In this document: piece after piece, positions 1-64,000 of the stretch
Layout of the letters: each line of letters begins with the position of its first letter
Numbering within the stretch: the first letter of the stretch is position 1
NCBI GenBank assembly: GCA_024683485.1
Contig: JAIKYD010000003.1
Coordinates: 1 to 64,000, forward strand
DNA: 64,000 bases
Direction: 5' to 3'
From: Saccharofermentans sp.
Lineage (GTDB): Bacteria > Bacillota > Clostridia > Saccharofermentanales > Saccharofermentanaceae
Translations under genes and position numbers: made by a program
Notes under the pieces: model-generated
Databases searched by the model: none
Told to the model about the DNA's origin: nothing
Seen by the model: only the letters and a program-made list of their open reading frames with translations

Positions 1-941
1 GCGCGTGTCTCGAAAAGATCGTTGTGGTGGGTCGAAGTACCGTGAGCATTGATGTAGTCAATGTCAGAGGGCTTTATTCCGGCTTCCCTCATGGCGATTA
101 TCATTGCCTCGCCTGCACCGCTTCCGTCTTCTGCAGGTGAAGTGATGTGATAAGCATCACATGTGGCACCGTATCCCACGATCTCCGCAAGAATGTTGGC
201 GCCTCTTGCCTTGGCATGCTCATAGTTCTCGAGAACGAGTACGCCGGATCCCTCACCGATAACAAAACCGTCTCTGTCCTTGTCGAACGGTCTTGAAGCT
301 GTTTCCGGATCTTCGTTTGTCGAAAGAGCTGTAAGGGCAGCGAAGCCCTGAACTCCGGTCTTGCAGACTGCCGCTTCACATCCGCCGGTGACCATAACAT
401 CAGCATCACCGAACTTGATCGCCTTGAATGCGTCCCCGATCGAGTGAAGACCTGTTGCGCAGGCGGTTACGACACAAGTGTTGATACCCTTCATTCCATA
501 CATGATAGCAATGTTGGCTGATGCCATGTTGGCGATCATCATCGGAATATACATCGGAGCTATCTTTCCGCTCTTCTCGTATCTAACCTGCTCTCTCTCG
601 TGAGCCTGCATCGAACCGATACCGGAACTTACGATAACACCTACTCTGTAAGGGTCCTCCTTCTCCATATCTAGCCCTGACTGCTCTACAGCTTCCTTTG
701 CTGCAGCGACTGCAAAATGAGCGAAAGGCTCCATGCGCTTCATCGTCTTGAAGTCCATATACTGCAGGGGATCAAAATCCTTTACTTCGCAGGCGATCTT
801 AACCTTTGAACTGCTTGTATCGTATTTGGTTATCGGTGCTGTTGCCGCCTTGCCTTTCTTAAGTCCTTCCCAGAAAGACTCAACATTTTTGCCTAAAGGT
901 GTGATCGCACCCATACCGGTTACTACGACTCTGTTTGCCAT
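1..941 (-). CDS. fabF: Beta-ketoacyl-ACP synthase II (FabF), 3' end outside the window
   Basis: Condensing enzyme of type II fatty-acid elongation: it joins malonyl-ACP to a growing acyl-ACP in the cytoplasm. The start is MANRVVVTGMG at 941 and about 313 of the usual 410 residues are visible. The nucleophile lies in VTACATG near residue 162 and the first catalytic His in NAHGTSTHHND near residue 300. The ORF track misses it because no stop occurs before base 1. It is the last visible gene of the fab operon, 104 bases after fabG. The spacer holds a palindrome and no obvious new promoter, so co-transcription is likely. The second catalytic His and the C-terminus lie outside the window. Confidence 0.95.
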   Translation of the reverse strand, partial: MANRVVVTGMGAITPLGKNVESFWEGLKKGKAATAPITKYDTSSSKVKIACEVKDFDPLQYMDFKTMKRMEPFAHFAVAAAKEAVEQSGLDMEKEDPYRVGVIVSSGIGSMQAHEREQVRYEKSGKIAPMYIPMMIANMASANIAIMYGMKGINTCVVTACATGLHSIGDAFKAIKFGDADVMVTGGCEAAVCKTGVQGFAALTALSTNEDPETASRPFDKDRDGFVIGEGSGVLVLENYEHAKARGANILAEIVGYGATCDAYHITSPAEDGSGAGEAMIIAMREAGIKPSDIDYINAHGTSTHHNDLFETR

Positions 942-972
942 TAATAAATTCTCCGTGATTCTTGTTTTCGAT

Positions 973-989
973 AATGCCTGACAGGCATT
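973..989 (-). other. Intercistronic palindrome between fabG and fabF
   Basis: AATGCCTG and CAGGCATT form 8-base arms around one central base in the 104-base fabG-fabF spacer. No T-run follows on the minus strand, so it does not look like an intrinsic terminator. It could be an RNA processing or stability hairpin, but that is inference. Confidence 0.35.
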
Positions 990-1045
990 TAAAGAAGATC
1001 CTGCAGGACCTGAATGTGTATCAGGAACAGCAGTTCCCCTGTTAA

Positions 1046-1792
1046 TTACATATGCATTCCGCCGTCAACGCTCAATACCTGGCCTGTGATGTAAGAAGCA
1101 TCATCAGAGCAGAGGAAGTTAACTGCGTTAGCGATGTCTTCAGGCTGACCGTATCTCTTGAGAGGGATCATTTCGAAGATCGCATTCTTCTGCTTGTCAG
1201 TGAGAACAGCTGTCATGGGAGTCTCAACATATCCGGGAGCGATAGCATTGAACGTGATGTTTCTTGAAGCGAACTCTCTGGCACAAGACTTTGTAACTCC
1301 AATAACTCCTGCCTTTGAAGCAGAATAGTTGACTTGTCCTGCCTGTCCCTCGATGCCTACGATAGAAGAAATACTTACGACTCTTCCCTCTCTCTTCTTC
1401 ATCATGACCGGTGTGCAGTGCTTGATGAAATTGAAAGTACCCTTAAGGTTTACTGCGATGACCGCATCAAAATTCTCTTCTGTCATCTTGAGGAGCAGAC
1501 TGTCTCTTGTGATGCCTGCGTTGTTTACGAGGATATAAATACCACCGAAATCTTCAGCAATCTGGGCAACAGTCTCGCCTACCTTCTCAAAATCAGCGAC
1601 ATTGCACTGATAAGATTTCGCTTCAACACCCAGCGCCTTGACCTCTTCCTCACAATCGCTGCTCATCTCGAGGGGGCAGGCATCAACGATAGCGATGTTA
1701 TAGCCGCTTTTCGCGAGCTTTACTGCGATCGCTCTTCCGATTCCTCTGGAAGCGCCGGTAACGATAGCTGTTTTACGTGTATTCTCTGACAT
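1046..1792 (-). CDS. fabG: 3-oxoacyl-ACP reductase (FabG)
   Basis: NADPH-dependent short-chain dehydrogenase that reduces 3-oxoacyl-ACP to 3-hydroxyacyl-ACP. At 248 residues it has family length. The nucleotide-binding motif TGASRGIGRA is at residues 13-22, NNAG follows near residue 90, and the catalytic Ser and YSASK motifs lie near residues 140-160. The C-terminus ends in TGQVLSVDGGMHM, typical of FabG. An AGGAGGT ribosome site precedes ATG 1792. It sits 18 bases after fabD and before fabF in the fab operon. A second FabG-like gene lies at 5652-6386; this one is the probable housekeeping copy because of its operon position. Confidence 0.95.
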   Translation of the reverse strand: MSENTRKTAIVTGASRGIGRAIAVKLAKSGYNIAIVDACPLEMSSDCEEEVKALGVEAKSYQCNVADFEKVGETVAQIAEDFGGIYILVNNAGITRDSLLLKMTEENFDAVIAVNLKGTFNFIKHCTPVMMKKREGRVVSISSIVGIEGQAGQVNYSASKAGVIGVTKSCAREFASRNITFNAIAPGYVETPMTAVLTDKQKNAIFEMIPLKRYGQPEDIANAVNFLCSDDASYITGQVLSVDGGMHM

Positions 1793-1810
1793 GATCTTTA
1801 CCTCCTTGAA

Positions 1811-2728
1811 TCAGCCTAGTTTTTCCAATAATGATTCCACATCTTCAGGAGTGGAAACACCGATTACCTTGATCGAAGGGACCGTCTTTCTTACAAATCC
1901 TGCGATAGTCTTTCCGGGACCGACTTCGATTATCGTATCAACACCCATCTTCTCGAGTTCATAAAGTGTCTGCTCCCACCTTACCGGGCTTGACACCTGT
2001 GCCTGGAGAAGATCCTTGATCTGCGACTTGTCTGTTATCTTCGAAGCATTTGCATTTGCGAAATAAGGGATCTTAAGATCGTTCATGCATACATTCTCAA
2101 GTTCTTTTCCGAGCTCGTCGCCTGCACCCTTAAGAAGCGGTGAATGGAAAGGTCCTGAGACATTAAGCTCAACCACTTTTTTCGCGCCTGCCTCTTCGAG
2201 CTTGGGCATTGCCTCATGTACTGCTTCCTTTTTGCCCGTGATGACGATCTGTCCGGGGCAGTTGAAGTTTGCCGGCCAGCATCCATCGATCTTGTCCGTT
2301 ACGCTTTCGATAGTCTCAGCGTCCAGACCGATAACTGCCGCCATTGTGCCTTCACCTGCAGGAACAGCATTAGACATGAGTCTACCCCTGATCCTTGTAA
2401 GTCTTACAGCATCCTCAAAACCCAGAGCACCTGCAACATAAAGGCTGCAGTATTCTCCGAGCGACAGGCCTGCCGTTACGTCAGGCTTGATGCCTGCTTC
2501 AAGAAGCGCGTCTGTGATGATGCAGCATGCGGTAACAAGTGCGGGCTGCGTGAATTCCGTTATATTAATGTCTTCGTTGGGCTCGAAAAGCAGTTTGTTC
2601 ATATCGATCCCTGAAGCTTCAGAAGCTTTGGTGATCATGTTCTGATAGCGGCTGTCTGCCTTAACAAAGCCCTCCGCCATTCCGACCTGCTGAACTCCCT
2701 GTCCCGGATAACAAAATGCGATACTCAT
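1811..2728 (-). CDS. fabD: Malonyl-CoA:ACP transacylase (FabD)
   Basis: Transfers malonyl groups from CoA to ACP, which supplies the extender unit for fatty-acid synthesis. The 305 residues begin with the family signature AFCYPGQGVQ. The nucleophilic Ser is in GLSLGEY near residue 94, the Leu variant of the GHSLGE motif that is common in Firmicutes. A conserved His is in GPFHSPLL near residue 200. Its ATG shares one base with the fabK stop (TAATG), so the two are probably translationally coupled. No odd features were seen. Confidence 0.95.
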   Translation of the reverse strand: MSIAFCYPGQGVQQVGMAEGFVKADSRYQNMITKASEASGIDMNKLLFEPNEDINITEFTQPALVTACCIITDALLEAGIKPDVTAGLSLGEYCSLYVAGALGFEDAVRLTRIRGRLMSNAVPAGEGTMAAVIGLDAETIESVTDKIDGCWPANFNCPGQIVITGKKEAVHEAMPKLEEAGAKKVVELNVSGPFHSPLLKGAGDELGKELENVCMNDLKIPYFANANASKITDKSQIKDLLQAQVSSPVRWEQTLYELEKMGVDTIIEVGPGKTIAGFVRKTVPSIKVIGVSTPEDVESLLEKLG

Positions 2729-3660
2729 TATGCTTCAAGTTTCCTTCCTAAAAGCTGATCTGCCTGTTCAAACATTGATTCAATGATGACTTTGGCAGGT
2801 CTTATCTCATTGACAAGACCTGCGATCTGTCCTGCCATGAATGTTCCTTCCTTTGTGTCGCCTTCAACGACTGCCTTGCGGAGACTTCCGACTGTAAGTC
2901 CTTCCAGTTCCTCGAAAGTAACTCCGTTCTGCTCCATCTCAAGATACTTGTTTGAAAGCGCATTTCTGATCTGCCTTACAGGGTGGCCGTAGGTTCTTCC
3001 GGTAACTCTTGTTGAGTTATCCTTTGCCCTGATGACCATATCCTTATAGTTCTCATGAACATTGACTTCGTCGCATGCACAGAACACGGTTCCGCACTGA
3101 ACGCCTTCAGCACCGAGCATAACAGCTGCCGCAACGCCTCTTCCGTCAGCAATACCGCCTGCAGCAATAACAGGAATGGATACCGCATCAACCACCTGGG
3201 GAACCAGAGTCATTGTCGTTGCCTCACCGATATGTCCGCCGGACTCTGTGCCCTCAGCGATAACAGCGTCAGCGCCGCACTGCTGCATTCTTTTCGCGAG
3301 AGCAACGCCCGCAATGACAGGAATAACGATGATGCCTGCTTCCTTCCACATTGCCATATACTTTTCAGGTGAACCTGCACCCGTTGTAACGACCTTTACC
3401 TTCTCTTCGGCAATTACCTTTGCGATCTCGGGAGCTCTGGGATTCATGAGCATGAGATTTACGCCAAACGGCTTATCTGTTGCTTCACGGCACTTTTTGA
3501 TCTGGTCACGGAGCCAGTTCTCATCCGCTCCGCCGACACCGATAATGCCGAGACCGCCTGCCTCTGATACTGCAGCTGCAATGTGCCAGTCTGCAACCCA
3601 GGCCATTCCGCCCTGGAAGATAGGATATTTAATGCCAATCAGATCTGTGATTCTTGTCAT
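2728..3660 (-). CDS. fabK: FMN-dependent enoyl-ACP reductase (FabK)
   Basis: Performs the last, NAD(P)H-dependent reduction of each elongation cycle. At 310 residues it is a TIM-barrel flavoprotein of the nitronate monooxygenase/FabK group. It begins MTRITDLIGIKYPIFQGGMA and has the FMN-binding motifs IAAGGIADGRG and GAEGVQCGT. Its place between fabH and fabD argues for FabK rather than nitronate monooxygenase. FabK replaces FabI in many streptococci and clostridia. AGGAG precedes ATG 3660. In many related operons an acpP gene sits between fabH and fabK, but here the gap is only 32 bases. Confidence 0.93.
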   Translation of the reverse strand: MTRITDLIGIKYPIFQGGMAWVADWHIAAAVSEAGGLGIIGVGGADENWLRDQIKKCREATDKPFGVNLMLMNPRAPEIAKVIAEEKVKVVTTGAGSPEKYMAMWKEAGIIVIPVIAGVALAKRMQQCGADAVIAEGTESGGHIGEATTMTLVPQVVDAVSIPVIAAGGIADGRGVAAAVMLGAEGVQCGTVFCACDEVNVHENYKDMVIRAKDNSTRVTGRTYGHPVRQIRNALSNKYLEMEQNGVTFEELEGLTVGSLRKAVVEGDTKEGTFMAGQIAGLVNEIRPAKVIIESMFEQADQLLGRKLEA

Positions 3661-3692
3661 GTTCCGGAGTCTCCTTTATTTTTTGAAAACGA

Positions 3693-4670
3693 TTAATAAA
3701 CGATGTAGTTAGCGTCCCATGTGAGGCCGGCTCCGAAGCTTGCGAGCACGAGTTTCATGCCCGGCTTGAGCCTGCCGTCCTGCTTCATCTCGGTAAGGAG
3801 CATAGGGATGCTTGCAGAAGATACATTGCCGTACTTGCTGATGTTCATGGGAAATCTTTCGCGCGGGATGCCGAGTTTCTTTGCAGTAGCTTCGATGATC
3901 CTTGCGTTTGCCTGGTGAAGGATGAAATAATCTACGTCATTCTCAAGATCGAAACTGAACTTCTCTGCAAGATCTTTAATGATCTGCGGAACTTCAGTAA
4001 CTGCGAACTTGAATACTTCTCTTCCCTGCATTGCGAAAGAAGTTAATTCCTTAAAGCCTTCCTCTTCCCATCTGTCGGGCTGTCTTGCTGCCTGGCATGT
4101 AAGGCAGTCGCTTCTGTATCCTGAGGATCTCATGATGAACTCATTGCGCTTGATATCTTCAGCCTTAAGAACTGCAGCACCTGCGCCGTCACCGAAAAGG
4201 ATGCATGTTCCTCTGTCCTCAAAGTTTGCGAAATTTGAATTGCACTCAGTACCGATTACAAGAGCAAGCTTGGAGTTTCCTGTCTCAATAAAGCTCTGAA
4301 CGGTGTTGTAAGCTACAATGAATCCGGGGCAAGCGCATACTACGTCGAAGCATCCGCAGTTCTCGGATACACCGAGTTCTCTCTGAACGATGCAAGATAA
4401 AGCAGGTATAACTGTGTCTGAAGTCGTGGATGCCGTAACGATGAAATCAATGTCCTTAGGATCGATCCCCGCATCTTCAACAGCCTTTTTCGCTGCTTCA
4501 ACAGCCATTGTGGACGGTTTCTCAGTTATGTGATCCGCGATATGTCTTTCCTTTATTCCGGTACGCTCGGTAATCCACTCGTCACTCGTATCAAGGAACT
4601 TGGCAAAGTCGTCATTTGTAACGACTTTCTTCGGGACATAAGATCCGAGTCCTATAAATCTGCCTGTCAT
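3693..4670 (-). CDS. fabH: Beta-ketoacyl-ACP synthase III (FabH)
   Basis: Starts each fatty acid by condensing acetyl- or branched acyl-CoA with malonyl-ACP. The 325 residues contain the active-site Cys in VCACPGF near residue 112, HQANARI (His) near residue 250 and YGNVSSASIP (Asn) near residue 280. It is the first gene after the FabT-flanked promoter, so the fab operon reads fabH-fabK-fabD-fabG-fabF. A GAGG ribosome site lies before ATG 4670. The motif reads CACPGF where E. coli-type enzymes have AACAGF. Whether it prefers straight or branched primers cannot be read from the sequence. Confidence 0.95.
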   Translation of the reverse strand: MTGRFIGLGSYVPKKVVTNDDFAKFLDTSDEWITERTGIKERHIADHITEKPSTMAVEAAKKAVEDAGIDPKDIDFIVTASTTSDTVIPALSCIVQRELGVSENCGCFDVVCACPGFIVAYNTVQSFIETGNSKLALVIGTECNSNFANFEDRGTCILFGDGAGAAVLKAEDIKRNEFIMRSSGYRSDCLTCQAARQPDRWEEEGFKELTSFAMQGREVFKFAVTEVPQIIKDLAEKFSFDLENDVDYFILHQANARIIEATAKKLGIPRERFPMNISKYGNVSSASIPMLLTEMKQDGRLKPGMKLVLASFGAGLTWDANYIVY

Positions 4671-4740
4671 TATTAGAACCTCTTTAAACTCTCTATATGC
4701 AAAACCTTATTTGGACATAGTTGTCCCTCAGGCTGAATAG

Positions 4741-4753
4741 TTTGATTGTCAAA
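4741..4753. promoter_or_regulatory. FabT-like operator overlapping the fabH transcription start region
   Basis: TTTGATTGTCAAA is a palindrome with 5-base arms (TTTGA/TCAAA) that matches the core of the FabT (MarR family) site known from streptococci and lactococci. It starts at the downstream end of the predicted -10 box of fabH, where a bound repressor would block initiation. No fabT gene lies in the window. Confidence 0.7.
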
Positions 4754-4782
4754 GTATCCCACAACGGTATTGCTTTTGTCAA
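4753..4782 (-). promoter_or_regulatory. Predicted fabH operon promoter
   Basis: On the minus strand, TTGACA (4782-4777) is followed after 18 bases by GATACT (4758-4753). The palindromes at 4787-4799 and 4741-4753 flank it on both sides, which supports it as the regulated start of the fab operon. The leader to ATG 4670 also holds a small hairpin, GGACA-TAGT-TGTCC, at 4713-4726. Confidence 0.65.
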
Positions 4783-4786
4783 GCGT

Positions 4787-4799
4787 TTTGATAATCAAA
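4787..4799. promoter_or_regulatory. FabT-like operator just upstream of the fabH -35 box
   Basis: TTTGATAATCAAA sits 4 bases upstream of the predicted -35 hexamer. With the flanking bases it reads GTTTTGATAATCAAAC. Its centre is 46 bases from that of the second palindrome, so two bound dimers would bracket the promoter. The match to the FabT consensus is established knowledge; binding here is inferred. Confidence 0.75.
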
Positions 4800-4882
4800 C
4801 TATTTTGCGAAATGCGTTGTTTACTGGGAATTCCGCTGTAATCACCACTGCAGTTTTATCCTGTTTTTCCGTCCAAGGATGG

Positions 4883-5617
4883 TTACTTCTCAAACCGGCT
4901 TGCTGCCCAGCCGCCCTCATTCATATGCGAACTCGTCAACGTCTCAAAGCCCGTAGGTGACAGTATCGGGATCTGAAGTTTCCTGATGGTCTCAGCGCTT
5001 ATCTTATAATCGTTTTCACAGTATTCGGTCCCTGCCCTCTTGACCTCATCAAGATAAACCCGGATCTGCCTTTTTGCCCTTCCGGTCATGAATATCTCAC
5101 CCATGGCGCAGAGGATCGCAGTATATCTGTCCCTGCCTCCGCAGATCAGATCGTACTGCGCAAGAAGAGCCGGGTAAACCGGTTCAAGTTCGACATATCC
5201 ACAGGAACTGATAATTACGAACTTCTTTTCGAAAATCGAATCATCCCTCATCTTGTTAAAGGTCTGCCCGTCATCAGACAATGAACCCATGTAAGGCTCG
5301 GCCAGGGACAGACAGCGGTCTGTCACAGCCTTAAGCTGTGAAGGCATGCCGTAAAAATACAAAGGAAAGCTCTCGATGATGACATCCGACTCCTTGATTG
5401 CGGAAATGATTTCCGCCATATCATCCTTAATTGCACACGTGCCGTCCTTGGATGCCCAGCAGGCAAAACAGCCTCTGCAGGGCTTGATATCCTTTGCATA
5501 AATATCTATCTTCTTCACATCCGTGCCTTCGGGAAAACCGGACACGAACGCATTCGTTACATTGAGCGTATTGCTTCTTTCGAGTTTTGGACTGCCGTTA
5601 AGGATAAGTACTTTCAT
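4883..5617 (-). CDS. Flavodoxin-fold NAD(P)H-dependent FMN oxidoreductase
   Basis: An NADPH-dependent FMN reductase-type protein of 244 residues. The N-terminal MKVLILNGSPK and the later SFPLYFYGMPSQLK are the FMN-phosphate and isoalloxazine-binding loops of this fold. CRGCFACWASKDGTC follows near residue 48, the Cys-rich loop seen in iron-sulfur flavoprotein-like reductases. It is the last gene of the KS-CLF cassette, 34 bases after the ketoreductase, and ends about 80 bases before the fab promoter. In that setting it may reduce a polyketide or acyl intermediate, or supply flavin; the substrate is unknown. The ribosome site is weak. Confidence 0.8.
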   Translation of the reverse strand: MKVLILNGSPKLERSNTLNVTNAFVSGFPEGTDVKKIDIYAKDIKPCRGCFACWASKDGTCAIKDDMAEIISAIKESDVIIESFPLYFYGMPSQLKAVTDRCLSLAEPYMGSLSDDGQTFNKMRDDSIFEKKFVIISSCGYVELEPVYPALLAQYDLICGGRDRYTAILCAMGEIFMTGRAKRQIRVYLDEVKRAGTEYCENDYKISAETIRKLQIPILSPTGFETLTSSHMNEGGWAASRFEK

Positions 5618-5651
5618 CTGATCATTACCATGCCCCGAAAATTTACCCGCA

Positions 5652-6386
5652 TCAGAGGCTCAGACCTCCGTCGAGCACGATCACCTGACCGGTCATATAA
5701 GCAAAAGCTCCCGTAAGGAGGCTCGCAACACAATCCGCAACATCCTCAGCAGTGCCGAAACGCTTCATGGGAACAGCATCAAGATACTTCTCAGCCAGAT
5801 CCCCCGGAATGGACTTGATCATGTCCGTGCCGATAAAGCCGGGAGCTACCGCATTGACCTGGATCCCGTAAGGCGCAAGTTCTTTGGCCATTGTCTGCGT
5901 CAGTGAGTTGACTGCACCCTTTGTCGCACTGTAAACGCACTGGCCGGGAACCGCCAGGACGGAACTTACAGAAGAAACGTTGATTATCTTTCCGCTCTTC
6001 TGTGAGCACATCTTAAGACTAGCAGCCTGTGCGCAGTTTATATATCCCTTGATATTGATATCAAGACTTCTGTCCAGTGATTCCTGCCTGATCATGAGAA
6101 GATATGCATCATCAACAACACCGGCATTATTGATCAGGACATCAATAGTCTCAAAGTTCTTCTTGATATCCTTGAACATAGCTTTGACCTGTGCGATATC
6201 TGACGTATCCGCTTTATATATCTCGCAGCGGACACCTTTGGCTGTTATCTCCTCCTGAGCAGCTTTGGCAGCTTCGTCATTGCTCGCATAATTAAGCGCT
6301 ATGTCATAACCCTCCGAGGCAAGCTTAAGCGATATCGCTTTGCCTATTCCTCTTGAACCGCCTGTGACAACTGCCGTTTTGCCCAT
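5652..6386 (-). CDS. FabG-like ketoreductase of the KS-CLF cassette
   Basis: Short-chain dehydrogenase of 244 residues with TGGSRGIGKA at residues 8-17, NNAG near residue 90, the catalytic Ser run VSSVSSV and YSATK near residues 140-160, and the terminal TGQVIVLDGG. This is the 3-oxoacyl-ACP reductase subfamily. The fab operon already contains a FabG, and this copy lies 19 bases after the two-domain ketosynthase and near an ACP. It is therefore probably the beta-keto reductase of that pathway. AAGGA precedes ATG 6386. The reaction type is well supported, while the acyl substrate is not known. Confidence 0.88.
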   Translation of the reverse strand: MGKTAVVTGGSRGIGKAISLKLASEGYDIALNYASNDEAAKAAQEEITAKGVRCEIYKADTSDIAQVKAMFKDIKKNFETIDVLINNAGVVDDAYLLMIRQESLDRSLDINIKGYINCAQAASLKMCSQKSGKIINVSSVSSVLAVPGQCVYSATKGAVNSLTQTMAKELAPYGIQVNAVAPGFIGTDMIKSIPGDLAEKYLDAVPMKRFGTAEDVADCVASLLTGAFAYMTGQVIVLDGGLSL

Positions 6387-6405
6387 AATGTATTCCTTTC
6401 AGAAA

Positions 6406-8667
6406 TCACGCTTTGGTAAGCAATACTGCCGAGTAAAGCGCACTGGTTCCGAACGAGACAGCTATTCCCGTCTCTAATCTGCCTTCATAAATATCCTTGG
6501 CAAGCATCGCAAACTGCATCGAAGAAGATGCCGCTCTCGCTTCACCGTAATCCTTCTTTACAAGTTTGACTTCGATACCGTCTCCGAAGATCTTCTTATA
6601 GACTTCCATCTCGAATTCATCGACTTTCCTGATACCGTTTCCGAATCCATAGATACAGGACACATCCGAAGCCTTCATCCCTGCTTCGTCCAGAACGTTC
6701 TCAATAGCCTTTACGAGCGCCTTCTCTGAAAGCCTCAGATTGTCAGTCCTGTCACCCGAAGTATCTCTGGTTGAAGAGAAGCCTGCGATCTTGGCATAAC
6801 GCTTTGCTCCTCTTTCAGCGGCGCTTGAATCCTTCTCGATAACGCAGGTTACCGAGCCTTCACCCAAAGTCATGCCGCCTTCACCTGTAAAGCCCAGATC
6901 GAGGTATATCTCATCATCAATATCAGTGCATTCGTCTGTTCCCGATGCGAGCATAATGTTCTCATAACCGAACAATATCGCGCCTGCTGCAGCGCAGACA
7001 CTCTGGAGACCTGACTGGAATCCGTTTGCGATAGTAACGTTATAGCCCTTGATGCCGGTGGCAATCGAGAGATATCCGCCTGCTGCATTATAAACGGTGT
7101 TCGGGAAAGCAAAAGCACTTCCCTTATCGATGCCGTCCCTTATGATGCCCTTCTGGAAATTGGCGATCTCCGTCATCGGGCCGTCATTGGTTCCTATGCA
7201 GATTCCGATTATTCCCTCATTCTCGTCAGTAACGGTAATGCCGGCATCTTCCAAAGCCTTGATCCCGCTCAGAAGCTGGAGTTGTGATAATCTGTCGAGT
7301 TTTCTTAAGAACGCGGACTTGACGCCGTAAGCCTTGAAAATATCCGTATCAAGGTTTGCAATATAGTCACCGGTATCAGCATCAAATTCGCCGCTTACGA
7401 TCCCTATGCCTGTAACGTAAAGACTTTGCTTGGGGCATAAGAGATTAAGCACATTCGGATCTTTTGCGAAAACTATGCTCGCATTGTTGCCTCCGAAGGC
7501 AAAAGAATTCGACATCGCATACTTAATGTCCTTTTGACAGGGCTTATTGGCAATAAAGTTGATGTCACCTGACTTCTCTTCCAATACTTTAAGGTCTTCT
7601 TCTGAATATCCCGTCGTCGGAGGAAGCTTGCCTTCAGTAAGGGCTTTGACGGTGATGACCGCCTCAATAGCTCCTGCAGCTCCGAGGCAGTGTCCTGTCA
7701 TGGACTTCGTGGAACTTACATAAAGATCCTTGTTATCCTCGAAAACCGTTTTCAAAGAAAGGAATTCCGACTCATCATTTTTTGCCGTACCGGTACCGTG
7801 AGCATTTACGTAATCGATATCAGTAAACTTGAGACCGGAGTTCCTGACCGCGCGTGTGATAACGCTCATCTGGCCTTCACCGTCAGGTCTCGGGGCGGTT
7901 ATATGGTAAGCGTCCGAACTGACGCCGGAACCTAAGACATCACAGTATATTTTCGCGCCACGCTTAACAGCATGCTCGTAACTCTCAACGACAAGCACAC
8001 CGGCACCTTCGCCCAATGTGATCCCGTCACTGTGGTTGAAGGGGGAACAGTCGGAAGGGGCCAATGCCCTTAATGCGTGGAACCCTGAATATGCAAGAGA
8101 TGAGAAAGAATCGCACCCGCCTGCAAGGAAGATCTCACCCTTGCCGCCTCTTATGAGGTCTATGGCAAGAGCAATGCTCAGTGTACCTGCAGCACAGGCA
8201 TTTACTATATTGGCGGTTATTCCGCCGGCATTATAATAATCGGCGACATTGCCGGCAATAACAGAGGCAGGCATTGATTTAAGGTCGTCATATTCGCCCT
8301 TCTCGCCTTTTGCTTTCTGGCCGTAATATTTCTCAACACAGGCAGCTCCTGCGATACAGCTTCCGAGCAGTACACCTATCTCAGAAGCATCCTCGGAATT
8401 CATATCGATCCCGGCATCTTTTATTGCCTCTCCGGCCGCCTTTATACCCAGAGCGGTAGTCCTGTCGTATTTGCCGCCTGCCATTTCCATATCTGAAAGC
8501 TTTACTTCAGCTCCCTTATGCGAATAACAGTCGGAAGTATCAAAACTTGCCGCATCAGCAATACCGGATCTGCCTGTCAGCGCAGCTTCAAAGCATTCAT
8601 CGACATTATCACCGATAGCGCAGACAAGTCCTAATCCGGTGATAACGCAGCGCTTCTCGTTCAGCAT
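6406..8667 (-). CDS. Two-domain ketosynthase: active KS fused to a Cys-less KS (KS-CLF-like)
   Basis: A 753-residue protein made of two tandem FabF-like thiolase-fold units. The first (about 1-405) has a full catalytic set: Cys in VNACAAGT near residue 160, His in NAHGTGT and His in KSMTGHCLGAAG, with the C-terminal SFAFGGNN loop. The second (about 415-753) keeps the fold (TGIGIVSG, ALEDAGI, FPNTVYNAAGG), but the Cys position is changed to Phe in IANGFQSG. That pattern matches KS-alpha/KS-beta (chain-length factor) pairs of type II polyketide and aryl-polyene systems, here in one chain. It lies 2 bases from the ACP gene. GAGGA precedes ATG 8667. The product is unknown. Confidence 0.85.
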   Translation of the reverse strand: MLNEKRCVITGLGLVCAIGDNVDECFEAALTGRSGIADAASFDTSDCYSHKGAEVKLSDMEMAGGKYDRTTALGIKAAGEAIKDAGIDMNSEDASEIGVLLGSCIAGAACVEKYYGQKAKGEKGEYDDLKSMPASVIAGNVADYYNAGGITANIVNACAAGTLSIALAIDLIRGGKGEIFLAGGCDSFSSLAYSGFHALRALAPSDCSPFNHSDGITLGEGAGVLVVESYEHAVKRGAKIYCDVLGSGVSSDAYHITAPRPDGEGQMSVITRAVRNSGLKFTDIDYVNAHGTGTAKNDESEFLSLKTVFEDNKDLYVSSTKSMTGHCLGAAGAIEAVITVKALTEGKLPPTTGYSEEDLKVLEEKSGDINFIANKPCQKDIKYAMSNSFAFGGNNASIVFAKDPNVLNLLCPKQSLYVTGIGIVSGEFDADTGDYIANLDTDIFKAYGVKSAFLRKLDRLSQLQLLSGIKALEDAGITVTDENEGIIGICIGTNDGPMTEIANFQKGIIRDGIDKGSAFAFPNTVYNAAGGYLSIATGIKGYNVTIANGFQSGLQSVCAAAGAILFGYENIMLASGTDECTDIDDEIYLDLGFTGEGGMTLGEGSVTCVIEKDSSAAERGAKRYAKIAGFSSTRDTSGDRTDNLRLSEKALVKAIENVLDEAGMKASDVSCIYGFGNGIRKVDEFEMEVYKKIFGDGIEVKLVKKDYGEARAASSSMQFAMLAKDIYEGRLETGIAVSFGTSALYSAVLLTKA

Positions 8668-8669
8668 CT

Positions 8670-8921
8670 TCAGTCCTCTTTATGTGCTTCAACGAATGCG
8701 GCAAGTGTCTCGATCGAACGGAAATCCTCTTTTGTGGCACCTGAACCTGAGAGATCTACTCCGAAGAGATTCTCGATTCCGACAATGATCTCAATGGAAT
8801 CGATGGAATCAAGTCCTATATCCTCACCGAAAAGCTCGGAATCATACTCGAGCTCGTCCTCAGGGATCCTGAGTCTTTCAACAAGCATCCCCTTGATTTT
8901 CTCGGCTATCTCATTATTCAT
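8670..8921 (-). CDS. Acyl carrier protein of the KS-CLF cassette
   Basis: Small acidic carrier protein with the phosphopantetheine site in EDIGLDSIDSIEI; the Ser of DSID would carry the arm. The ORF track starts at TTG 8939, but the AGGAGG ribosome site lies inside that extension, so ATG 8921 (MNNEIAEKIKG, 83 residues) is preferred with about 9 bases of spacing. ATG 8927 is a less likely alternative. It sits between the C39-like gene and the two-domain ketosynthase and is the only ACP in the window. The fab operon has none between fabH and fabK, so a housekeeping role cannot be excluded. Confidence 0.88.
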   Translation of the reverse strand: MNNEIAEKIKGMLVERLRIPEDELEYDSELFGEDIGLDSIDSIEIIVGIENLFGVDLSGSGATKEDFRSIETLAAFVEAHKED

Positions 8922-8972
8922 CTCCATAATCCTCCTCAATATATTAAAAAGAAATTTTATCCGCTAATAACC

Positions 8973-9605
8973 TTACACTAAGTTGCCCTGTTTTTCCAAC
9001 GAAACGGAATAAAAGTGCAAAATCACGTTAAAGCGTCTCAACTCTGTTATCGACATCCTGCATTTATATCCCCATGAAGATACCCATAGCGTGTCCCCGT
9101 CAATATCTGTGATCGTAACCCAGTGGAATCCTATCATCGTCTTATGTCCGTCAGGCAATTCCACAGCCACGTTGTTGAACGGCGCAGTAACGAGCATTAC
9201 CAGCGGATCCCCGCCCTTCAGATAATCAGGTATCTTCTTATACCACTTGAACCTGAAAGGCTTGACCTTTACCGAAAGGCCTTCCTTGACTCCGAGCTTT
9301 TTCACGCCCTTCCTGAACCTCGATGCACTTACACCAAAGCTCCCGAGAAACTCTTTGCCAAACAGTTTTCTCGGTTCCATGTTCTTGCCGACAGTAATAG
9401 GTCTTATGTAGTCCTTGGCATCAAAGAACCTCTCGAAATACTCTTCCCTCGGCATCCTCTCCTCGCCTTTCAGGCGCATGATCGCATCAAGACCTGCGAT
9501 TATCCCGCAGCCGCTGTTAAGCAGCATTTTGTCAGGAAGCCACATCTGGCTTCCTCCGAAAGATTCAAGTCCGTATTTATCGATTATCTTGGGCGGCACA
9601 CTCAT
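8973..9605 (-). CDS. Papain/C39-like Cys-His protein of the KS-CLF cassette
   Basis: 210 residues with no signal peptide or membrane segment. Three segments recall papain-fold enzymes: LNSGCGIIAGLDAI near residues 30-43 (Cys at the start of a helix), GFHWVTITDIDGDTLWV near residue 165 (His on a strand) and SSWGYKC just after, where papain has NSWG. Asn is therefore replaced by Ser. This suggests a C39 or papain-like fold with a Cys-His dyad, either a peptidase or a thioester-handling acyl/amide transferase. Its gene overlaps the asparaginase stop (ATGA) and precedes the ACP, so action on an ACP-bound acyl chain is possible. GAGGTG precedes ATG 9605. Function is unassigned. Confidence 0.6.
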   Translation of the reverse strand: MSVPPKIIDKYGLESFGGSQMWLPDKMLLNSGCGIIAGLDAIMRLKGEERMPREEYFERFFDAKDYIRPITVGKNMEPRKLFGKEFLGSFGVSASRFRKGVKKLGVKEGLSVKVKPFRFKWYKKIPDYLKGGDPLVMLVTAPFNNVAVELPDGHKTMIGFHWVTITDIDGDTLWVSSWGYKCRMSITELRRFNVILHFYSVSLEKQGNLV

Positions 9606-10444
9606 CTCAAAAGCACCTCACACCATGCTCCCTCAACAGGCATTCCCGGAAGCTCGACAGCTCCCGCATCCGTAAGTCTCTTCCTGCTCTCGTAAACTTC
9701 ACCTTTTTGCGGAACCGGTGCCATAAAGCACTGGATGCCTTTGCCGGTCCATTCTTTTACAAGAGGCTCAAGAGCAACAGGGGCCGTTCCCGAGTGATTA
9801 CAGCAGATAAGGACTCTGTCAAACCCTTTCTCAGGAATGACAGGATCAGGCATTGCGGGAATAACAAGTATCTTTGGCAATCTTTCCTTCGAGAAAAAGT
9901 CCGAATGATCCTTTATCTCCAGCGAGCTGCAGTCACGGTATTCCGTGTAGATCCCGTTAATGTCCGGAGATACTATGTGACTTGCCCTGTAAAGCTTCGG
10001 TATCCTGTCAAAGTTTCTGAACGCAACACCGCTCTTACCCTTCTCGAGGCAATTAACAGCAAACAAAAGGTTGTATCCTGCCTCCTCCGGGTCAACATCA
10101 GGTGATCTTAACGAACCCGTTATTACAAAAGGGATTATAAGCGGTGATAACACCCTGTATGCGAGCTGTGCGAAAAAAGCACATGTATCAGTTCCGTGCG
10201 TAATAAGTATCCCGTCATATCTGGATCCGGATGCCTCATCAATGATCTGCTTCAGCGCCTTGCGGTAATCCTCAGCAGTAGCATTCTCCGAAGAATACCT
10301 GTCAAACTCCGGAAAGACATACTCATTCTCAGATGAGTATTCGAGCAAAAAATCCTGAACAAAAGAGGGGGCTCCAAGCTTGACCGTTCCGTCAGACAAG
10401 GACGATGAGATCGTTCCCCCGAGCATGGCTACTAATATCCGCAT
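9602..10444 (-). CDS. L-asparaginase family protein (type I-like)
   Basis: Asparaginase-fold amidohydrolase of 280 residues, shorter than the usual 330 or so. The N-terminal nucleophile loop is LGGTISS near residue 8, and the second catalytic loop is THGTDT near residue 83, followed by FVITGSLRSP. No signal peptide is visible, so it would be cytoplasmic. It is the first gene of the minus-strand run that continues into the C39-like, ACP and KS-CLF genes, with a 4-base overlap. This might mean a role in that pathway or mere co-transcription. AAAGGGA precedes ATG 10444. A hydrolase or transferase variant with another amide substrate is possible. Confidence 0.85.
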   Translation of the reverse strand: MRILVAMLGGTISSSLSDGTVKLGAPSFVQDFLLEYSSENEYVFPEFDRYSSENATAEDYRKALKQIIDEASGSRYDGILITHGTDTCAFFAQLAYRVLSPLIIPFVITGSLRSPDVDPEEAGYNLLFAVNCLEKGKSGVAFRNFDRIPKLYRASHIVSPDINGIYTEYRDCSSLEIKDHSDFFSKERLPKILVIPAMPDPVIPEKGFDRVLICCNHSGTAPVALEPLVKEWTGKGIQCFMAPVPQKGEVYESRKRLTDAGAVELPGMPVEGAWCEVLLR

Positions 10445-10511
10445 ATCCCTTTCCTTCTAAAGCCCATTTAGAGTAAAATTACTCATAATATTATAATTCA
10501 CGAGGTTGCTT

Positions 10512-11273
10512 ATGAGAATAGCGAGCTGGAACGTAAACGGAATAAGGGCAGTTGCAAACAAGGGTTTCAGGGAAAGCCTCGGAAAGATCGATGCAGATAT
10601 AATAGGCATCCAGGAGATCAAGGCTCTTCCGGAACAGCTGGGTCCGGAGATAACAGATATTCCGGGATATAAAAGCTGGTTTTATTCCGCAGAGCGCAAG
10701 GGATATTCAGGCACCGCTCTGTATTCAAGGATCGAACCTGCCAATGTGGAATTTGGGTTTGGCGTTGATGAGTTCGACCATGAAGGCAGAGTCATAAAAG
10801 CGGATTTCGGGGACTTTGTCCTTTTCAACATATACTTCCCCAACGGTGGCCGTGGCGATGACTATGTCAAGTTCAAGCTAAGGTTCTACGACTGTTTCCT
10901 GGATCAGGTTGACAGCATCAAGGCATCCGGCAAAGAGGTCATCTGCTGCGGAGATGTCAACACCGCACATAAGGAGATCGACCTGTCCAACCCCAAGGCA
11001 AACTCCAAGATCTCAGGATTCCTTCCCGAGGAACGTGCATATATGGACAAGTTCATCGAGAGAGGCCTGACTGACACATTCAGAATGCTCCATCCCGATG
11101 ATAAGGAATGCTATACCTGGTGGTCATATAAGACCGCTGCAAGAGAGCGGAACGTCGGCTGGAGAATAGACTATTTCTTCACTACAGACGGTTTGAATTC
11201 ACGGGTAAAGGAATCAAATATGATGACTGACATCATGGGTTCGGATCACTGCCCCATTTATCTGGATATCTGA
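10512..11273 (+). CDS. xth: Exodeoxyribonuclease III
   Basis: AP endonuclease and 3'-5' exonuclease of base-excision repair. It has the exonuclease/endonuclease/phosphatase fold with WNVNGIRA at the N-terminus, the metal-ligand Glu in IQEIKA, GDVNTAHKEIDLSNPK near residue 150 and SDHCPIYLDI at the end. The track starts at TTG 10506, but ATG 10512 (MRIASWNVNG, 253 residues) has a GAGG ribosome site 6 bases upstream and matches the family N-terminus. It is transcribed away from the asparaginase gene, 67 bases apart, and converges on the EAL gene. Confidence 0.95.
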   Translation: MRIASWNVNGIRAVANKGFRESLGKIDADIIGIQEIKALPEQLGPEITDIPGYKSWFYSAERKGYSGTALYSRIEPANVEFGFGVDEFDHEGRVIKADFGDFVLFNIYFPNGGRGDDYVKFKLRFYDCFLDQVDSIKASGKEVICCGDVNTAHKEIDLSNPKANSKISGFLPEERAYMDKFIERGLTDTFRMLHPDDKECYTWWSYKTAARERNVGWRIDYFFTTDGLNSRVKESNMMTDIMGSDHCPIYLDI

Positions 11274-11280
11274 CAACTGA

Positions 11281-14200
11281 TCAGTCCTGCGAGTTGTTTT
11301 CGCGCTTGTCCATCGTATTCTCAGTCATAATACTGCCGTTGATGTCAAGCTTGGTCAGAGATCCGGTGACCTTGAAATCCATCTCTTCCACATATCGCGG
11401 AACATCGAGGTTGGTAAAGATACTGCCTTCCGTTTTGGAATTGGATATCCTGATCCTGACTTTCTTGTCCATACCCCTGTAGATGCCGGCCTGCTTGCCG
11501 CCAAGATCGACTCTTAACGATACATGATCGATGGTAATGTTCGTAGGTGCCGCGGTGCCGGAACCAAATGCCGTGATATCGTGTGCCTTGGAGGCCATAT
11601 TAATGGTGGCACTGTATATGCTTATCTGCAGTTTCTCACTGTGCTTTGAACCAACCATGATAATATCATTTCCGTTAAAATCCATCTTCATGGAAGAGTG
11701 TTCGATCATCATGTCACATCTTCCCATAAGAGAACCGATTCCGACTGCATTAAGCGCGACACTTGTCATCTCAAGATAACAGTTGCTTATTATCGGATCG
11801 ATATCGCCTGAGATGGATCCTATTCCGACAGAGGTCTGACCCATTAGGTTGATCTTGTACATTCCTCTTCTGACGGTCAGATGTCCGCCAAGACCGCTGC
11901 CGATCGCAACGCTCTTATTGGCATTTACAGATATCTCTATTCTTCCGTCCTGATCGAAAACAAGATCTCCGTGATATGAATCCATATCATTTCCGATACC
12001 GAATGTTTCAACTCCGGTAGTATTTATCGAGAGATTTCCGGTACCTTCAAATGTAAGCATTGCCTTGGGAGATACCTTTATTCCTCCGCCGCTCAAATAG
12101 TTATCACCGGTAAGGGAGAGAACGACTTCGCAGTCATCACCTATCGTAATCGCCGCATCATGCATCCTGCCCGTAAAAGCGCAGTTCTCGATAGCTATCT
12201 TTCCTTTATATCCGTTCTCGATCTCAATATTAATAGCAGCATCATCTCTGGGCACGCCCAGTATATGCAGATCCCTGTGGGTAACATGACCCGATGTAAC
12301 ATGGATAGTGTTATAGCCTTCTTTAACAAGAAGCGGTAAGGAGATCCTTGCTTCTCTTCCGGCAACATAATCCCTTCTCGTACGGTTCTTAGCCTTGCCA
12401 GAACTGTACTTGACGATCTCTTCTTTGACCGGGGAAGAGATTTCTTTAATGATATTCTCGGAAGGGCGGGCCGTGTAATAACCCTGGATAAGATCGACAC
12501 CGAGATTGATAACTGTCTCGATCTCCTCTGTTGTCTCTATTCCTTCGGCAAGCGCAAGGATATTGTTATCATGCGAGAATTCGATGATATCCTTTACAAA
12601 ATGCTGTTTCTGCGGTGAATCCTGGATATTGGCAAGAAGGGCCCTGTCGATCTTAACATAATTCGGCATATATCTGAGAAGATTGCTGACATTGGAATAA
12701 CCGGTTCCATAGTCATCTACCGCTGTCTCAAAGCCAAAACTCTGATACTCCTTCTTCATGTCAGCCAATTCCATGTCGTCCATCTCGGATTGCTCCGTAA
12801 ACTCAACAACAAGCCTGCCTGCCAGATCTTTTGACAACTCATGGATATTCTCCATATCCTCTTTCTTGAGGCGCTGGCCCGGAATCGAGTTAATGAATAT
12901 CTTGGCATCCGGATTAAACTTGTCAGCATGCGATTTGACATAACTAAGGACATTGTGGAAAGTCGCATATTCGATATCGTAAAGCCTGTCAAAGAAACCT
13001 GCATACTTGATAACGAGCAACGGCTGAACATAAGGAACCGTATCGGCTCTCATCAAAGCCTCGTACGCATATATCTCACCGGTACGGGCATCAACGATCG
13101 GCTGGAAGTGATAATTGATCCTGTTCTTATCGAGAATATCGTTAATGATCCTTGCTTCCTCGATCTGAGAGGCATCAAAGCCATCTGCATTCATCTTCTG
13201 GAGGTTTATCTTCTGCCCGTTCTTTCTGGACAGCGCAACACTTACGACACTCTCGTAATCAGCTCTGGTCCTGGGCATTCCTTCAGCAGTTCCATAATAA
13301 ACCTCAAGTTTTCTCCTGCCTTCCCCGAGTGATGAATTATAAGCATCTATTTTTTTATAGAGTTCCTTCACCCGGTCTTCCATGAGTAACAACGCGTCTT
13401 CCGTTTCCGGCATAACTTCAAGTGCAACCATTTCGCCATTACCCATGCAGTAAACACGGCCTTGCGGGAATACCTCCTCCAGGTAATTGCCCATGCTTAC
13501 GATCGCATCATCGCCGGCGGTTCTTCCGTTATCATTGTTGATCTTTGCAAGATTCTTTATATCGATCGCCAAAGCTCCGATCTTCTCGCCCTCTCTGAGC
13601 GGGTTCATGATGATGATGTCTTCAGTCTGTTTTAAGAAACCGTTATAGTTGTAAATACCGGTAAGCGGATCTCTTACAAGACTTGCCTCAAGTTTCTTAT
13701 TTATGGCAACAAGCTCATCATATCTCCTGAAGTTCTCAAGTCCTCGCATTATGCTGTGGAGCCAGAACCTGTAAGACCTCTTATATGACCTGGGTTCCGT
13801 AAAGGACAGGACAGCATAACCGAAAGTCGATTCCTCGAAATGCAGCGGTGTAAAGAAGAATGCCTCAGGCTTCATCCTGTCGCTTTCGAGTCTCGGAATG
13901 AGGACATCCCTGTCAAAATATACACCATCGCTGACACGGTCCAGACCCATTTCTTCCGGACGGCAGGCAATAACATGCATCATCTTTCTCGTGAAGAATT
14001 TGTCGGTACATGACAGACCTTCGGGCGAGAGCCTGGAGTCTTCTATAGCACCGGCCAGAGCTTTGGCTTTCTCCTGCCATTTGTCATTGAGACATATACT
14101 GAAACTCTCAAAATCACGGATCTGGAATATATATGAGAAAGTGGTCTTCATAAGACCGTCGAAATCATTCTGGATAACCAGATCCTCATCAAGATGGTTG

Positions 14201-15144
14201 AAAGACGAGAAAACGCTGTTATGCGAAGTATCTGTATCCCAAACCTTGCGGAGCTTGGTCTCATACTGGACTTTATCCTCGCTGCATCCGCAGGTCCTTC
14301 CATAGAAGAACTCCCCGTTATCCGTGAAAGGCTCTGTCTCACGCCCTTCCATATAATTGAACAGCTTGTCGGCAGTATAACTTCCCATGGATTTGGCCGG
14401 TAACTTCAGTGAAGTCACAGGCTTCGGGGAATATCTTCCCTCCTCGTTAGAGTCATAACCCACAACAGCAATATCTTCAGGGATCCTGATTCCGCCTGCC
14501 TCAAGAGCTTTTGCAAGTCCGATGGCCATACAGTCATTGGCGCATGCAATTGCCTGTGGAAGGTTTCCGCCTTTCTTTACAAGCCGGTCACCCAGACTCT
14601 CGCCACTTGTATACCAGAAGTCACCATAAAAAACTCTGTCCCTTCCAACCGTCAGACCGTGCTCGGTCATGGCATCCATAAAAGCCTGAAGCCTCTGCTT
14701 CGAATAATGATGCCAGGCCTTACCTGTGAGAAATGCGATATCAGTATATCCGTGATCTTCAATAAGATGGTTGATAAGGATCTTTATAGCTTCATAGTGG
14801 TTCGGGAAGACCGACGGGAAATATTTGCTTTCCTTGTCAATAAAGACAACTGGACATTTGCAGCGGTTATGGATTATCTCTTCCAGGCTGTCAGAAAGAC
14901 CGGGAGACTGGAGTGTATCCGCCATTACCGCGACGGCATCAAACTGCTCAAACGGAATAAGCGAGAATATCGAAGTCTCGCCTACTTCCCTTCCGAGATT
15001 ATTCTGATATTTGAGATAACTGCTGAACACAAGGACATCGCTGTTATTTTCAAAAGCCTTGCCGATAAAGCCCTCGATAAACTGAGCCTGATAATATTCA
15101 TCAGCCTGAGCTACAAGTAAAGCTATTCTTTTGCGTTCAGCCAT
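11281..15144 (-). CDS. LacI-type sensor + degenerate GGDEF + EAL + C-terminal beta-helix fusion
   Basis: A 1287-residue cytoplasmic protein with no membrane segment. Residues 1-290 resemble the sugar-binding half of LacI/PurR regulators without the HTH. About 470-640 is a GGDEF domain whose signature is broken to GNGEM, so cyclase activity is unlikely. About 670-905 is an EAL domain with YEALMR, EFTEQSE, DDYGTGYSN, KIDRAL and AEGIETTEE, which should hydrolyse c-di-GMP. Residues 920-1287 form repeated Gly/Asn/Ile-rich strands (CAFTGRMHDAAITIG and similar), as in parallel beta-helix carbohydrate-binding proteins. A small ligand bound at the N-terminus may set phosphodiesterase activity. It has its own promoter. 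Confidence 0.88.
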   Translation of the reverse strand: MAERKRIALLVAQADEYYQAQFIEGFIGKAFENNSDVLVFSSYLKYQNNLGREVGETSIFSLIPFEQFDAVAVMADTLQSPGLSDSLEEIIHNRCKCPVVFIDKESKYFPSVFPNHYEAIKILINHLIEDHGYTDIAFLTGKAWHHYSKQRLQAFMDAMTEHGLTVGRDRVFYGDFWYTSGESLGDRLVKKGGNLPQAIACANDCMAIGLAKALEAGGIRIPEDIAVVGYDSNEEGRYSPKPVTSLKLPAKSMGSYTADKLFNYMEGRETEPFTDNGEFFYGRTCGCSEDKVQYETKLRKVWDTDTSHNSVFSSFNHLDEDLVIQNDFDGLMKTTFSYIFQIRDFESFSICLNDKWQEKAKALAGAIEDSRLSPEGLSCTDKFFTRKMMHVIACRPEEMGLDRVSDGVYFDRDVLIPRLESDRMKPEAFFFTPLHFEESTFGYAVLSFTEPRSYKRSYRFWLHSIMRGLENFRRYDELVAINKKLEASLVRDPLTGIYNYNGFLKQTEDIIIMNPLREGEKIGALAIDIKNLAKINNDNGRTAGDDAIVSMGNYLEEVFPQGRVYCMGNGEMVALEVMPETEDALLLMEDRVKELYKKIDAYNSSLGEGRRKLEVYYGTAEGMPRTRADYESVVSVALSRKNGQKINLQKMNADGFDASQIEEARIINDILDKNRINYHFQPIVDARTGEIYAYEALMRADTVPYVQPLLVIKYAGFFDRLYDIEYATFHNVLSYVKSHADKFNPDAKIFINSIPGQRLKKEDMENIHELSKDLAGRLVVEFTEQSEMDDMELADMKKEYQSFGFETAVDDYGTGYSNVSNLLRYMPNYVKIDRALLANIQDSPQKQHFVKDIIEFSHDNNILALAEGIETTEEIETVINLGVDLIQGYYTARPSENIIKEISSPVKEEIVKYSSGKAKNRTRRDYVAGREARISLPLLVKEGYNTIHVTSGHVTHRDLHILGVPRDDAAINIEIENGYKGKIAIENCAFTGRMHDAAITIGDDCEVVLSLTGDNYLSGGGIKVSPKAMLTFEGTGNLSINTTGVETFGIGNDMDSYHGDLVFDQDGRIEISVNANKSVAIGSGLGGHLTVRRGMYKINLMGQTSVGIGSISGDIDPIISNCYLEMTSVALNAVGIGSLMGRCDMMIEHSSMKMDFNGNDIIMVGSKHSEKLQISIYSATINMASKAHDITAFGSGTAAPTNITIDHVSLRVDLGGKQAGIYRGMDKKVRIRISNSKTEGSIFTNLDVPRYVEEMDFKVTGSLTKLDINGSIMTENTMDKRENNSQD

Positions 15145-15237
15145 GAACGACCCCTGCCTGCAAATCCGTATTTTTCAATTTATGATAGTCTAATTGGCAG
15201 AAATGCGAAAAGCAACAAAACCTCGATTTGTTCTCAC

Positions 15238-15267
15238 ATTACAGGTTGAAAGTTTACATTCTGTCAA
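15238..15267 (-). promoter_or_regulatory. Predicted promoter of the EAL fusion gene
   Basis: TTGACA (15267-15262) and TGTAAT (15243-15238) are 18 bases apart on the minus strand, about 95 bases before ATG 15144. It implies that the EAL gene is transcribed separately from the DUF4236 gene upstream. Confidence 0.55.
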
Positions 15268-15291
15268 TAAACCTTGTGTTTTTCTGCCCCG

Positions 15292-16302
15292 TCAAGCCAG
15301 GACTCTGTCCACAGGAGCATATCCGGTAGTCTTTCTGAACTTGACATTGCTCTCAAAACTCTCCAGACAATCAGAAGGATCGATACGCTCAAAATTCAAT
15401 GTTGCAAGAGCATCCCTCTTGATCTTTACAGAGCATACCGTTACTTCCTCGTCATTGCCGGTGGCAGGATTAAGAACCTTGTCCACAGCATGGATAATGA
15501 CCTGCTGAACAGGAAGAAGCGCAAATGTGTCTCTTGCGACTCTCAGCATCGTGCTGGATACATAGTCCTGAACCAGCTCATAGTATGCTGATTTGCTGAA
15601 ATCCTTCATGACGATCTCGCCGCTTGCCTTCATATCCGGATACTGTGTCGGGATAATGCTGTCCGACTTGACCTGGAATTCGATCTCCATCATCTTCGGA
15701 TCATCAGTACCGACTTCAAAACCGCTGCCGTATTCAAGAAGATCATCAAAAGGTCCAACCTGCTCTATAACCCTGAAATATGCATCAATATCACCTGCCA
15801 GAACGCTCTGTGCGAAAGGCTGGAGTTCCTTTATCTGACCGGATACAGCGCCATTGGCTACTGCTTCCCAGTCAATGTATCCGTCAGACTGCTTATGTAT
15901 AGACTTGAGAGCCTCGATGCCTGCTGCAAATTCCTCAAGCTGCGCCTTGGACTGGGCAATGAGCTCCTCATTGACCTGTTTTGCTGCAGGAGCCGCTTTT
16001 GCCGCCTTCGCTGAAGAACCCTTGGAGGAAGCCTTTGTCTCAGAGGCCTTGCCGCTTCCCTTCTTGCCCTTGGATGCCGTCTCTTTATTTCCGGTCAGAC
16101 CGCCGACCAGATTCTTAACGTTATTAGTCTTTGTGTAATAAATGCCTGTTCCCGGAATGCCGACCGTGGTCCTTGCCTGGCCCTTAAGATTAACGGACTG
16201 TCTGAATCCGCTCTTGCCGAACGATACACTAGGTCCTGATTTGCTCAGATTAAGCTTCAAGCCCTTGCCCAAAGAGATGGATTTGCGGAAATTAAGTCCC
16301 AT
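15292..16302 (-). CDS. DUF4236 domain protein
   Basis: 336 residues. The first 55 or so are a clear DUF4236 domain: GLNFRKSISLGKG, KSGPSVSFG and GIPGTGIYYTK. A low-complexity Lys/Ser/Ala stretch follows at about 75-115 and then a 200-residue C-terminal region rich in Val/Glu/Asp that I do not recognise. No signal peptide or membrane segment is seen. DUF4236 has no established function. It is a single gene with GGAGG before ATG 16302, between the sufB terminator and the EAL promoter. Confidence 0.8.
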   Translation of the reverse strand: MGLNFRKSISLGKGLKLNLSKSGPSVSFGKSGFRQSVNLKGQARTTVGIPGTGIYYTKTNNVKNLVGGLTGNKETASKGKKGSGKASETKASSKGSSAKAAKAAPAAKQVNEELIAQSKAQLEEFAAGIEALKSIHKQSDGYIDWEAVANGAVSGQIKELQPFAQSVLAGDIDAYFRVIEQVGPFDDLLEYGSGFEVGTDDPKMMEIEFQVKSDSIIPTQYPDMKASGEIVMKDFSKSAYYELVQDYVSSTMLRVARDTFALLPVQQVIIHAVDKVLNPATGNDEEVTVCSVKIKRDALATLNFERIDPSDCLESFESNVKFRKTTGYAPVDRVLA

Positions 16303-16426
16303 ATGCAGTGCCTCCGATGATAAAATGTTAAAGCAATTTTACCACAATTAACAAGACTTTACTTTTATTAGAGATTTTCTATCTGAAACCCAACAAATTC
16401 TCTCATTTCAGATAGCCGGTGCAATA

Positions 16427-16466
16427 CAAAAAGAGCTGCCTCATTTAATCATGAGACAGCCCCTCA
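16427..16466 (-). terminator. Intrinsic terminator after sufB
   Basis: On the minus strand GGCTGTCTCAT and ATGAGGCAGC pair around GATTAA (one mismatch) and are followed by TCTTTTTG. It lies about 25 bases past the sufB stop. The stem sequence GGCTGTCTCATG recurs in the glmS terminator. Confidence 0.8.
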
Positions 16467-16490
16467 TTGAAACATCAAAATATCACGCGT

Positions 16491-17408
16491 TTATCTTAAG
16501 AAACCCTCAATGATCTTCTGCTCAGCTTCCTGTTCACTGAGGCCCAGAGTCATGAGCTTTGTTATCTGCTCACCTGCGATCTTGCCGATAGCTGCCTCGT
16601 GGATCAGTGATGCGTCAACACATGTAGCCTTAAGCTTAGGTGTTGCAACAATAACACCCTTGTCCATGATGATGGAGTCGCATTCGGCATGTCCATGACA
16701 CAAAGAATTACCTGCAATATCGATAACCACGTCCTGCTCGGATTCACCTTTCGCAACGCCTCTGCTTATGATATCGCATGAGGAATTCTCACCGTTAAGA
16801 GCAACCACTATCTCTGCTTTTGCCGTCTGGTCGAAGTTTGTAAGGATCTTGTCGTGCATAATGAGTGTCGCACCGGGACCAACATCTGCCTTTGTGATCC
16901 TGTATGTATCATTGATCCCTGCAATCTGCGAAGTGTCCATATCCATCGATGAACCTTCTTCGAGATAAACAACTGACGTGGGGTTCATAAATCTTTTGCC
17001 CGTACCGGTTCCCTCACCGTAGTGCTTCTCGACATATTTTACTTTTGAATTCTTGCCGATATGGAATGTATGGATTCCGTCGTGCTGGCTGTCATGACCA
17101 CCGCAGTTGCTGATGCCGCAACCTGCGATAATTGTTACATCGCAATCCTCACCGACAAAAAAGTCGTTATAAACGCACTCCTTGTGACCTGACATGCTGA
17201 TGATAACAGGAATGTGGCAGGACTCGTTCTTTGTACCGTCCTTGAAATATACATTGATGCCGTCACCTGATTCCCTTGATTCAATCTGGATATTGGCAGT
17301 GGAGTTCCTTGCTTCGCTCTTTCCGTTGCTCCTGATATTAAAGGCACCGACCGGAAGACTGTCGAGTTCAGCTACCTCTTTAAGCATTCTCTTCTCAAGA
17401 TCATCCAT
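16491..17408 (-). CDS. sufB: SufB/SufD-family Fe-S scaffold (SufB-like)
   Basis: Scaffold subunit of a SUF-type iron-sulfur assembly complex. At about 305 residues it is much shorter than the roughly 470-residue SufB of full suf operons. The beta-helix core of the SufBD family (DVTIIAGCGISNCGG, HTFHIGKNSKVKYVEKHYGEG) is followed by the C-terminal helices DASLIHEAAIGKIAGEQ and MTLGLSEQEAE. The track starts at 17444, but ATG 17408 overlaps the sufC stop by 8 bases and follows AAGGTG, so it is the better start (MDDLEKRM). The sufC-sufB pair without sufD, sufS or sufU nearby matches the minimal SMS-type system described in anaerobes. Confidence 0.9.
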   Translation of the reverse strand: MDDLEKRMLKEVAELDSLPVGAFNIRSNGKSEARNSTANIQIESRESGDGINVYFKDGTKNESCHIPVIISMSGHKECVYNDFFVGEDCDVTIIAGCGISNCGGHDSQHDGIHTFHIGKNSKVKYVEKHYGEGTGTGKRFMNPTSVVYLEEGSSMDMDTSQIAGINDTYRITKADVGPGATLIMHDKILTNFDQTAKAEIVVALNGENSSCDIISRGVAKGESEQDVVIDIAGNSLCHGHAECDSIIMDKGVIVATPKLKATCVDASLIHEAAIGKIAGEQITKLMTLGLSEQEAEQKIIEGFLR

Positions 17409-18129
17409 TGCAGACACCTTCTTTCTGCGAATATGCGCAGCCACAGCCGTAGCGTCCCATATTGAGCTCGCTCATTATCTTTGCTGACTCGTCGTACCTG
17501 TCAACCACACCGTCTTTGAGATAGATGATCTTGTCAGATATCTCAAGAATCCTCTCCTGATGGCTGATTATCATGATATTTCCGTTAGTAACCCTTCTCA
17601 GATTCTCAAAGACCCTGATCAGGCTCTGGAAACTCCAAAGGTCGATCCCGGCCTCCGGTTCATCGAAAAGACTGAGCTTGCCGCCCCTTGCAGCAGCCAT
17701 GGCAATCTCTATACGTTTCATCTCACCGCCCGAGAGTGTATCGTTGATCTCCCTGTTCAGGTAATCCTTGGCGCAAAGGCCTACTGCTGACAGATATTTG
17801 CAGTCTTTGGTAACGTCAACACCCTCGCCTGCCGCAATGCCCAGGAGGTCCTTTACCTTAAGGCCCTTGAATCTTACAGGCTGCTGGAAAGCGAAGCTTA
17901 TTCCCATATTCGCGCGCTCGTTGACCGGAAGGTCCGTAATGTCCTGTCCGTCAAAGATGATCCTGCCCGAAGTGGGAGTAATAATACCCATTATGATCTT
18001 CAGCAAAGTGGACTTACCGCTGCCGTTAGGGCCTGTTATCGCAACGAATTTGTCATCTATCTCGAGATTTATATCTTTAAGGATGTCCTTGTCATCGGCA
18101 TGAAAACTGATGTTCTGCAATTCAAGCAT
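17401..18129 (-). CDS. sufC: Fe-S assembly ATPase SufC
   Basis: ABC-type ATPase partner of SufB. The 242 residues include Walker A GPNGSGKSTLLK near residue 34, the signature LSGGEMKR near residue 135, Walker B LSLFDEPEAGIDLW near residue 157 and the SufC-typical IISHQERIL. A short Cys-containing tail (GCGCAYSQKEGVCNG) ends the protein. AGGAGG precedes ATG 18129. The gene leads a two-gene operon with sufB. A perfect 24-base palindrome about 65 bases upstream is a possible operator. Confidence 0.93.
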   Translation of the reverse strand: MLELQNISFHADDKDILKDINLEIDDKFVAITGPNGSGKSTLLKIIMGIITPTSGRIIFDGQDITDLPVNERANMGISFAFQQPVRFKGLKVKDLLGIAAGEGVDVTKDCKYLSAVGLCAKDYLNREINDTLSGGEMKRIEIAMAAARGGKLSLFDEPEAGIDLWSFQSLIRVFENLRRVTNGNIMIISHQERILEISDKIIYLKDGVVDRYDESAKIMSELNMGRYGCGCAYSQKEGVCNG

Positions 18130-18194
18130 ATGAACTTCCTCCTTTATTTTTTAGCCAACTTACTTTATATGGTTTGGAATCATTTATCAATAGT

Positions 18195-18218
18195 TATTTT
18201 CGACATATGTCGAAAATA
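18195..18218. promoter_or_regulatory. Perfect 24-base palindrome between sufC and glmS
   Basis: The core is TTTCGACATATGTCGAAA, extended by three complementary bases on each side (TAT/ATA). It lies in the 202-base divergent spacer, 65 bases before sufC and 113 before glmS. A TTGATA hexamer on the minus strand just downstream could be the sufC -35 box. It is a candidate operator, and the cognate regulator is unknown. Confidence 0.6.
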
Positions 18219-18273
18219 TTTTGTAAACATTCATCATACTTAATGGAAATGATTATCATACCCACAGAGTTTT

Positions 18274-18302
18274 TATACAGCAATTCTTATATATGTTAAA
18301 AT
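18274..18302 (+). promoter_or_regulatory. Predicted glmS promoter with extended -10
   Basis: TGTTAAAAT at 18294-18302 is an extended -10 element (TGnTANAAT). TATACA lies 17 bases before the hexamer as a weak -35. The leader is only about 25 bases, too short to hold a glmS ribozyme. Confidence 0.45.
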
Positions 18303-18331
18303 ACCTCAATTAACGTAAGGAGAATCTTTAT

Positions 18332-20182
18332 ATGTGTGGAATCGTTGGTTACACAGGTAAGAAAAAGGCAGCTCCTATCCTTCTGGACGGTCTTGCTAAG
18401 CTCGAGTACAGAGGTTACGACTCAGCCGGTCTCTCGGTAAGGGACGGTGACAAAAATCCGGTCGTAGTCAAAGCAAAAGGAAGACTTAAGGTCCTCGCAG
18501 AGAAAACTGACGGCGGTGCAGCGCTCAAGGGAACCTGCGGAATCGGCCACACAAGATGGGCAACCCATGGCGAACCCACCGAGAACAATGCCCACCCGCA
18601 CATCGTAGACGACTACAACGTAGTAGGCGTACATAACGGCATCATCGAGAACTACCAGGAACTCCGTGACAAGATGATCCGTAAGGGATACAAATTCTAC
18701 TCGGAAACAGATACCGAAGTTGCAATCAAGACTATCGATTACTACTACAAGAAATACACGCACGATCCCATCGAAGCACTCGCCAAGACAATGGTGCGTG
18801 TAAGAGGCTCATACGCTCTTGCAGTAATGTTCAAGGATCATCCGGGCAAGATCTTTGTAGCACGCAAGGATTCACCCATGATAATCGGCTACGACAAGGA
18901 TTCCGCCTATGTCGCATCTGATGTTCCCGCAATCCTCAAGTACACCAGAAAAGTCTATTACATCAATGATCTCGAGATGGCTTGTCTCGAAGCCGGCAAC
19001 GTCACTTTCTATAACCTCGACGGTGATGCCATCGAGAAGGTACCCTCCGAGATCGACTGGGATGCTGAATCTGCCGAGAAAGGTGGCTTCGAGCACTTCA
19101 TGATGAAGGAGATCCACGAGCAGCCCAAGGCTGTCTCCGACACCCTGAACTCAGTCATAGTTCCTGACGGCGACGCCTTCAGGATCGATATTTCCTCAAC
19201 AAACCTCACCGATGAGGATATCAAAAGCTTTGACCAGATCTACATCGTGGCATGCGGCTCCGCTTATCACGTCGGCACATGCACACAATATATTATGGAA
19301 AATCTTGCCCAGATTCCTGTAAGATGCGAGCTTTCTTCCGAATTCAGATACAGGACAATGCCTCTCAGCAAGAATTCCCTGGCGATCATCATCAGCCAGT
19401 CCGGCGAGACCGCAGATTCCCTCGCGGCATTGAGAGAAGCCAAAGAGAAAGGCATCAAGACACTTGCCATCGTCAATGTCGTAGGTTCTTCGATCTCCCG
19501 TGAAGCGGACTATGTCCTCTATACACTTGCAGGACCTGAGATCTCCGTTGCTACGACCAAGGCATATTCGGCGCAGCTCGCAGCCTGCTATGCCCTCTCT
19601 ATCAAATTCGCCCTCACCAAAGGCGCCATCACTCCGGAATACACCCAGGAACTCCTTGCAGAACTTATGTCTATTCCTGCAAAGATCAACAAAGTCCTGG
19701 AAGACAAAGAGCGTCTTCAGTGGTTTGCCTCAAAACTCGCAGCCCAAAAGGATATTTTCTTCATTGGCCGCGGCATCGATTATGCTATCTGCCTTGAAGG
19801 CAGCCTTAAGATGAAAGAGATCTCCTACATTCATAGCGAAGCATATGCGGCAGGCGAACTCAAGCACGGTACGATAAGCCTCATAGAGGAAGGCACCTTT
19901 GTCATCGGCGTGCTTACACAGAGCAGCCTTTACGAGAAGACACTGAGCAACCTTGTCGAGACCAAGACGCGCGGCGCTTATCTCATGGCACTGACTTCTT
20001 TCGGAAACTACGCAATCGAGGATTCAGCAGACTTCGTGGTCTATGTTCCCAAGATCAACGAGCTCTTCTCGGCATCACTCGCTGTCGTTCCTCTCCAGCT
20101 CCTCGGTTACTACGTCTCCTGCGCAAGAGGTCTGGATGTCGACAAACCCCGCAACCTCGCGAAAAGTGTTACGGTAGAGTAA
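18332..20182 (+). CDS. glmS: Glutamine--fructose-6-phosphate aminotransferase (GlmS)
   Basis: Makes glucosamine-6-phosphate, the first step toward UDP-GlcNAc for peptidoglycan and other glycans. 616 residues: an N-terminal glutaminase domain beginning MCGIVGYTG with nucleophile Cys2 and GHTRWATHG, then two SIS domains (CGSAYHVG, SQSGETADS, TTKAYSAQ, SEAYAAGELKHG) and the terminal DKPRNLAKSVTVE. AAGGAG precedes ATG 18332. It is a single-gene unit with its own promoter and terminator. The glmS ribozyme common in Bacillota is not seen in the 202-base upstream region. Confidence 0.97.
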   Translation: MCGIVGYTGKKKAAPILLDGLAKLEYRGYDSAGLSVRDGDKNPVVVKAKGRLKVLAEKTDGGAALKGTCGIGHTRWATHGEPTENNAHPHIVDDYNVVGVHNGIIENYQELRDKMIRKGYKFYSETDTEVAIKTIDYYYKKYTHDPIEALAKTMVRVRGSYALAVMFKDHPGKIFVARKDSPMIIGYDKDSAYVASDVPAILKYTRKVYYINDLEMACLEAGNVTFYNLDGDAIEKVPSEIDWDAESAEKGGFEHFMMKEIHEQPKAVSDTLNSVIVPDGDAFRIDISSTNLTDEDIKSFDQIYIVACGSAYHVGTCTQYIMENLAQIPVRCELSSEFRYRTMPLSKNSLAIIISQSGETADSLAALREAKEKGIKTLAIVNVVGSSISREADYVLYTLAGPEISVATTKAYSAQLAACYALSIKFALTKGAITPEYTQELLAELMSIPAKINKVLEDKERLQWFASKLAAQKDIFFIGRGIDYAICLEGSLKMKEISYIHSEAYAAGELKHGTISLIEEGTFVIGVLTQSSLYEKTLSNLVETKTRGAYLMALTSFGNYAIEDSADFVVYVPKINELFSASLAVVPLQLLGYYVSCARGLDVDKPRNLAKSVTVE

Positions 20183-20205
20183 TAACCAAAATAAATAACA
20201 CCACT

Positions 20206-20250
20206 AAGGCTGTCTCATGCTTTTGGGACAGCCTTTATGTTTTATTAATG
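20206..20250 (+). terminator. Intrinsic terminator after glmS
   Basis: AAGGCTGTC and GACAGCCTT form a strong stem, extended by TC/GG, around ATGCTTTT; TTATGTTTTATT follows. The gene stops at 20182. The stem shares GGCTGTCTCATG with the sufB terminator. Confidence 0.85.
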
Positions 20251-20312
20251 TCTGGGGAATAAGTTCTGCAAAAAGTCCCAGCATTGACAGGTACTAATCT
20301 GAATCACATCGA

Positions 20313-20353
20313 TAAAAGACGCACCCTCTGTCATTCCAACATCAGATGCGTCT
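20313..20353 (-). terminator. Terminator-like hairpin downstream of the cell-wall-binding pseudogene
   Basis: On the minus strand AGACGCA and TGCGTCT form a stem with an inner CTG/CAG pair, then TTTTATCG. It lies about 30 bases past the pseudogene stop at 20384, which supports a once-functional minus-strand gene there. Confidence 0.5.
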
Positions 20354-20383
20354 GTTTTAGTTTTCAATTATGCGCCTGCACGA

Positions 20384-20645
20384 TCATGCATACCCGAGCC
20401 ATGCACCTGTCGAACTGAACTTGCTCTTTTTACCTCCGACGTTAACTGTGCCTGTTACCATAGCTCCTGTGTCCATCATAGTAATACCAGTTATTCCCTT
20501 CCTGCTTCCAGGTTGACTTTAGCTTTGGTACAGGAGTAGGTGTAACTGTTGGTTTCTTCGTCGGAGTTGCTGTCGGCTTCTTTGTCGGTGTTGCCGTCGG
20601 CTTCTTCGTAGGATTCGGCGAAGGATTTGTTACCCTAATCGTATT
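20384..20645 (-). pseudogene. Remnant of a surface protein with Thr-Pro repeats and a cell-wall-binding repeat
   Basis: Read on the minus strand, one frame gives NPSPNPTKKPTATPTKKPT, three 8-residue units of a Pro/Thr/Lys linker, then STWKQEGNNWYYYDG. That frame hits a stop at 20442. The next frame continues with MVTGTVNVGGKKSKFSSTGAWLGYA up to TGA 20384. Joined, WYYYD...TGAMVTG...VNVGGK...FSSTGAWLG is a choline/glucan-binding (CW_binding) repeat, so a frameshift lies near 20489. At the 5' end a TAA in frame at about 20646-20648 and the lack of any start show the N-terminal domain is gone. The whole is a truncated, frameshifted fragment missing from the ORF track. Confidence 0.75.
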
Positions 20646-20804
20646 TTATTAGAGTATTAAATCCCCGACACATAAACTATGAATATTTTAGCAGACAATT
20701 TTACCAAGCATTATCCAACGAAATATAGATCTGCAACACTAAATCAGCGTTTCAGTTATTTACTTATTGATTATCTAAAATATCAAGGTCTTTAATATGA
20801 TTGC

Positions 20805-22484
20805 ATGCGAGTCTATAATACTGTCATGAGCAAACACAGACCTTACATTTTTATGACGCAGGACAAGCTGATCGACCTCTGCAGATATGACACCGGCTGG
20901 GTCGAGACTGTCGGTGGTGACGATATTGACGCATATCCGGAATCAGGCTTTGACGTCCAGTGCGAAAATGATTATCCGATGCTTCTGCCGGATCTTAAGA
21001 CCGCGCTTACGCATTTCGAAGAGGAAAAGACATCTTTCAGGGATTTTACATATGACTGGTGGTGTCCAATAACCACATACTTCTACGAGGATCTATGCCT
21101 CGATGAACTTTTGGGTCCCGATCCCGATAATATATCCGAATGCCAGCTGCCCCCGCTTCCTGAGACCGATGAGGAAATGATCATCACTATTTTCATCAGG
21201 ATAGCCCGTGTAGCCGATTCAGTTGATGACAGGGACAGATTCCCGGAAGGGACTGCTTCCGCTATCCTCAATATTCCCATGCTCCTTGAACTGATCGAGA
21301 ACTACGAGGATAACAAGGATCTTCCGCCTGAAGAGCGCACATATTCAGACGAGCAGATGCTCGTTTTCCTGGGGCATTGGGACAATGCCCTGCTCTTGGC
21401 TGATGCTTCAGAAGATGTCATTAACCACTTTGTGAATTTCACTGACATCCTTTGCGAGAAACATGTTTTCGAGGCTCTCAAGATCAAGGCATTTGCCTGC
21501 AACGGCGGAAATACTGCATTCTCCTGTGACTACAAGGAATCGGTAAGGCTCCTTACCATTCTTCTCAAGGAATTCGGTCTGGGTTATGCCGCAAATGCTC
21601 TGGGCTTCATTTACTATGATGGCAAACTCACAGGAAAACCCGAGTACGACAAGGCATTTGCCTATTTCGCGATTGCTTCGAACTACAATATTACTGAAGC
21701 CAAACTCAAATTCGCAGATATGTTGCTCCTTGGAGAAGCAGGCAATCCGGATCCCATCCTCGCATATAACATCTATCTTCAGGTGTATCACGATGCAAGG
21801 GTAAGATTCGAATCAGGAGACTTTAATGCCAACCTGCCTGAGAGCGCTATAAGGATCGCCAAAGCTCTGAAGCTCTTCCCTGATCAGAAGACCAAGAGAC
21901 TGAAGCTCCTTCTTGAAGCGACCTATTCCTCGTTCGTAAGACATCAGACGAATAAACTTCATACGGATCTTGAGTTCTCGAGGGAAATCCATGCTGAGAT
22001 TGACAAAGCAATCAACGAATTCACTGACAAGGATTCCATTAAGATCAATTCAGGCAATCAGAAGCTGGGAAACATTGACGTATCAGACGTTTTCGATGAT
22101 TTTACGGGACCTCCGTTTCCTGCCTATTACACTGTCAATGTCAAGAAGCTTAAGAGCAAAAAGTACAAGTTCACTTTAAAGCGCCATTCTATTTTCCCCG
22201 GCGCAGATGCCCCGCTGTCATTATCCGTTCAGCCCTGGTTCCTCAGCTGCGGCCTTTATGACACGCTCGTTTTCTCGATCCCTGAGGAATACGGAAACGA
22301 TGCAGTCGATTATCTGGCTGACTCGGGTGACACAGGTACATTTGACAAACTTCTCGTCAGAAATGAATGTGATTCGGAAACTTCATATTTCACTTTCATA
22401 AGAAACGGAAGCATCGTCCTCGGGTTTACCGCTAAGAAGATCACATTCAACAAACCCGTAATCAAGTATATGAAGAATAAGTAA
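20805..22484 (+). CDS. Sel1/TPR-like repeat protein of unknown function
   Basis: 559 residues (552 if it starts at ATG 20826, MSKHRPYIF, which looks more like a natural N-terminus). It is acidic, with no signal or membrane segment. The middle (about 240-330) has Sel1-like helical repeats: AANALGFIYYDGKLTGKPEYDKAFAYFAIAS and AKLKFADMLLLGEAGNPDPILAYNIY. The C-terminal 130 residues look beta-rich and are not recognised. A possible promoter, TTGATT-18-TTTAAT, ends just before 20805, and the ribosome site is weak for either start. A second Sel1-like protein lies at 62466. Sel1 repeats usually mediate protein contacts; the role is unknown. Confidence 0.7.
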   Translation: MRVYNTVMSKHRPYIFMTQDKLIDLCRYDTGWVETVGGDDIDAYPESGFDVQCENDYPMLLPDLKTALTHFEEEKTSFRDFTYDWWCPITTYFYEDLCLDELLGPDPDNISECQLPPLPETDEEMIITIFIRIARVADSVDDRDRFPEGTASAILNIPMLLELIENYEDNKDLPPEERTYSDEQMLVFLGHWDNALLLADASEDVINHFVNFTDILCEKHVFEALKIKAFACNGGNTAFSCDYKESVRLLTILLKEFGLGYAANALGFIYYDGKLTGKPEYDKAFAYFAIASNYNITEAKLKFADMLLLGEAGNPDPILAYNIYLQVYHDARVRFESGDFNANLPESAIRIAKALKLFPDQKTKRLKLLLEATYSSFVRHQTNKLHTDLEFSREIHAEIDKAINEFTDKDSIKINSGNQKLGNIDVSDVFDDFTGPPFPAYYTVNVKKLKSKKYKFTLKRHSIFPGADAPLSLSVQPWFLSCGLYDTLVFSIPEEYGNDAVDYLADSGDTGTFDKLLVRNECDSETSYFTFIRNGSIVLGFTAKKITFNKPVIKYMKNK

Positions 22485-22629
22485 CTGAGTGTTTTGGCAA
22501 CTAGCGCTTACTGATTCCCAGAAAAATATCTCATATCTGTGAATAATGATTGATCCGAAAGCGTACGGTAATATCCTTTCTTCCGTTAAGAATGTGAAAG
22601 ATAAATCCGCATAAAACACAAGTTCCTAT

Positions 22630-22667
22630 TTGTGCATTGCATATGTTATAATTAGTGCAACGCACAA
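22630..22667 (+). promoter_or_regulatory. Extended -10 promoter inside a 12-base inverted repeat (HTH gene operator)
   Basis: TTGTGCATTGCA (22630-22641) and TGCAACGCACAA (22656-22667) are inverted repeats with one mismatch. Between them lies TGTTATAAT, an extended -10 box. A protein on both arms would cover the start of transcription of the HTH gene 18 bases downstream, so autoregulation is likely. No -35 box at normal spacing was seen. Confidence 0.65.
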
Positions 22668-22684
22668 GCATGGAGATTATAATC

Positions 22685-22891
22685 ATGGATTGCAAGACAA
22701 AGATAAAAGAGCTTCGTGAAATGACCGGAATGAACAGAACTGAGTTTTGTGATTACTTCCAAATTCCATATGGCACAGTTACAGATTGGGAACGGGATTA
22801 CCGTCATGCACCAGAGTATGTTCTCCGTCTTCTGGAATATTACATCCGCATGGAGAATCTAATTAAGGATAAAAAGGACGAGACAAAGTAA
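22685..22891 (+). CDS. Small helix-turn-helix protein
   Basis: 68 residues starting MDCKTKIKELREMTGMNR; the track start at 22655 lies upstream of the GGAG ribosome site at 22671-22674 and is rejected. The body is one HTH of XRE/phage-repressor type: TGMNRTEFCDYFQIPYGTVTDWERDYRHAPEYV, where FCDYFQIPYGTVTDWE is the turn and recognition helix. It is preceded by an inverted repeat over the promoter and followed 39 bases later by a broken KilA-N gene. The two probably came together from a phage or plasmid. A DNA-binding repressor of its own promoter is the simplest reading. Confidence 0.75.
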   Translation: MDCKTKIKELREMTGMNRTEFCDYFQIPYGTVTDWERDYRHAPEYVLRLLEYYIRMENLIKDKKDETK

Positions 22892-22930
22892 TCGCCTCGA
22901 ATTATACAAGGTTAGAAAGGGAACATTAAT

Positions 22931-23780
22931 ATGGTTAACAAACCCATTAAAGATACTATTCACGCTATAGGATTTAATTAGTATATATACCACTGATTAC
23001 GAGAATGAGTTTATCTCATTGACAGATATCGCCAAATACAAGAGTTCCAATCCAAATGATGTAATTAAAAACTGGATGAGAGGAAGAGAGACCTTGGAGT
23101 TTCTCGGTTTATGGGAAAGATTACACAATCCGGGATTTAAACCCGTCGAATTCGACGGGTTTAGAAATGAAGCCGGACTAAATGCATTTACCATGTCTCC
23201 AACAAAGTGGATTGAAGGCGTAAATGCTATAGGAATTGTTACTAAGGCCGGACGATATGGCGGTACTTATGCGCATTCTGATATCGCACTTGAGTTTGCA
23301 TCATGGGTGTCTGCCGAGTTCAAACTTTATATCATGAAAGACTACCAGCGATTGAAACGAGATGAAAGCAGCAGGCTGTCTTTTTCTTGGAACCTTCATC
23401 GCGAGATTGCCAAGCTCAATTATCGTGTTCAAACAGATGCAATCAAAGATAACCTGATTCCACGGGAACTAACAAAAAAGCAGATTTCGTATAAATATGC
23501 TAGCGAAGCAGATATGCTTAATGTTGCTCTTTTTGGCAAGACTGCAAAAGAATGGCAGGATGATAATCAAGATAAAACTGGCAATATGAGAGATTATGCT
23601 ACGCTAAACCAACTTCTTGTTTTGGCTAATATGGAAAGTTATAACGCCATCCTTATTGAACAAGGTAAGCAGATGTCAGAACGTCTGGTTCTGATAAGAG
23701 AGCAAGCTGTTAAACAACTTCAGACTCTCGAACAGGTAAGTCTGGATAACCTGCCCAAGTTTATAGAAGGAACCCAGTAA
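22931..23780 (+). pseudogene. KilA-N domain protein with an N-terminal frameshift
   Basis: The body (frame of the track ORF at 23019) is a full KilA-N DNA-binding domain: SLTDIAKYKSSNPNDVIKNWM, FLGLWERLHNP, RYGGTYAHSDIALEFASW and EFKLYIMKDYQRLK, then a C-terminal helical region to EGTQ. TTG 23019 cuts into the domain. A proper start, ATG 22931 with AGAAAGGGAA before it, encodes MVNKPIKDTIHAIGFN and then meets TAG. The body frame is open upstream from about 22971 and reads ISIYTTDYENEFISLTDIAK, the expected N-terminus. A one-base insertion near 22970-22980 separates them. It may be a recent pseudogene, a sequencing error or a +1 frameshift at AAT-TAG. Confidence 0.7.
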
Positions 23781-23783
23781 ACC

Positions 23784-24860
23784 CTAATTCTCCCCCAATA
23801 ACTTCTGATAGGAAGCTATCGTATCTTTCATGATCACACTCCAGGAGAAGTTATCTTCAACAAAAGCCCTGGCATTTAAAGATTTGTCAGCAAGCGAATC
23901 CCGGTCTGAGATCACTCTTCTGATGCATTCAGCAACGCTGTCACTGTCAGTCTCGGCCATCCAGCCGCAGTTGTTGTCTCTGATCTTCTCGCCAAGATTC
24001 GTACCCCTCGTAACAATGCAGGGCAGCCCGTAACTCAGTGCTTCAAGTATTCCTCCCGGCATGCCTTCATGACGCGAAGTCTGCACGAAAACATCACTTT
24101 CAAGCAGTTTCTTCTCTTTATCACTGCCAACTATCTCGTGATGGAGAGTAACGACCTCACCTACTCCAAGCGATGAGATAAGGCTTTCCATATGCGCATA
24201 TCTTCCGGCATAGTCCGGGCCGTATATATCAAGCGTAACATTGTTACTTTTCATCTGATCCATGCATTTGCTGACTGCCTCAAGAAGAATATCCAGTCCT
24301 TTAACGTGGGCATCAAGACGGCCTATATAAAGCAATTTCAGACCTTCCTTGCTGAATGACTCCTTTTTCTGCTCCGGAATTGCAACACCGTTGGTTGCAA
24401 TTATCTTCCTGCGCCCGAAGTCAGTAGCATCATATTCCTCTTTGGACAGGCACTGCAAAGCCAGCGCCCTGTCAGTAAACCTGTTGAACAGGAGAATGTT
24501 AGCAGCGGTCTTCTTCAGGCGTTTCTCTTTCTGAGCTTCCCTGCGGAGTTCGCCATGAGGGATGATGATGTATGGTATGCCCTTTTTCTCAAGATATTTC
24601 CCGATGCCCAGGTGCTCTTTCCGGTAGCATTCCTGAAAAACAACCAGGTCAGGCTTATTGAATGGTTCCGGCATCTTATCGATATCAAAAGAATCCATCG
24701 CAGGAATCTGGGTTATAGGGGCATCCGTCCTGCTGTCTCTCGAGTTGTAAAGTGCAACCTGATGACCGAGCTTTGCCTGCTCGATAAGGTACTGCGGCAT
24801 TACGACGCAGACACCGCTGAAAGGATCGAAGTTGATGGAGCAAATATGCAATATGATCAT
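23784..24860 (-). CDS. Glycosyltransferase family 4 (GT-B)
   Basis: Retaining glycosyltransferase of about 358 residues that acts on the cytoplasmic side of the membrane. MIILHICSINFDPFSGVCVVMP is the N-terminal Rossmann start, and the C-terminal half has LLYIGRLDAHVKGLDILLEA and SRHEGMPGGILEALSYGLP, with the EX7E motif of GT4. The track begins at 24926 inside the preceding gene. ATG 24860 has AGGAAGAG before it and begins 2 bases after that gene's stop, so it is preferred. It is the last gene of the phosphonate-glycan operon and converges on the KilA-N gene with a 3-base gap and no visible terminator. The donor sugar is unknown. Confidence 0.9.
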   Translation of the reverse strand: MIILHICSINFDPFSGVCVVMPQYLIEQAKLGHQVALYNSRDSRTDAPITQIPAMDSFDIDKMPEPFNKPDLVVFQECYRKEHLGIGKYLEKKGIPYIIIPHGELRREAQKEKRLKKTAANILLFNRFTDRALALQCLSKEEYDATDFGRRKIIATNGVAIPEQKKESFSKEGLKLLYIGRLDAHVKGLDILLEAVSKCMDQMKSNNVTLDIYGPDYAGRYAHMESLISSLGVGEVVTLHHEIVGSDKEKKLLESDVFVQTSRHEGMPGGILEALSYGLPCIVTRGTNLGEKIRDNNCGWMAETDSDSVAECIRRVISDRDSLADKSLNARAFVEDNFSWSVIMKDTIASYQKLLGEN

Positions 24861-24861
24861 G

Positions 24862-25686
24862 TTAACTCTTCCTGTGAAGCATCTTTTTGAATATCCACCC
24901 GCGCAGTCGTCCCGGGACCAGGGCAACGATAAACTGGATAATTATGGTTGAAACATAATCAAGCCATGAGATATAGCCCGTGGCATAGACCATTTTCCTG
25001 CCGGTCCTGTATTTCTTGAAGTAAGACCATCCGCCTCTTCTGTCAAACATGTCCTTGCCGATCCTTGCATAAACCAGAGAATCGTCGATGTTCATGCATT
25101 TCGCGCCATTCTTCATCATGCGCACCCAGAGATATGTATCTTCCATAAGCGGACACGACTGGTAATTCCCCGCGTCAAGGACCGCCTTTTTCTTATACAT
25201 AACGGTCATGTGGTTAAAGGAATCGCGTTTTCTCTGATATTTCTTTATCTCATCATCGGTCAGGGGAACGATCCTTTTCGCTACAATGGTATCAGGGGTA
25301 TCCTCAAACTCGTCTATATGGCTTCCGGCAATATCGAGTTCAGGATCTTGGGCAAATTCAGCAAGTTGCTTCTCAAACCGGTCTTCCCTTGCGATATCAT
25401 CAGTATCCATTCTGGCAATAATCTCATTCGAACACGCAGGAACGCCTGCCTGAAGCGCAAGTCCGAGACCCTGGTTAACGGGCAGCGGAACACGCTTTAT
25501 AAGTCCGGGATGCTCTTTCTCATATCTGTTCAGGACAGCATATAATTCGTCAGTAAGAGGACCGTCTTCAACGACAAGCCACTCATCCGCCTGAACCGTC
25601 TGCCTCAAGAGACTTTGAAAGCACTCTTCAACATATTCCGGCTTCTCTTTATAGTAGAGTGACATCAAAACGCTAAAGGCTGCCAT
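24862..25686 (-). CDS. Glycosyltransferase family 2 (GT-A)
   Basis: 274 residues with the GT-A fold. It begins AAFSVLMSLYYKEKPEYVEECFQSLLRQT; the metal-binding DxD is in ARMDTDDIARE near residue 95, and PLMEDTYLWVRM near residue 170 holds the acceptor ED motif. A hydrophobic segment near residues 240-265 (YVSTIIIQFIVALVPGRL) could attach it to the membrane. The gene lies 6 bases after licD and 1 base before the GT4 gene. It probably adds one sugar of the repeat unit; neither sugar nor linkage can be read. Confidence 0.92.
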   Translation of the reverse strand: MAAFSVLMSLYYKEKPEYVEECFQSLLRQTVQADEWLVVEDGPLTDELYAVLNRYEKEHPGLIKRVPLPVNQGLGLALQAGVPACSNEIIARMDTDDIAREDRFEKQLAEFAQDPELDIAGSHIDEFEDTPDTIVAKRIVPLTDDEIKKYQRKRDSFNHMTVMYKKKAVLDAGNYQSCPLMEDTYLWVRMMKNGAKCMNIDDSLVYARIGKDMFDRRGGWSYFKKYRTGRKMVYATGYISWLDYVSTIIIQFIVALVPGRLRGWIFKKMLHRKS

Positions 25687-25692
25687 ATATTC

Positions 25693-26448
25693 TCAGATAA
25701 ATAAAACTTCGCTGTGGATCGGTTCTCTATTGTCAACGGGCGGGGGCGTCATATAATCCCCGTAGAATTCGGTCAGCACTTTATCCGCGCCCTTGAATCC
25801 GTAGAATTCGGAATCCTCAAACTTGTATTTTACAAGCGGGAAAAGGCCTTCATCTTCAATATATTTCCGTTCAGACATAAAGGCAATTATATCCTTGTCA
25901 GGATCACCTTTAAATGTCTTGTGGGCTTCAATATCCCCACGCAGTTTCTCCATCCGGATGTTATATTCCTTATCACTGATCAATCCCTTGGATCTTCTGC
26001 GCTCGATATATTTCCTGTTCTCTTCATCAACGAACTCCCACCAGCCGGCTTCCTTCATTCTCCTGCATCTGTAAAGATCGACATGCAGTCCCTTATGCTG
26101 ATACTCATCATCCTGTGGATATCTTGCATGCGTTGTTATGGAATTTAAATCCTTAACATGAGCCCAGGCGTGGAAATAAAGCGGTTCGGACTTTGCATCC
26201 TCAAGGAACATATCGTCCGGAAGTTCATTTCTTAGGTATTCTATTGCCTCATCATATGTATCATCGAAAAGCCAGAGGTCAAAATCATCGTCCCACGGTA
26301 TAAAACCCTGGTGCCTGACAGCACCGAGCAGTGTTCCGTAAGCAATCGAATATGGCATGTCATGTGCTTCAAGAATGCTGATGACAGCCTTGGCAACGTG
26401 ATACAGTCTCCCGTGTATCATTTCAGGTGTGGCACTAATCTTTGTCAT
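25693..26448 (-). CDS. LicD-family phosphotransferase
   Basis: LicD proteins transfer phosphocholine or related groups from a CDP/CMP donor to glycans. The 251 residues include YGTLLGAVRHQGFIPWDDDFDLWLFD near residues 37-62, the core nucleotidyltransferase-like motif. The operon makes CMP-activated 2-aminoethylphosphonate and has no choline genes, so the likely cargo is 2-AEP rather than phosphocholine; that is inference. The start overlaps the rfbB stop by 4 bases (ATGA). No membrane segment is obvious, consistent with action before export of the lipid-linked unit. Confidence 0.88.
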   Translation of the reverse strand: MTKISATPEMIHGRLYHVAKAVISILEAHDMPYSIAYGTLLGAVRHQGFIPWDDDFDLWLFDDTYDEAIEYLRNELPDDMFLEDAKSEPLYFHAWAHVKDLNSITTHARYPQDDEYQHKGLHVDLYRCRRMKEAGWWEFVDEENRKYIERRRSKGLISDKEYNIRMEKLRGDIEAHKTFKGDPDKDIIAFMSERKYIEDEGLFPLVKYKFEDSEFYGFKGADKVLTEFYGDYMTPPPVDNREPIHSEVLFI

Positions 26449-27467
26449 ACCCTGTCACCATACATCTTCTCGTAATAGTTCTGGTATTCACCGCTGATGA
26501 TCTCTTCCCACCAGTCACGGTTATCAAGATACCATTTGATAGTCTTTTTGATACCGTCGGCAAACTTCGTCTCAGGAAGCCAGCCGAGTTCATTGTGGAT
26601 CTTTGTGGGATCTATCGCATAACGCATATCGTGGCCTTTGCGGTCGGTAACATACGTGATCAGCGATTCGGGCTTGCCCAGTTCCTTGCAGATGAGTTTG
26701 ACGATATCTATATTCCTCATCTCGTTGTGTCCGCCAACGTTATATACCTCGCCTACGGTTCCGTTGTGGATTATCAGGTCGATAGCCCTGCAGTGGTCCT
26801 CGACATAGAGCCAGTCACGGACATTCAAACCCTCGCCGTAAACCGGAAGCGGCTTGTCGTTGAGGCAGTTCGCGATCATAAGAGGAATGAGTTTCTCCGG
26901 GAAATGATAAGGACCGTAGTTGTTTGAACAGCGTGAGATCGTCACAGGCAAACCGAAGGTGCGGTGATATGCCATAACGAGAAGATCTGCACCGGCCTTT
27001 GATGAGCTGTAGGGTGAACTGGTATGAAGAGGTGTCTCCTCCGTAAAGAACAGATCAGGACGGTCAAGCGGAAGATCTCCGTAAACCTCATCTGTTGATA
27101 CCTGATGATATCTCTTGATACCGTATTTCCTGCATGCATCCATAAGGACACTGGTACCGATGATATTTGTCTGAAGGAAGATCGAAGGATCTTCAATGCT
27201 TCTGTCAACATGGCTCTCAGCAGCGAAATTTACAACAATATCAGGATGTTCCTCTTCAAAAAGCTTATAAACGCCTTCCCTGTCACAGATATCCAGTTTG
27301 ACGAATCTGAAATTTGGTTTATCCATCACACTCTTTAAAGTGGAAAGATTGCCGGCATAAGTCAGCTTGTCAAGACAGATGATCCTGTAATCAGGATGGG
27401 CATCAAGCATATGAAAAACGAAGTTTGAACCTATAAATCCTGCTCCGCCGGTTACGATAATTACCAT
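26445..27467 (-). CDS. rfbB: dTDP-glucose 4,6-dehydratase (RfbB/RmlB)
   Basis: Converts dTDP-glucose to dTDP-4-keto-6-deoxyglucose, the branch point for deoxy and amino sugars. The 340 residues have TGGAGFIGSNF at the N-terminus, STDEVYGDLPLDRPD near residue 120 and the catalytic YSSSKAGADLL near residue 153. There is no rmlA, rmlC or rmlD in the window, so dTDP-glucose must come from elsewhere and the sugar is probably not rhamnose made here. The neighbouring aminotransferase suggests an amino-dideoxyhexose. AGGAG precedes ATG 27467. A 146-base spacer separates it from the aminotransferase, and no convincing promoter was found there. Confidence 0.95.
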   Translation of the reverse strand: MVIIVTGGAGFIGSNFVFHMLDAHPDYRIICLDKLTYAGNLSTLKSVMDKPNFRFVKLDICDREGVYKLFEEEHPDIVVNFAAESHVDRSIEDPSIFLQTNIIGTSVLMDACRKYGIKRYHQVSTDEVYGDLPLDRPDLFFTEETPLHTSSPYSSSKAGADLLVMAYHRTFGLPVTISRCSNNYGPYHFPEKLIPLMIANCLNDKPLPVYGEGLNVRDWLYVEDHCRAIDLIIHNGTVGEVYNVGGHNEMRNIDIVKLICKELGKPESLITYVTDRKGHDMRYAIDPTKIHNELGWLPETKFADGIKKTIKWYLDNRDWWEEIISGEYQNYYEKMYGDRV

Positions 27468-27613
27468 ACTGTTCTCCTGCTAAATAAATAATTATTTGAC
27501 TGCACTAAGTAATTTTATACTACTCGTCCTGATAAACAAGTTGCCCTGATGAGAGATAAATCATTCTCCTGGCGGTTCCGTCTATGCAAAATACATAGAA
27601 TACTTTTCAAAGA

Positions 27614-28729
27614 TCATGTTTTCGAGAGGCTTAAGATAATCCCGCAGATCCTGTCAACATCCTCAAGCGCAAGATCAGCATAGATAGGAAGCGTCAGTAC
27701 GCGTTTGGAAATATCAAGGGCAACCGGTGTGGCTTCAGGATCAAACCTTCCCTTATAACAGTCAAAGGCTGTCGTAATCGGATAGAAATACTTTCTTGCG
27801 AAGACTTTATTATCCTCAAGTTCCTTATAAACCTCGTCCCTGTCTGCACCGAATACTGCCTTGTCAAAAACAGCCGGGAAATAAGCATAATTTGGAGTAA
27901 CATCCTCCTGTGCAGGACAAAGCGTCAGACCTTCTTTTCCTCCCAGAAGTTCTCTGTATCTCGCATAGACAGCACTGCGCTTTTTTATCTCATCCGCAAG
28001 ATGTCTTAAGTTGCAGATTCCCATTGCCGCGCAAAACTCATTCATCTTGGCATTGCCGCCGACATATGCGACCTCTTCAGGTCCGTGAATACCAAAATTC
28101 TTAAGATCCTTGAGGCGCTGCTCCAGCGAATCATCGTGATAACAGACGGCTCCGCCCTCAATGGTGTTAAAGACTTTTGTTGCATGGAAACTGAACATTG
28201 ACGCATCACCAAAGCCGGCAACGCTCTTTCCCTTGTATGAGACAGCAAAAGCATGAGCAGCATCGTAGATTACTTTAAGCTCATGTTTTCCGGCAATCTC
28301 AGCGATCTTCTCAACATCACAGATATTTCCGTAAACATGCACCGGAAGAATGGCAACGGTCTTTTCCGTGATAAGCTCTTCTATCTTGTCCGCATCGATC
28401 GTATAAGTAACAGGATCGATGTCGCAGAATACAGGAGTATATCCGCTTCTTACGATCGCATGTGTTGTGGAGGCAAAAGTAAAAGGTGAAGTAATGATCT
28501 CTCCGCCCTTCGGAAGACCAAGAGCCTCCAGGATATTCTCCAAAGCGAGGTGACCGTTGCAGTAGAGCGCAACGTGCTTAACACCGAGCATAGACTCCAG
28601 TTCCGCCTGAAACTGCTTATGCTTTACACCCATGTTAGTAAGCCAGTGGGAATCCCACAATTCCTTTATCTCATTTGTGTATTCCTCTATATCAGGCATC
28701 GAGGATCTCGTTACCAGTATCTCATCCAT
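27614..28729 (-). CDS. DegT/DnrJ/EryC1 sugar aminotransferase
   Basis: PLP-dependent transaminase of nucleotide-linked keto-sugars, 371 residues. It has the family signatures NGHLALENILEALGL, EIITSPFTFASTTHAI, HVYGNICDVEKI, YDAAHAFAVSYKGK and FSFHATKVFNTIEGG, where the Lys of HATK binds PLP near residue 185. With RfbB next to it, the most likely substrate is dTDP-4-keto-6-deoxyglucose or its 3-keto isomer, giving an amino-dideoxyhexose. The C4 or C3 position cannot be decided by eye. It lies 1 base after the ATP-grasp/HAD gene and has GGAGAAT before ATG 28729. Confidence 0.92.
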   Translation of the reverse strand: MDEILVTRSSMPDIEEYTNEIKELWDSHWLTNMGVKHKQFQAELESMLGVKHVALYCNGHLALENILEALGLPKGGEIITSPFTFASTTHAIVRSGYTPVFCDIDPVTYTIDADKIEELITEKTVAILPVHVYGNICDVEKIAEIAGKHELKVIYDAAHAFAVSYKGKSVAGFGDASMFSFHATKVFNTIEGGAVCYHDDSLEQRLKDLKNFGIHGPEEVAYVGGNAKMNEFCAAMGICNLRHLADEIKKRSAVYARYRELLGGKEGLTLCPAQEDVTPNYAYFPAVFDKAVFGADRDEVYKELEDNKVFARKYFYPITTAFDCYKGRFDPEATPVALDISKRVLTLPIYADLALEDVDRICGIILSLSKT

Positions 28730-28730
28730 A

Positions 28731-30017
28731 TCACATTCTCCAATCGATCAGGCTCTCTATCATATCAAGATCATAGACAGGAATGCCCAGTTTATCATGA
28801 ACATCTTTGCGCTTCGAGAAAGCATCATCAATAAAGATCACATCTTTGCCTGTTATATAATCACTCTTGTTGTGATCAGCAGGTATATGAATTATCTCTG
28901 CGAACAGGTCTTTGGATATCTTAAATCTCTCAAGTGAATCATAGATATCTTTCTCGTGCATAGTAAGCAGCACTACAGGGATGCCCTTGTTAAAGCACTG
29001 GTAAACAAAGGCCAGTGCCATTATGTTGACTTTGTCATCCAGATAAAGCGTATCATCAAAATCAAGATACACCTTATCGTACTTTACACTCGTCTGATAG
29101 CGGCTTATAAAGGCACGGTCAAGCAGGATATCCTGATTATTATTGATAATATCGACATCATATCCCAGCAAATCGAAAATCGTGAGCATAGGATAATTGA
29201 TCCCGAGATTTCTGGTCGTTCCCATCGTTCCGGGAATCCTCGGGGATATCTCAAGGAGCCTGTATTCACCCGAAGTATTGCGCTTCAGCTGGAAGAACCA
29301 TGCACCGCTGAAGACCATCTTCGAATTGATCTTCTCCGCAATGATCTTTACCTGCTCATCAAGCGGAATGATCCTGCTGCGGACAGCAATTCCGGATCTG
29401 ATACGTTCTCTCCTTCTTATGATCGAAGACCTGAGCACACCGTTCCTGTCAGTAAAGCAGTCAACAGTATATTCATCTCCGGGAAGATACTCGCAGATAA
29501 CATACTGCTCATCACCCGACAGCAGAAGGTCCAGTTCTTCACGCGATGTGACCTTCATTGCACCTTCTGCTCCCTGTCCAACGGCAGGTTTGCAGAAAAC
29601 AGGATATTTATCGATATCATCAGCTGAAGGATAAGTTCTCGGAATGAAATCCTCATCTTTGAAGAACTCATAAGTTTTTGTCTTTGAACGGCATGTATCA
29701 ACAGTTTCCAGCGGGGAAGTGACAACTTTTGCATGGAGCTTGTCCTGCGCCTGTGTCAAAGCCAGGCACGCACTGTCATGGGCAGGATATATGAGGTCGA
29801 TACCGTATTCATCGATCACCTTGTTAAAGGCATCGACAAATCCCGGATCACTCGGATAAGGCACTCCTTCAATGTAGTTTTTGAATACAAATTCGGCATG
29901 GCAAGATATGCTGCTGCATCCATACAGTTCAACAAACTTGGAATATTTCAATGCATTATGTATCTCGAATGCGATCTCCGTTCCGGCCGGAAATATGAGC
30001 ACCTTCTGCTTCATCAT
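28731..30017 (-). CDS. ATP-grasp ligase fused to a HAD domain
   Basis: 428 residues in two parts. Residues 1-300 form a carbamoyl-phosphate-synthase-like ATP-grasp enzyme: VLIFPAGTEIAFEIHNAL, CKPAVGQGAEGAMKV, YVICEYLPGDEYTVDCF and RLLEISPRIPG with the metal-binding Glu. From about 310 a small HAD phosphatase-like domain follows: VYLDFDDTLYLDD, VVLLTMHEKDI and DVIFIDDAFSKRKDV. ATP-grasp enzymes of this type join an acid to an amine, so ligation of an amino acid or similar acid to the amino sugar or to 2-AEP is one possibility. The start shares a base with the flippase stop (TAATG), with MKQKVL as alternative start. Confidence 0.82.
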   Translation of the reverse strand: MMKQKVLIFPAGTEIAFEIHNALKYSKFVELYGCSSISCHAEFVFKNYIEGVPYPSDPGFVDAFNKVIDEYGIDLIYPAHDSACLALTQAQDKLHAKVVTSPLETVDTCRSKTKTYEFFKDEDFIPRTYPSADDIDKYPVFCKPAVGQGAEGAMKVTSREELDLLLSGDEQYVICEYLPGDEYTVDCFTDRNGVLRSSIIRRRERIRSGIAVRSRIIPLDEQVKIIAEKINSKMVFSGAWFFQLKRNTSGEYRLLEISPRIPGTMGTTRNLGINYPMLTIFDLLGYDVDIINNNQDILLDRAFISRYQTSVKYDKVYLDFDDTLYLDDKVNIMALAFVYQCFNKGIPVVLLTMHEKDIYDSLERFKISKDLFAEIIHIPADHNKSDYITGKDVIFIDDAFSKRKDVHDKLGIPVYDLDMIESLIDWRM

Positions 30018-31474
30018 TAACTCTGCTCCTTCTTACCAATAATACTCTTTATCACATCCAACAGATAGTCAAAACTCTCCATTTTGAACAGCTTCGCACC
30101 AAGAGTATATATTGCAACGCCAAGCGGGACCTGTATTGCAAGTGTGATATATTCGTTCATTCCGAGGAATCCCACACAGTAGACTATCCCTCCCATTACC
30201 CAGGCAAGTATTATCGAAGGAAGGATATCTTTGAGCTGTTCCAGATAACCGTAGTTTATGAGTTTCTTATTCGGCCAGGAATTTATGATCTGGCATATAA
30301 AGTCACTTACGAGCAATGACAGCGTGATCGCAAAGACTCCGTACCACATCGATATCAGGAGAAGTGATATTCCGACTATCTTCTTGATGACCTCGAGCTT
30401 AAGGAATATATCACTTCTTCCAAGAGCCTTTATCGCATTGAGGTTGGACGTATGGATCGGATAGAAGGTATAACTGATGCACAGGATCACCATATACGGC
30501 ACCAATGGCAGCCAGACATCCGGAAGGATTACCTTGACAATGGAAGTAGAGCAGCATGCAAGACCTGCCATCATTGGAGCCATCAGGAAGATACTCGTCT
30601 TCATGGCCCTTCGCGTCATGCTCTTTACGCGTTCCTTATCATCCTGAACGCCTGACATTGCGGGGAAAAGAACACTGTCTATGGATGTGTTGATATTCGC
30701 AGTAATGAATCCGGGGAACTGGTTTGCCCTGTCATAGAACGCCAGATCCTCTTCTGTATATTTCTTGCCGATGATGAGCGCACGGAGCTGGGTATAGCCT
30801 GTATCCAGGAGACTCGATAACAGAAGCTTCCAGCCGTATCCGAACAGAACTTTAAGTCTCTTGAACGAGAAATAAAACTCTGGTTTCCACTTTACAGTTA
30901 TCCACAATATGATGGTATCGATCGCAGTATTTGAGACCGATTGGATAACCAGTGCCCACATGCCGTATCCCTTGAGGGCAAGAATGATCCCGGCAACAGC
31001 CGCAAATATGGTTCCGCCCAGAGTCGAGAAGAAAAATCTCTTGAACATAAGGTTTTTAGAGACATAGGCTATCTGAACATTCTTGACTCCGGAGATAATG
31101 ATCGTAAGACCAAGCACCCTTATGATGGGAGTAAGTGACGGATCCTCATAGAAATTTGCAAACAGAGGTGCAGTAAAGAACAGAAGCGTGTACAGGATTG
31201 CACAGAAAACGATATTGAAAAAGAATACCGTCGAGAAATCCTTGTTGTCGGAGTCTTTTTTCTGGATCAGTGCATTTCCCAGACCGCTGTCAACAAATAC
31301 CTGAAGGATCGTAATAACTACAAGAACCAATGCAATTGATCCGAACAGATCGGGATCCAGCACATTAGCCAGGACCAGGGATACTATAAGCTCTACGCCC
31401 TTTGCTCCGACACGCTCAAACAGTCTCCAAAGGAAACTGTTCATTACCTTGTTGCCTGTAACGCCCTTCTCCAT
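30017..31474 (-). CDS. Wzx-like oligosaccharide flippase
   Basis: Membrane protein of 485 residues with about 12-14 hydrophobic segments, of the polysaccharide transport (MOP) family. NSFLWRLFERVGAKGVELIVSLVLAN at the start and DPDLFGSIALVLVV are typical of Wzx/RfbX proteins. It would flip the finished undecaprenyl-linked repeat unit, with its phosphonate decoration, across the membrane. It lies 5 bases after the GT2 gene. The matching polymerase or ligase is not in this operon, but an O-antigen ligase-like protein is encoded at 41457-42860. Confidence 0.92.
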   Translation of the reverse strand: MEKGVTGNKVMNSFLWRLFERVGAKGVELIVSLVLANVLDPDLFGSIALVLVVITILQVFVDSGLGNALIQKKDSDNKDFSTVFFFNIVFCAILYTLLFFTAPLFANFYEDPSLTPIIRVLGLTIIISGVKNVQIAYVSKNLMFKRFFFSTLGGTIFAAVAGIILALKGYGMWALVIQSVSNTAIDTIILWITVKWKPEFYFSFKRLKVLFGYGWKLLLSSLLDTGYTQLRALIIGKKYTEEDLAFYDRANQFPGFITANINTSIDSVLFPAMSGVQDDKERVKSMTRRAMKTSIFLMAPMMAGLACCSTSIVKVILPDVWLPLVPYMVILCISYTFYPIHTSNLNAIKALGRSDIFLKLEVIKKIVGISLLLISMWYGVFAITLSLLVSDFICQIINSWPNKKLINYGYLEQLKDILPSIILAWVMGGIVYCVGFLGMNEYITLAIQVPLGVAIYTLGAKLFKMESFDYLLDVIKSIIGKKEQS

Positions 31475-31479
31475 ACGCT

Positions 31480-32322
31480 TTACCTTTTAAACAGTATCAA
31501 AAGTCTCAGATGCACTCTGGAGAGAAACAGTCTGAAAAGCTTTTTGGATATGGTCTTGTGGTATTTTCTGCCGGTATCGGTATCGAGTTGTTTAAGCCCG
31601 GCCACAAGTTCTTTTATGAAGGCCAGGTTTGCCCTCCTGTTCTTCTCGGAAGAAACTGACCAGGAACCAGGCACCGACACACGGTAAACCGACATATTAT
31701 CAGGAAGATAAAGCATTCCGCCTTTTATTGAACCGCTTATCTGATAGGTATAATCCAGAGGGCATACATCAACGAACTTTCTTCTCTCGGTAAGGATCTC
31801 TCTTCTTACAAGGATGGAGTTTGTAGATACAAATGCACCTCCGCCTTCAATAACTTTCTCAACGGGGATTACAGTCATTTCCTTTCCGTGTTCGACTGCT
31901 CCGGTTACAGTCCCGTCGGATGCATTGATGAGCGTTGATGCGTGCACACAGATATCTGTTTCAGGGTGAGATTCCAAAGCATCGTGCTGTTTCTGAAGCT
32001 TATCAGGATCAGTCCAGTAGTCATCACCCTCGCATAAAGCAATATATTTACCCTTTGAACGTCTCAGCTGAAATACATCCGTGATCCAGACATCTTTTGA
32101 ATACTGATTTTCTTTCTGATAGATGGGCTTGATTATATCCGGATATTTCGCTTCGTATTCACGGATGATGTCCGCGGTGTTATCAGTCGATGCATCATCA
32201 TGAATCAGGACCTCATACTTAAAGCCCGTTCTCTGCATCACAAAACCGTCCAGCGCGTCCCTGATGTACTTGCCGTGGTTATATGCGTTGCATATTATGC
32301 TTACTTCGACATCACTGTTCAT
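31480..32322 (-). CDS. Glycosyltransferase family 2 (GT-A)
   Basis: 280 residues. EVSIICNAYNHGKYIRDALDGF starts the GT-A fold, DDASTDNTADIIREY is the nucleotide-binding loop near residue 43, and ALCEGDDYWTDPDKL near residue 95 carries the DxD-type metal site. A basic C-terminal tail may touch the membrane. It lies between the decarboxylase and flippase genes, and AAAGAAC precedes ATG 32322. It shares its fold with the GT2 at 24862 but differs in sequence, so the two probably add different sugars. Confidence 0.92.
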   Translation of the reverse strand: MNSDVEVSIICNAYNHGKYIRDALDGFVMQRTGFKYEVLIHDDASTDNTADIIREYEAKYPDIIKPIYQKENQYSKDVWITDVFQLRRSKGKYIALCEGDDYWTDPDKLQKQHDALESHPETDICVHASTLINASDGTVTGAVEHGKEMTVIPVEKVIEGGGAFVSTNSILVRREILTERRKFVDVCPLDYTYQISGSIKGGMLYLPDNMSVYRVSVPGSWSVSSEKNRRANLAFIKELVAGLKQLDTDTGRKYHKTISKKLFRLFLSRVHLRLLILFKR

Positions 32323-32338
32323 TCAGTTCTTTCTCCGA

Positions 32339-33469
32339 TCAGTTGCCGGCGGAAGAATTCAGGTAATCCATGAAATTCTCTTTGTTCTCAAGTGCTGTAG
32401 TGGTCGGTCTTCCAAGATCTTCTCTTGCCCCGATCGAGCACTTGACTTCAATAAGGCTCAGTTCATTCCTTTTTTTCGCTGATTCAAGTTCCTTATCGAG
32501 ATCATCGAAATTATCAACGCTGACAGCGTTTGGATATCCGCATGCTTTGGCAACCGCCACAATATCAATGGAGTCCGCAACGGTCGGCATTCCGCCTACA
32601 GTCTCATGTGCACTGTTGTTAATGACGACATGAATAAGATTTGAAGGTTTATTTGCACCCAGAACCGCCATGGATCCCATGTGCATAAGAACTGCACCGT
32701 CACCGTCCACGCACCAGATCCTCATGTCAGGTTTGTTGATGGCAACTCCCAGAGCAATAGATGATGAATGACCCATTGATCCGACTGTCAGGAAGTCATA
32801 CTTGTGTGACTGCCCGTTCGCTACCCTGGTCTCGAAAAGTTCTCTTGAAGCCTTGCCCGTCGTTGAAACGATCGGATCCTCACCTGAGGCCTTCACGATA
32901 TGCTGGATAATCTCTTCACGGACCATTTTGTTCTCATTCTTGTATTCGACTTTGCCGTCAAATGTAAGGGCTCCCTTGCGGATAACAAAAGCAACATCTT
33001 TGCCCTTTGCAAGGATATCCCTGAAGCCTGCCATAGCAGCTTCTGCTTCTTCATCAGTTGTGTCTTTTCCAATGATAAATGTTGCTATATCCATATCCTC
33101 AAGGAGTTTGACTGTTACCTCACCCTGATAGATATGCTGCGGCTCATCGTGTATGCCAGGCTCACCGCGCCAGCCTACGATAAAGACCATAGGGATCGCA
33201 TAGACCTTGTCATTTAAGAGTGACGCAACAGGATTAATGATGTTGCCCTCACCTGAATTCTGCATATAAACAACCGGAACTTTGCCTGTGGCAAGGTGGT
33301 AGCCTGCTGCCAGAGCCGTGCAGTTGCCCTCGTTTGCGGCGATCACATGATGATGCGGATCTATCCCGTATTCAGCCATCAGATAATTGCAAAGAGCTTT
33401 CAGCTGGCTGTCCGGAACTCCCGAATAGAAATCAGCACCTATTATCTCTACAAGTTTTTCAACCTTCAT
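32339..33469 (-). CDS. Phosphonopyruvate decarboxylase
   Basis: Thiamine-diphosphate enzyme that decarboxylates phosphonopyruvate to phosphonoacetaldehyde, the step that pulls the unfavourable PEP mutase reaction forward. 376 residues, family length. The N-terminal half has YSGVPDSQLKALCNYL, AANEGNCTALAAGYHLATGK and YMQNSGEGNIINP; the C-terminal half has the ThDP motif CVDGDGAVLMHMGSM...NNSAHETVGG near residues 240-290. It lies 24 bases after the PEP mutase gene, which secures the assignment over other ThDP decarboxylases. CGGAGAAG precedes ATG 33469. Confidence 0.95.
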   Translation of the reverse strand: MKVEKLVEIIGADFYSGVPDSQLKALCNYLMAEYGIDPHHHVIAANEGNCTALAAGYHLATGKVPVVYMQNSGEGNIINPVASLLNDKVYAIPMVFIVGWRGEPGIHDEPQHIYQGEVTVKLLEDMDIATFIIGKDTTDEEAEAAMAGFRDILAKGKDVAFVIRKGALTFDGKVEYKNENKMVREEIIQHIVKASGEDPIVSTTGKASRELFETRVANGQSHKYDFLTVGSMGHSSSIALGVAINKPDMRIWCVDGDGAVLMHMGSMAVLGANKPSNLIHVVINNSAHETVGGMPTVADSIDIVAVAKACGYPNAVSVDNFDDLDKELESAKKRNELSLIEVKCSIGAREDLGRPTTTALENKENFMDYLNSSAGN

Positions 33470-33493
33470 ATTCTTCTCCGATTCCGTTCTTTA

Positions 33494-34789
33494 TCACAAC
33501 TCATCGATTAATGTGATTATATCTTTGATAGACATAAGTCTGTCATCGACCTCTTTAGCCCTGTGGTATCTCAGGATATCCTCAGCCGTTTTCTGCATTG
33601 CAGGGAACGCACTCCTTGTAAGCTGATTTGCGTAAATAACTATATTTACACCGTGCTGGGCAAGTTCTTCCTCAGTAATGATATTAAAGCTCGACGGAAC
33701 AACAACGATAGGAGTCTCCTTATTATCTGCCCTGAACTTGTCACAGAACTCCAGGATCTCAGCAGGATCCTTCTTTCTGCTGTGGATCATTATGCCATCG
33801 GCACCAGCCGCAACGAATGCATGTGCACGTTCAAGCGCATCCTCCATTCCCTGCTCGAGGATAAGACTCTCGATCCTTGCAATGATCATGAAATCATCCG
33901 TAAGCTGTGCTTTCTTTCCTGCAGCGATCTTGGCACTCATCTCTTCGATGGTAGCCTGAGTCTGCTTGACCTCGGTACCGAAGAGCGAATTCTTCTTAAG
34001 ACCTTTCTTGTCCTCAATGATAACTGCCGACACGCCCATTCTCTCCAGTGAACGGACAGTATATACGAAATGCTCTGTAAGTCCGCCTGTATCACCGTCA
34101 AAGATTATCGGCTTTGTCGTAACTTCGGTAATATCGTCTATCGTTCTGAATCTTGATGTCATATCAACGAGTTCGATATCAGGTTTGCCCTTTGCAGTGG
34201 AATCGCAGAGCGATGAGATCCACATGGCATCGAACTGGTCGAGTCTGCCGTCATGCTCAACTATGGTCTTCTCAACGATAAGACCGGTAAGACCGCTGTG
34301 TGCCTCCATCGCCTTGACGATAGGTGTGAGATGGATCAGCTGGCGAAGACGCTTTCTTCTGTACTCAGGCATGGCCAGCTTTTCCCTGAGCTGCATATCG
34401 ATCTTCCTGACCTTCTCGTTGTATGTGTAGGGAATGTCGACCATTTCCCCTCCATACGCTTCAATAAGACCCTTAACATGGTCATATATCGACTTCTCAG
34501 GACCTTCTTTCCAGTTGTCACCATGAAGGACATAGTCAGGCTTTATAAGAGCGATGACGTCGTCATACAGCATGTCATTCTGGATCACGACTTCATCCAC
34601 ACCCTCTATGCTCCTGTAAAGCTTAAGCCTTTCCTCCTGGCTTATGGTCGGGAATTTGTTATAGCGGATCGATGCCTCATCAGAAAGACAGCCGATTATA
34701 ACGCGGCCTCTCTTCTTAGCCTCGTTGATGATGTTCAAATGACCTTCGTGAATGACATCCGTGCAAAAACATGTATAAGCAGTCTTCAT
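33494..34789 (-). CDS. PEP mutase with N-terminal cytidylyltransferase-type domain
   Basis: The first committed step of phosphonate synthesis: PEP to phosphonopyruvate, forming the C-P bond. Residues 1-135 are a nucleotidyltransferase of the GCT/TagD kind with TDVIHEGHLNII (HxGH motif) near residues 10-21. Residues 145-431 are the PEP mutase TIM barrel with the signature EDKKGLKKNS, VVTTKPIIFDGDTGG and GADGIMIHSRK. Fusions of these two domains are known in phosphonate clusters. What the N-terminal domain activates is open, because a second, LicC-like cytidylyltransferase is encoded upstream. GAGGAAAAT precedes ATG 34789. Confidence 0.94.
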   Translation of the reverse strand: MKTAYTCFCTDVIHEGHLNIINEAKKRGRVIIGCLSDEASIRYNKFPTISQEERLKLYRSIEGVDEVVIQNDMLYDDVIALIKPDYVLHGDNWKEGPEKSIYDHVKGLIEAYGGEMVDIPYTYNEKVRKIDMQLREKLAMPEYRRKRLRQLIHLTPIVKAMEAHSGLTGLIVEKTIVEHDGRLDQFDAMWISSLCDSTAKGKPDIELVDMTSRFRTIDDITEVTTKPIIFDGDTGGLTEHFVYTVRSLERMGVSAVIIEDKKGLKKNSLFGTEVKQTQATIEEMSAKIAAGKKAQLTDDFMIIARIESLILEQGMEDALERAHAFVAAGADGIMIHSRKKDPAEILEFCDKFRADNKETPIVVVPSSFNIITEEELAQHGVNIVIYANQLTRSAFPAMQKTAEDILRYHRAKEVDDRLMSIKDIITLIDEL

Positions 34790-34799
34790 ATCATTTTCC

Positions 34800-35933
34800 T
34801 CAATTCTTGTAAGTTACGGGGATCTGAACTCCGGTCGATTCAAGGGCTTCCCTGAATACAACAAAGAAATCTTTGATATCATCTTCGTCTATAGCACCGA
34901 GAGAGCAAAGACGGAAAGTATTAGTAGTGCTGATCTTTCCGGGATAAATCGTAAATCCTCTCTCATAGCAGTAATCGTGAACCTTCTCAAAGCTCCAGTT
35001 GGGATCATCAGGATAGATGGCAGATGATACTAATCCGGCTCTCCATTCAGGTTTGATGACCTGTTTGAAACCAAGTTCATCAAGGCCGTTGTTTATGGCA
35101 TTGAACACGCGTGTGTGGCGTGCCCATTTCGCTTCCTCACCCTCGTTCCAGTATTCCTTAAGCGCCTGGATAGTCGCATATATCGTCTGTACCGGAGGCG
35201 TGAAATGCATCTCGCCTGTCTTCTCAAAGCATTCGTACTGCAGATAAAGATTGCAGTAGTAACTTCTCTTCGGGAAGTCTTTGGATGCTTCGATGATTGC
35301 CCTGTTTCCAACAACAAAAGAAAGTCCCGTAAACGACATCAAACCCTTCTGAGCAGATGCCATACAGAAATCGATGTTGTCTTCCTCAATATTAATAGGT
35401 CTCATGGCATAGGTCGATGTGGTATCAACCGTGAATATTGCATTGTACTTGTGAACAAGAGCACCTATCTCTCTTATGGGATTCAGTATGCCTGTTCCGG
35501 TCTCATTGTGTGTTGTGTGAACCAGCCCGATATCGGGATTCTCTTTCAGTGTCTTCTCGACAACATCAAGGTCAGGTCTCTCATCCACAGGGAACTTCAG
35601 ATCGATATAAGGAAGGCCGTAATACTGACATATCTCGACCGCCCTTGAGGAATAAGCGCCGTTGTTGATAACAAGGACCTTCTTTCCTTCAGGCAGCAGG
35701 CTGTTGACGCATATGTCGATGTTAATAGTGCCTGAACCGCAGAACAGCACGCTCGTATATTTCTCAAGATCCCCGTGAACAATTTTGACGAGGTCTTCAC
35801 GGATTCCCTTCATAAGTCCGGCAAATTCTTTCTCGCGCGGACAGATATCAGGAACGACCTGGGCATACTTTACCGTATCCGTTGTCGTGGACGGACCGGG
35901 ATTAAGAAGGATATTTCTCTTTACTGGATCCAT
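34800..35933 (-). CDS. 2-aminoethylphosphonate transaminase
   Basis: PLP enzyme of 377 residues that interconverts phosphonoacetaldehyde and 2-aminoethylphosphonate. It begins KRNILLNPGPSTTTDTVKYAQV, the AEP transaminase signature. FCGSGTINIDICVNSLL, TTHNETGTGILNPI, FTVDTTSTYAMRPI and the PLP-Lys in SAQKGLMSFTGLSF near residue 190 follow. Next to PEP mutase and the decarboxylase it should run in the biosynthetic direction, although homologous PhnW enzymes degrade AEP. It lies 10 bases before the PEP mutase gene. GGAG precedes ATG 35933. Confidence 0.95.
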   Translation of the reverse strand: MDPVKRNILLNPGPSTTTDTVKYAQVVPDICPREKEFAGLMKGIREDLVKIVHGDLEKYTSVLFCGSGTINIDICVNSLLPEGKKVLVINNGAYSSRAVEICQYYGLPYIDLKFPVDERPDLDVVEKTLKENPDIGLVHTTHNETGTGILNPIREIGALVHKYNAIFTVDTTSTYAMRPINIEEDNIDFCMASAQKGLMSFTGLSFVVGNRAIIEASKDFPKRSYYCNLYLQYECFEKTGEMHFTPPVQTIYATIQALKEYWNEGEEAKWARHTRVFNAINNGLDELGFKQVIKPEWRAGLVSSAIYPDDPNWSFEKVHDYCYERGFTIYPGKISTTNTFRLCSLGAIDEDDIKDFFVVFREALESTGVQIPVTYKN

Positions 35934-35948
35934 TTTCGTTACACTCCA

Positions 35949-36839
35949 TCAAACATCATATGTGGGATCTATCTTCTTGAGTTCCTTGAAGGTATCTATC
36001 TCAACGATATCCTCATCAAAGCACTCCCGTACTTCCACTGCATAATTCTTCTTCCTGTAAACAAGAGGGACCTGTTCCCAGTATCTCTCCTTGCCGCCTG
36101 GTGTCGAGAACACATCGGGAATATCCTTGGCAAGCTTCTTTCCGTCCTCTTCATTCCAGTAGCTTATGCCAACCATCTGCCAGCAGTCTTCCCCGCCAAC
36201 TTTCTCTTCAACGATAACTCCGTCCTTGACCTCAAAACACCAGTCATCCGTGCGGTCTTTTCTGATGGCAAGGAAGTCTGAAGTATAGTGATATTTCGTG
36301 ATTATCTTGTGATTTGATAAGAGCAGGTCTGCCTCAAAAACATAGGCGTTGGAAAGCAGTTCCTTTGCAATCATGGAAGAGCTTATGTTATTTGCCTCAT
36401 TATAAACGGGATTCTCAAGGAACCTGATCATAGGATACTTGTAAAGAAGCTGATCGAACTGCTCCGCAAGATATCCGCGGACAATATAGATCTCTTCGAT
36501 ACCGGCTTCAAGACAGGCATCGATAAGGTGATCGATGATCCTTGTGCCCTTTACTCTGACAAGCGGCTTGGGAGTATTAAAGGTTATGGGAACAAGCCTG
36601 GAACCGAATCCTGCCGCGATAAAGATGGCTCGCTTCGCTCTGTAAGGTTCAAGAGCGTTCATTCCGTCTGCAGTAATGCTGCCATTTGAAACAAGTCCTG
36701 CATCCGTGAGTTCCTTGACCGCCCTGTTGACCGTACCGAGGCTGTGGCCTGTAAGTTTTTCAATGTCTCTCTGCGTTAAAGGACCGGATTCCAAAGCCAT
36801 CCTCTCCAACACGTCAAACTGTTTTCTAGTAAGATTCAT
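35949..36839 (-). CDS. Winged-helix/LicC-like cytidylyltransferase (PntC-type)
   Basis: 296 residues. The first 65 or so are a winged HTH: GPLTQRDIEKLTGHSLGTVNRAVKELTDAGLV. The rest is a sugar-nucleotide type transferase with AIFIAAGFGSRLVPITFNTPKPL near residues 72-94, EIYIVRGY and VFEADLLLSN. LicC-like proteins make CDP-choline, and PntC makes CMP-2-aminoethylphosphonate. In this operon the second is far more likely. It is the first gene of the operon, so its HTH could read the state of the pathway and act on its own promoter. CAGGAG precedes ATG 36839. Confidence 0.88.
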   Translation of the reverse strand: MNLTRKQFDVLERMALESGPLTQRDIEKLTGHSLGTVNRAVKELTDAGLVSNGSITADGMNALEPYRAKRAIFIAAGFGSRLVPITFNTPKPLVRVKGTRIIDHLIDACLEAGIEEIYIVRGYLAEQFDQLLYKYPMIRFLENPVYNEANNISSSMIAKELLSNAYVFEADLLLSNHKIITKYHYTSDFLAIRKDRTDDWCFEVKDGVIVEEKVGGEDCWQMVGISYWNEEDGKKLAKDIPDVFSTPGGKERYWEQVPLVYRKKNYAVEVRECFDEDIVEIDTFKELKKIDPTYDV

Positions 36840-36864
36840 AATAACTCCTGATGTTTAATATTGA

Positions 36865-36939
36865 CACATTATCGCACCGATATTGAACACACGTCAATCT
36901 TTTTAATATAAATGCCACATTACTGCACCATGTTAATCC
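36865..36939. repeat. Two imperfect direct repeats at the phosphonate-operon promoter
   Basis: CACATTATCGCACCGATATT (from 36865) and CACATTACTGCACCATGTTA (from 36916) agree at 14 of 20 bases and are 51 bases apart. The first covers the predicted -10 box of the operon and the second lies upstream of the -35. They may be operator half-sites, possibly for the winged-helix domain of the first gene; this is inference. Confidence 0.4.
36868..36897 (-). promoter_or_regulatory. Predicted promoter of the phosphonate-glycan operon
   Basis: TTGACG (36897-36892) and GATAAT (36873-36868) with an 18-base spacer on the minus strand. Transcription would start about 20 bases before ATG 36839. It is the only convincing promoter seen for the 12-gene run down to 23784. 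Confidence 0.6.
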
Positions 36940-36947
36940 GCAGGATA

Positions 36948-36975
36948 TTGCAATTTGGAAGGTTGAATGTATAAT
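36948..36975 (+). promoter_or_regulatory. Predicted ribU promoter
   Basis: TTGCAA (36948-36953) and a perfect TATAAT (36970-36975), spaced by 16 bases. The start site would fall at about 36982, at the 5' edge of the FMN riboswitch. Confidence 0.65.
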
Positions 36976-36978
36976 TTG

Positions 36979-37116
36979 AGGCGTCCAAGGCGGAGTGTGA
37001 TTCTCCGACCGGCGGTAAGCGTCATAGCGCAAGCCCGCAAGCCTCATAAATCATTAAGGTGAGGTTGACCCGGTGGGATTCCGGGGCCGACGGTAAAGTC
37101 CGGAAGAAAGGAAGTG
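36979..37116 (+). promoter_or_regulatory. FMN riboswitch (RFN element) upstream of ribU
   Basis: The conserved RFN blocks are present in order: GATTCTCCGACCGGCGGTAA, AGCCCGCAAGCC, then GGGATTCCGGGGCCGACGGT and AAAGTCCGGAAG. The element ends about 8 bases before ATG 37125, and the ribosome site GGAAG lies at its 3' edge, where TCC near 36985 can pair with GGA in helix P1. FMN binding would thus hide the ribosome site, so translational control is more likely than termination; no separate terminator stem is seen. Confidence 0.93.
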
Positions 37117-37124
37117 TATTTTCT

Positions 37125-37784
37125 ATGACTGAAACCCATGTAACCGTTAAGACGGATTCCCGTTCTGCACGCAAGATCATGATCCGCAGGATCGCTGCCT
37201 GCGCCATTCTGACAGCGATGGCTGTTCTGCTTATGTATCTTGAGATTCCGCTCCCGTTTATGCCGGTATTCCTTAAGTTTGATTTCGCCGAACTTCCGGT
37301 TCTTATCGGAACATTTGCACTGGGTCCCGTCTGGGGGATCGTGATCGAGCTTCTCAAGAACCTGATCCACCTGCCTGTTACACAGACCATGGGTATCGGT
37401 GAGCTGTCGAACTTCATCACCGGGGTTATCTATGTCGGAACAGCAGGTCTCATTTACCGCAAATTCCGCACCAAAAAAGGCGCAGCAGCCTCAATGGCCA
37501 TAGCAACACTTGTACTTGCCATAGTCTCAGTACCCGTCAACGCTTTCATCACTCTTCCCTTATACGGTTCCATAATGAACTTCCCCATTGAAGCCATCAT
37601 CGGAATGAGTGCTGATGCAAACCCGCTCGTTAAGGACAAGATCTCTCTCCTACTGGCCGTGTTCGTTCCTTTTAACCTTTTCAAGGGAACTGTTGTCGGA
37701 ATCATCACATTCTTCGTTTATAAGCCGATCTCCAAACTTATCAACAGGACTTACGACGAGACACACATTAAAGAGAAAGCCTGA
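37125..37784 (+). CDS. ribU: Riboflavin ECF transporter S component (RibU)
   Basis: Substrate-binding membrane subunit that takes up riboflavin together with a shared ECF energizing module encoded elsewhere. The track ORF begins inside the riboswitch at 37059; ATG 37125 (MTETHVTVKTDS, 219 residues) follows AAAGGAAG and is preferred. About six hydrophobic segments follow a basic N-terminus. IPLPFMPVFLKFDFAELPVLIG and LIKNLIHL-like ELLKNLIHLPVTQTMGIGELSNF are typical of RibU. The FMN riboswitch directly upstream confirms the substrate. Confidence 0.96.
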   Translation: MTETHVTVKTDSRSARKIMIRRIAACAILTAMAVLLMYLEIPLPFMPVFLKFDFAELPVLIGTFALGPVWGIVIELLKNLIHLPVTQTMGIGELSNFITGVIYVGTAGLIYRKFRTKKGAAASMAIATLVLAIVSVPVNAFITLPLYGSIMNFPIEAIIGMSADANPLVKDKISLLLAVFVPFNLFKGTVVGIITFFVYKPISKLINRTYDETHIKEKA

Positions 37785-37884
37785 ACTAAGGACATCAGCT
37801 GTTCTGATCAGACATTAAGACAGGCTGAGGTGTGATCTATACTCAGTTAATTCCTTTGGTGACAGTGAAATAGTTTTTATACTA

Positions 37885-40521
37885 TTATCCCTGTTCACCA
37901 TTATCAACTGTGCCTGATTTTTCGACACTACCATTTACAGCTGTCTTTCTCTTTTTATGATCAACAACGATTAATACAACGCAGCCAATAAAAGCTGTTC
38001 CAAACAGATACAAGCCATAGTCAAGCCATGCCGGGAAGAATCTTAATTCATATGTGTGGGAACCTTCAGGCGCATTTACAGACATGAACAGATCCAAAGT
38101 TTTTTCTATATCAGCCTTCTGTCCGTCGATGTAACAGGTCCAGCCTTCGTCCCAGGGGATCGTGAACAGGATCACCTGGCCTTCTGATGCTGTAAAAGAA
38201 CCCTTCAGGCAAGTTTCTTTCTCAACATTTACAGAGATGTCTCTTGCATTCAATTCTTTTGCATATCCGGCGACCAGGCTGTTATCTGCCACTGCATATA
38301 CCATTTTGGATCCAAAACTCATAAGGGCGTCCCCAGGCTTCTGACCCTCTCCGACCGTCTGTGTATCGGTTACAGTATCTCCTTCCTGATAATAGCCGAT
38401 ATATTTCATGGTCAGTTCACTGCTTCCGTTTGAAGAATCAGGAACAGAAGTATCACAACGGTATATAGGACCAGTTTTCGATGCAACAAATGAAGCTTCA
38501 ATATATGCTTCACCGGAAGCATCATACTGGACACCATTGCGTATTTCTTCACTTGTGACAGTCATTAATCCTTCAGGATCCTGATATGTAAAAGTAACAT
38601 CGTCCTGAATGGTAAAGATATCTCCGTCAAGCCCGGTCATGCTCTTCCAGACATCGTTTAGATTCTCGAACACATTATTTCCCATCTCAATGCTCTCTAT
38701 CTCACGGTTTGACAGAACAGCAATTTCCAGAGCATTCTCATTTAAATAAATGTAATTTTCTCCGGCAGCAGATATCTGTGCATAATCTTTTTCTTCAGTG
38801 ATATCTTCACGTGAGGCGGTAATATACTTCAGACCAAGAAGAGCGTCAGTTGCAGCCGGTGCACCGGTCTGGTACCAGTGCCTCATACTGTGCCAGTTTA
38901 TTCCCAGCCTGTTAAGCTGCTGATGAATAAACTTCCTGTCTCCGGGACCGGAATGGGTAACTCCGTTATAACCATACTGAACAGGATCAGAAGAATAGCC
39001 GCCAAGATCCGTTTTGTCTTTTTCCATCCGGAAGAAACCGCTGTCAAACGATCTGATCGCATCCACAGAACCACTGGCGGACTCGAGATTTGCCAGATAC
39101 TGCGTCTGATCCATTTCCCATTCTCTGACATTCAATATTGATATTGCAAAATTGGCAAAAAGGTTCATCGACAACGGCAGGACAAGCAGCGCCGTCAGAT
39201 AAACTTTTTTCTGGCTGCGCTTCTTGTAAAACTTATAGATGACATACATCGTAAGCATCAGCGCAAGATCCAATACCACTAATCCGCCGCTTATAAATTC
39301 ATAGCTGACAGAGAATATAACTACTGTTGAGGCCAGAATGATAAGCCCGCATTTTCTGATGTCTTCCCCGTCCAGTTCATCAATATATCCGAATTCCTCG
39401 GCTGCCAGCAGTATCAGAAAGAATGTGAAAACAAATGAGTATCTGTAATTGAACCAGTTGGTGTGCGTGCCGCCGTGCATCAGTTTTGTGAATACAGAAA
39501 CATAGAAGGTCAACAGATAGAAGCCAAGAACAAAGCCTGCGGCCTTTCTCCTGCGGATGTCTATCTTCCTGTTGATAAAGAACAGAATGACCAGACAGAC
39601 CACAAGAATCCCGCAGAATATGAACGGCAGACCATCTTCTAATTCATCGCAGCTGTTTGCTCCGGAAAAGAGTTTTGAGAATATCTGGATAAAAGGCATA
39701 TTCTCATCGAAAAGCAATCCTCCCTTATCCTGATCGATACGCCCTCCTGAATATGCTTTTATCGCCGGCATCCACACCGGAGCAGCAAGCAATCCTGCAA
39801 TCACAGATGATATTGACCACTTAAGGATAATGCTCTTTCTGTCGCATTCAGACGTATACAGATATGCCCCGAAAATAATTACCGAAGCAACACACAGCAT
39901 AAACCCGAAGTAGAAACTGAAGAATATCGATAAAGCCAGGGAAACGATATAAAGAAGCGGTGATCTGCCTCTGAAGATCTTCCTGAGTCCTAAAGCTATC
40001 AGAGGAAGGAACTGGGGGCCGATGAAGAAGAAGAAATGGAAGCAGTAAGCCACATTAAAACCCATGAGGGCATAACTTGTGGAAAACAGCAGATTGCTTA
40101 GATCATGCCCTCTTACATCAGCCAGCAAAAGATACATTGTCACGCCGCAGATGCAGATATTGATAACCGTTATCCACGTGAAGTATTCCGTCATATTCTC
40201 CGGCGTTGCAAAGAAAGTGAGAAGCGTAACCGGTGTTATTCCGCCCCAGGCCAAAAGGCTCCATTCATTTCCTCCGAGGCCGTTCTTAAAAGAATAAAAG
40301 AGGTTCTCCTGCCCGTGCAGAATCCTGCTGAAATTGGAGAAACTTCTTACATAAAGCGTCCCGTCACTTATGGCCAGATTATGGCTGCCAAAAGGTGTTA
40401 TCCCAAGAACAAACAGTGCGGCTATGACAAGAATACATGGAAGCAGAAAAGAGAGAAGCAAATAAATGACTTTGCCGTCTCCGGTCTTTATCTTCAATTT
40501 TTCATCCGTAAATGATTCCAT
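37885..40521 (-). CDS. YfhO-family large membrane protein
   Basis: 878 residues. The first 460 or so contain about 12 hydrophobic segments, then a long extracytoplasmic region to about 830, a final membrane segment (YGLYLFGTAFIGCVVLIVV) and a basic tail. GTLYVRSFSNFSRILHGQENLFYSFKNGLGGNEWSLLAW is the loop typical of YfhO. YfhO proteins have GT-C-like topology, and characterised members add sugars to lipoteichoic acid. It ends a three-gene minus-strand unit with an esterase and an O-antigen ligase-like protein. A role in glycosylating an exported polymer is likely; the substrate is unknown. AGGAG precedes ATG 40521. Confidence 0.88.
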   Translation of the reverse strand: MESFTDEKLKIKTGDGKVIYLLLSFLLPCILVIAALFVLGITPFGSHNLAISDGTLYVRSFSNFSRILHGQENLFYSFKNGLGGNEWSLLAWGGITPVTLLTFFATPENMTEYFTWITVINICICGVTMYLLLADVRGHDLSNLLFSTSYALMGFNVAYCFHFFFFIGPQFLPLIALGLRKIFRGRSPLLYIVSLALSIFFSFYFGFMLCVASVIIFGAYLYTSECDRKSIILKWSISSVIAGLLAAPVWMPAIKAYSGGRIDQDKGGLLFDENMPFIQIFSKLFSGANSCDELEDGLPFIFCGILVVCLVILFFINRKIDIRRRKAAGFVLGFYLLTFYVSVFTKLMHGGTHTNWFNYRYSFVFTFFLILLAAEEFGYIDELDGEDIRKCGLIILASTVVIFSVSYEFISGGLVVLDLALMLTMYVIYKFYKKRSQKKVYLTALLVLPLSMNLFANFAISILNVREWEMDQTQYLANLESASGSVDAIRSFDSGFFRMEKDKTDLGGYSSDPVQYGYNGVTHSGPGDRKFIHQQLNRLGINWHSMRHWYQTGAPAATDALLGLKYITASREDITEEKDYAQISAAGENYIYLNENALEIAVLSNREIESIEMGNNVFENLNDVWKSMTGLDGDIFTIQDDVTFTYQDPEGLMTVTSEEIRNGVQYDASGEAYIEASFVASKTGPIYRCDTSVPDSSNGSSELTMKYIGYYQEGDTVTDTQTVGEGQKPGDALMSFGSKMVYAVADNSLVAGYAKELNARDISVNVEKETCLKGSFTASEGQVILFTIPWDEGWTCYIDGQKADIEKTLDLFMSVNAPEGSHTYELRFFPAWLDYGLYLFGTAFIGCVVLIVVDHKKRKTAVNGSVEKSGTVDNGEQG

Positions 40522-40548
40522 CGAAGGCTGCTCCTGAATTTTCCGGAA

Positions 40549-41436
40549 TTATCTTCTTCCAACCGCATTCTCAGCGATAATCCCTATTGACTTGACCGAT
40601 TGGGGCCACTCGGGATGCGCTATGGGAAAGACGTGATGCATCTTAAGATCGCCTTCATTTTTCGCCTCATAGTATAGAGCATTATCAAAATGTTCTTTAA
40701 ATGCCCTGTCCTGCTCACGAAGGAAATCTTCTTCACCGGTGATTATCGCTATCCTGAGATCGCTGTCCCGTTCCGCGATCAGACCGAGATCATACGCGTA
40801 GTCAGGAAGGCGCTGCGTATCTGTGCGGTCATCGATGCGGTTCTCAAAATATAACCCCGGAAAACCCTTTGGATGGTTCTGGATCCCGGGACAGATAAGT
40901 CCTGCGGATTCGACTGTACCTTTGGGTTTCTCGAAAACCCACATCCTGTGTGCTATATGTCTGCTCCTGGCAGCAATAGCCACCATGTAAGCAAGATATC
41001 CTCCCGCTGAATCACCAACGGTGTGAAACTTTTTGAACCCGTACTTTATATAAACAAAATTGATCGCTTTGAATATCTCCGTAATTATCTGCGGGAGTTC
41101 AGCTTCCGGCATTAACGTATAGTCAACATTGACAACGGGGATTCCGGCTTTGATCGCCAGATGCATGCCGAAATTCTGATCAAGTTTCTTGAACCCGTAA
41201 ACAAAAGCACCGCCGTGGATCAGTATGAAGCATTCTCTCGCGCCGACACAGCCGAACGGTGTATAGACATCCAGTTTGAGAGGCTTGGGGCCGTCCTTGT
41301 AAGTAATGTCCATCTCCGTTTTGCATCCCGCAGGAAAAACCTCATTCTCAAGTCTGGGCGTATCAAAAGCCGTACAGTTCCTGATAAAGATCTGCCTTTC
41401 CTTCTCTGCTTTGTGCCGGATGAAAGAGTTGAACAA
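40549..41436 (-). CDS. Alpha/beta hydrolase, HSL-type esterase
   Basis: Cytoplasmic serine esterase/lipase-like protein of 295 residues. The oxyanion motif is FILIHGGAFVYG near residue 75, the nucleophile Ser is in VGDSAGGYLAYM near residue 140, the acid is probably the Asp in ITGEEDFLREQ and the His lies in KMHHVFPIAHPEWP near residue 275. The start codon is TTG 41436, supported by AAGGAAGGAGG 6 bases upstream; no ATG fits better. It lies between the O-antigen ligase and YfhO genes, so it may trim or transfer acyl groups on the glycan, but its substrate is unknown. Confidence 0.85.
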   Translation of the reverse strand: MFNSFIRHKAEKERQIFIRNCTAFDTPRLENEVFPAGCKTEMDITYKDGPKPLKLDVYTPFGCVGARECFILIHGGAFVYGFKKLDQNFGMHLAIKAGIPVVNVDYTLMPEAELPQIITEIFKAINFVYIKYGFKKFHTVGDSAGGYLAYMVAIAARSRHIAHRMWVFEKPKGTVESAGLICPGIQNHPKGFPGLYFENRIDDRTDTQRLPDYAYDLGLIAERDSDLRIAIITGEEDFLREQDRAFKEHFDNALYYEAKNEGDLKMHHVFPIAHPEWPQSVKSIGIIAENAVGRR

Positions 41437-41456
41437 GGGAAGCCTCCTTCCTTATG

Positions 41457-42860
41457 TCACTTCTTTTTAAAAGAAATGGGCTTTGTCCTCGGTGTTACCA
41501 GACCTAATATGATCCAGAAATAAGGTGCAACGTTCATAACACTGCTGCTAATGAGTGCCTGTGAAATATAAGCAACAAACACACCGAAGAAGATCCACAA
41601 AAGACTGCGTCTGACGTCATTCTTCTCACTGAATATTGCCTTAACTGAACTTACAGTAGCATAGATAAGAAGCGCCAAATAGTTGATGAGTGCAAATACA
41701 CCCTGAGTTGCAAGTGTGTGGATATATTCTGAGTGACCCTTACTCTGAACATACATACCTTTTTGCCAGCCGGGCTGTTCCCTGAATGCTTCCGCAAGAT
41801 TATCGAGTCCGATACCGGTGAGCCAGTGGCGGGGAACACTTGAGAGTGCCGCTCTCCAGATATCACCTCTTCCGTTGCCGAAGTCACCTGTCTGAGTTAT
41901 CGATGTTGTATCTTCAACAGTCTGCTCCAGCTTATCGGTGATAGATGATTCCAATATGATATTGAGAATGATCACCGCAATGTATCCGATGATCATTGTG
42001 ATGAAGTCGATCGTGATCTGTCTCAATGAATCCTTATCGATAGCGCCTTTGTTCATAACGATAAGAGAAACGATATACATCAGGATCATGGCTCCGAGTC
42101 CGACCCAGGCAAGACGTGCCATGCTTGAGATCATTGTATAGAACATGAGAATTGACAATGCGAAGAAAACCCACTTTGCCGCTTTCTTTTTGAAGAGTTT
42201 TGAGCTCATTATAAACAGTCCTGAAGTGGCTGCTGTAAGAACACAGGAAAGCGTTCCGTAGAAATTGGTATTCTGAAGCAATCCGTATGCTGCCGTATAA
42301 CCCGGACGGTCAGCCTCGTACAGACAGTAAGCTATCTCTATTCCGCGTGTCTGAAGGAATGCGACCGTTCCCTGGATAAGTGCAACGATTGCATAAGTGA
42401 ATATGATTTTCCTGCGGAGTTTGGTATCTTCGATCATGGAACCGGCATAGAAAAGCCCATAGTAGCAGAGGAAATGCAGCGGGTGTTCCATATAGTATCT
42501 GAAACCGTCAGAGAACACTCCAAAATTCTTCGAGCAGAACATCGATACAAGCATAAAGAACATAAGCGTAAAGTAGAAGATGTCTGCCACATAAAGTTTG
42601 AACTTGCCGGACACTGCTCTGGATATAAAAGAGAGAACAACAAAGGCAGTCAGGATGATGCCGAATAACCCGACAATATAAGGCTGGCAGTAGGAAGGAT
42701 ACATAAACCTGAAAGCCTTGATTTTGGAACTCTTCAGAACCTCATTAATGATCTCTGCCACCGGCAGGAACACGAGCAGTACCATTGATATATAACAGAA
42801 CACTTTGTCGGAAGCGATCTTAGCAAGCACGGGTGTTTTTGCTTTTACTTCTCCAGTCAT
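41457..42860 (-). CDS. O-antigen ligase/polymerase-like membrane protein (Wzy_C)
   Basis: About 467 residues with 11-12 hydrophobic segments. The Wzy/WaaL family loop is in the C-terminal third: SSVPRHWLTGIGLDNLAEAF near residue 340 and SKGHSEYIHTLATQG near residue 385, with the conserved His residues. Such proteins polymerise lipid-linked repeats or transfer glycans to an acceptor outside the membrane. In a Gram-positive it may be the polymerase missing from the operon at 23784-36839. The track starts at TTG 42881; ATG 42860 (MTGEVKAK) is better placed after AGAGGT, with ATG 42866 as alternative. Confidence 0.88.
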   Translation of the reverse strand: MTGEVKAKTPVLAKIASDKVFCYISMVLLVFLPVAEIINEVLKSSKIKAFRFMYPSYCQPYIVGLFGIILTAFVVLSFISRAVSGKFKLYVADIFYFTLMFFMLVSMFCSKNFGVFSDGFRYYMEHPLHFLCYYGLFYAGSMIEDTKLRRKIIFTYAIVALIQGTVAFLQTRGIEIAYCLYEADRPGYTAAYGLLQNTNFYGTLSCVLTAATSGLFIMSSKLFKKKAAKWVFFALSILMFYTMISSMARLAWVGLGAMILMYIVSLIVMNKGAIDKDSLRQITIDFITMIIGYIAVIILNIILESSITDKLEQTVEDTTSITQTGDFGNGRGDIWRAALSSVPRHWLTGIGLDNLAEAFREQPGWQKGMYVQSKGHSEYIHTLATQGVFALINYLALLIYATVSSVKAIFSEKNDVRRSLLWIFFGVFVAYISQALISSSVMNVAPYFWIILGLVTPRTKPISFKKK

Positions 42861-42900
42861 CTCCATACCTCTTGTACACAAAACATTTATTTATCTAAAT

Positions 42901-42929
42901 TATTATAAAGAACTTGCATTTCTTTTGAA
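42901..42929 (-). promoter_or_regulatory. Predicted promoter of the O-antigen ligase-esterase-yfhO unit
   Basis: TTTCAA (42929-42924) and TATAAT (42906-42901) with a 17-base spacer on the minus strand, in the spacer shared with the fumarase genes. The -10 is perfect and the -35 is weak. Confidence 0.55.
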
Positions 42930-42997
42930 AGTGCGTAAACATTCACGCTGTTACTTGTTATATAATTGTCACGAAAATCAAAAATGGAGATTCTGAT

Positions 42998-43897
42998 ATG
43001 TCACAAGACTTGCCCCGCGAACATTTATCAAAACTCGTCGCATCCTTTATGACCTATTCCGCAGGACACCTTCCTGACGATGTAAAAACACGCCTTGCAC
43101 AGATGAAAGAGATCGAGAATGAGGGATTCTCACCGGACATCTATAACGTAATGGAAAAGAATATGCAGCTTGCGGATTCTTTGAAAAGGCCATCGTGCCA
43201 GGATACCGGTATTCCACAGTTTTTCGCGCGCGTCGGATCGGGATGGCCCTATATGGACATCATTGAAGATGCGCTGATCGATGCTGTCAGGGAAGCTACA
43301 GCTTCGGCTCCGTTGAGACCCAATGCTGTCGAGGTCTTCGACGAGAAGAACACAGGCAACAACATAGGAACCCACAGTCCCTGGATCGACTGGGAGATCG
43401 TAAAGGACAGCAATGAACTTGAACTCTATTTCTATATGGCCGGAGGCGGATGCTCGCTGCCCGGATTCTCAAAAGTACTTATGCCCCTTGAAGGATACGA
43501 GGGCATCGCAAAAGCGGTTTTCGAGCAGATGACGACATACGGCGTAAATGCCTGCCCTCCCTGCCTCGTAGGCATCGGTATCGCCGGTTCTTCCGAAGTG
43601 GCTGCCAAGCTTTCCAAAAAGGCGCTCTTAAGACAGGTCGGTTCACACAACCCCAATCCAAAGGCTGCAGAGATGGAGAAGCTCCTCGAAGATGGACTCA
43701 ACTCCATAGGACTCGGCCCCGGCGGATTTGGCGGCAAACTTTCTGTCATGGGCGTAAACATCGAGCAGGCATCAAGACACCCCGCAACACTTGCGATGGG
43801 TATGTCCACAGCATGCTGGGCTCACAGAAGAGCCGGGATCAGGATAAAGCCTGATTTCACCTACGATTTCTTCACACACAAGGGGGCAGTCTTATGA
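42998..43897 (+). CDS. Fumarate hydratase class I, alpha subunit (or tartrate dehydratase alpha)
   Basis: Catalytic 4Fe-4S subunit of a two-subunit hydro-lyase, 299 residues. Cluster Cys residues lie in RPSCQDTGIPQFF near residue 65, GACS-like AGGGCSLPGF near residue 150 and ACPPCLVGIGIAGSSE near residue 190. KPDFTYDFFTHKGAVL ends the chain. The next gene, overlapping by 4 bases, is the beta subunit. Fumarate/malate conversion is the default reading, but L-tartrate dehydratase has the same architecture and cannot be ruled out. The Fe-S cluster is oxygen-sensitive, as expected for an anaerobe. GGAG precedes ATG 42998. Confidence 0.9.
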   Translation: MSQDLPREHLSKLVASFMTYSAGHLPDDVKTRLAQMKEIENEGFSPDIYNVMEKNMQLADSLKRPSCQDTGIPQFFARVGSGWPYMDIIEDALIDAVREATASAPLRPNAVEVFDEKNTGNNIGTHSPWIDWEIVKDSNELELYFYMAGGGCSLPGFSKVLMPLEGYEGIAKAVFEQMTTYGVNACPPCLVGIGIAGSSEVAAKLSKKALLRQVGSHNPNPKAAEMEKLLEDGLNSIGLGPGGFGGKLSVMGVNIEQASRHPATLAMGMSTACWAHRRAGIRIKPDFTYDFFTHKGAVL

Positions 43898-44517
43898 GCA
43901 CTTTTGAATTTAAAACACCCGTATCTGATGAAGATATCAGGAAGGTTCACATAGGTGACGTTATTTACCTCACAGGCGACATAGTCACAGGAAGAGATGA
44001 CGTTCATCACAGGGTAGTTATCTCCGGAAAAGAAGCACCTGTTGATCTTAAAGGCAAAGCGATATTCCACGCAGGTCCCATCATGAAGAAGATCTCAGCT
44101 GAAGGCGAACCTGATAAATACAAGGTCATCAGCGTCGGTCCAACCACTTCCATGCGTATGGAAAAGGCCCAGGCTGAATTCCTTGAGAAAACCGGTGTCA
44201 AGATCATAATCGGAAAAGGCGGAATGGGGCCAAAGACCACTCAGGGATGCATGGACAGCTGTGCCATTCACACCATTTTTCCCGGCGGATGTGCTGTTGT
44301 GGCAGCTGAAGAAGTCGTTGATGTTGAAGGTGTTGAGTGGCTCGATCTGGGTATGCCGGAAGCAATGTGGAGACTTAAAGCGGAACATTTCGGACCCCTC
44401 ATCGTATCGATAGATTCATATGGAAACAATCTTATCGAGAACAACAAAAAGGAATTCAACACAAAGAGAGAACAGGCTTTGGAGAACCTCAAAGGCAAAC
44501 TGTCCTTCATGGAATAA
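43894..44517 (+). CDS. Fumarate hydratase class I, beta subunit
   Basis: Second subunit (207 residues) of the class I hydro-lyase, a swivelling beta-barrel domain. It begins STFEFKTPVSDEDIRKVHIGDVIYLTGDIVTGRD and contains KIIIGKGGMGPKTTQGCMD near residue 105, the family signature. The ATG overlaps the alpha stop (ATGA) after a GGGGG ribosome site, so the two are made in equal amounts. It corresponds to the C-terminal half of single-chain class I fumarases. Confidence 0.92.
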   Translation: MSTFEFKTPVSDEDIRKVHIGDVIYLTGDIVTGRDDVHHRVVISGKEAPVDLKGKAIFHAGPIMKKISAEGEPDKYKVISVGPTTSMRMEKAQAEFLEKTGVKIIIGKGGMGPKTTQGCMDSCAIHTIFPGGCAVVAAEEVVDVEGVEWLDLGMPEAMWRLKAEHFGPLIVSIDSYGNNLIENNKKEFNTKREQALENLKGKLSFME

Positions 44518-44519
44518 AT

Positions 44520-45236
44520 ATGTCTCCAAAGGTGCCTGCATCAACAATAAAATATCCAGATCTTAAAGCGCTCGTAAAAGAAGGCGTTAAACTTCTGATC
44601 TTCGATCTTGACGGTACGCTTCTTGATTCAATGAGCGTCTGGCATGATGTTGACAGGGAATTCCTTGGCCGCTACGGCTATGAAGTCACCCCTGAATATA
44701 CCGATGTCGTAAAAAGAGCATCAATAGAGGACGCTGCAAGATATACCCAGACCAGATACCGCATTCCCCTAACCTGGCAGGAGATCGCCGGCACGTGGGA
44801 ATCTATGGTCTATGATTTTTACAGATCGGAAGTAAACCTCAAAAAAGGAACCAGAGAATATCTGGAACAGGCAAAAAGGCTTGGTTTTCCGTTAAGCGTA
44901 ACAACTGCCCTGTCACGCAAAAATGCAGATGCGGCTTTGACGCACACAGGTGTAAGAAACATGTTCGACTGCGTGATAACGCTTGAGGACCTTGGAGGCA
45001 GGATCGATAAGAGCTCTCCGGATATCTTTCTCCGTGTAACGGACTACATTTCCGCACATGGGACCAAAGTCGAACCTTATCAGGCGGTAGTTTTCGATGA
45101 TGTCAGCGAAGCCATAAAGGGTGCAAGATCAGGCGGCTTTAAGACCTGCGCGGTATATGATGATATCGGCTGCGGAGGTCCCGGTATGTGGGAGCACTTC
45201 GCAGCCGTGTGTGACTTCTCTGTATATGAATTCTGA
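44520..45236 (+). CDS. HAD-family phosphatase (phosphoglycolate phosphatase-like)
   Basis: 238-residue haloacid dehalogenase-like hydrolase. Motif I is LIFDLDGTLLDSMSVW near residues 24-39, motif II TTALSRKNADAAL near residue 125 and motif IV VVFDDVSEAIKGARSGG near residue 188. A helical cap lies between motifs I and II. It starts 2 bases after the fumarase beta stop and so probably belongs to the same operon. The substrate is unknown; removal of a damaged or inhibitory phosphate metabolite is one option. Confidence 0.88.
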   Translation: MSPKVPASTIKYPDLKALVKEGVKLLIFDLDGTLLDSMSVWHDVDREFLGRYGYEVTPEYTDVVKRASIEDAARYTQTRYRIPLTWQEIAGTWESMVYDFYRSEVNLKKGTREYLEQAKRLGFPLSVTTALSRKNADAALTHTGVRNMFDCVITLEDLGGRIDKSSPDIFLRVTDYISAHGTKVEPYQAVVFDDVSEAIKGARSGGFKTCAVYDDIGCGGPGMWEHFAAVCDFSVYEF

Positions 45237-45326
45237 ACGGTTCTTTTATTCCCTCCTTTTCCTTTACCCCCTATAATCTACGGCCTTAACTCAGATTCCA
45301 TTTACAGAATTTCTATGCTTGTTGGA

Positions 45327-46430
45327 TTATTCTTTTGTGGTCTCTTTACTTTCTTCCTTCTTATCCTCCTTTGTATCTTTCTTATCTTCAGATTTCTTTT
45401 CTGCCTCTTTTGCCTGAGCTTCCTTTGCAGCAAGAGCCTTTGCCCTTCTTGCTCTTCTCTTCTTGCGTGCTGAGAATACGATGATAAGAACAACTACTGC
45501 AATTATTGTCAGGAAGATAATTCCAGGGATTACCGCGATGATGCCTAACAGGAGATCCTCGAAGAACTCAACTGTGTTCTCCCACATATCCTCGAACTGC
45601 TTCATTACCCTCTCGCCGTATGTTACAACGTGAGCTTCCTCAACTTCCTTCTCCTCAAGAACTTCCTGCAAAGTAAGTGTTAATGTTGCATACTGAACCT
45701 GATTCTCGAGTACTCTGATCCTTGATTCTGAACTCTCAATCTGGTATCTGACATCCGTGAGTCTGTTCTGAAGGATGATGATCGTATCGAGATCTTCAGC
45801 CTTCGAGAGGAGTTCCATAAGCTGATCGTACTCAACTCTAAGGGATTCTATTCTTGACTTTGTATCAACATATTCAAGAGTTACGTCAGATGTTCCCTCG
45901 TTTGAGGACGTTACAGTGCAGCTGCTGCCGACTGTTGCGATAAGAGCATCAAGTTTGTCTGCAGGAACGCGCACCGTGTATACTCCCGTGCGGAGATCTT
46001 TGTTGTTGCCTGTTCCGCGCATCGATGAGTACTCGATGTAGCCTCCGAAAGCCTTGACCTGACTTTCTACATTAGATGCAACCTCAACATAATTTGTAGT
46101 CTCGGCTGTGATGGAAACAGTCCTTATCAGGAGTCGTCCCTTTGACGGATCGATATTGACGTCACCGACCGTGTCAGGAGCGCCGGATACAATACCGCCA
46201 CTGCTTTCCTCATAGTATTCCTCATATTCGTAATCACCCATTTCATCCGGGTAACTGTTCACAAATCCCATGTCGCCTTTCAGGGTATCTCCGGCTGCAT
46301 ATTGCACTTCAGGAACCGCTTCGTTATGTGAACGGTCCGCCTCATTATTTTTCGTGCCGGAAGAGCATCCTGCTATCATTGATACTGCAAGAAGACCTGC
46401 GGTCATTGCTGCTAAAACTCTCTTTTTCAT
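45327..46430 (-). CDS. DUF4349 lipoprotein
   Basis: 367 residues from ATG 46430 (MKKRVLAAMTAGLL), 8 bases after GGAGGG; the longer track start at 46517 is not supported. The signal peptide ends in the lipobox VSMIAGC near residue 20. The DUF4349 domain spans about 100-300: RLLIRTVSITAETTNY, YIEYSSMRGTG and YTVRVPADKLDALI, with a predicted coiled coil in TKSRIESLRVEYDQLMELLSKAEDL. A membrane segment follows (LLGIIAVIPGIIFLTIIAVVVLIIVF) and a basic, then Lys/Glu-rich tail that ends in ETTKE. It would span the membrane with its domain outside. Function is unknown. Confidence 0.88.
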   Translation of the reverse strand: MKKRVLAAMTAGLLAVSMIAGCSSGTKNNEADRSHNEAVPEVQYAAGDTLKGDMGFVNSYPDEMGDYEYEEYYEESSGGIVSGAPDTVGDVNIDPSKGRLLIRTVSITAETTNYVEVASNVESQVKAFGGYIEYSSMRGTGNNKDLRTGVYTVRVPADKLDALIATVGSSCTVTSSNEGTSDVTLEYVDTKSRIESLRVEYDQLMELLSKAEDLDTIIILQNRLTDVRYQIESSESRIRVLENQVQYATLTLTLQEVLEEKEVEEAHVVTYGERVMKQFEDMWENTVEFFEDLLLGIIAVIPGIIFLTIIAVVVLIIVFSARKKRRARRAKALAAKEAQAKEAEKKSEDKKDTKEDKKEESKETTKE

Positions 46431-46561
46431 GTTCATTCCCTCCGTTTGGACATATGTCTTGTCCTGCGTTCTTACCTTAGATACAGACGGGATCCGCGAA
46501 ATGTTGCACCTTGGCAAAACTTTTTTCCAAGCATGTTATCCCGTCAGTTCTTCCACAGGCA

Positions 46562-47683
46562 ATGAAAATTCCAAGTGATATACTTACTTCTATGGATATC
46601 TCTATGACAGAACATGACCTCTGGGAATACCTTGCCAAAGAACGCCGCCCGATAGCCCTGTACGGCACGGGTGACGGTGCTGACAAGATCATTGCCGTGC
46701 TGGACCGGTACGGACTTAAAGATCTCGTTGGTTCTGTTTTCGCAAGCGACGGATTTGTAAGGGACAGAATGTTCCACGGCTTCAAAGTCACATCTTTTGA
46801 CGGCTGCTGCAAAGCTTTAGAGGGGCAGGATTTCATTGTCCTAGTCTGTTTCGGCTCATCGAGACCGGAAGTCCTTGCCCGCGTGGATGAGATTGCTTCT
46901 GAAAGGGAACTCTATGTTCCGGACGTTCCTGTTTACGGAAATGTGCTGTTCAACCGTGAATTCTACGAAGAGAATATTGCTGCCATTGAAGAGGTTTATC
47001 CGCATCTGTCAGATGAGATCTCACGCAATTGCTACATCAGTTACATCAATTATAAACTGACAGGCAACATAAAATATCTTGCTCAATGCGAATCAGATCC
47101 CGACGATGAGTATACGCTCATAAACACCATATCCGGCGGCTGTTTTATAGATCTCGGAGCATACTGCGGTGATACGCTGAAGCGTTATCTTTATAAGTTC
47201 CCATGCATGAAGACAGCAATTGCCGCCGAACCGGAACCGCATTCATTTAAAAAACTGAAAGCCTGCGCGGAAGTTCTTGAGTCTGAAGGCTTTAATATCA
47301 CATGCATCAATGCATTAGTTGGCAGAAGAACGGGGACGGAACAAGTATCAACCGCAAGAGGGCGCGGAACAAGAGCATTGCCCAACAGCAACGTCGAATT
47401 AAAGAACACCCGTCCGATCGATGTGGTGACCGTTGATTCTTTGGACTGCGGAAAAGCAGGCTTTATCAAGTTCGATATTGAGGGATCGGAAGCAGAAGCA
47501 ATCGAAGGTGCCAGAGAAACAATATTAAGAGACCGCCCCGTCATGAAGATCGCCTGTTATCACAGGAGCGAGGATGTTTTCGCGCTTGTAAAGAAAGTCC
47601 TTGAGATCAGAAATGACTATAAAGTCTATATGCGGCACACAAGATGCATCCCCGGCTGGGATACGGATTTCTATTTTGTTTGA
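46562..47683 (+). CDS. FkbM-family methyltransferase
   Basis: SAM-dependent O-methyltransferase of the FkbM type, about 373 residues. The N-terminal 150 residues contain a Rossmann-like segment, RPIALYGTGDGADKIIAVL, found in other FkbM proteins as a sugar-nucleotide or metabolite-binding part. The methyltransferase core begins GGCFIDLGAYCGDTLKRYL near residue 200 and continues with VDSLDCGKAGFIKFDIEGSE near residue 300. The start is uncertain: ATG 46562 (MKIPSDIL) and ATG 46592 (MDISMTEH) both lack a good ribosome site. FkbM proteins often methylate surface glycans, which would fit the window, but this gene is not in the glycan operon. Confidence 0.85.
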   Translation: MKIPSDILTSMDISMTEHDLWEYLAKERRPIALYGTGDGADKIIAVLDRYGLKDLVGSVFASDGFVRDRMFHGFKVTSFDGCCKALEGQDFIVLVCFGSSRPEVLARVDEIASERELYVPDVPVYGNVLFNREFYEENIAAIEEVYPHLSDEISRNCYISYINYKLTGNIKYLAQCESDPDDEYTLINTISGGCFIDLGAYCGDTLKRYLYKFPCMKTAIAAEPEPHSFKKLKACAEVLESEGFNITCINALVGRRTGTEQVSTARGRGTRALPNSNVELKNTRPIDVVTVDSLDCGKAGFIKFDIEGSEAEAIEGARETILRDRPVMKIACYHRSEDVFALVKKVLEIRNDYKVYMRHTRCIPGWDTDFYFV

Positions 47684-47693
47684 TGAGGAAAAG

Positions 47694-48236
47694 ATGAAGA
47701 TACTTATCGTAAGTGATTCACACGGAACAAACGGACCGTTACGGACAGTAATTATGCGCGAGAATCCTGACATGCTGATCCATCTTGGCGACACGGAATA
47801 TTCCCTGTCAGAGATAGCAGGCTGGGCAGGATCGCCCAAAACACCCTGCGTCTTCGTCAGAGGCAACTGCGACATCCCGTCACACGGCCGGGAATCAGCA
47901 AGGGATGTTGCCGTCTTTGATCTCAAAGGTCACAGGATCTACTGCACTCACGGCCATCGTCAGCGCGTAAATTACGGCCTTTTGACATTGTCACTCTCAG
48001 CTCAGGAACAAAACTGCGATATATGTATGTTTGGTCACACCCATGTCCCCTATGACAGTTACGGGGATGCAATATCGGCTTTTGACAGATTCTATGACAC
48101 AGGGAACCCGTCAGGTCCGCGCATACTTAATCCGGGCTCAGTCTCATTGCCACGCGGCGGTTCAAAGCGCGGCTACATGATAATGGAGATGGAAGAAGAC
48201 GGCAGATATGAAGTCTATTACCGGACGGTAGATTAA
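47694..48236 (+). CDS. YfcE/MJ0936-family metallophosphodiesterase
   Basis: 180-residue calcineurin-like phosphoesterase. All metal motifs are present: VSDSHG near residue 7, LIHLGDTEY near residue 35, FVRGNCD near residue 58, YCTHGHRQ near residue 83 and CMFGHTHVP near residue 108; LNPGSVSLPRGG completes the family pattern. The track ORF starts at 47601 inside the FkbM gene; ATG 47694 after GAGGAAAAG is the clear start. It follows FkbM by 10 bases. Members hydrolyse phosphodiesters in vitro, but their cellular substrate is mostly unknown. Confidence 0.92.
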   Translation: MKILIVSDSHGTNGPLRTVIMRENPDMLIHLGDTEYSLSEIAGWAGSPKTPCVFVRGNCDIPSHGRESARDVAVFDLKGHRIYCTHGHRQRVNYGLLTLSLSAQEQNCDICMFGHTHVPYDSYGDAISAFDRFYDTGNPSGPRILNPGSVSLPRGGSKRGYMIMEMEEDGRYEVYYRTVD

Positions 48237-48275
48237 ATATAGCTTAGCCTCAGACTAGACTGATGTCACAGTCCC

Positions 48276-50174
48276 TTATTTATCCATATTTGCAATGACG
48301 TGCATAACTATATGGAATATCCTGGTGATGCCGCCGGAACAGTCACCCTTCTCGACCGCGTTGCTGATAAGCATGGGATTATCGGTACCTATTACATCGA
48401 CATCACAACTGATGAGATACTGAACCGTATCATCAAGATCGACTGTCCAGCAGAACACCTTCTTCCCTTCAGCATGCATCCTGCGCACAAGTTCAGGTGT
48501 GACATAAGACTCTTCGATGGAAATGTTGTCGGTATATTCGATATCCTCCAGTTCTCCAAGACCGATAAAAATGCAGTAAGCCTTTGTTATTGTCGGATCG
48601 AGTTCCATGATGCGCTTTATCCTTGATGCATCCTGGGCAATTACCATGACGTTGTCATGCATTCCCGTTTTATTGATGACTTCCAGGACGTGTTCCTCAA
48701 AATCAACATCATCAGGATTACCTTTGAGCTCGACCTGAACATGCATCTCATTCTCTTTTGCAAAAGTAAGGACCTCTTCAAGTGTGGGCACTGTGACATG
48801 TTCATAATTCCCGGGCATCCAGGACCCGAACTCACATTTCTTCAATTCATCAAAAGTGCAGTCATGGATTGAAAGATTCTGGCCTGTAACCCTTTTTATC
48901 GTTGAATCATGATTGCAGACTATTACCCCGTCCGATGTCTGATGGACATCAAGTTCGATCCACTGGAGATTCTCACTGGCGGCAAGTTCAAATGCGGCCA
49001 TAGTATTCTCAGGAGCATTAACATTATCGCCGCGGTGTGCACAGACAAGAGGCATTTCCACATCTTCGAACAGGAATGAATATCTGTTGATCCAATAGAT
49101 TGGCGTTACCGTAGCAAACACTGCAAGCGCAGCAAGGAAGATAATAACACCCTTTTTCGAAGCCTTCTTGGATTTGAAAGCATCTTTCGAGAGTGTGAGC
49201 ATCATATCCTTCTCATCCACATAACGGTAGAACAATACGGCAAGTGCGGAATTGTTAACCGCCGGTGAGATAAGGCTCTTTAAGATCTGCCTGAGCACAT
49301 AAGTGTACGTGCCGACATTCTCGGCCTTTAAGACTATGTTGTTGCTGTTGCCGAACATCCAGCTGGCAACTTCATTCCAGTTGATGATTATGATGGAAGA
49401 CACAGAATTGATCGTGAAATTCAGAATGATCATAAGAAGGATCAGCGTCAGCAAAATCTCTCCGAAATGTCCTTTCCCGAGATGTCTTGATTCTTTGCAG
49501 CTCTTGATGAAGGATGTCTTCTGCATAACAAAACTGTTTATCGAGAAAAGATAAACCGTAAGGAACAGTACGATAAACAGATATGCCACTCTGTATACAA
49601 CATTGAGACTTCTGGTATATTCGATCGTCTGGTTGACAAAGCCAGGCAGGATCAGTTTGAATGTCGAACTTGCAAGCGGAAAGACCTTAGTCATCGGGAA
49701 AAGCACCAGGATAAAAACTATCAGAAGCCAGTTCTTGGGATGAAGAGCTTTTCTGCAGGCCCTGAGCCCTGCCGCAAACATACTGAAAAGATTTGTGCTT
49801 CGCCCAGCCTGCCCCATCGAAAAGGCATGCAGGAGACCCGCGATCTCAAACAGCGAGAACAATGTGATAATGATCAGGAAAATAATGATCATGATGATCG
49901 ACAACGGATTCAGCAGCACCTGCCTGAGATTTGAAGGGACAATATATGTTACCCCGCTGACCTTCATCATAAGCTGAACGAGAAGGTCTCTTAACAAAGA
50001 TGTGGCCATGACCGTAAATACTGAACAGAGCAGGACGAATATCATTACTTCCTTGAAGCTCTGCCTGAACAGGAGCCAGACATTCAGTAAGAAAAGACGG
50101 AAACCCGAAAAAAATTCCACTGTCTGTGTCTTAATATGGTTCAGTAATTTTTTTCCGGATAACGGAACAGACAT
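48276..50174 (-). CDS. Membrane-anchored glycerophosphodiester phosphodiesterase
   Basis: 632 residues: an N-terminal half with about 7-8 hydrophobic segments (the GDPD membrane domain), then a GDPD TIM barrel from about 375. The catalytic motif is VCAHRGDNVNAPENTMAAFELA near residue 383, followed by WIELDVHQTSDGVIVCNHD with the metal-binding E-x-D and the second His. HVQVELKG and VFCWTVDLDDTVQYL complete the family set. It would cleave glycerophosphodiesters or polyglycerolphosphate at the outer membrane face. It lies 16 bases after the Na/Pi symporter gene, so released phosphate may be taken up by its neighbour. Confidence 0.92.
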   Translation of the reverse strand: MSVPLSGKKLLNHIKTQTVEFFSGFRLFLLNVWLLFRQSFKEVMIFVLLCSVFTVMATSLLRDLLVQLMMKVSGVTYIVPSNLRQVLLNPLSIIMIIIFLIIITLFSLFEIAGLLHAFSMGQAGRSTNLFSMFAAGLRACRKALHPKNWLLIVFILVLFPMTKVFPLASSTFKLILPGFVNQTIEYTRSLNVVYRVAYLFIVLFLTVYLFSINSFVMQKTSFIKSCKESRHLGKGHFGEILLTLILLMIILNFTINSVSSIIIINWNEVASWMFGNSNNIVLKAENVGTYTYVLRQILKSLISPAVNNSALAVLFYRYVDEKDMMLTLSKDAFKSKKASKKGVIIFLAALAVFATVTPIYWINRYSFLFEDVEMPLVCAHRGDNVNAPENTMAAFELAASENLQWIELDVHQTSDGVIVCNHDSTIKRVTGQNLSIHDCTFDELKKCEFGSWMPGNYEHVTVPTLEEVLTFAKENEMHVQVELKGNPDDVDFEEHVLEVINKTGMHDNVMVIAQDASRIKRIMELDPTITKAYCIFIGLGELEDIEYTDNISIEESYVTPELVRRMHAEGKKVFCWTVDLDDTVQYLISCDVDVIGTDNPMLISNAVEKGDCSGGITRIFHIVMHVIANMDK

Positions 50175-50190
50175 AATCTACGCTTTATCC

Positions 50191-51942
50191 TCAGGCTTTG
50201 TATTTCTTGACGTACTCCTGATACTTCTTCTCATCTTTGTCCTTACGCTGTTTAAAGTCATGCATGTATGTATCGGGATCGGTTGCCTCTGCCGATTTGA
50301 ATCTGTACGCGATAGCAGCAATATTAAGGCTGTGTTCCGCGATCCTTACACAACTGTAGAGGATGTCGTTAAATACGAATCCCTGTTCAGTCGTGCATAC
50401 ACCGGCTGCAAGCCTCTCAACGTGATTTGCCTTGAACCTGTCGCACATCTCGCTTATGACGATCCTCAGAGGTCCTATATCTTCTGCATGTGCAGCATCA
50501 GTTGAGAGATAACAGTCAAGAGCCATCGTATAGATATCATGTACAGCAGGTATTACCCTGTTAAGTTCCGCTCTCGCCGCATCAGAGAATTCAAGATGCT
50601 TGGTCTCGATCTCTTCAGCCGAATCAGACAGATAGTTGGCATGGTCGGCAATTCTTTCAACTTCACCTATCGCCTGCAGGATCCTTGATGACCTGTTCTT
50701 ATCTTCAACGCTCAGGTGCTGTGTAGTCGTAAGCTTCATGAGATACGAGCCCAGAAGGTCCTCAAATCCGTCAACACGCTCCTCGTTCTTCTTGATGAAA
50801 TCGAAGTCGTTCGTGTTGTATCCGTTCAGGAGCATATTCATCGATTTGTCGAGACCGTCTTTTGCCTTGCCGACCATGTTGATCATCATGTTGCGGCACT
50901 CACCGACGGCGATCGGAGGTGTGAGCATAAGACGCTCGTCAAGCTTGAACTCCTGCTCCTCGTCTGTCTCTTTGACAATAAGATGTGCGATCTTTACAAG
51001 GAGTTTGCTGAACGGGAACAAAATAACAGTATTTGCAATATTGAATATTGAGTGGATCGCAGCAACGCCCACGATACTTACGGTGTTGTCCATAAAACCA
51101 AAATCAAATACCGCATTTACGCTATAGAAAACAATGAGCCAGATGACAGTTCCGAGAAGCTTGATCGTGACATGGATGACCGTAACTCTCTTTGCATCCC
51201 TGTTAACGCCTATGGAAGACAGAATGGCCGTCATGCAGGTTCCGATATTGGCACCCATGACAAGCGGGATAGCCATGCCGTATGTCAGCTGACCGGTCAT
51301 TGAGATACTCTGCAGGATACCGATCGCAGCTGCGGAACTCTGGATTATGCCTGTTACGACCGCACCGGACAGGACGCCGAGCAGAGGATTCTTGAACGCA
51401 GTCATGATGGATACAAAGCTTTCCATCTCCTTGAGGGGCTCCATAGAGGCCGACATCATAGTCATTCCCTGCATAAGGATGGAGAATCCGACGAGCATCG
51501 AACCGATGTCCTTGTGGCGCTGCTTTTTGGCAACCATGATGAGTATTATTCCAAGGAGCGCGAAAATAAGCGAGAAGCACGAAGGCTTTAATAATTTGAG
51601 GAATATATTGTCACCGCTGTCGATGCCGGCAAGGGACAGGATCCATGCGGTAAGTGTTGTTCCGATATCAGATCCGAAGATAACACCTACAGTCTGAGGC
51701 AGTTCCATAATGCCCGAGTTGACGAATCCGACGAGCATGACTGTCATTGCGGAGGAGGACTGGATGGCGATCGTTATCACCGCACCCACGGCAAGACCTT
51801 TAAATTTGTTGTCCGTTGCTTTATTAAGCAGTTTCTCGAGCCTGCCGCCGGCAGTCTTCTTCAAAGACTCGGAAAGGAGCCTCATTCCGTAAAGGAAGAA
51901 TGCAAGGCCTCCGAAAAGAGTTACAAACGAGAAAATGTCCAT
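50191..51942 (-). CDS. Na+/phosphate symporter with C-terminal PhoU-like domain (NptA type)
   Basis: About 583 residues from ATG 51942 (MDIFSFVTLFGGLAFFLYGM), 6-7 bases after GGAGGAAG; the longer track start is rejected. Two inverted NptA repeats carry the signature loops QSSSAMTVMLVGF near residue 65 and IIQSSAAAIGILQ near residue 200. About 330-570 is a helical PhoU-like domain (MINMVGKAKDGLDKSMN, AIGEVERIADHANYLSDSAEEI). It moves phosphate inward with sodium, and the PhoU part may gate it. Its own promoter could be TTGACG-15-TACAAT just after the upstream terminator; the spacing is short. Confidence 0.92.
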   Translation of the reverse strand: MDIFSFVTLFGGLAFFLYGMRLLSESLKKTAGGRLEKLLNKATDNKFKGLAVGAVITIAIQSSSAMTVMLVGFVNSGIMELPQTVGVIFGSDIGTTLTAWILSLAGIDSGDNIFLKLLKPSCFSLIFALLGIILIMVAKKQRHKDIGSMLVGFSILMQGMTMMSASMEPLKEMESFVSIMTAFKNPLLGVLSGAVVTGIIQSSAAAIGILQSISMTGQLTYGMAIPLVMGANIGTCMTAILSSIGVNRDAKRVTVIHVTIKLLGTVIWLIVFYSVNAVFDFGFMDNTVSIVGVAAIHSIFNIANTVILFPFSKLLVKIAHLIVKETDEEQEFKLDERLMLTPPIAVGECRNMMINMVGKAKDGLDKSMNMLLNGYNTNDFDFIKKNEERVDGFEDLLGSYLMKLTTTQHLSVEDKNRSSRILQAIGEVERIADHANYLSDSAEEIETKHLEFSDAARAELNRVIPAVHDIYTMALDCYLSTDAAHAEDIGPLRIVISEMCDRFKANHVERLAAGVCTTEQGFVFNDILYSCVRIAEHSLNIAAIAYRFKSAEATDPDTYMHDFKQRKDKDEKKYQEYVKKYKA

Positions 51943-52000
51943 ATCTTCCTCCGTTCCAAAACCTGATACAAAAGAATTGTAACGCCTGTATTTTAACGTC

Positions 52001-52041
52001 AAAAAAGGAATATGTAAAACGATAGTCATTACATATTCCTT
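52001..52041 (-). terminator. Intrinsic terminator after the ABC transporter genes
   Basis: On the minus strand AAGGAATATGTAA and TTACATATTCCTT form a 13-base perfect stem around an 11-base loop, then TTTT. It ends transcription of the ABC pair before the symporter gene. A weaker hairpin, CAGCCT/AGGCTG, lies closer to the permease stop at 52071-52089. Confidence 0.85.
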
Positions 52042-52097
52042 TATATTGATGAGTATCTATATATTTATTTCAGCCTTTATTTCAGGCTGATCATGCA

Positions 52098-53783
52098 TCA
52101 TTTTCTTCCGAGGACAGAAGGCAGGATCAAAGACACCAGTAATCCTATGCCGATGTTTATTACCGCTCCGATGGTAACTGCCAATGCAATGTGGCCTAAG
52201 AACACACCGATCAACACAGCAGCCGCAGATGGTGTAAGACCAAAGTAGAAAAACATCATCTGAACTATAACCGAAATCGTCTGTGCCTGATCCTTAGGAA
52301 GGGACAGCGAGATAAGTGTTCCAACCACAGTTGCAAAGAAGCTAATCGAGAGGATAAACAGGAACCATGCTGCAACACTAAGCGGATCAGCACCGAGGAT
52401 TACTGCTGACACAACTATAGGAAGCGAGAGGTCGATCGCAGTAACGGCAAGGCATCCGAGGAGCGAATATAGGATCTTCGTATAATGCTTCTCAGGAATA
52501 AGCATAAAGAAATCACGTGACGTGTCTTCCCTGATCGGATCGCCCAAAGTCCTGTAGAATGCCATTATTCCGAGCACAGCGGCGGGGATAAAGAAAGCAT
52601 CATCAAGCGGTGCGGTCCTTGCGAGCCATGCTGCCACTCCGGCGATTACCGTATAAACGATCATCGTAGTGGAGAAAAACTTCAATTTTGCAAATCTGAA
52701 TCTGTTAAAGACAGCTTTGTAGAAGAATACATTTGCGCCATTTCCGTAGCTGAATCCTTCCCTGTCGATCTTGCCTTTGCGTTCTTTCTCTCTCTTGGCA
52801 ACAACACCCTTTGATGCCATCTTGGCACTTTCGAGCATTTCAGCCTTATGTTCTGCCGCAAACATTGCATCCTCATAGAAATCAGCCTTCATCTTCCAGA
52901 TGAAAAGAATGAGTACTGCACATGCTGCAATAAAAAGTCCAAGATAGACCAGCGACATCATGGTGTCACCGGTAATAGCATAATAAGAGATACCTCTGAG
53001 CCAGCCCCAAAAAGGAACCCAGTGTGTCAGGGGATTTGCAAAATATGCGAAAAGCGCCTCAACCACGCTCATCTTGTTGGCAAATGTAAATACAGCAAAC
53101 CCTATTGCGATTGCACCATAAACAACAGCAAGGAAATTCTTGATATTGCCTGTGCCGTTCTTCATTTTCGATGTAATCGTATAGAAAACGACCTGCACCA
53201 GAGTGCTGAACACAAGGATCATTGCATATACGATAACGAGCGATATGGCACCCCAGACTCCCAGACCTATATTCATTATCAGGTTTGGAAGTTGGAACAG
53301 CATGAACAGCGAGATAAACAAAGATGTCCCGAGTGTGCTTATAAGTCTGAACATAAGCACAGACTGCGGCTTCATCGGTGATGCAAAGAGCATCGGAACA
53401 TCTGCCGGAAGGAAGATCTTGCTGGAGTTCTGTGCGTTCAGGATATTGGTGGCCAGCAAAAGCAGGAAAAGGGCCGATATGGCAAGATCGATAACCTGCT
53501 CTTTAGTCAGGTTATATCTTTCCATGATCCTGCTGAAACGCCACTCATCCATCGCTGAATCAATATCCTCATCGAGAATGATCTCTTCATCATCTTCAAC
53601 AGACTCAGTGGCAACTGTATTGCCAACTGTGTCAGGCTCCTTCATTGAGCTGATGACGGAACCGATAAGTCCCATCAGGCAGCCGAATATCATCATGACA
53701 ACGATGATGGCGACCCACGTCTTCATCAGCTTCTTAACGGTGTTAAGGAGAGTATGGGTAAAATAGTAGAAAAACAGTCTCAT
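52098..53783 (-). CDS. ABC exporter permease
   Basis: 561-residue membrane protein with about 11-12 hydrophobic segments in two clusters and an acidic extracytoplasmic loop near residues 50-75 (VEDDEEIILDEDIDSAMDEW). It resembles the putative ABC exporter permeases of Firmicutes that have duplicated halves. The ATG overlaps the stop of the ATPase gene by 4 bases, with AGGAG upstream, so the two make one transporter. The substrate is unknown; such exporters often handle peptides, lipids or drugs. Confidence 0.85.
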   Translation of the reverse strand: MRLFFYYFTHTLLNTVKKLMKTWVAIIVVMMIFGCLMGLIGSVISSMKEPDTVGNTVATESVEDDEEIILDEDIDSAMDEWRFSRIMERYNLTKEQVIDLAISALFLLLLATNILNAQNSSKIFLPADVPMLFASPMKPQSVLMFRLISTLGTSLFISLFMLFQLPNLIMNIGLGVWGAISLVIVYAMILVFSTLVQVVFYTITSKMKNGTGNIKNFLAVVYGAIAIGFAVFTFANKMSVVEALFAYFANPLTHWVPFWGWLRGISYYAITGDTMMSLVYLGLFIAACAVLILFIWKMKADFYEDAMFAAEHKAEMLESAKMASKGVVAKREKERKGKIDREGFSYGNGANVFFYKAVFNRFRFAKLKFFSTTMIVYTVIAGVAAWLARTAPLDDAFFIPAAVLGIMAFYRTLGDPIREDTSRDFFMLIPEKHYTKILYSLLGCLAVTAIDLSLPIVVSAVILGADPLSVAAWFLFILSISFFATVVGTLISLSLPKDQAQTISVIVQMMFFYFGLTPSAAAVLIGVFLGHIALAVTIGAVINIGIGLLVSLILPSVLGRK

Positions 53784-54523
53784 TGCTGCGGTTCTCCTTC
53801 TCCGCTTACGGATGACTTGTCTATACCTTCCGTAACTTCGAAGAACAGATCTTCAAGAGTCTTTCCGCTCTCATCGACTTCGCTTCTAGTAACGTTTGCG
53901 CGGATCTGACCGTTCTGCATTATTATGGTCCTGTCCCAGAGCATATCCACACTGTCGATGATGTGCGTGCTTATGAGCATCGTCTTGCCAGACCTGCGCA
54001 TCTCCTCGATATAATTCTTAAGTTCCTTTATGGCGTGGGGATCAAGACCCAGCAAAGGCTCGTCGAGCAGGATGATATCAGGATCCGGAAGAAGTCCGAG
54101 ACAGAGATTAAGCTTCTGCTGCATACCTTTGGAGAGCTCGTCACCGAACTTCTTGCGCTTATCGTCAAGCTCGAAACGCTCGAGCAGAGTATTGATCCGG
54201 TCTTTATAATCAGTCAGTTTATACGCTCTTGCTATGAACTCCATGTGCTCGATGACCGTGAGTGTCGGATAAAGCGACGGCATCTCGGGAATGTATCCCA
54301 GGACCTTCCTCGCTTCAACCGTTTTGTTGTTTATACCGTTAACGGTTATCTCGCCCTGATATTTCAGGAAGCCTATGATAGATTTGATGATCGTGCTCTT
54401 TCCGGCGCCGTTAGGTCCCAAAAGAACAGTGAGCGTTCCCGGCTCAAGCGTGAAAGACACATCATTGACTGCAACATTCTTACCGTAACGCTTGGTTACG
54501 TTCTTAACTTCAAGCATTTCCAT
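53780..54523 (-). CDS. ABC transporter ATP-binding protein
   Basis: ATPase partner of the permease, 247 residues. Walker A is LLGPNGAGKSTIIKS near residue 35, the signature ELSKGMQQKLNLC near residue 130, Walker B DIILLDEPLLGLDPHA near residue 155 and the H-loop STHIIDSV near residue 188. It is of the CcmA/YhaQ-like export class. Two in-frame starts exist, ATG 54523 and ATG 54517; the second has better spacing from GGGGGT. It is transcribed away from the signalling genes at 54721. Confidence 0.93.
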   Translation of the reverse strand: MEMLEVKNVTKRYGKNVAVNDVSFTLEPGTLTVLLGPNGAGKSTIIKSIIGFLKYQGEITVNGINNKTVEARKVLGYIPEMPSLYPTLTVIEHMEFIARAYKLTDYKDRINTLLERFELDDKRKKFGDELSKGMQQKLNLCLGLLPDPDIILLDEPLLGLDPHAIKELKNYIEEMRRSGKTMLISTHIIDSVDMLWDRTIIMQNGQIRANVTRSEVDESGKTLEDLFFEVTEGIDKSSVSGEGEPQQ

Positions 54524-54720
54524 TACCCCCGTAATATACTTCGCCTAGTTTGCCATTCGGGACTGACCATTTCAATAGAATCCGCTCAAGATTAAGGAAG
54601 CGTTAAGGGTTCAGGACCGGATATATATCTAATATCTTTGATTTAATAATCAGACAACCTGTTCATTCTTTATGCTATTATCTTATATAGTGCGAATTAT
54701 GGTTTCCGGGGTGATCTTTT

Positions 54721-57081
54721 ATGGCGAAGTGGATAATCGTTGTTGATGACGACACTGCCAATCTCAAGATGGCAGGTCATATCCTCAGCAAGAACAATAT
54801 GCGTGTTACAGCTCTCAAATCAGGCAGCTCGTTTCTTGAATATGTAAATGAGAACGGAATGCCTGATCTGGTCCTTCTTGATATCAAGATGCCGGTTATG
54901 GACGGTTTTGAGACTTTGGGGAAGTTAAGGCAGCTTGAGGAGCAGAAGGGACTCATGAAGACGCCCGTCATTTTCCTTACGGCTGACGAGGATGTCGATA
55001 CCGAGACAAGAGGCTTTGAGGTAGGTGTATCCGACTTTATCAGAAAGCCTTTCAATCCTGATGTTCTTCTCAGGAGGATCGACAACATCATGTCGAACTC
55101 CCAGGAGATGCAGAGCCTTAAGAGCGAGGCAACGATCGATAAACTGACAGGATTCCTGAACAAGGGTGCCACAGGTGTGGAGCTTTCAAGGATGTGTTCC
55201 GAGAAGTCCGGATGCCTTATGATGATCGATCTCGATTCATTTAAACTCGTAAACGATATATATGGACATGAGATGGGCGACAAAGTCCTCATTGCCTGTG
55301 CCGACATCATCCGCAGCTCGGTTCCGGCCGGAAGCAAATGCGGAAGGATCGGCGGTGATGAGTTTACGGCATTTGCCACAGGCGTTACCACGGAAAAAGC
55401 TGTTGCAGATATAACCTCCAGGATCAATGAAGAGATTACAAGGAGAGCAAAAGAACTGATGGGTGATGACATGAGCATCCCCCTTGGCGCATCAGTGGGC
55501 GGTATCTTTGTCCCGAGATATGGCAATGATTATAATGCCCTGCTGAAGCTTGCGGACAAATCTCTTTACACAGTAAAGAAGAACGGCAAACACGGCTACG
55601 GTCTTTACGATGACGATACGGAAAATGAGGGCGATGCTTCGGTCCATGATATACACGCGATCTCCGAGATCCTCGGCGAGCGTTCCATTCAGGATATCGC
55701 GCTCCAGCTTGATAAGGATTCATTCCCGCCCGTTTACCGGTATGTCATCAGATATATCATGAGGCACCACATCAATGCCTGCAAAGTTCTTTTTACTCTC
55801 GCTCCCGAGAACGGGAAAGCTGATGCGGAATTCTATGACGGAGTCGATGAATTCGGCAATCATATAAGAGGATCGCTCAGAAAATCCGATATCTTCATGA
55901 GGAACAACAAGAACCAGTATTTCGTTTTCCTTACTGATATCAGAGCGGATTCAGTCAACAAGGTCGTGGCTCATCTGATCGATAACTGGAACAACAAGAA
56001 GATATCCAATCTCATTATCACGCACGAGACTGAATTCATAGGAAACAGCAATGATCAGGTGAAGACTGACAAGGTCCGGAAAGTAGTCATTGTGGACGAT
56101 GACGTTATCAATCTTCAGGTTGCAGGCAAGATCCTGAGTTCTGCCGGAATGCATGTTGTGGCATTAAGATCTGCCGAGGCGCTTTTCGATTATCTCGGAA
56201 AAGAAGCTGAAATGCCCAACCTGATCCTTCTCGACGTTAAGATGCCCGGAATGGGCGGCTTCGAGGCTATAAAGAAACTTCATTCCCTTGAGACATCCGC
56301 TTCGAAGATCCCTGTTATCTTCCTTACAGCCGATGAGAGCGAAGGCGCTGAACGTGAAGGCCTGCAGTTAGGTGCAATGGACTTCATAAGAAAGCCTTTC
56401 GTTCCCGAGGTCCTCACGCTCCGCGTAAACAACCTTATCGAACTCGTAACGCTGCAGAAGCAGCTTCACTATGAGGTCGAACAGAAGACACGCGAGAACA
56501 AGGATCTCTTCGTCCAGGTTGTAAGTGCCCTTACGGCTGCTATTGATACCAAGGACGTATATACGAGAGGTCACGCGAGCAGAGTTGCCGTTTATTCCAG
56601 AATGATCGCTAAAAGGCTGGGCTATTCGGATGCAAGACAGGACGAGATCTACATGATCGCCATCCTTCACGATGTCGGCAAGATCGGTATTCCGGACCAT
56701 GTGCTGAACAAGCCCGGCAAGCTAACCGAGGAAGAATTTGAGCTTATAAAGAAACACTCGATAATGGGTGCTGCTATCCTTAGAAACATTGAGAATAATC
56801 CGAGGTTTGAACTGGGTGCAAAACACCATCACGAGAAATACGACGGAACCGGATATCCTTCCGGCCTGAAGGGTGATGCCATTCCTGAAGAGGCAAGGAT
56901 CATCGCGGTAGCTGATGCTTATGATGCCATGTCGAGCGACAGGAGTTACAGATCCCACCTGACCCAGGAAATGATCAAGGAAGAGATCAAAAACGGAATG
57001 GGGGTTCAGTTCGATCCGAAGTTAGCTGAGATCATGATAGAGATCATCGAAGAAGACAAAGATTATAAGTTCAGAGGATAA
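54721..57081 (+). CDS. REC-GGDEF-REC-HD-GYP bifunctional c-di-GMP regulator
   Basis: 786 residues, no membrane segment. REC1 (1-125) has VVDDDTANL, the phospho-Asp in LLDIKMPVMDG and the Lys in IRKPF. GGDEF (about 140-300) has IGGDEF intact and DLDSFKLVNDIYGH, so cyclase activity is expected; no RxxD inhibition site precedes it. REC2 (about 450-570) has VIVDDDVINL and LLDVKMPGMGG. HD-GYP (about 600-786) has RGHASRV, ILHDVGKIGIP and HHEKYDGTGYP, all metal and signature residues. One protein could thus both make and degrade c-di-GMP, each half under a receiver. GGGGTGAT precedes ATG 54721; the kinase gene follows in 5 bases. Confidence 0.94.
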   Translation: MAKWIIVVDDDTANLKMAGHILSKNNMRVTALKSGSSFLEYVNENGMPDLVLLDIKMPVMDGFETLGKLRQLEEQKGLMKTPVIFLTADEDVDTETRGFEVGVSDFIRKPFNPDVLLRRIDNIMSNSQEMQSLKSEATIDKLTGFLNKGATGVELSRMCSEKSGCLMMIDLDSFKLVNDIYGHEMGDKVLIACADIIRSSVPAGSKCGRIGGDEFTAFATGVTTEKAVADITSRINEEITRRAKELMGDDMSIPLGASVGGIFVPRYGNDYNALLKLADKSLYTVKKNGKHGYGLYDDDTENEGDASVHDIHAISEILGERSIQDIALQLDKDSFPPVYRYVIRYIMRHHINACKVLFTLAPENGKADAEFYDGVDEFGNHIRGSLRKSDIFMRNNKNQYFVFLTDIRADSVNKVVAHLIDNWNNKKISNLIITHETEFIGNSNDQVKTDKVRKVVIVDDDVINLQVAGKILSSAGMHVVALRSAEALFDYLGKEAEMPNLILLDVKMPGMGGFEAIKKLHSLETSASKIPVIFLTADESEGAEREGLQLGAMDFIRKPFVPEVLTLRVNNLIELVTLQKQLHYEVEQKTRENKDLFVQVVSALTAAIDTKDVYTRGHASRVAVYSRMIAKRLGYSDARQDEIYMIAILHDVGKIGIPDHVLNKPGKLTEEEFELIKKHSIMGAAILRNIENNPRFELGAKHHHEKYDGTGYPSGLKGDAIPEEARIIAVADAYDAMSSDRSYRSHLTQEMIKEEIKNGMGVQFDPKLAEIMIEIIEEDKDYKFRG

Positions 57082-57086
57082 TCACT

Positions 57087-59642
57087 ATGCGCAAGGACAA
57101 AGAAAAAAACGACCTGTTCCAGTCTTCCCATCTAACGCTTCTAATAAGTTATACGATCTTTGCCATAATACTTTGCGTTGAATCACTTCTTCTGGGATGG
57201 GAGAGATGGGCCCTCCTGATAATCATTGTCGGCATAACCACAGCCTGGGTGCTCCATATCAGGCATAACACCCCGCCTGCCGTCCGTATCTGGGTCTATG
57301 CGATCCTCATGATGGGCTGCTATTTCTTCTATGGAATCCATGAGACGAGCACATTTGACCTGGCACTGGTAATGGCTGCCATCATCATGCTCAATACCAT
57401 GACCGGAAAGAAGCCGCTGATCACACTTTGCCAGTTCACTTACTATGTGACAATGGCTTATGAACTGATCAATATGATCATTAACGGCGAGAACTTTGAT
57501 GTGCTCCTTATCACGCGTTCAATACTCCATATCTGCATGGTCTATTTCATCGGAAGATTTGCGAAGATCATCATCGACAAATGGATGCAGGTCATGAAGC
57601 ATTCCGAGGGCGAGGTCGAACAGCTCACAGAGGCTACGGAACACCTCAACGACTTCCTCGCGAACGTGTCACACGAATTAAGAACTCCGGTAAATGCCAT
57701 TATCGGACTTACCACTCTTTGTATAGATAAATCAAAGCACCGCGAGATCCAGGGTGATCTCATTGCGGTAAGGGATGCAGGCCGCAAGGTTGCCGATCAG
57801 ATCGGTGATATCCTCGACTATTCCGAGATCGACCGTAAGAAGGCTGTCTGCAACAACGAGGACTATATGCTCTCCTCCGTTCTTCACGACCTCGTTACCG
57901 ATGTCAAGCAGTATAAATCCAAGAATGTCGAGCTTATCATCGATGTTGACCCTTCTATCCCCGCAGTCATGAACACCGATGTCGCAAAGCTCAAGAAGAT
58001 ACTTAAAGCGCTTATTACCAACGGTCTTAAATACACCCAGAAAGGCGGTGTGTATGTCAGGATCACGACCATTAACCACGAGTACGGTATCAACCTGAAC
58101 ATCGAAGTCACTGATACCGGTAAAGGCATGACCGATTATGAGCTGGAGAAAGTTTACGACAGTTTCTATCAGGCTGATTCCAGCCGTACCCGTCAGGGCG
58201 GCGGTCTTGGACTGGGTCTTGCCATAACATCAGGATTTGTCTCCCTCCTCGGAGGATTCATGACGATCGAGAGCAAGCCGGATGTCGGCACGACTGTCAA
58301 TGTCAGTATCCCCCAGCGTGTTGTCGATCCTTTGAGCTGCATGTCTGTCGCATCGCCTGATAAGCTCTGTCTCGGTGCCTTCCTGCATTTCGAGAAATAT
58401 GATCATCCGGCAGTCAGGGATTACTACAATTCCATGGTTCTCAATATCGTTAAGGGCCTGGGCGTCCAGATGCACCGCGTTAACAATGCTGACAACCTTA
58501 AACTGTTAAGAGACTCCGTTCACCTGACACACCTCTTCATAGCAGAGGAAGAATATAACGATAATGTGGACCTCATTGAGGAACTCGCGAAAAGCATGGT
58601 CGTAGCGGTAGTGGCAAACGAAGGCGTCGTCCTGCCCAGGAACACTCATGTCAAAGTCCTCGAGAAACCCTTCTACTGCTTCCCTGTCGTCTCCATACTA
58701 AACTCCACTGTTGACTCCAAGGAAGAGCGCGTAAAGAAGATGCGCTGCGACGGCGTCAGGGCTCTCGTTGTTGATGACGAGTCCATGAACCTCGTAGTTG
58801 CAAAGAGTATCTTCGGAAGATACGGCATGAAGGTCTTCACCGTGACATCGGGCCAGGAATCCATTGATATCTGCCGCGAGAAAGTTTTCGACATCATATT
58901 CATGGATCACATGATGAGCGGAATGGACGGTGTCGAAGCAATGAAGCGTATCAGGACTGACGTGGCAGGCCTCAACGGATCGATCCCGATAGTTGCGCTT
59001 ACTGCAAATGCCATGAGTTCAGCTAAACAGATGTTCCTGTCGGAGGGATTTGACGGCTTCGTCAGCAAACCGGTCGAGATCGATGAGCTTGAGCGTGTAT
59101 TAAGACAGGTTCTGCCTAAGTCGTCAGTAACATATATCGACAATGACGGTGAAGCCGTTGAAGAACCTGAACCTGAGATTGTTGAGAAAGCCGTAGATGA
59201 GCCTTCCGGTGAAAGGGATTTTATGACTGAGCTCCGTAAGAGCGGGATCGATACCGATGCCGGGCTCAAATACTGTGTCGGTGATAAGGATTTCTACAAA
59301 TCCCTCCTGGTACAGTTCGCAACGGAATCGCCCGACAAGATCGGTTCGATGAAGAAGTACTATACGGCTCACGACTGGCATAACTACGAGATCCTCGTTC
59401 ATGCTTTGAAGAGCACATCCAAGATGATAGGAATCGCAGAACTTTCCGAGAAGGCCAAATCACTCGAGATGGCAGCTAAATCAAACGAGGAGAACTATAT
59501 CCTCGAGAACCACGACTCAATGATCCGCGATTACGGACGGATAACCGGGGATATCAGGGACCAGTTACTGTCTGAGGAGAAAGACAGCGATGATGATGTC
59601 TTCGAGTTTGAACCTGAAAGTGACGGAGGTGATAAGGTATGA
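57087..59642 (+). CDS. Hybrid histidine kinase with REC and Hpt domains
   Basis: 851 residues. About six membrane segments occupy 15-180. HisKA begins near residue 185 with the phospho-His in NVSHELRTPVNAII, and HATPase follows (VTDTGKGMTDYELEK, GGLGLGLAITSGFVSLLGG). A region near 435-560 looks like a degenerate receiver without acidic pocket. A true REC is at about 560-690 (LVVDDESMNL, FMDHMMSGMDG) and an Hpt at about 720-830 with the His in LVHALKSTSKMIG. It has all parts of a phosphorelay. It lies between the two other signalling genes, overlapping the next by 4 bases, and could pass phosphate to the receivers of the REC-GGDEF-REC-HD-GYP protein. Confidence 0.92.
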   Translation: MRKDKEKNDLFQSSHLTLLISYTIFAIILCVESLLLGWERWALLIIIVGITTAWVLHIRHNTPPAVRIWVYAILMMGCYFFYGIHETSTFDLALVMAAIIMLNTMTGKKPLITLCQFTYYVTMAYELINMIINGENFDVLLITRSILHICMVYFIGRFAKIIIDKWMQVMKHSEGEVEQLTEATEHLNDFLANVSHELRTPVNAIIGLTTLCIDKSKHREIQGDLIAVRDAGRKVADQIGDILDYSEIDRKKAVCNNEDYMLSSVLHDLVTDVKQYKSKNVELIIDVDPSIPAVMNTDVAKLKKILKALITNGLKYTQKGGVYVRITTINHEYGINLNIEVTDTGKGMTDYELEKVYDSFYQADSSRTRQGGGLGLGLAITSGFVSLLGGFMTIESKPDVGTTVNVSIPQRVVDPLSCMSVASPDKLCLGAFLHFEKYDHPAVRDYYNSMVLNIVKGLGVQMHRVNNADNLKLLRDSVHLTHLFIAEEEYNDNVDLIEELAKSMVVAVVANEGVVLPRNTHVKVLEKPFYCFPVVSILNSTVDSKEERVKKMRCDGVRALVVDDESMNLVVAKSIFGRYGMKVFTVTSGQESIDICREKVFDIIFMDHMMSGMDGVEAMKRIRTDVAGLNGSIPIVALTANAMSSAKQMFLSEGFDGFVSKPVEIDELERVLRQVLPKSSVTYIDNDGEAVEEPEPEIVEKAVDEPSGERDFMTELRKSGIDTDAGLKYCVGDKDFYKSLLVQFATESPDKIGSMKKYYTAHDWHNYEILVHALKSTSKMIGIAELSEKAKSLEMAAKSNEENYILENHDSMIRDYGRITGDIRDQLLSEEKDSDDDVFEFEPESDGGDKV

Positions 59643-62368
59643 GAGAGATGTTAAGGTATCTTTTCAAGCCGTCAAGCAACGATTCCGAGGCAATTAAGTC
59701 CGCTTACTATGAATCGGTAGGACCGACTCATGTAACGATGATCATATCGTTCCTCGCTGCGGCGATCTTCATGATACTCACGTTCGTATATCCCCCCTAT
59801 TTCGGAGGTACGACCGTCCTTTACCACCAGATCTGTTATGCATGGCTTCTTGTTGTCGTTATCATCTGGATGATCGGTGCACATCACGCAATGAAGGATT
59901 ATGCGGCCAGATACCGTACTGTATTTGCGCTTAACCATTTTATGGGCATATCGCTGTATGTATGGGTCATATCGCTCGTGGTCGTAAACTCACTGGCGCG
60001 CGGAACCTGCGACACCACCCTGTTCATGACAGTTGCCCTGGTAGTTCCTCTCTGCGTCTATTTCAATCCAATCGCTTATGTCATCATCGCCCTGTTATCA
60101 AACGCGACAATGGCGGCATTCCTGTATTTCATGGTAAGTTTAGGTTCGATCGAACCTAATGAGCTTGCCAATTTCTCCATTTTCTCGGTATTCCAGATCG
60201 TAATGGGCGTGATCATGTCCTACACGAGATACAGGCTGAACCAGCAGCTCGTTACCGCTGAACGCCAGCGTAAAGAGATCGAGATGCTCAACAAATCCCA
60301 GACCAGTTTCTTCTCCAACATGAGCCATGAGATAAGGACTCCTATCAACACGATAATCGGTCTCAACGAGATGATCCTCCGTGAGGATGTCAGCGAAGAG
60401 GTCGTCGAGGATGCTGTTAATATAAAGGCTGCCGGCAAGCTCCTGCTCAACCTCATCAACGATATCCTTGATATGAGCAAATTCCAGTCCGGACGCATGC
60501 AGCTCCTTATCGAGCCTTATCACACGGGAGACATGCTCTCCGATATCGTCGGCATGCTGTGGATCAGGGCAAAAGATAAGAAACTCGATTTCAACGTGGA
60601 TGTATCACCTGATATTCCCGCCGAGCTTATCGGTGATGAAGTCAGGATCAAGCAGATACTGATAAATGTAATAAACAATGCGATCAAATACACCAAAGAA
60701 GGCTCAGTTTCCCTCACAGTCCAGTGTGAGATGACAGACAGCAAGACCTGCAAGATGATCTACATGGTCTCGGATACCGGTATCGGCATTAAGTCTGAGG
60801 ATATCCCTTATCTGTTCTCTGCATTCAAGCGTGTTGATGAGACCGTCACCAAGCACATTGAGGGAACCGGTCTTGGTCTCTCGATCGTAAAACAGCTCGT
60901 TGACCTGATGGGCGGTAAGATTACTGTAAACAGCGTCTATAAGAAGGGCTCCACATTCATCATCGAGATCCCCCAGAGGGTCGAGAGAACGGGCTCTGTC
61001 GGCAAATATGATTTCGCCAAGGCAGGAAACTCAGGACGCAAGAAAGAATACCTTCCCAAGTTCGAAGCACCTCAGGCGCGCATCCTTGTCGTCGATGATA
61101 ATGAGGCAAATCTCATGGTCGTCAGCAAGCTCCTCCGTGACACCAAAGTCCGTATCGACACTGCCTCAAGCGGTGCCGAGGCTCTCAGAAAAACACTCAA
61201 CATCAAGTACGATGTCATCTTCATGGATCACCTGATGCCTGAGATGGACGGTATCGAATGCAGAAGAAGAGTCAAGGACCAGACAGGCGGAAGATGCCGT
61301 GAGTCAGCTATTGTCATCCTCACTGCAAATGCCGATGAGGAGAACAGAGCTCTCTATGAGCGTGAGAATTTCGACGGGTATCTCGCAAAACCTGTAAGCG
61401 GTGAAGCCCTTGAGAACGAGCTTTATAACCACCTGCCGCAGGAGATCGTCCATATCACCGGCAACAGAAGCGAGATCGCTGCGGAATCCATCTCCTGGAT
61501 GAACGGTTCCAAGAAGCGTAAGAGCATCGTCATCACTACAGAAAGTGTCGCCGACCTCTCACCCGAACTGATCGAGAAATACCAGATCCCTGTACTCCCC
61601 CACAAAGTGCGTACGGAAGAAGGTCTTTTCAAGGACGGCAAGGAGATCGAGACCCAGGGCATCCTCAAATACATGGAGGATCCTGATCACATGGTCCTTC
61701 CTATGGGGCCTACAGTACGTGAGGTCGAGGAGTTCTATGCAAAGCAGCTCGCTTATGCAAACAACATCATACATATTTCCATTTCGAGCAAGATAGAGCA
61801 CAGCGGATATAAGCCGGCCCTTGAGGCTTCAAAATCATTCGATAACGTCTTCGTAATCGATTCGGCCCACCTGTCGAGCGGTCAGGGCATAATGGCACTC
61901 GTTGCCTGCAGAATGGTTGAAGCCGGTCTTCCTCCCGAGCAGATCGTAAAAGAACTCGAGAACATGAAGAAGAAGATACACACAAGCTTCATCGTTGACA
62001 ATCTTGACTTCCTCGCGCGTGCAGGTCAGGTCGGCAACGGCACGGCCAACATCGTCAAATCTCTCATGGGACGTCCGGTCCTTGTCCTCCGCAAAGGCAA
62101 GATGGGCGTCGGCATGACCTACTTCGGTTCAAGGGAGACAGCCTGGAGAGCATATATCAACTCTGTTCTGTCACGCGGTTCGAACATCGATACCAGGGTC
62201 CTTTTTGTAACCTATGTAGGCATCACCAAGAAAGATACGGACTGGATCAAAGAACAGATCGAGAAGCATATGCATTTCGATGAGATCTACTTCAGACAGG
62301 CATCGCCTGCAATCGCCGTAAACTGCGGTCCCGGCACGTTCGGACTGCTTTATATGGAGAAAGAGTAA
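59639..62368 (+). CDS. Hybrid histidine kinase fused to a DegV-type domain
   Basis: 909 residues. About six membrane segments lie in 1-195. HisKA has the phospho-His in FFSNMSHEIRTPINTIIG near residue 228, then HATPase (VSDTGIGIKSEDIPYL, GTGLGLSIVKQLVDLMGG) and REC near 480-605 (ILVVDDNEANLMV, FMDHLMPEMDG). From about residue 625 a complete DegV-like domain follows: VITTESVADLSPELIEKYQIP, HISISSKIEHSGYKPALEA, VFVIDSAHLSSGQGIMALVA and SFIVDNLDFLARAGQVGNG. DegV proteins bind fatty acids, and free ones act in fatty-acid uptake. The fusion suggests lipid sensing or delivery tied to a kinase. GGAGGTGATAAGGT precedes ATG 59639. Confidence 0.9.
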   Translation: MREMLRYLFKPSSNDSEAIKSAYYESVGPTHVTMIISFLAAAIFMILTFVYPPYFGGTTVLYHQICYAWLLVVVIIWMIGAHHAMKDYAARYRTVFALNHFMGISLYVWVISLVVVNSLARGTCDTTLFMTVALVVPLCVYFNPIAYVIIALLSNATMAAFLYFMVSLGSIEPNELANFSIFSVFQIVMGVIMSYTRYRLNQQLVTAERQRKEIEMLNKSQTSFFSNMSHEIRTPINTIIGLNEMILREDVSEEVVEDAVNIKAAGKLLLNLINDILDMSKFQSGRMQLLIEPYHTGDMLSDIVGMLWIRAKDKKLDFNVDVSPDIPAELIGDEVRIKQILINVINNAIKYTKEGSVSLTVQCEMTDSKTCKMIYMVSDTGIGIKSEDIPYLFSAFKRVDETVTKHIEGTGLGLSIVKQLVDLMGGKITVNSVYKKGSTFIIEIPQRVERTGSVGKYDFAKAGNSGRKKEYLPKFEAPQARILVVDDNEANLMVVSKLLRDTKVRIDTASSGAEALRKTLNIKYDVIFMDHLMPEMDGIECRRRVKDQTGGRCRESAIVILTANADEENRALYERENFDGYLAKPVSGEALENELYNHLPQEIVHITGNRSEIAAESISWMNGSKKRKSIVITTESVADLSPELIEKYQIPVLPHKVRTEEGLFKDGKEIETQGILKYMEDPDHMVLPMGPTVREVEEFYAKQLAYANNIIHISISSKIEHSGYKPALEASKSFDNVFVIDSAHLSSGQGIMALVACRMVEAGLPPEQIVKELENMKKKIHTSFIVDNLDFLARAGQVGNGTANIVKSLMGRPVLVLRKGKMGVGMTYFGSRETAWRAYINSVLSRGSNIDTRVLFVTYVGITKKDTDWIKEQIEKHMHFDEIYFRQASPAIAVNCGPGTFGLLYMEKE

Positions 62369-62465
62369 GCTGATCTGGAAGAATACCTCCCGCTGATATC
62401 CATCAGTATCTGAAGGATATCTTGCAGGCAGTATTCAAAACGTTAACAGGAGTTTTCAGTTTGGT

Positions 62466-63731
62466 ATGGAGATATTCCGCGAAGAAAACTGGGACACATG
62501 GAGATCCGGCTGTTTTACTATGGCTGATTTCAAGAAACTATACGGTGAAAAGGACAGGTGGCTTCTTACCTGGACTGCTGTTCAAGGAAATGATCACGCC
62601 AGCAGGATAGCAATGCACAGGCTGGGTATTTCCGTGATTCCTGAAGTGCCTGTAAACACAGATGATGAAAAAGATGATCTGTACTTTCTCTATTTGGTGC
62701 TGAATGAGCAGGTCAAAAGGGAAAGTGATTTCCAGGTATTACGGAAAGCGGCCTTCTGCGCTCCGTTTCCAATGAACCGGTTTGCCTTCTGCCGCCTGAC
62801 CGGAGCAAGCTGGACCCCGGATGAACGCAAAGCTTACAGTTACCGCACCTACAGTTGCGGTCTGAAAAATAATGTGGTCTGGAAAGACATTGAGAATCTG
62901 TGCAGAGAGATGATCATCCGGAACGGACCGTTGTCGGAGATTGCCGGAAGGCGACTGGAGGAATTATCCGGCATAACTGATGCGGAGCTTGAACGGATGG
63001 CTTCAGAGAAGACCGAAAGGAGCTTTGACAACCCGTGGGAAGAATGGCTCCGCGTTACGATGCGTCCAAAGAAGGGTTATTCTGAAGAAGAAGATCTGGA
63101 ACTGAAAATCTGCGGAATTTTTGATGCCTTTGTCATGTTGCTTTATGAAAAGGAATTTCCCGGAGGGTCAGTCCGTTTCTGGCAGAAGATCCACGAAGAT
63201 GTCTTCAGTGAAAACATGAGAAACTGTTTAACATATGATTACAAACCAAAAGCTGACGTAATAGACACTGTTACTGATTTGCTTTCCATAGGCGGACGCC
63301 TTACACCTGATATGACACCTGATAAGATCAGCAAGATTGCCTGGTCGGTCTGTAAAAACAGCCGTCAGCACAGTTTTTTTCTCCATCTTGCCTACTGGTA
63401 CGGATTGGGTACGGAAGTAAATGATGATCTGGCTCTGAAAATGCTGTCGGATGCCGCTGACAGAGGACACATGTTCTCGTTCAACGACCTGGTAAATATC
63501 TATTCATCCGGAAAATACGTACACAAAAACGTCCGACTTGCGCTTGACTGGCAGGAAAAGAAAGTAGAACTTTGCAGGCAGCTGTATGAGGAGGACAAAA
63601 ACCCGGAAAGCGCATTAAAAGATTACGAGAACGCCATCAGAGAACTTGGTAGTCTGCTTATGAAGGAAGGCTATGCCAAGCGGGCCAAGCAGCAGTTCCG
63701 TAAAGCAGACCAGTTGGCAGAACAGGCATAA
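62466..63731 (+). CDS. Sel1-like repeat protein of unknown function
   Basis: 421 residues, cytoplasmic by appearance. The N-terminal 290 residues are not recognised. WRSGCFTMADFKKLYGEKDRWLLTW and AMHRLGISVIPE suggest helical repeats. Residues 295-385 are Sel1-like: FFLHLAYWYGLGTEVNDDLALKMLSDAADRGHMFSFNDLVNIYSSGKYVHKNVRLALDWQE. A final TPR-like helix pair ends in YAKRAKQQFRKADQLAEQ. AGGAG lies 13 bases before ATG 62466, too far for strong initiation. It begins 97 bases after the kinase operon and may be a read-through gene. The other Sel1-like protein at 20805 is not an obvious paralogue. Confidence 0.7.
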   Translation: MEIFREENWDTWRSGCFTMADFKKLYGEKDRWLLTWTAVQGNDHASRIAMHRLGISVIPEVPVNTDDEKDDLYFLYLVLNEQVKRESDFQVLRKAAFCAPFPMNRFAFCRLTGASWTPDERKAYSYRTYSCGLKNNVVWKDIENLCREMIIRNGPLSEIAGRRLEELSGITDAELERMASEKTERSFDNPWEEWLRVTMRPKKGYSEEEDLELKICGIFDAFVMLLYEKEFPGGSVRFWQKIHEDVFSENMRNCLTYDYKPKADVIDTVTDLLSIGGRLTPDMTPDKISKIAWSVCKNSRQHSFFLHLAYWYGLGTEVNDDLALKMLSDAADRGHMFSFNDLVNIYSSGKYVHKNVRLALDWQEKKVELCRQLYEEDKNPESALKDYENAIRELGSLLMKEGYAKRAKQQFRKADQLAEQA

Positions 63732-63760
63732 ACAAACTATCATTCTTTTAATATGGCACA

Positions 63761-63806
63761 AAAAACGGATGGAGCCCGGACCGGACTCCACCCGCCTTTG
63801 TTTTTT
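63761..63806. terminator. Bidirectional intrinsic terminator
   Basis: GGATGGAGCCCGG and the facing CCGGACTCCACCC form a long stem with two mismatches. TTTGTTTTTT follows on the plus strand and TTTTT on the minus strand, so it ends both the Sel1-like gene and the convergent rubrerythrin gene. Confidence 0.85.
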
Positions 63807-63834
63807 GGCCTATCAGGTTAATGCAGAAATTATA

Positions 63835-64000
63835 TCAATAATTCTCTGCGTTTATCTCAAAATAACTTTGTGGATGTGCACAAACGGGACAAACCTCAGG
63901 TGCCTTCTCTCCTACTACAATGTGACCGCAGTTTCTGCACTCCCAAACCTTAACCTCGCTCTTGGCAAAAACTTCCTGAGCCTCGACATTCTTAAGGAGC
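63835..64000 (-). CDS. Rubrerythrin, C-terminal part (5' end outside the window)
   Basis: The last 54 residues of a minus-strand gene with stop TGA at 63835. They form a rubredoxin-type iron site: VWECRNCGHIVVGEKAPEVCPVC, two CxxC pairs separated by 12 residues, then PQSYFEINAENY. The preceding LLKNVEAQEVFAKSEV is typical of rubrerythrin, where the rubredoxin domain follows a diiron four-helix bundle. The protein reduces hydrogen peroxide in anaerobes. The diiron domain and start are outside the window, and the ORF track omits the fragment. Confidence 0.88.
   Translation of the reverse strand, partial: LLKNVEAQEVFAKSEVKVWECRNCGHIVVGEKAPEVCPVCAHPQSYFEINAENY

What the first reader, a model, noticed from the sequence alone, without database searches (positions are those of the whole stretch)
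6406..8667. Single-chain KS-alpha/KS-beta with Cys-to-Phe in the second active site
KS and CLF are normally two proteins that form a heterodimer. Here they are one 753-residue chain, with NACAAGT in the first half and NGFQSG at the same place in the second. A fusion would fix the 1:1 pairing and could serve as a natural tethered model for chain-length control.
Basis: partly seen in the sequence, partly recalled or inferred. Interest (0 to 1): 0.6.

Follow-up and report, generated by a model that had tools for sequence, protein, structure and literature searches.

The report
Single-chain ketosynthase–chain length factor
A gut/rumen bacterium makes its polyketide-type chain-building enzyme (active ketosynthase plus inactive partner) as one protein instead of two; the fusion is real, conserved and belongs to a scattered, apparently undescribed family of stand-alone fusions, so it is a useful natural tethered enzyme but not a one-off curiosity.

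Summary
The 753-aa ORF (6406-8667, minus strand) is one polypeptide: an intact ketosynthase (Cys158-His290-Lys321-His326) joined by about 13 residues to a KS-fold domain that has lost Cys and both His (F550, F675, E709). It is not an assembly artefact. At least 35 genomes of the genus carry it, both halves under strong purifying selection. More distant single-ORF homologues lie on a closed Lachnospira eligens megaplasmid (47%), Priestia plasmid pBM500, a closed Clostridium-like genome and Streptomyces plasmids. AlphaFold2 (pTM 0.83; only one of five models good) matches the PfaC KS-CLF didomain (6riw) full length. The Phe is not diagnostic: that site is F/Y/S in the genus and A/G/N/H elsewhere. 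No second dehydratase exists, so it probably borrows FabD/FabZ from that operon and makes a reduced/polyene acyl chain. The inactive halves form their own clade, apart from actinomycete KSβ in the best tree (a common clade not rejected, AU p=0.063). Verdict: new variant of a known kind; product unknown.

The parts
6406..8667 (-). Fused KS-CLF gene, 753 aa plus stop
   Evidence: orthologues
7462..8667 (-). KSalpha half, residues 1-402; catalytic Cys158 (codon 8194-8196), His290 (7798-7800), Lys321 (7705-7707), His326 (7690-7692), all invariant in 27 orthologues
7423..7461 (-). Linker, about residues 403-415, between last KS strand (395-401) and first CLF-half strand (416-425)
   Evidence: secondary structure of model
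6409..7422 (-). KSbeta/CLF-like half, residues 416-753; Cys->F550 (codon 7018-7020), His->F675 (6643-6645), His->E709 (6541-6543); invariant in the genus: Q551, FPNTVYNAAGGY, GEARxAS
   Evidence: dN/dS 0.05-0.15
7108..7110 (-). Ala520, aligned with E. coli FabF Phe133 (dimer-interface pocket); variable across the family (A/M/K/L/Q/V/I/Y/D) inside an otherwise fixed motif: candidate length determinant
   Evidence: alignment; pocket role from knowledge of FabF, not tested
8670..8921 (-). Dedicated acyl carrier protein (GLDSIDS motif), 2 nt upstream of the KS-CLF start
   Evidence: 53% identical to L. eligens cluster ACP
5652..6386 (-). Ketoreductase (FabG-type SDR); 60% identical to the L. eligens cluster KR, only 35% to the FAS FabG of the same genome
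4883..5617 (-). Flavodoxin-fold NADPH:FMN-reductase-like protein, homologues present in the L. eligens and Clostridium-like clusters
4741..4799 (-). Promoter of the FAS operon (TTGACA-18-GATACT, -35 at 4782) with two perfect TTTGANNNTCAAA (FabT-type) boxes at 4741-4753 and 4787-4799; separates cassette from FAS operon
3..4670 (-). Neighbouring FAS-II operon: fabH 3693-4670, fabK 2728-3660, fabD 1811-2728, fabG 1046-1792, fabF to 941 (runs off the window); likely donor of FabD/FabZ activity, not part of the cassette
   Evidence: full order in L024/L113
8973..9605 (-). Resident flanking gene (C39/papain-like by motif only, no family hit); present at the same place in genomes without the cassette, so not part of it

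Best explanation
A single-chain ketosynthase-chain length factor of a small reducing type II PKS-like cassette (ACP - KS-CLF - KR - flavodoxin). Proposed mechanism: the dedicated ACP is loaded with malonyl by FabD of the neighbouring FAS operon; Cys158 of the first half takes the growing acyl chain and His290/His326 drive decarboxylative condensation (inferred from intact residues); the KR reduces the beta-ketone; the only FabZ of the cell, in the FAS operon, may dehydrate it; repeated cycles give a hydroxy-, enoyl- or polyene-type chain. The second half has no catalytic residues; it packs on the first as the other half of the KS pseudo-dimer and shapes the acyl tunnel across the interface (candidate residue A520), thereby setting chain length or protecting the chain. 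Covalent fusion fixes 1:1 pairing. Shown: the fusion, its conservation, loss of catalytic residues, purifying selection, cassette boundaries. Predicted: the pseudo-dimer. Inferred: chemistry, borrowed enzymes, product class.
For: Intact C-H-K-H in the KS half and loss of Cys and both His in the second half in all orthologues and in distant fusions. Purifying selection on both halves, dN/dS 0.03-0.07 and 0.05-0.15. Model pTM 0.83 matching PfaC KS-CLF 6riw over the full length, TM 0.70, E 3e-38. Adjacent ACP and KR; the KR is closer to that of the L. eligens fusion cluster (60%) than to the cell's own FabG (35%), so the cassette looks inherited as a unit. Empty site in five relatives shows the four-gene boundary. 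The L. eligens, Priestia and Clostridium-like fusion clusters carry their own FabZ and malonyl transferase, whereas five near-complete genomes of the window's genus have one FabZ only, that of FAS.
Against: No product, no activity and no chain-length effect shown. Only one of five AF2 models was good (mean pLDDT 71.6; others 41-51), and the CLF half alone did not fold with confidence (47.3). The FAS operon has its own promoter and FabT-type boxes, so co-expression with the cassette is not assured. The CLF half is the faster-evolving half.
Confidence: 0.68

Rival explanations
1. The second half is a cyclisation or folding factor rather than a chain-length factor, as proposed for AmcG beside AmcF in cispentacin biosynthesis; the cassette makes a short cyclic product after few condensations.
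For: AmcF-AmcG shows that a KSbeta-like partner can act in cyclisation (PMC10698177); the KS half gives a fair hit to AmcF (269 bits, cut-off 325) and the ACP to AmcB (44 bits, cut-off 80); no dehydratase inside the cassette.
Against: Other fusion clusters have KR plus FabZ and look like iterative polyene systems; no AmcC/D/H-type genes were seen beside the cassette.
Confidence: 0.15
2. It is an auxiliary elongation enzyme of ordinary fatty-acid synthesis (a FabF/FabB-like second condensing enzyme, for example for unsaturated or unusually long membrane acyl chains) with a degenerate structural half.
For: KS half is FabF-like (TIGR03150 460 bits); the gene sits directly upstream of the only FAS operon; the L. 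eligens cluster carries AccD and PlsX.
Against: It has its own divergent ACP and KR, sporadic distribution (35 of at least 84 genus genomes), and the FAS operon keeps its own FabF, FabG and promoter.
Confidence: 0.13
3. Assembly or annotation artefact joining two genes.
For: The window is from a fragmented assembly (82% complete); one relative has the halves in two frames.
Against: Same fusion in tens of independent assemblies, two isolates and several closed replicons.
Confidence: 0.01

Closest known systems
PfaC KS-CLF didomain of PUFA synthase (Moritella marina, PDB 6riw)
   Same: KS and CLF covalently joined in this order and predicted to pack the same way (TM 0.70 full length)
   Different: PfaC is part of a multidomain megasynthase with DH domains; here a free-standing 753-aa protein with separate ACP and KR; 16% identity
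Fused KS proteins of Lachnospira eligens, Priestia megaterium pBM500, Clostridium-like genomes G766/G805, Streptomyces NBC_00335/HUAS 15-9 (plasmid copies annotated only 'beta-ketoacyl-ACP synthase family protein')
   Same: Single ORF of 753-812 aa with active KS half and inactive second half; halves form matching clades
   Different: Clusters larger, with own FabZ, malonyl transferase and in some GcvT-like, PPTase and ABC transporter genes
cyl operons for granadaene-type ornithine rhamnopolyenes (CylG, AcpC, CylZ, CylF, CylH/I)
   Same: The Clostridium-like and Priestia fusion clusters share malonyl transferase, KR, ACP, FabZ and a GcvT-like gene next to the KS, and the former also ABC transporter, glycosyltransferase and PPTase (PMC6985545)
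   Different: The window cassette has no GcvT-like, transporter, acyltransferase or own FabZ gene; whether CylH/I is itself a KS-CLF fusion was not checked
Highly reducing type II PKS KS-CLF heterodimers (Iga11-Iga12 6KXD; ApeO-ApeC)
   Same: KS plus inactive partner, ACP and KR; Foldseek hit 6kxd_A
   Different: Two separate proteins
PDB 9s5h/9s5i chains B and C (two '3-oxoacyl-ACP synthase' chains, no publication found)
   Same: B is the best sequence match of the KS half (277 bits) and sister to the fused KS halves; C has the same FPNTV motif and a lost Cys
   Different: Separate chains; organism and function not known here

Membership tests
Type II PKS KSalpha/KSbeta (KS-CLF) pair | KSalpha with Cys-His-His | tested here: met
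   C158, H290, H326 invariant
Type II PKS KSalpha/KSbeta (KS-CLF) pair | KSbeta homologue lacking the active-site Cys | tested here: met
   F/Y/S at 550
Type II PKS KSalpha/KSbeta (KS-CLF) pair | Dedicated ACP beside the pair | tested here: met
   ACP 8670-8921
Type II PKS KSalpha/KSbeta (KS-CLF) pair | Two dissociated polypeptides | tested here: not met
   One ORF
Type II PKS KSalpha/KSbeta (KS-CLF) pair | KSbeta falls in the actinomycete KSbeta clade | tested here: inconclusive
   Separate in best trees, but AU p=0.063 does not reject one clade
Type II PKS KSalpha/KSbeta (KS-CLF) pair | Gln in place of Cys (KSQ type of aromatic CLFs) | tested here: not met
   Q only at the next position (Q551); compare L120-L122 CLFs
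KS-CLF didomain (PfaC type) | KS and CLF in one chain forming a pseudo-dimer | tested here: met
   One chain by sequence; pseudo-dimer by prediction only:
KS-CLF didomain (PfaC type) | Embedded in PUFA synthase subunit with DH domains | tested here: not met
   Only KS domains found
Chain length factor (function) | Sets product chain length | not testable with these tools
   Needs product analysis of mutants
cyl (granadaene) operon | GcvT-like CylF, CylE acyltransferase, ABC exporter with the KS | tested here: not met
   Absent from the window cassette and its neighbours

The most novel reading that the evidence does not exclude
A KSalpha-KSbeta pair that arose by its own KS duplication and degeneration, independently of the actinomycete KSbeta line, was fused once in an ancestor and then spread among Gram-positive bacteria as a free-standing single-chain condensing enzyme for reducing type II (polyene-type) pathways; in Saccharofermentans it was cut down to a four-gene cassette that draws on the housekeeping FAS operon for its missing malonyl transferase and dehydratase.
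Probability: 0.4. Interest if true: 0.58.

Novelty: new variant of a known kind. Interest (0 to 1): 0.42.

Why it matters
KS-CLF pairs are hard to study because the two proteins must be co-expressed and matched. A natural, small, single-chain version with many homologues whose interface residues vary (for example position 520) would give a simple system to test how the inactive half sets chain length, and to engineer it. It also points to an uncharacterised acyl/polyene-type product in common gut and rumen anaerobes (Saccharofermentans, Lachnospira eligens).

Tried and rejected
Assembly merge: rejected by closed replicons and isolates. 'Unique fusion': rejected by homologues. 'Phe is special': rejected, site varies. 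First idea that KS-CLF is the first gene of the FAS operon: rejected, a promoter with two FabT-type boxes lies between. First idea that the flanking asparaginase-like and C39-like genes belong to the system (acyl release): rejected by their presence at the same place in genomes without the cassette. Folding the CLF half alone from 11 close homologues gave a poor model, not used. A literature search for '9S5H' and for a ladderane/CLF link gave nothing useful; no paper was found naming a stand-alone fused type II KS-CLF, but the library lacks most subscription journals.

Full report
CHECK. The frame 6406..8667 is open on the minus strand only, 753 aa, ATG start. Pfam and NCBIfam find a FabF-like KS in residues 4-402 and a second, degenerate KS match behind it. 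In an alignment of 27 orthologues C158, H290, K321 and H326 are invariant; at the equivalent places of the second half stand F550 (Y in two, S in two orthologues), F675 and E709.

NOT AN ARTEFACT. Within the genus (Saccharofermentans-like rumen/gut Clostridia) 35 genomes carry the full fusion, including two isolates. A tblastn search of plasmid records found the same architecture on the closed Lachnospira eligens megaplasmid (47% identity over the whole length), Priestia megaterium pBM500 and Streptomyces plasmids; whole-genome searches added G382, G344 and the Clostridium-like G766/G805. All plasmid copies are annotated merely as 'beta-ketoacyl-ACP synthase family protein'. Pairwise dN/dS is 0.03-0.07 for the KS half and 0.05-0.15 for the second half, so the inactive half is kept by selection. 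One MAG copy (G136) is broken by a short deletion.

STRUCTURE. AlphaFold2 on the 27-sequence alignment gave pTM 0.83, mean pLDDT 71.6; the other four models were poor (41-51). The best PDB match of the whole chain is 6riw, the KS-CLF didomain of PfaC (E 3e-38, TM 0.70 by query length, 930 columns), i.e. both halves in the PfaC arrangement. The linker is about 13 residues.

CONTEXT. In five genomes of the genus that lack the fusion, the upstream C39-like gene is followed directly by fabH. This empty site defines a four-gene cassette (window 4883-8921). The KR is 60% identical to that of the L. eligens fusion cluster and 35% to the FabG of its own FAS operon; ACP 53%, flavodoxin 41%: the four genes share a history. 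Two perfect TTTGANNNTCAAA boxes (expected 0.2 in the window) flank a sigma-70-like promoter before fabH, so the FAS operon is a separate unit. The own genome and five near-complete relatives have a single FabA/FabZ-type dehydratase, the one of FAS, whereas the L. eligens, Priestia and Clostridium-like clusters carry their own FabZ and malonyl transferase. I infer that the cassette borrows these from FAS.

DESCENT. In two trees the second halves of all fusions form a clade (85/41, and 99/97* with long branches removed), the first halves another (64/93; 92/90), with matching branching orders, as one old fusion or pair would give; PDB 9s5h chains B and C, separate proteins, branch next to the first and second halves respectively. 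The actinomycete KSbeta proteins group with their own KSalpha instead; forcing them together with the second halves is not rejected (AU p=0.063), so a separate origin of this KSbeta is likely but not shown.

POSSIBLE LENGTH DETERMINANT. E. coli FabF F133, which from knowledge of FabF lines the partner's pocket at the dimer interface, aligns with A520. Across the family this one position is A, M, K, L, Q, V, I, Y or D inside an otherwise nearly fixed FPNTV motif. That is what a specificity residue would look like, but it is a lead only.

RELATION TO KNOWN SYSTEMS. It works like a reducing type II KS-CLF and is built like the PfaC didomain, but fails one defining feature of each (two polypeptides; megasynthase context). 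The larger fusion clusters resemble cyl operons for granadaene-type polyenes (PMC6985545). I did not fetch the pathogen's genes to test whether CylH/I is fused. No paper found describes stand-alone fused type II KS-CLF proteins, with the caveat of the library's coverage.

VERDICT. A real, conserved new variant of a known kind; moderately interesting as a tethered model and as a marker of an unknown product in gut anaerobes.

Noticed in passing
window 4741-4753 and 4787-4799: Two perfect FabT-type palindromes (TTTGANNNTCAAA) around the fabH promoter; similar boxes precede fabH in relatives with and without the cassette (L113, L128-L130).
   Followed up: partly
window 8973-9605 (-): Genus-restricted protein without any Pfam/NCBIfam hit, with Cys and His motifs reminiscent of C39/papain-like enzymes, always between an asparaginase-like gene and the FAS operon.
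   Followed up: partly
window 9602-10444 (-): Asparaginase-like protein with only the N-terminal asparaginase domain recognised, overlapping the next gene by 4 nt.
   Followed up: no
L112:1497-8272: In genome G344 the fused KS-CLF sits in a cluster with an NRPS module, PPTase, FabZ-like and SDR genes and two small peptides resembling Nif11/NHLP-type leader peptides.
   Followed up: no
G000:C122 (outside the window, same assembly): A 2992-aa frame with three carrier-protein domains (probable NRPS) with a PPTase nearby in the window's genome.
   Followed up: no
L114:6279-8515: Copy of the fusion gene in G136 split by a short deletion and frameshift near the end of the KS half; pseudogene or assembly error.
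   Followed up: partly
L118:4921-10310: Streptomyces cluster holding a separate KS/KS-like pair and additionally a single-chain KS-CLF, next to a FabH-like gene and a gene annotated 'thermostable hemolysin'.
   Followed up: no
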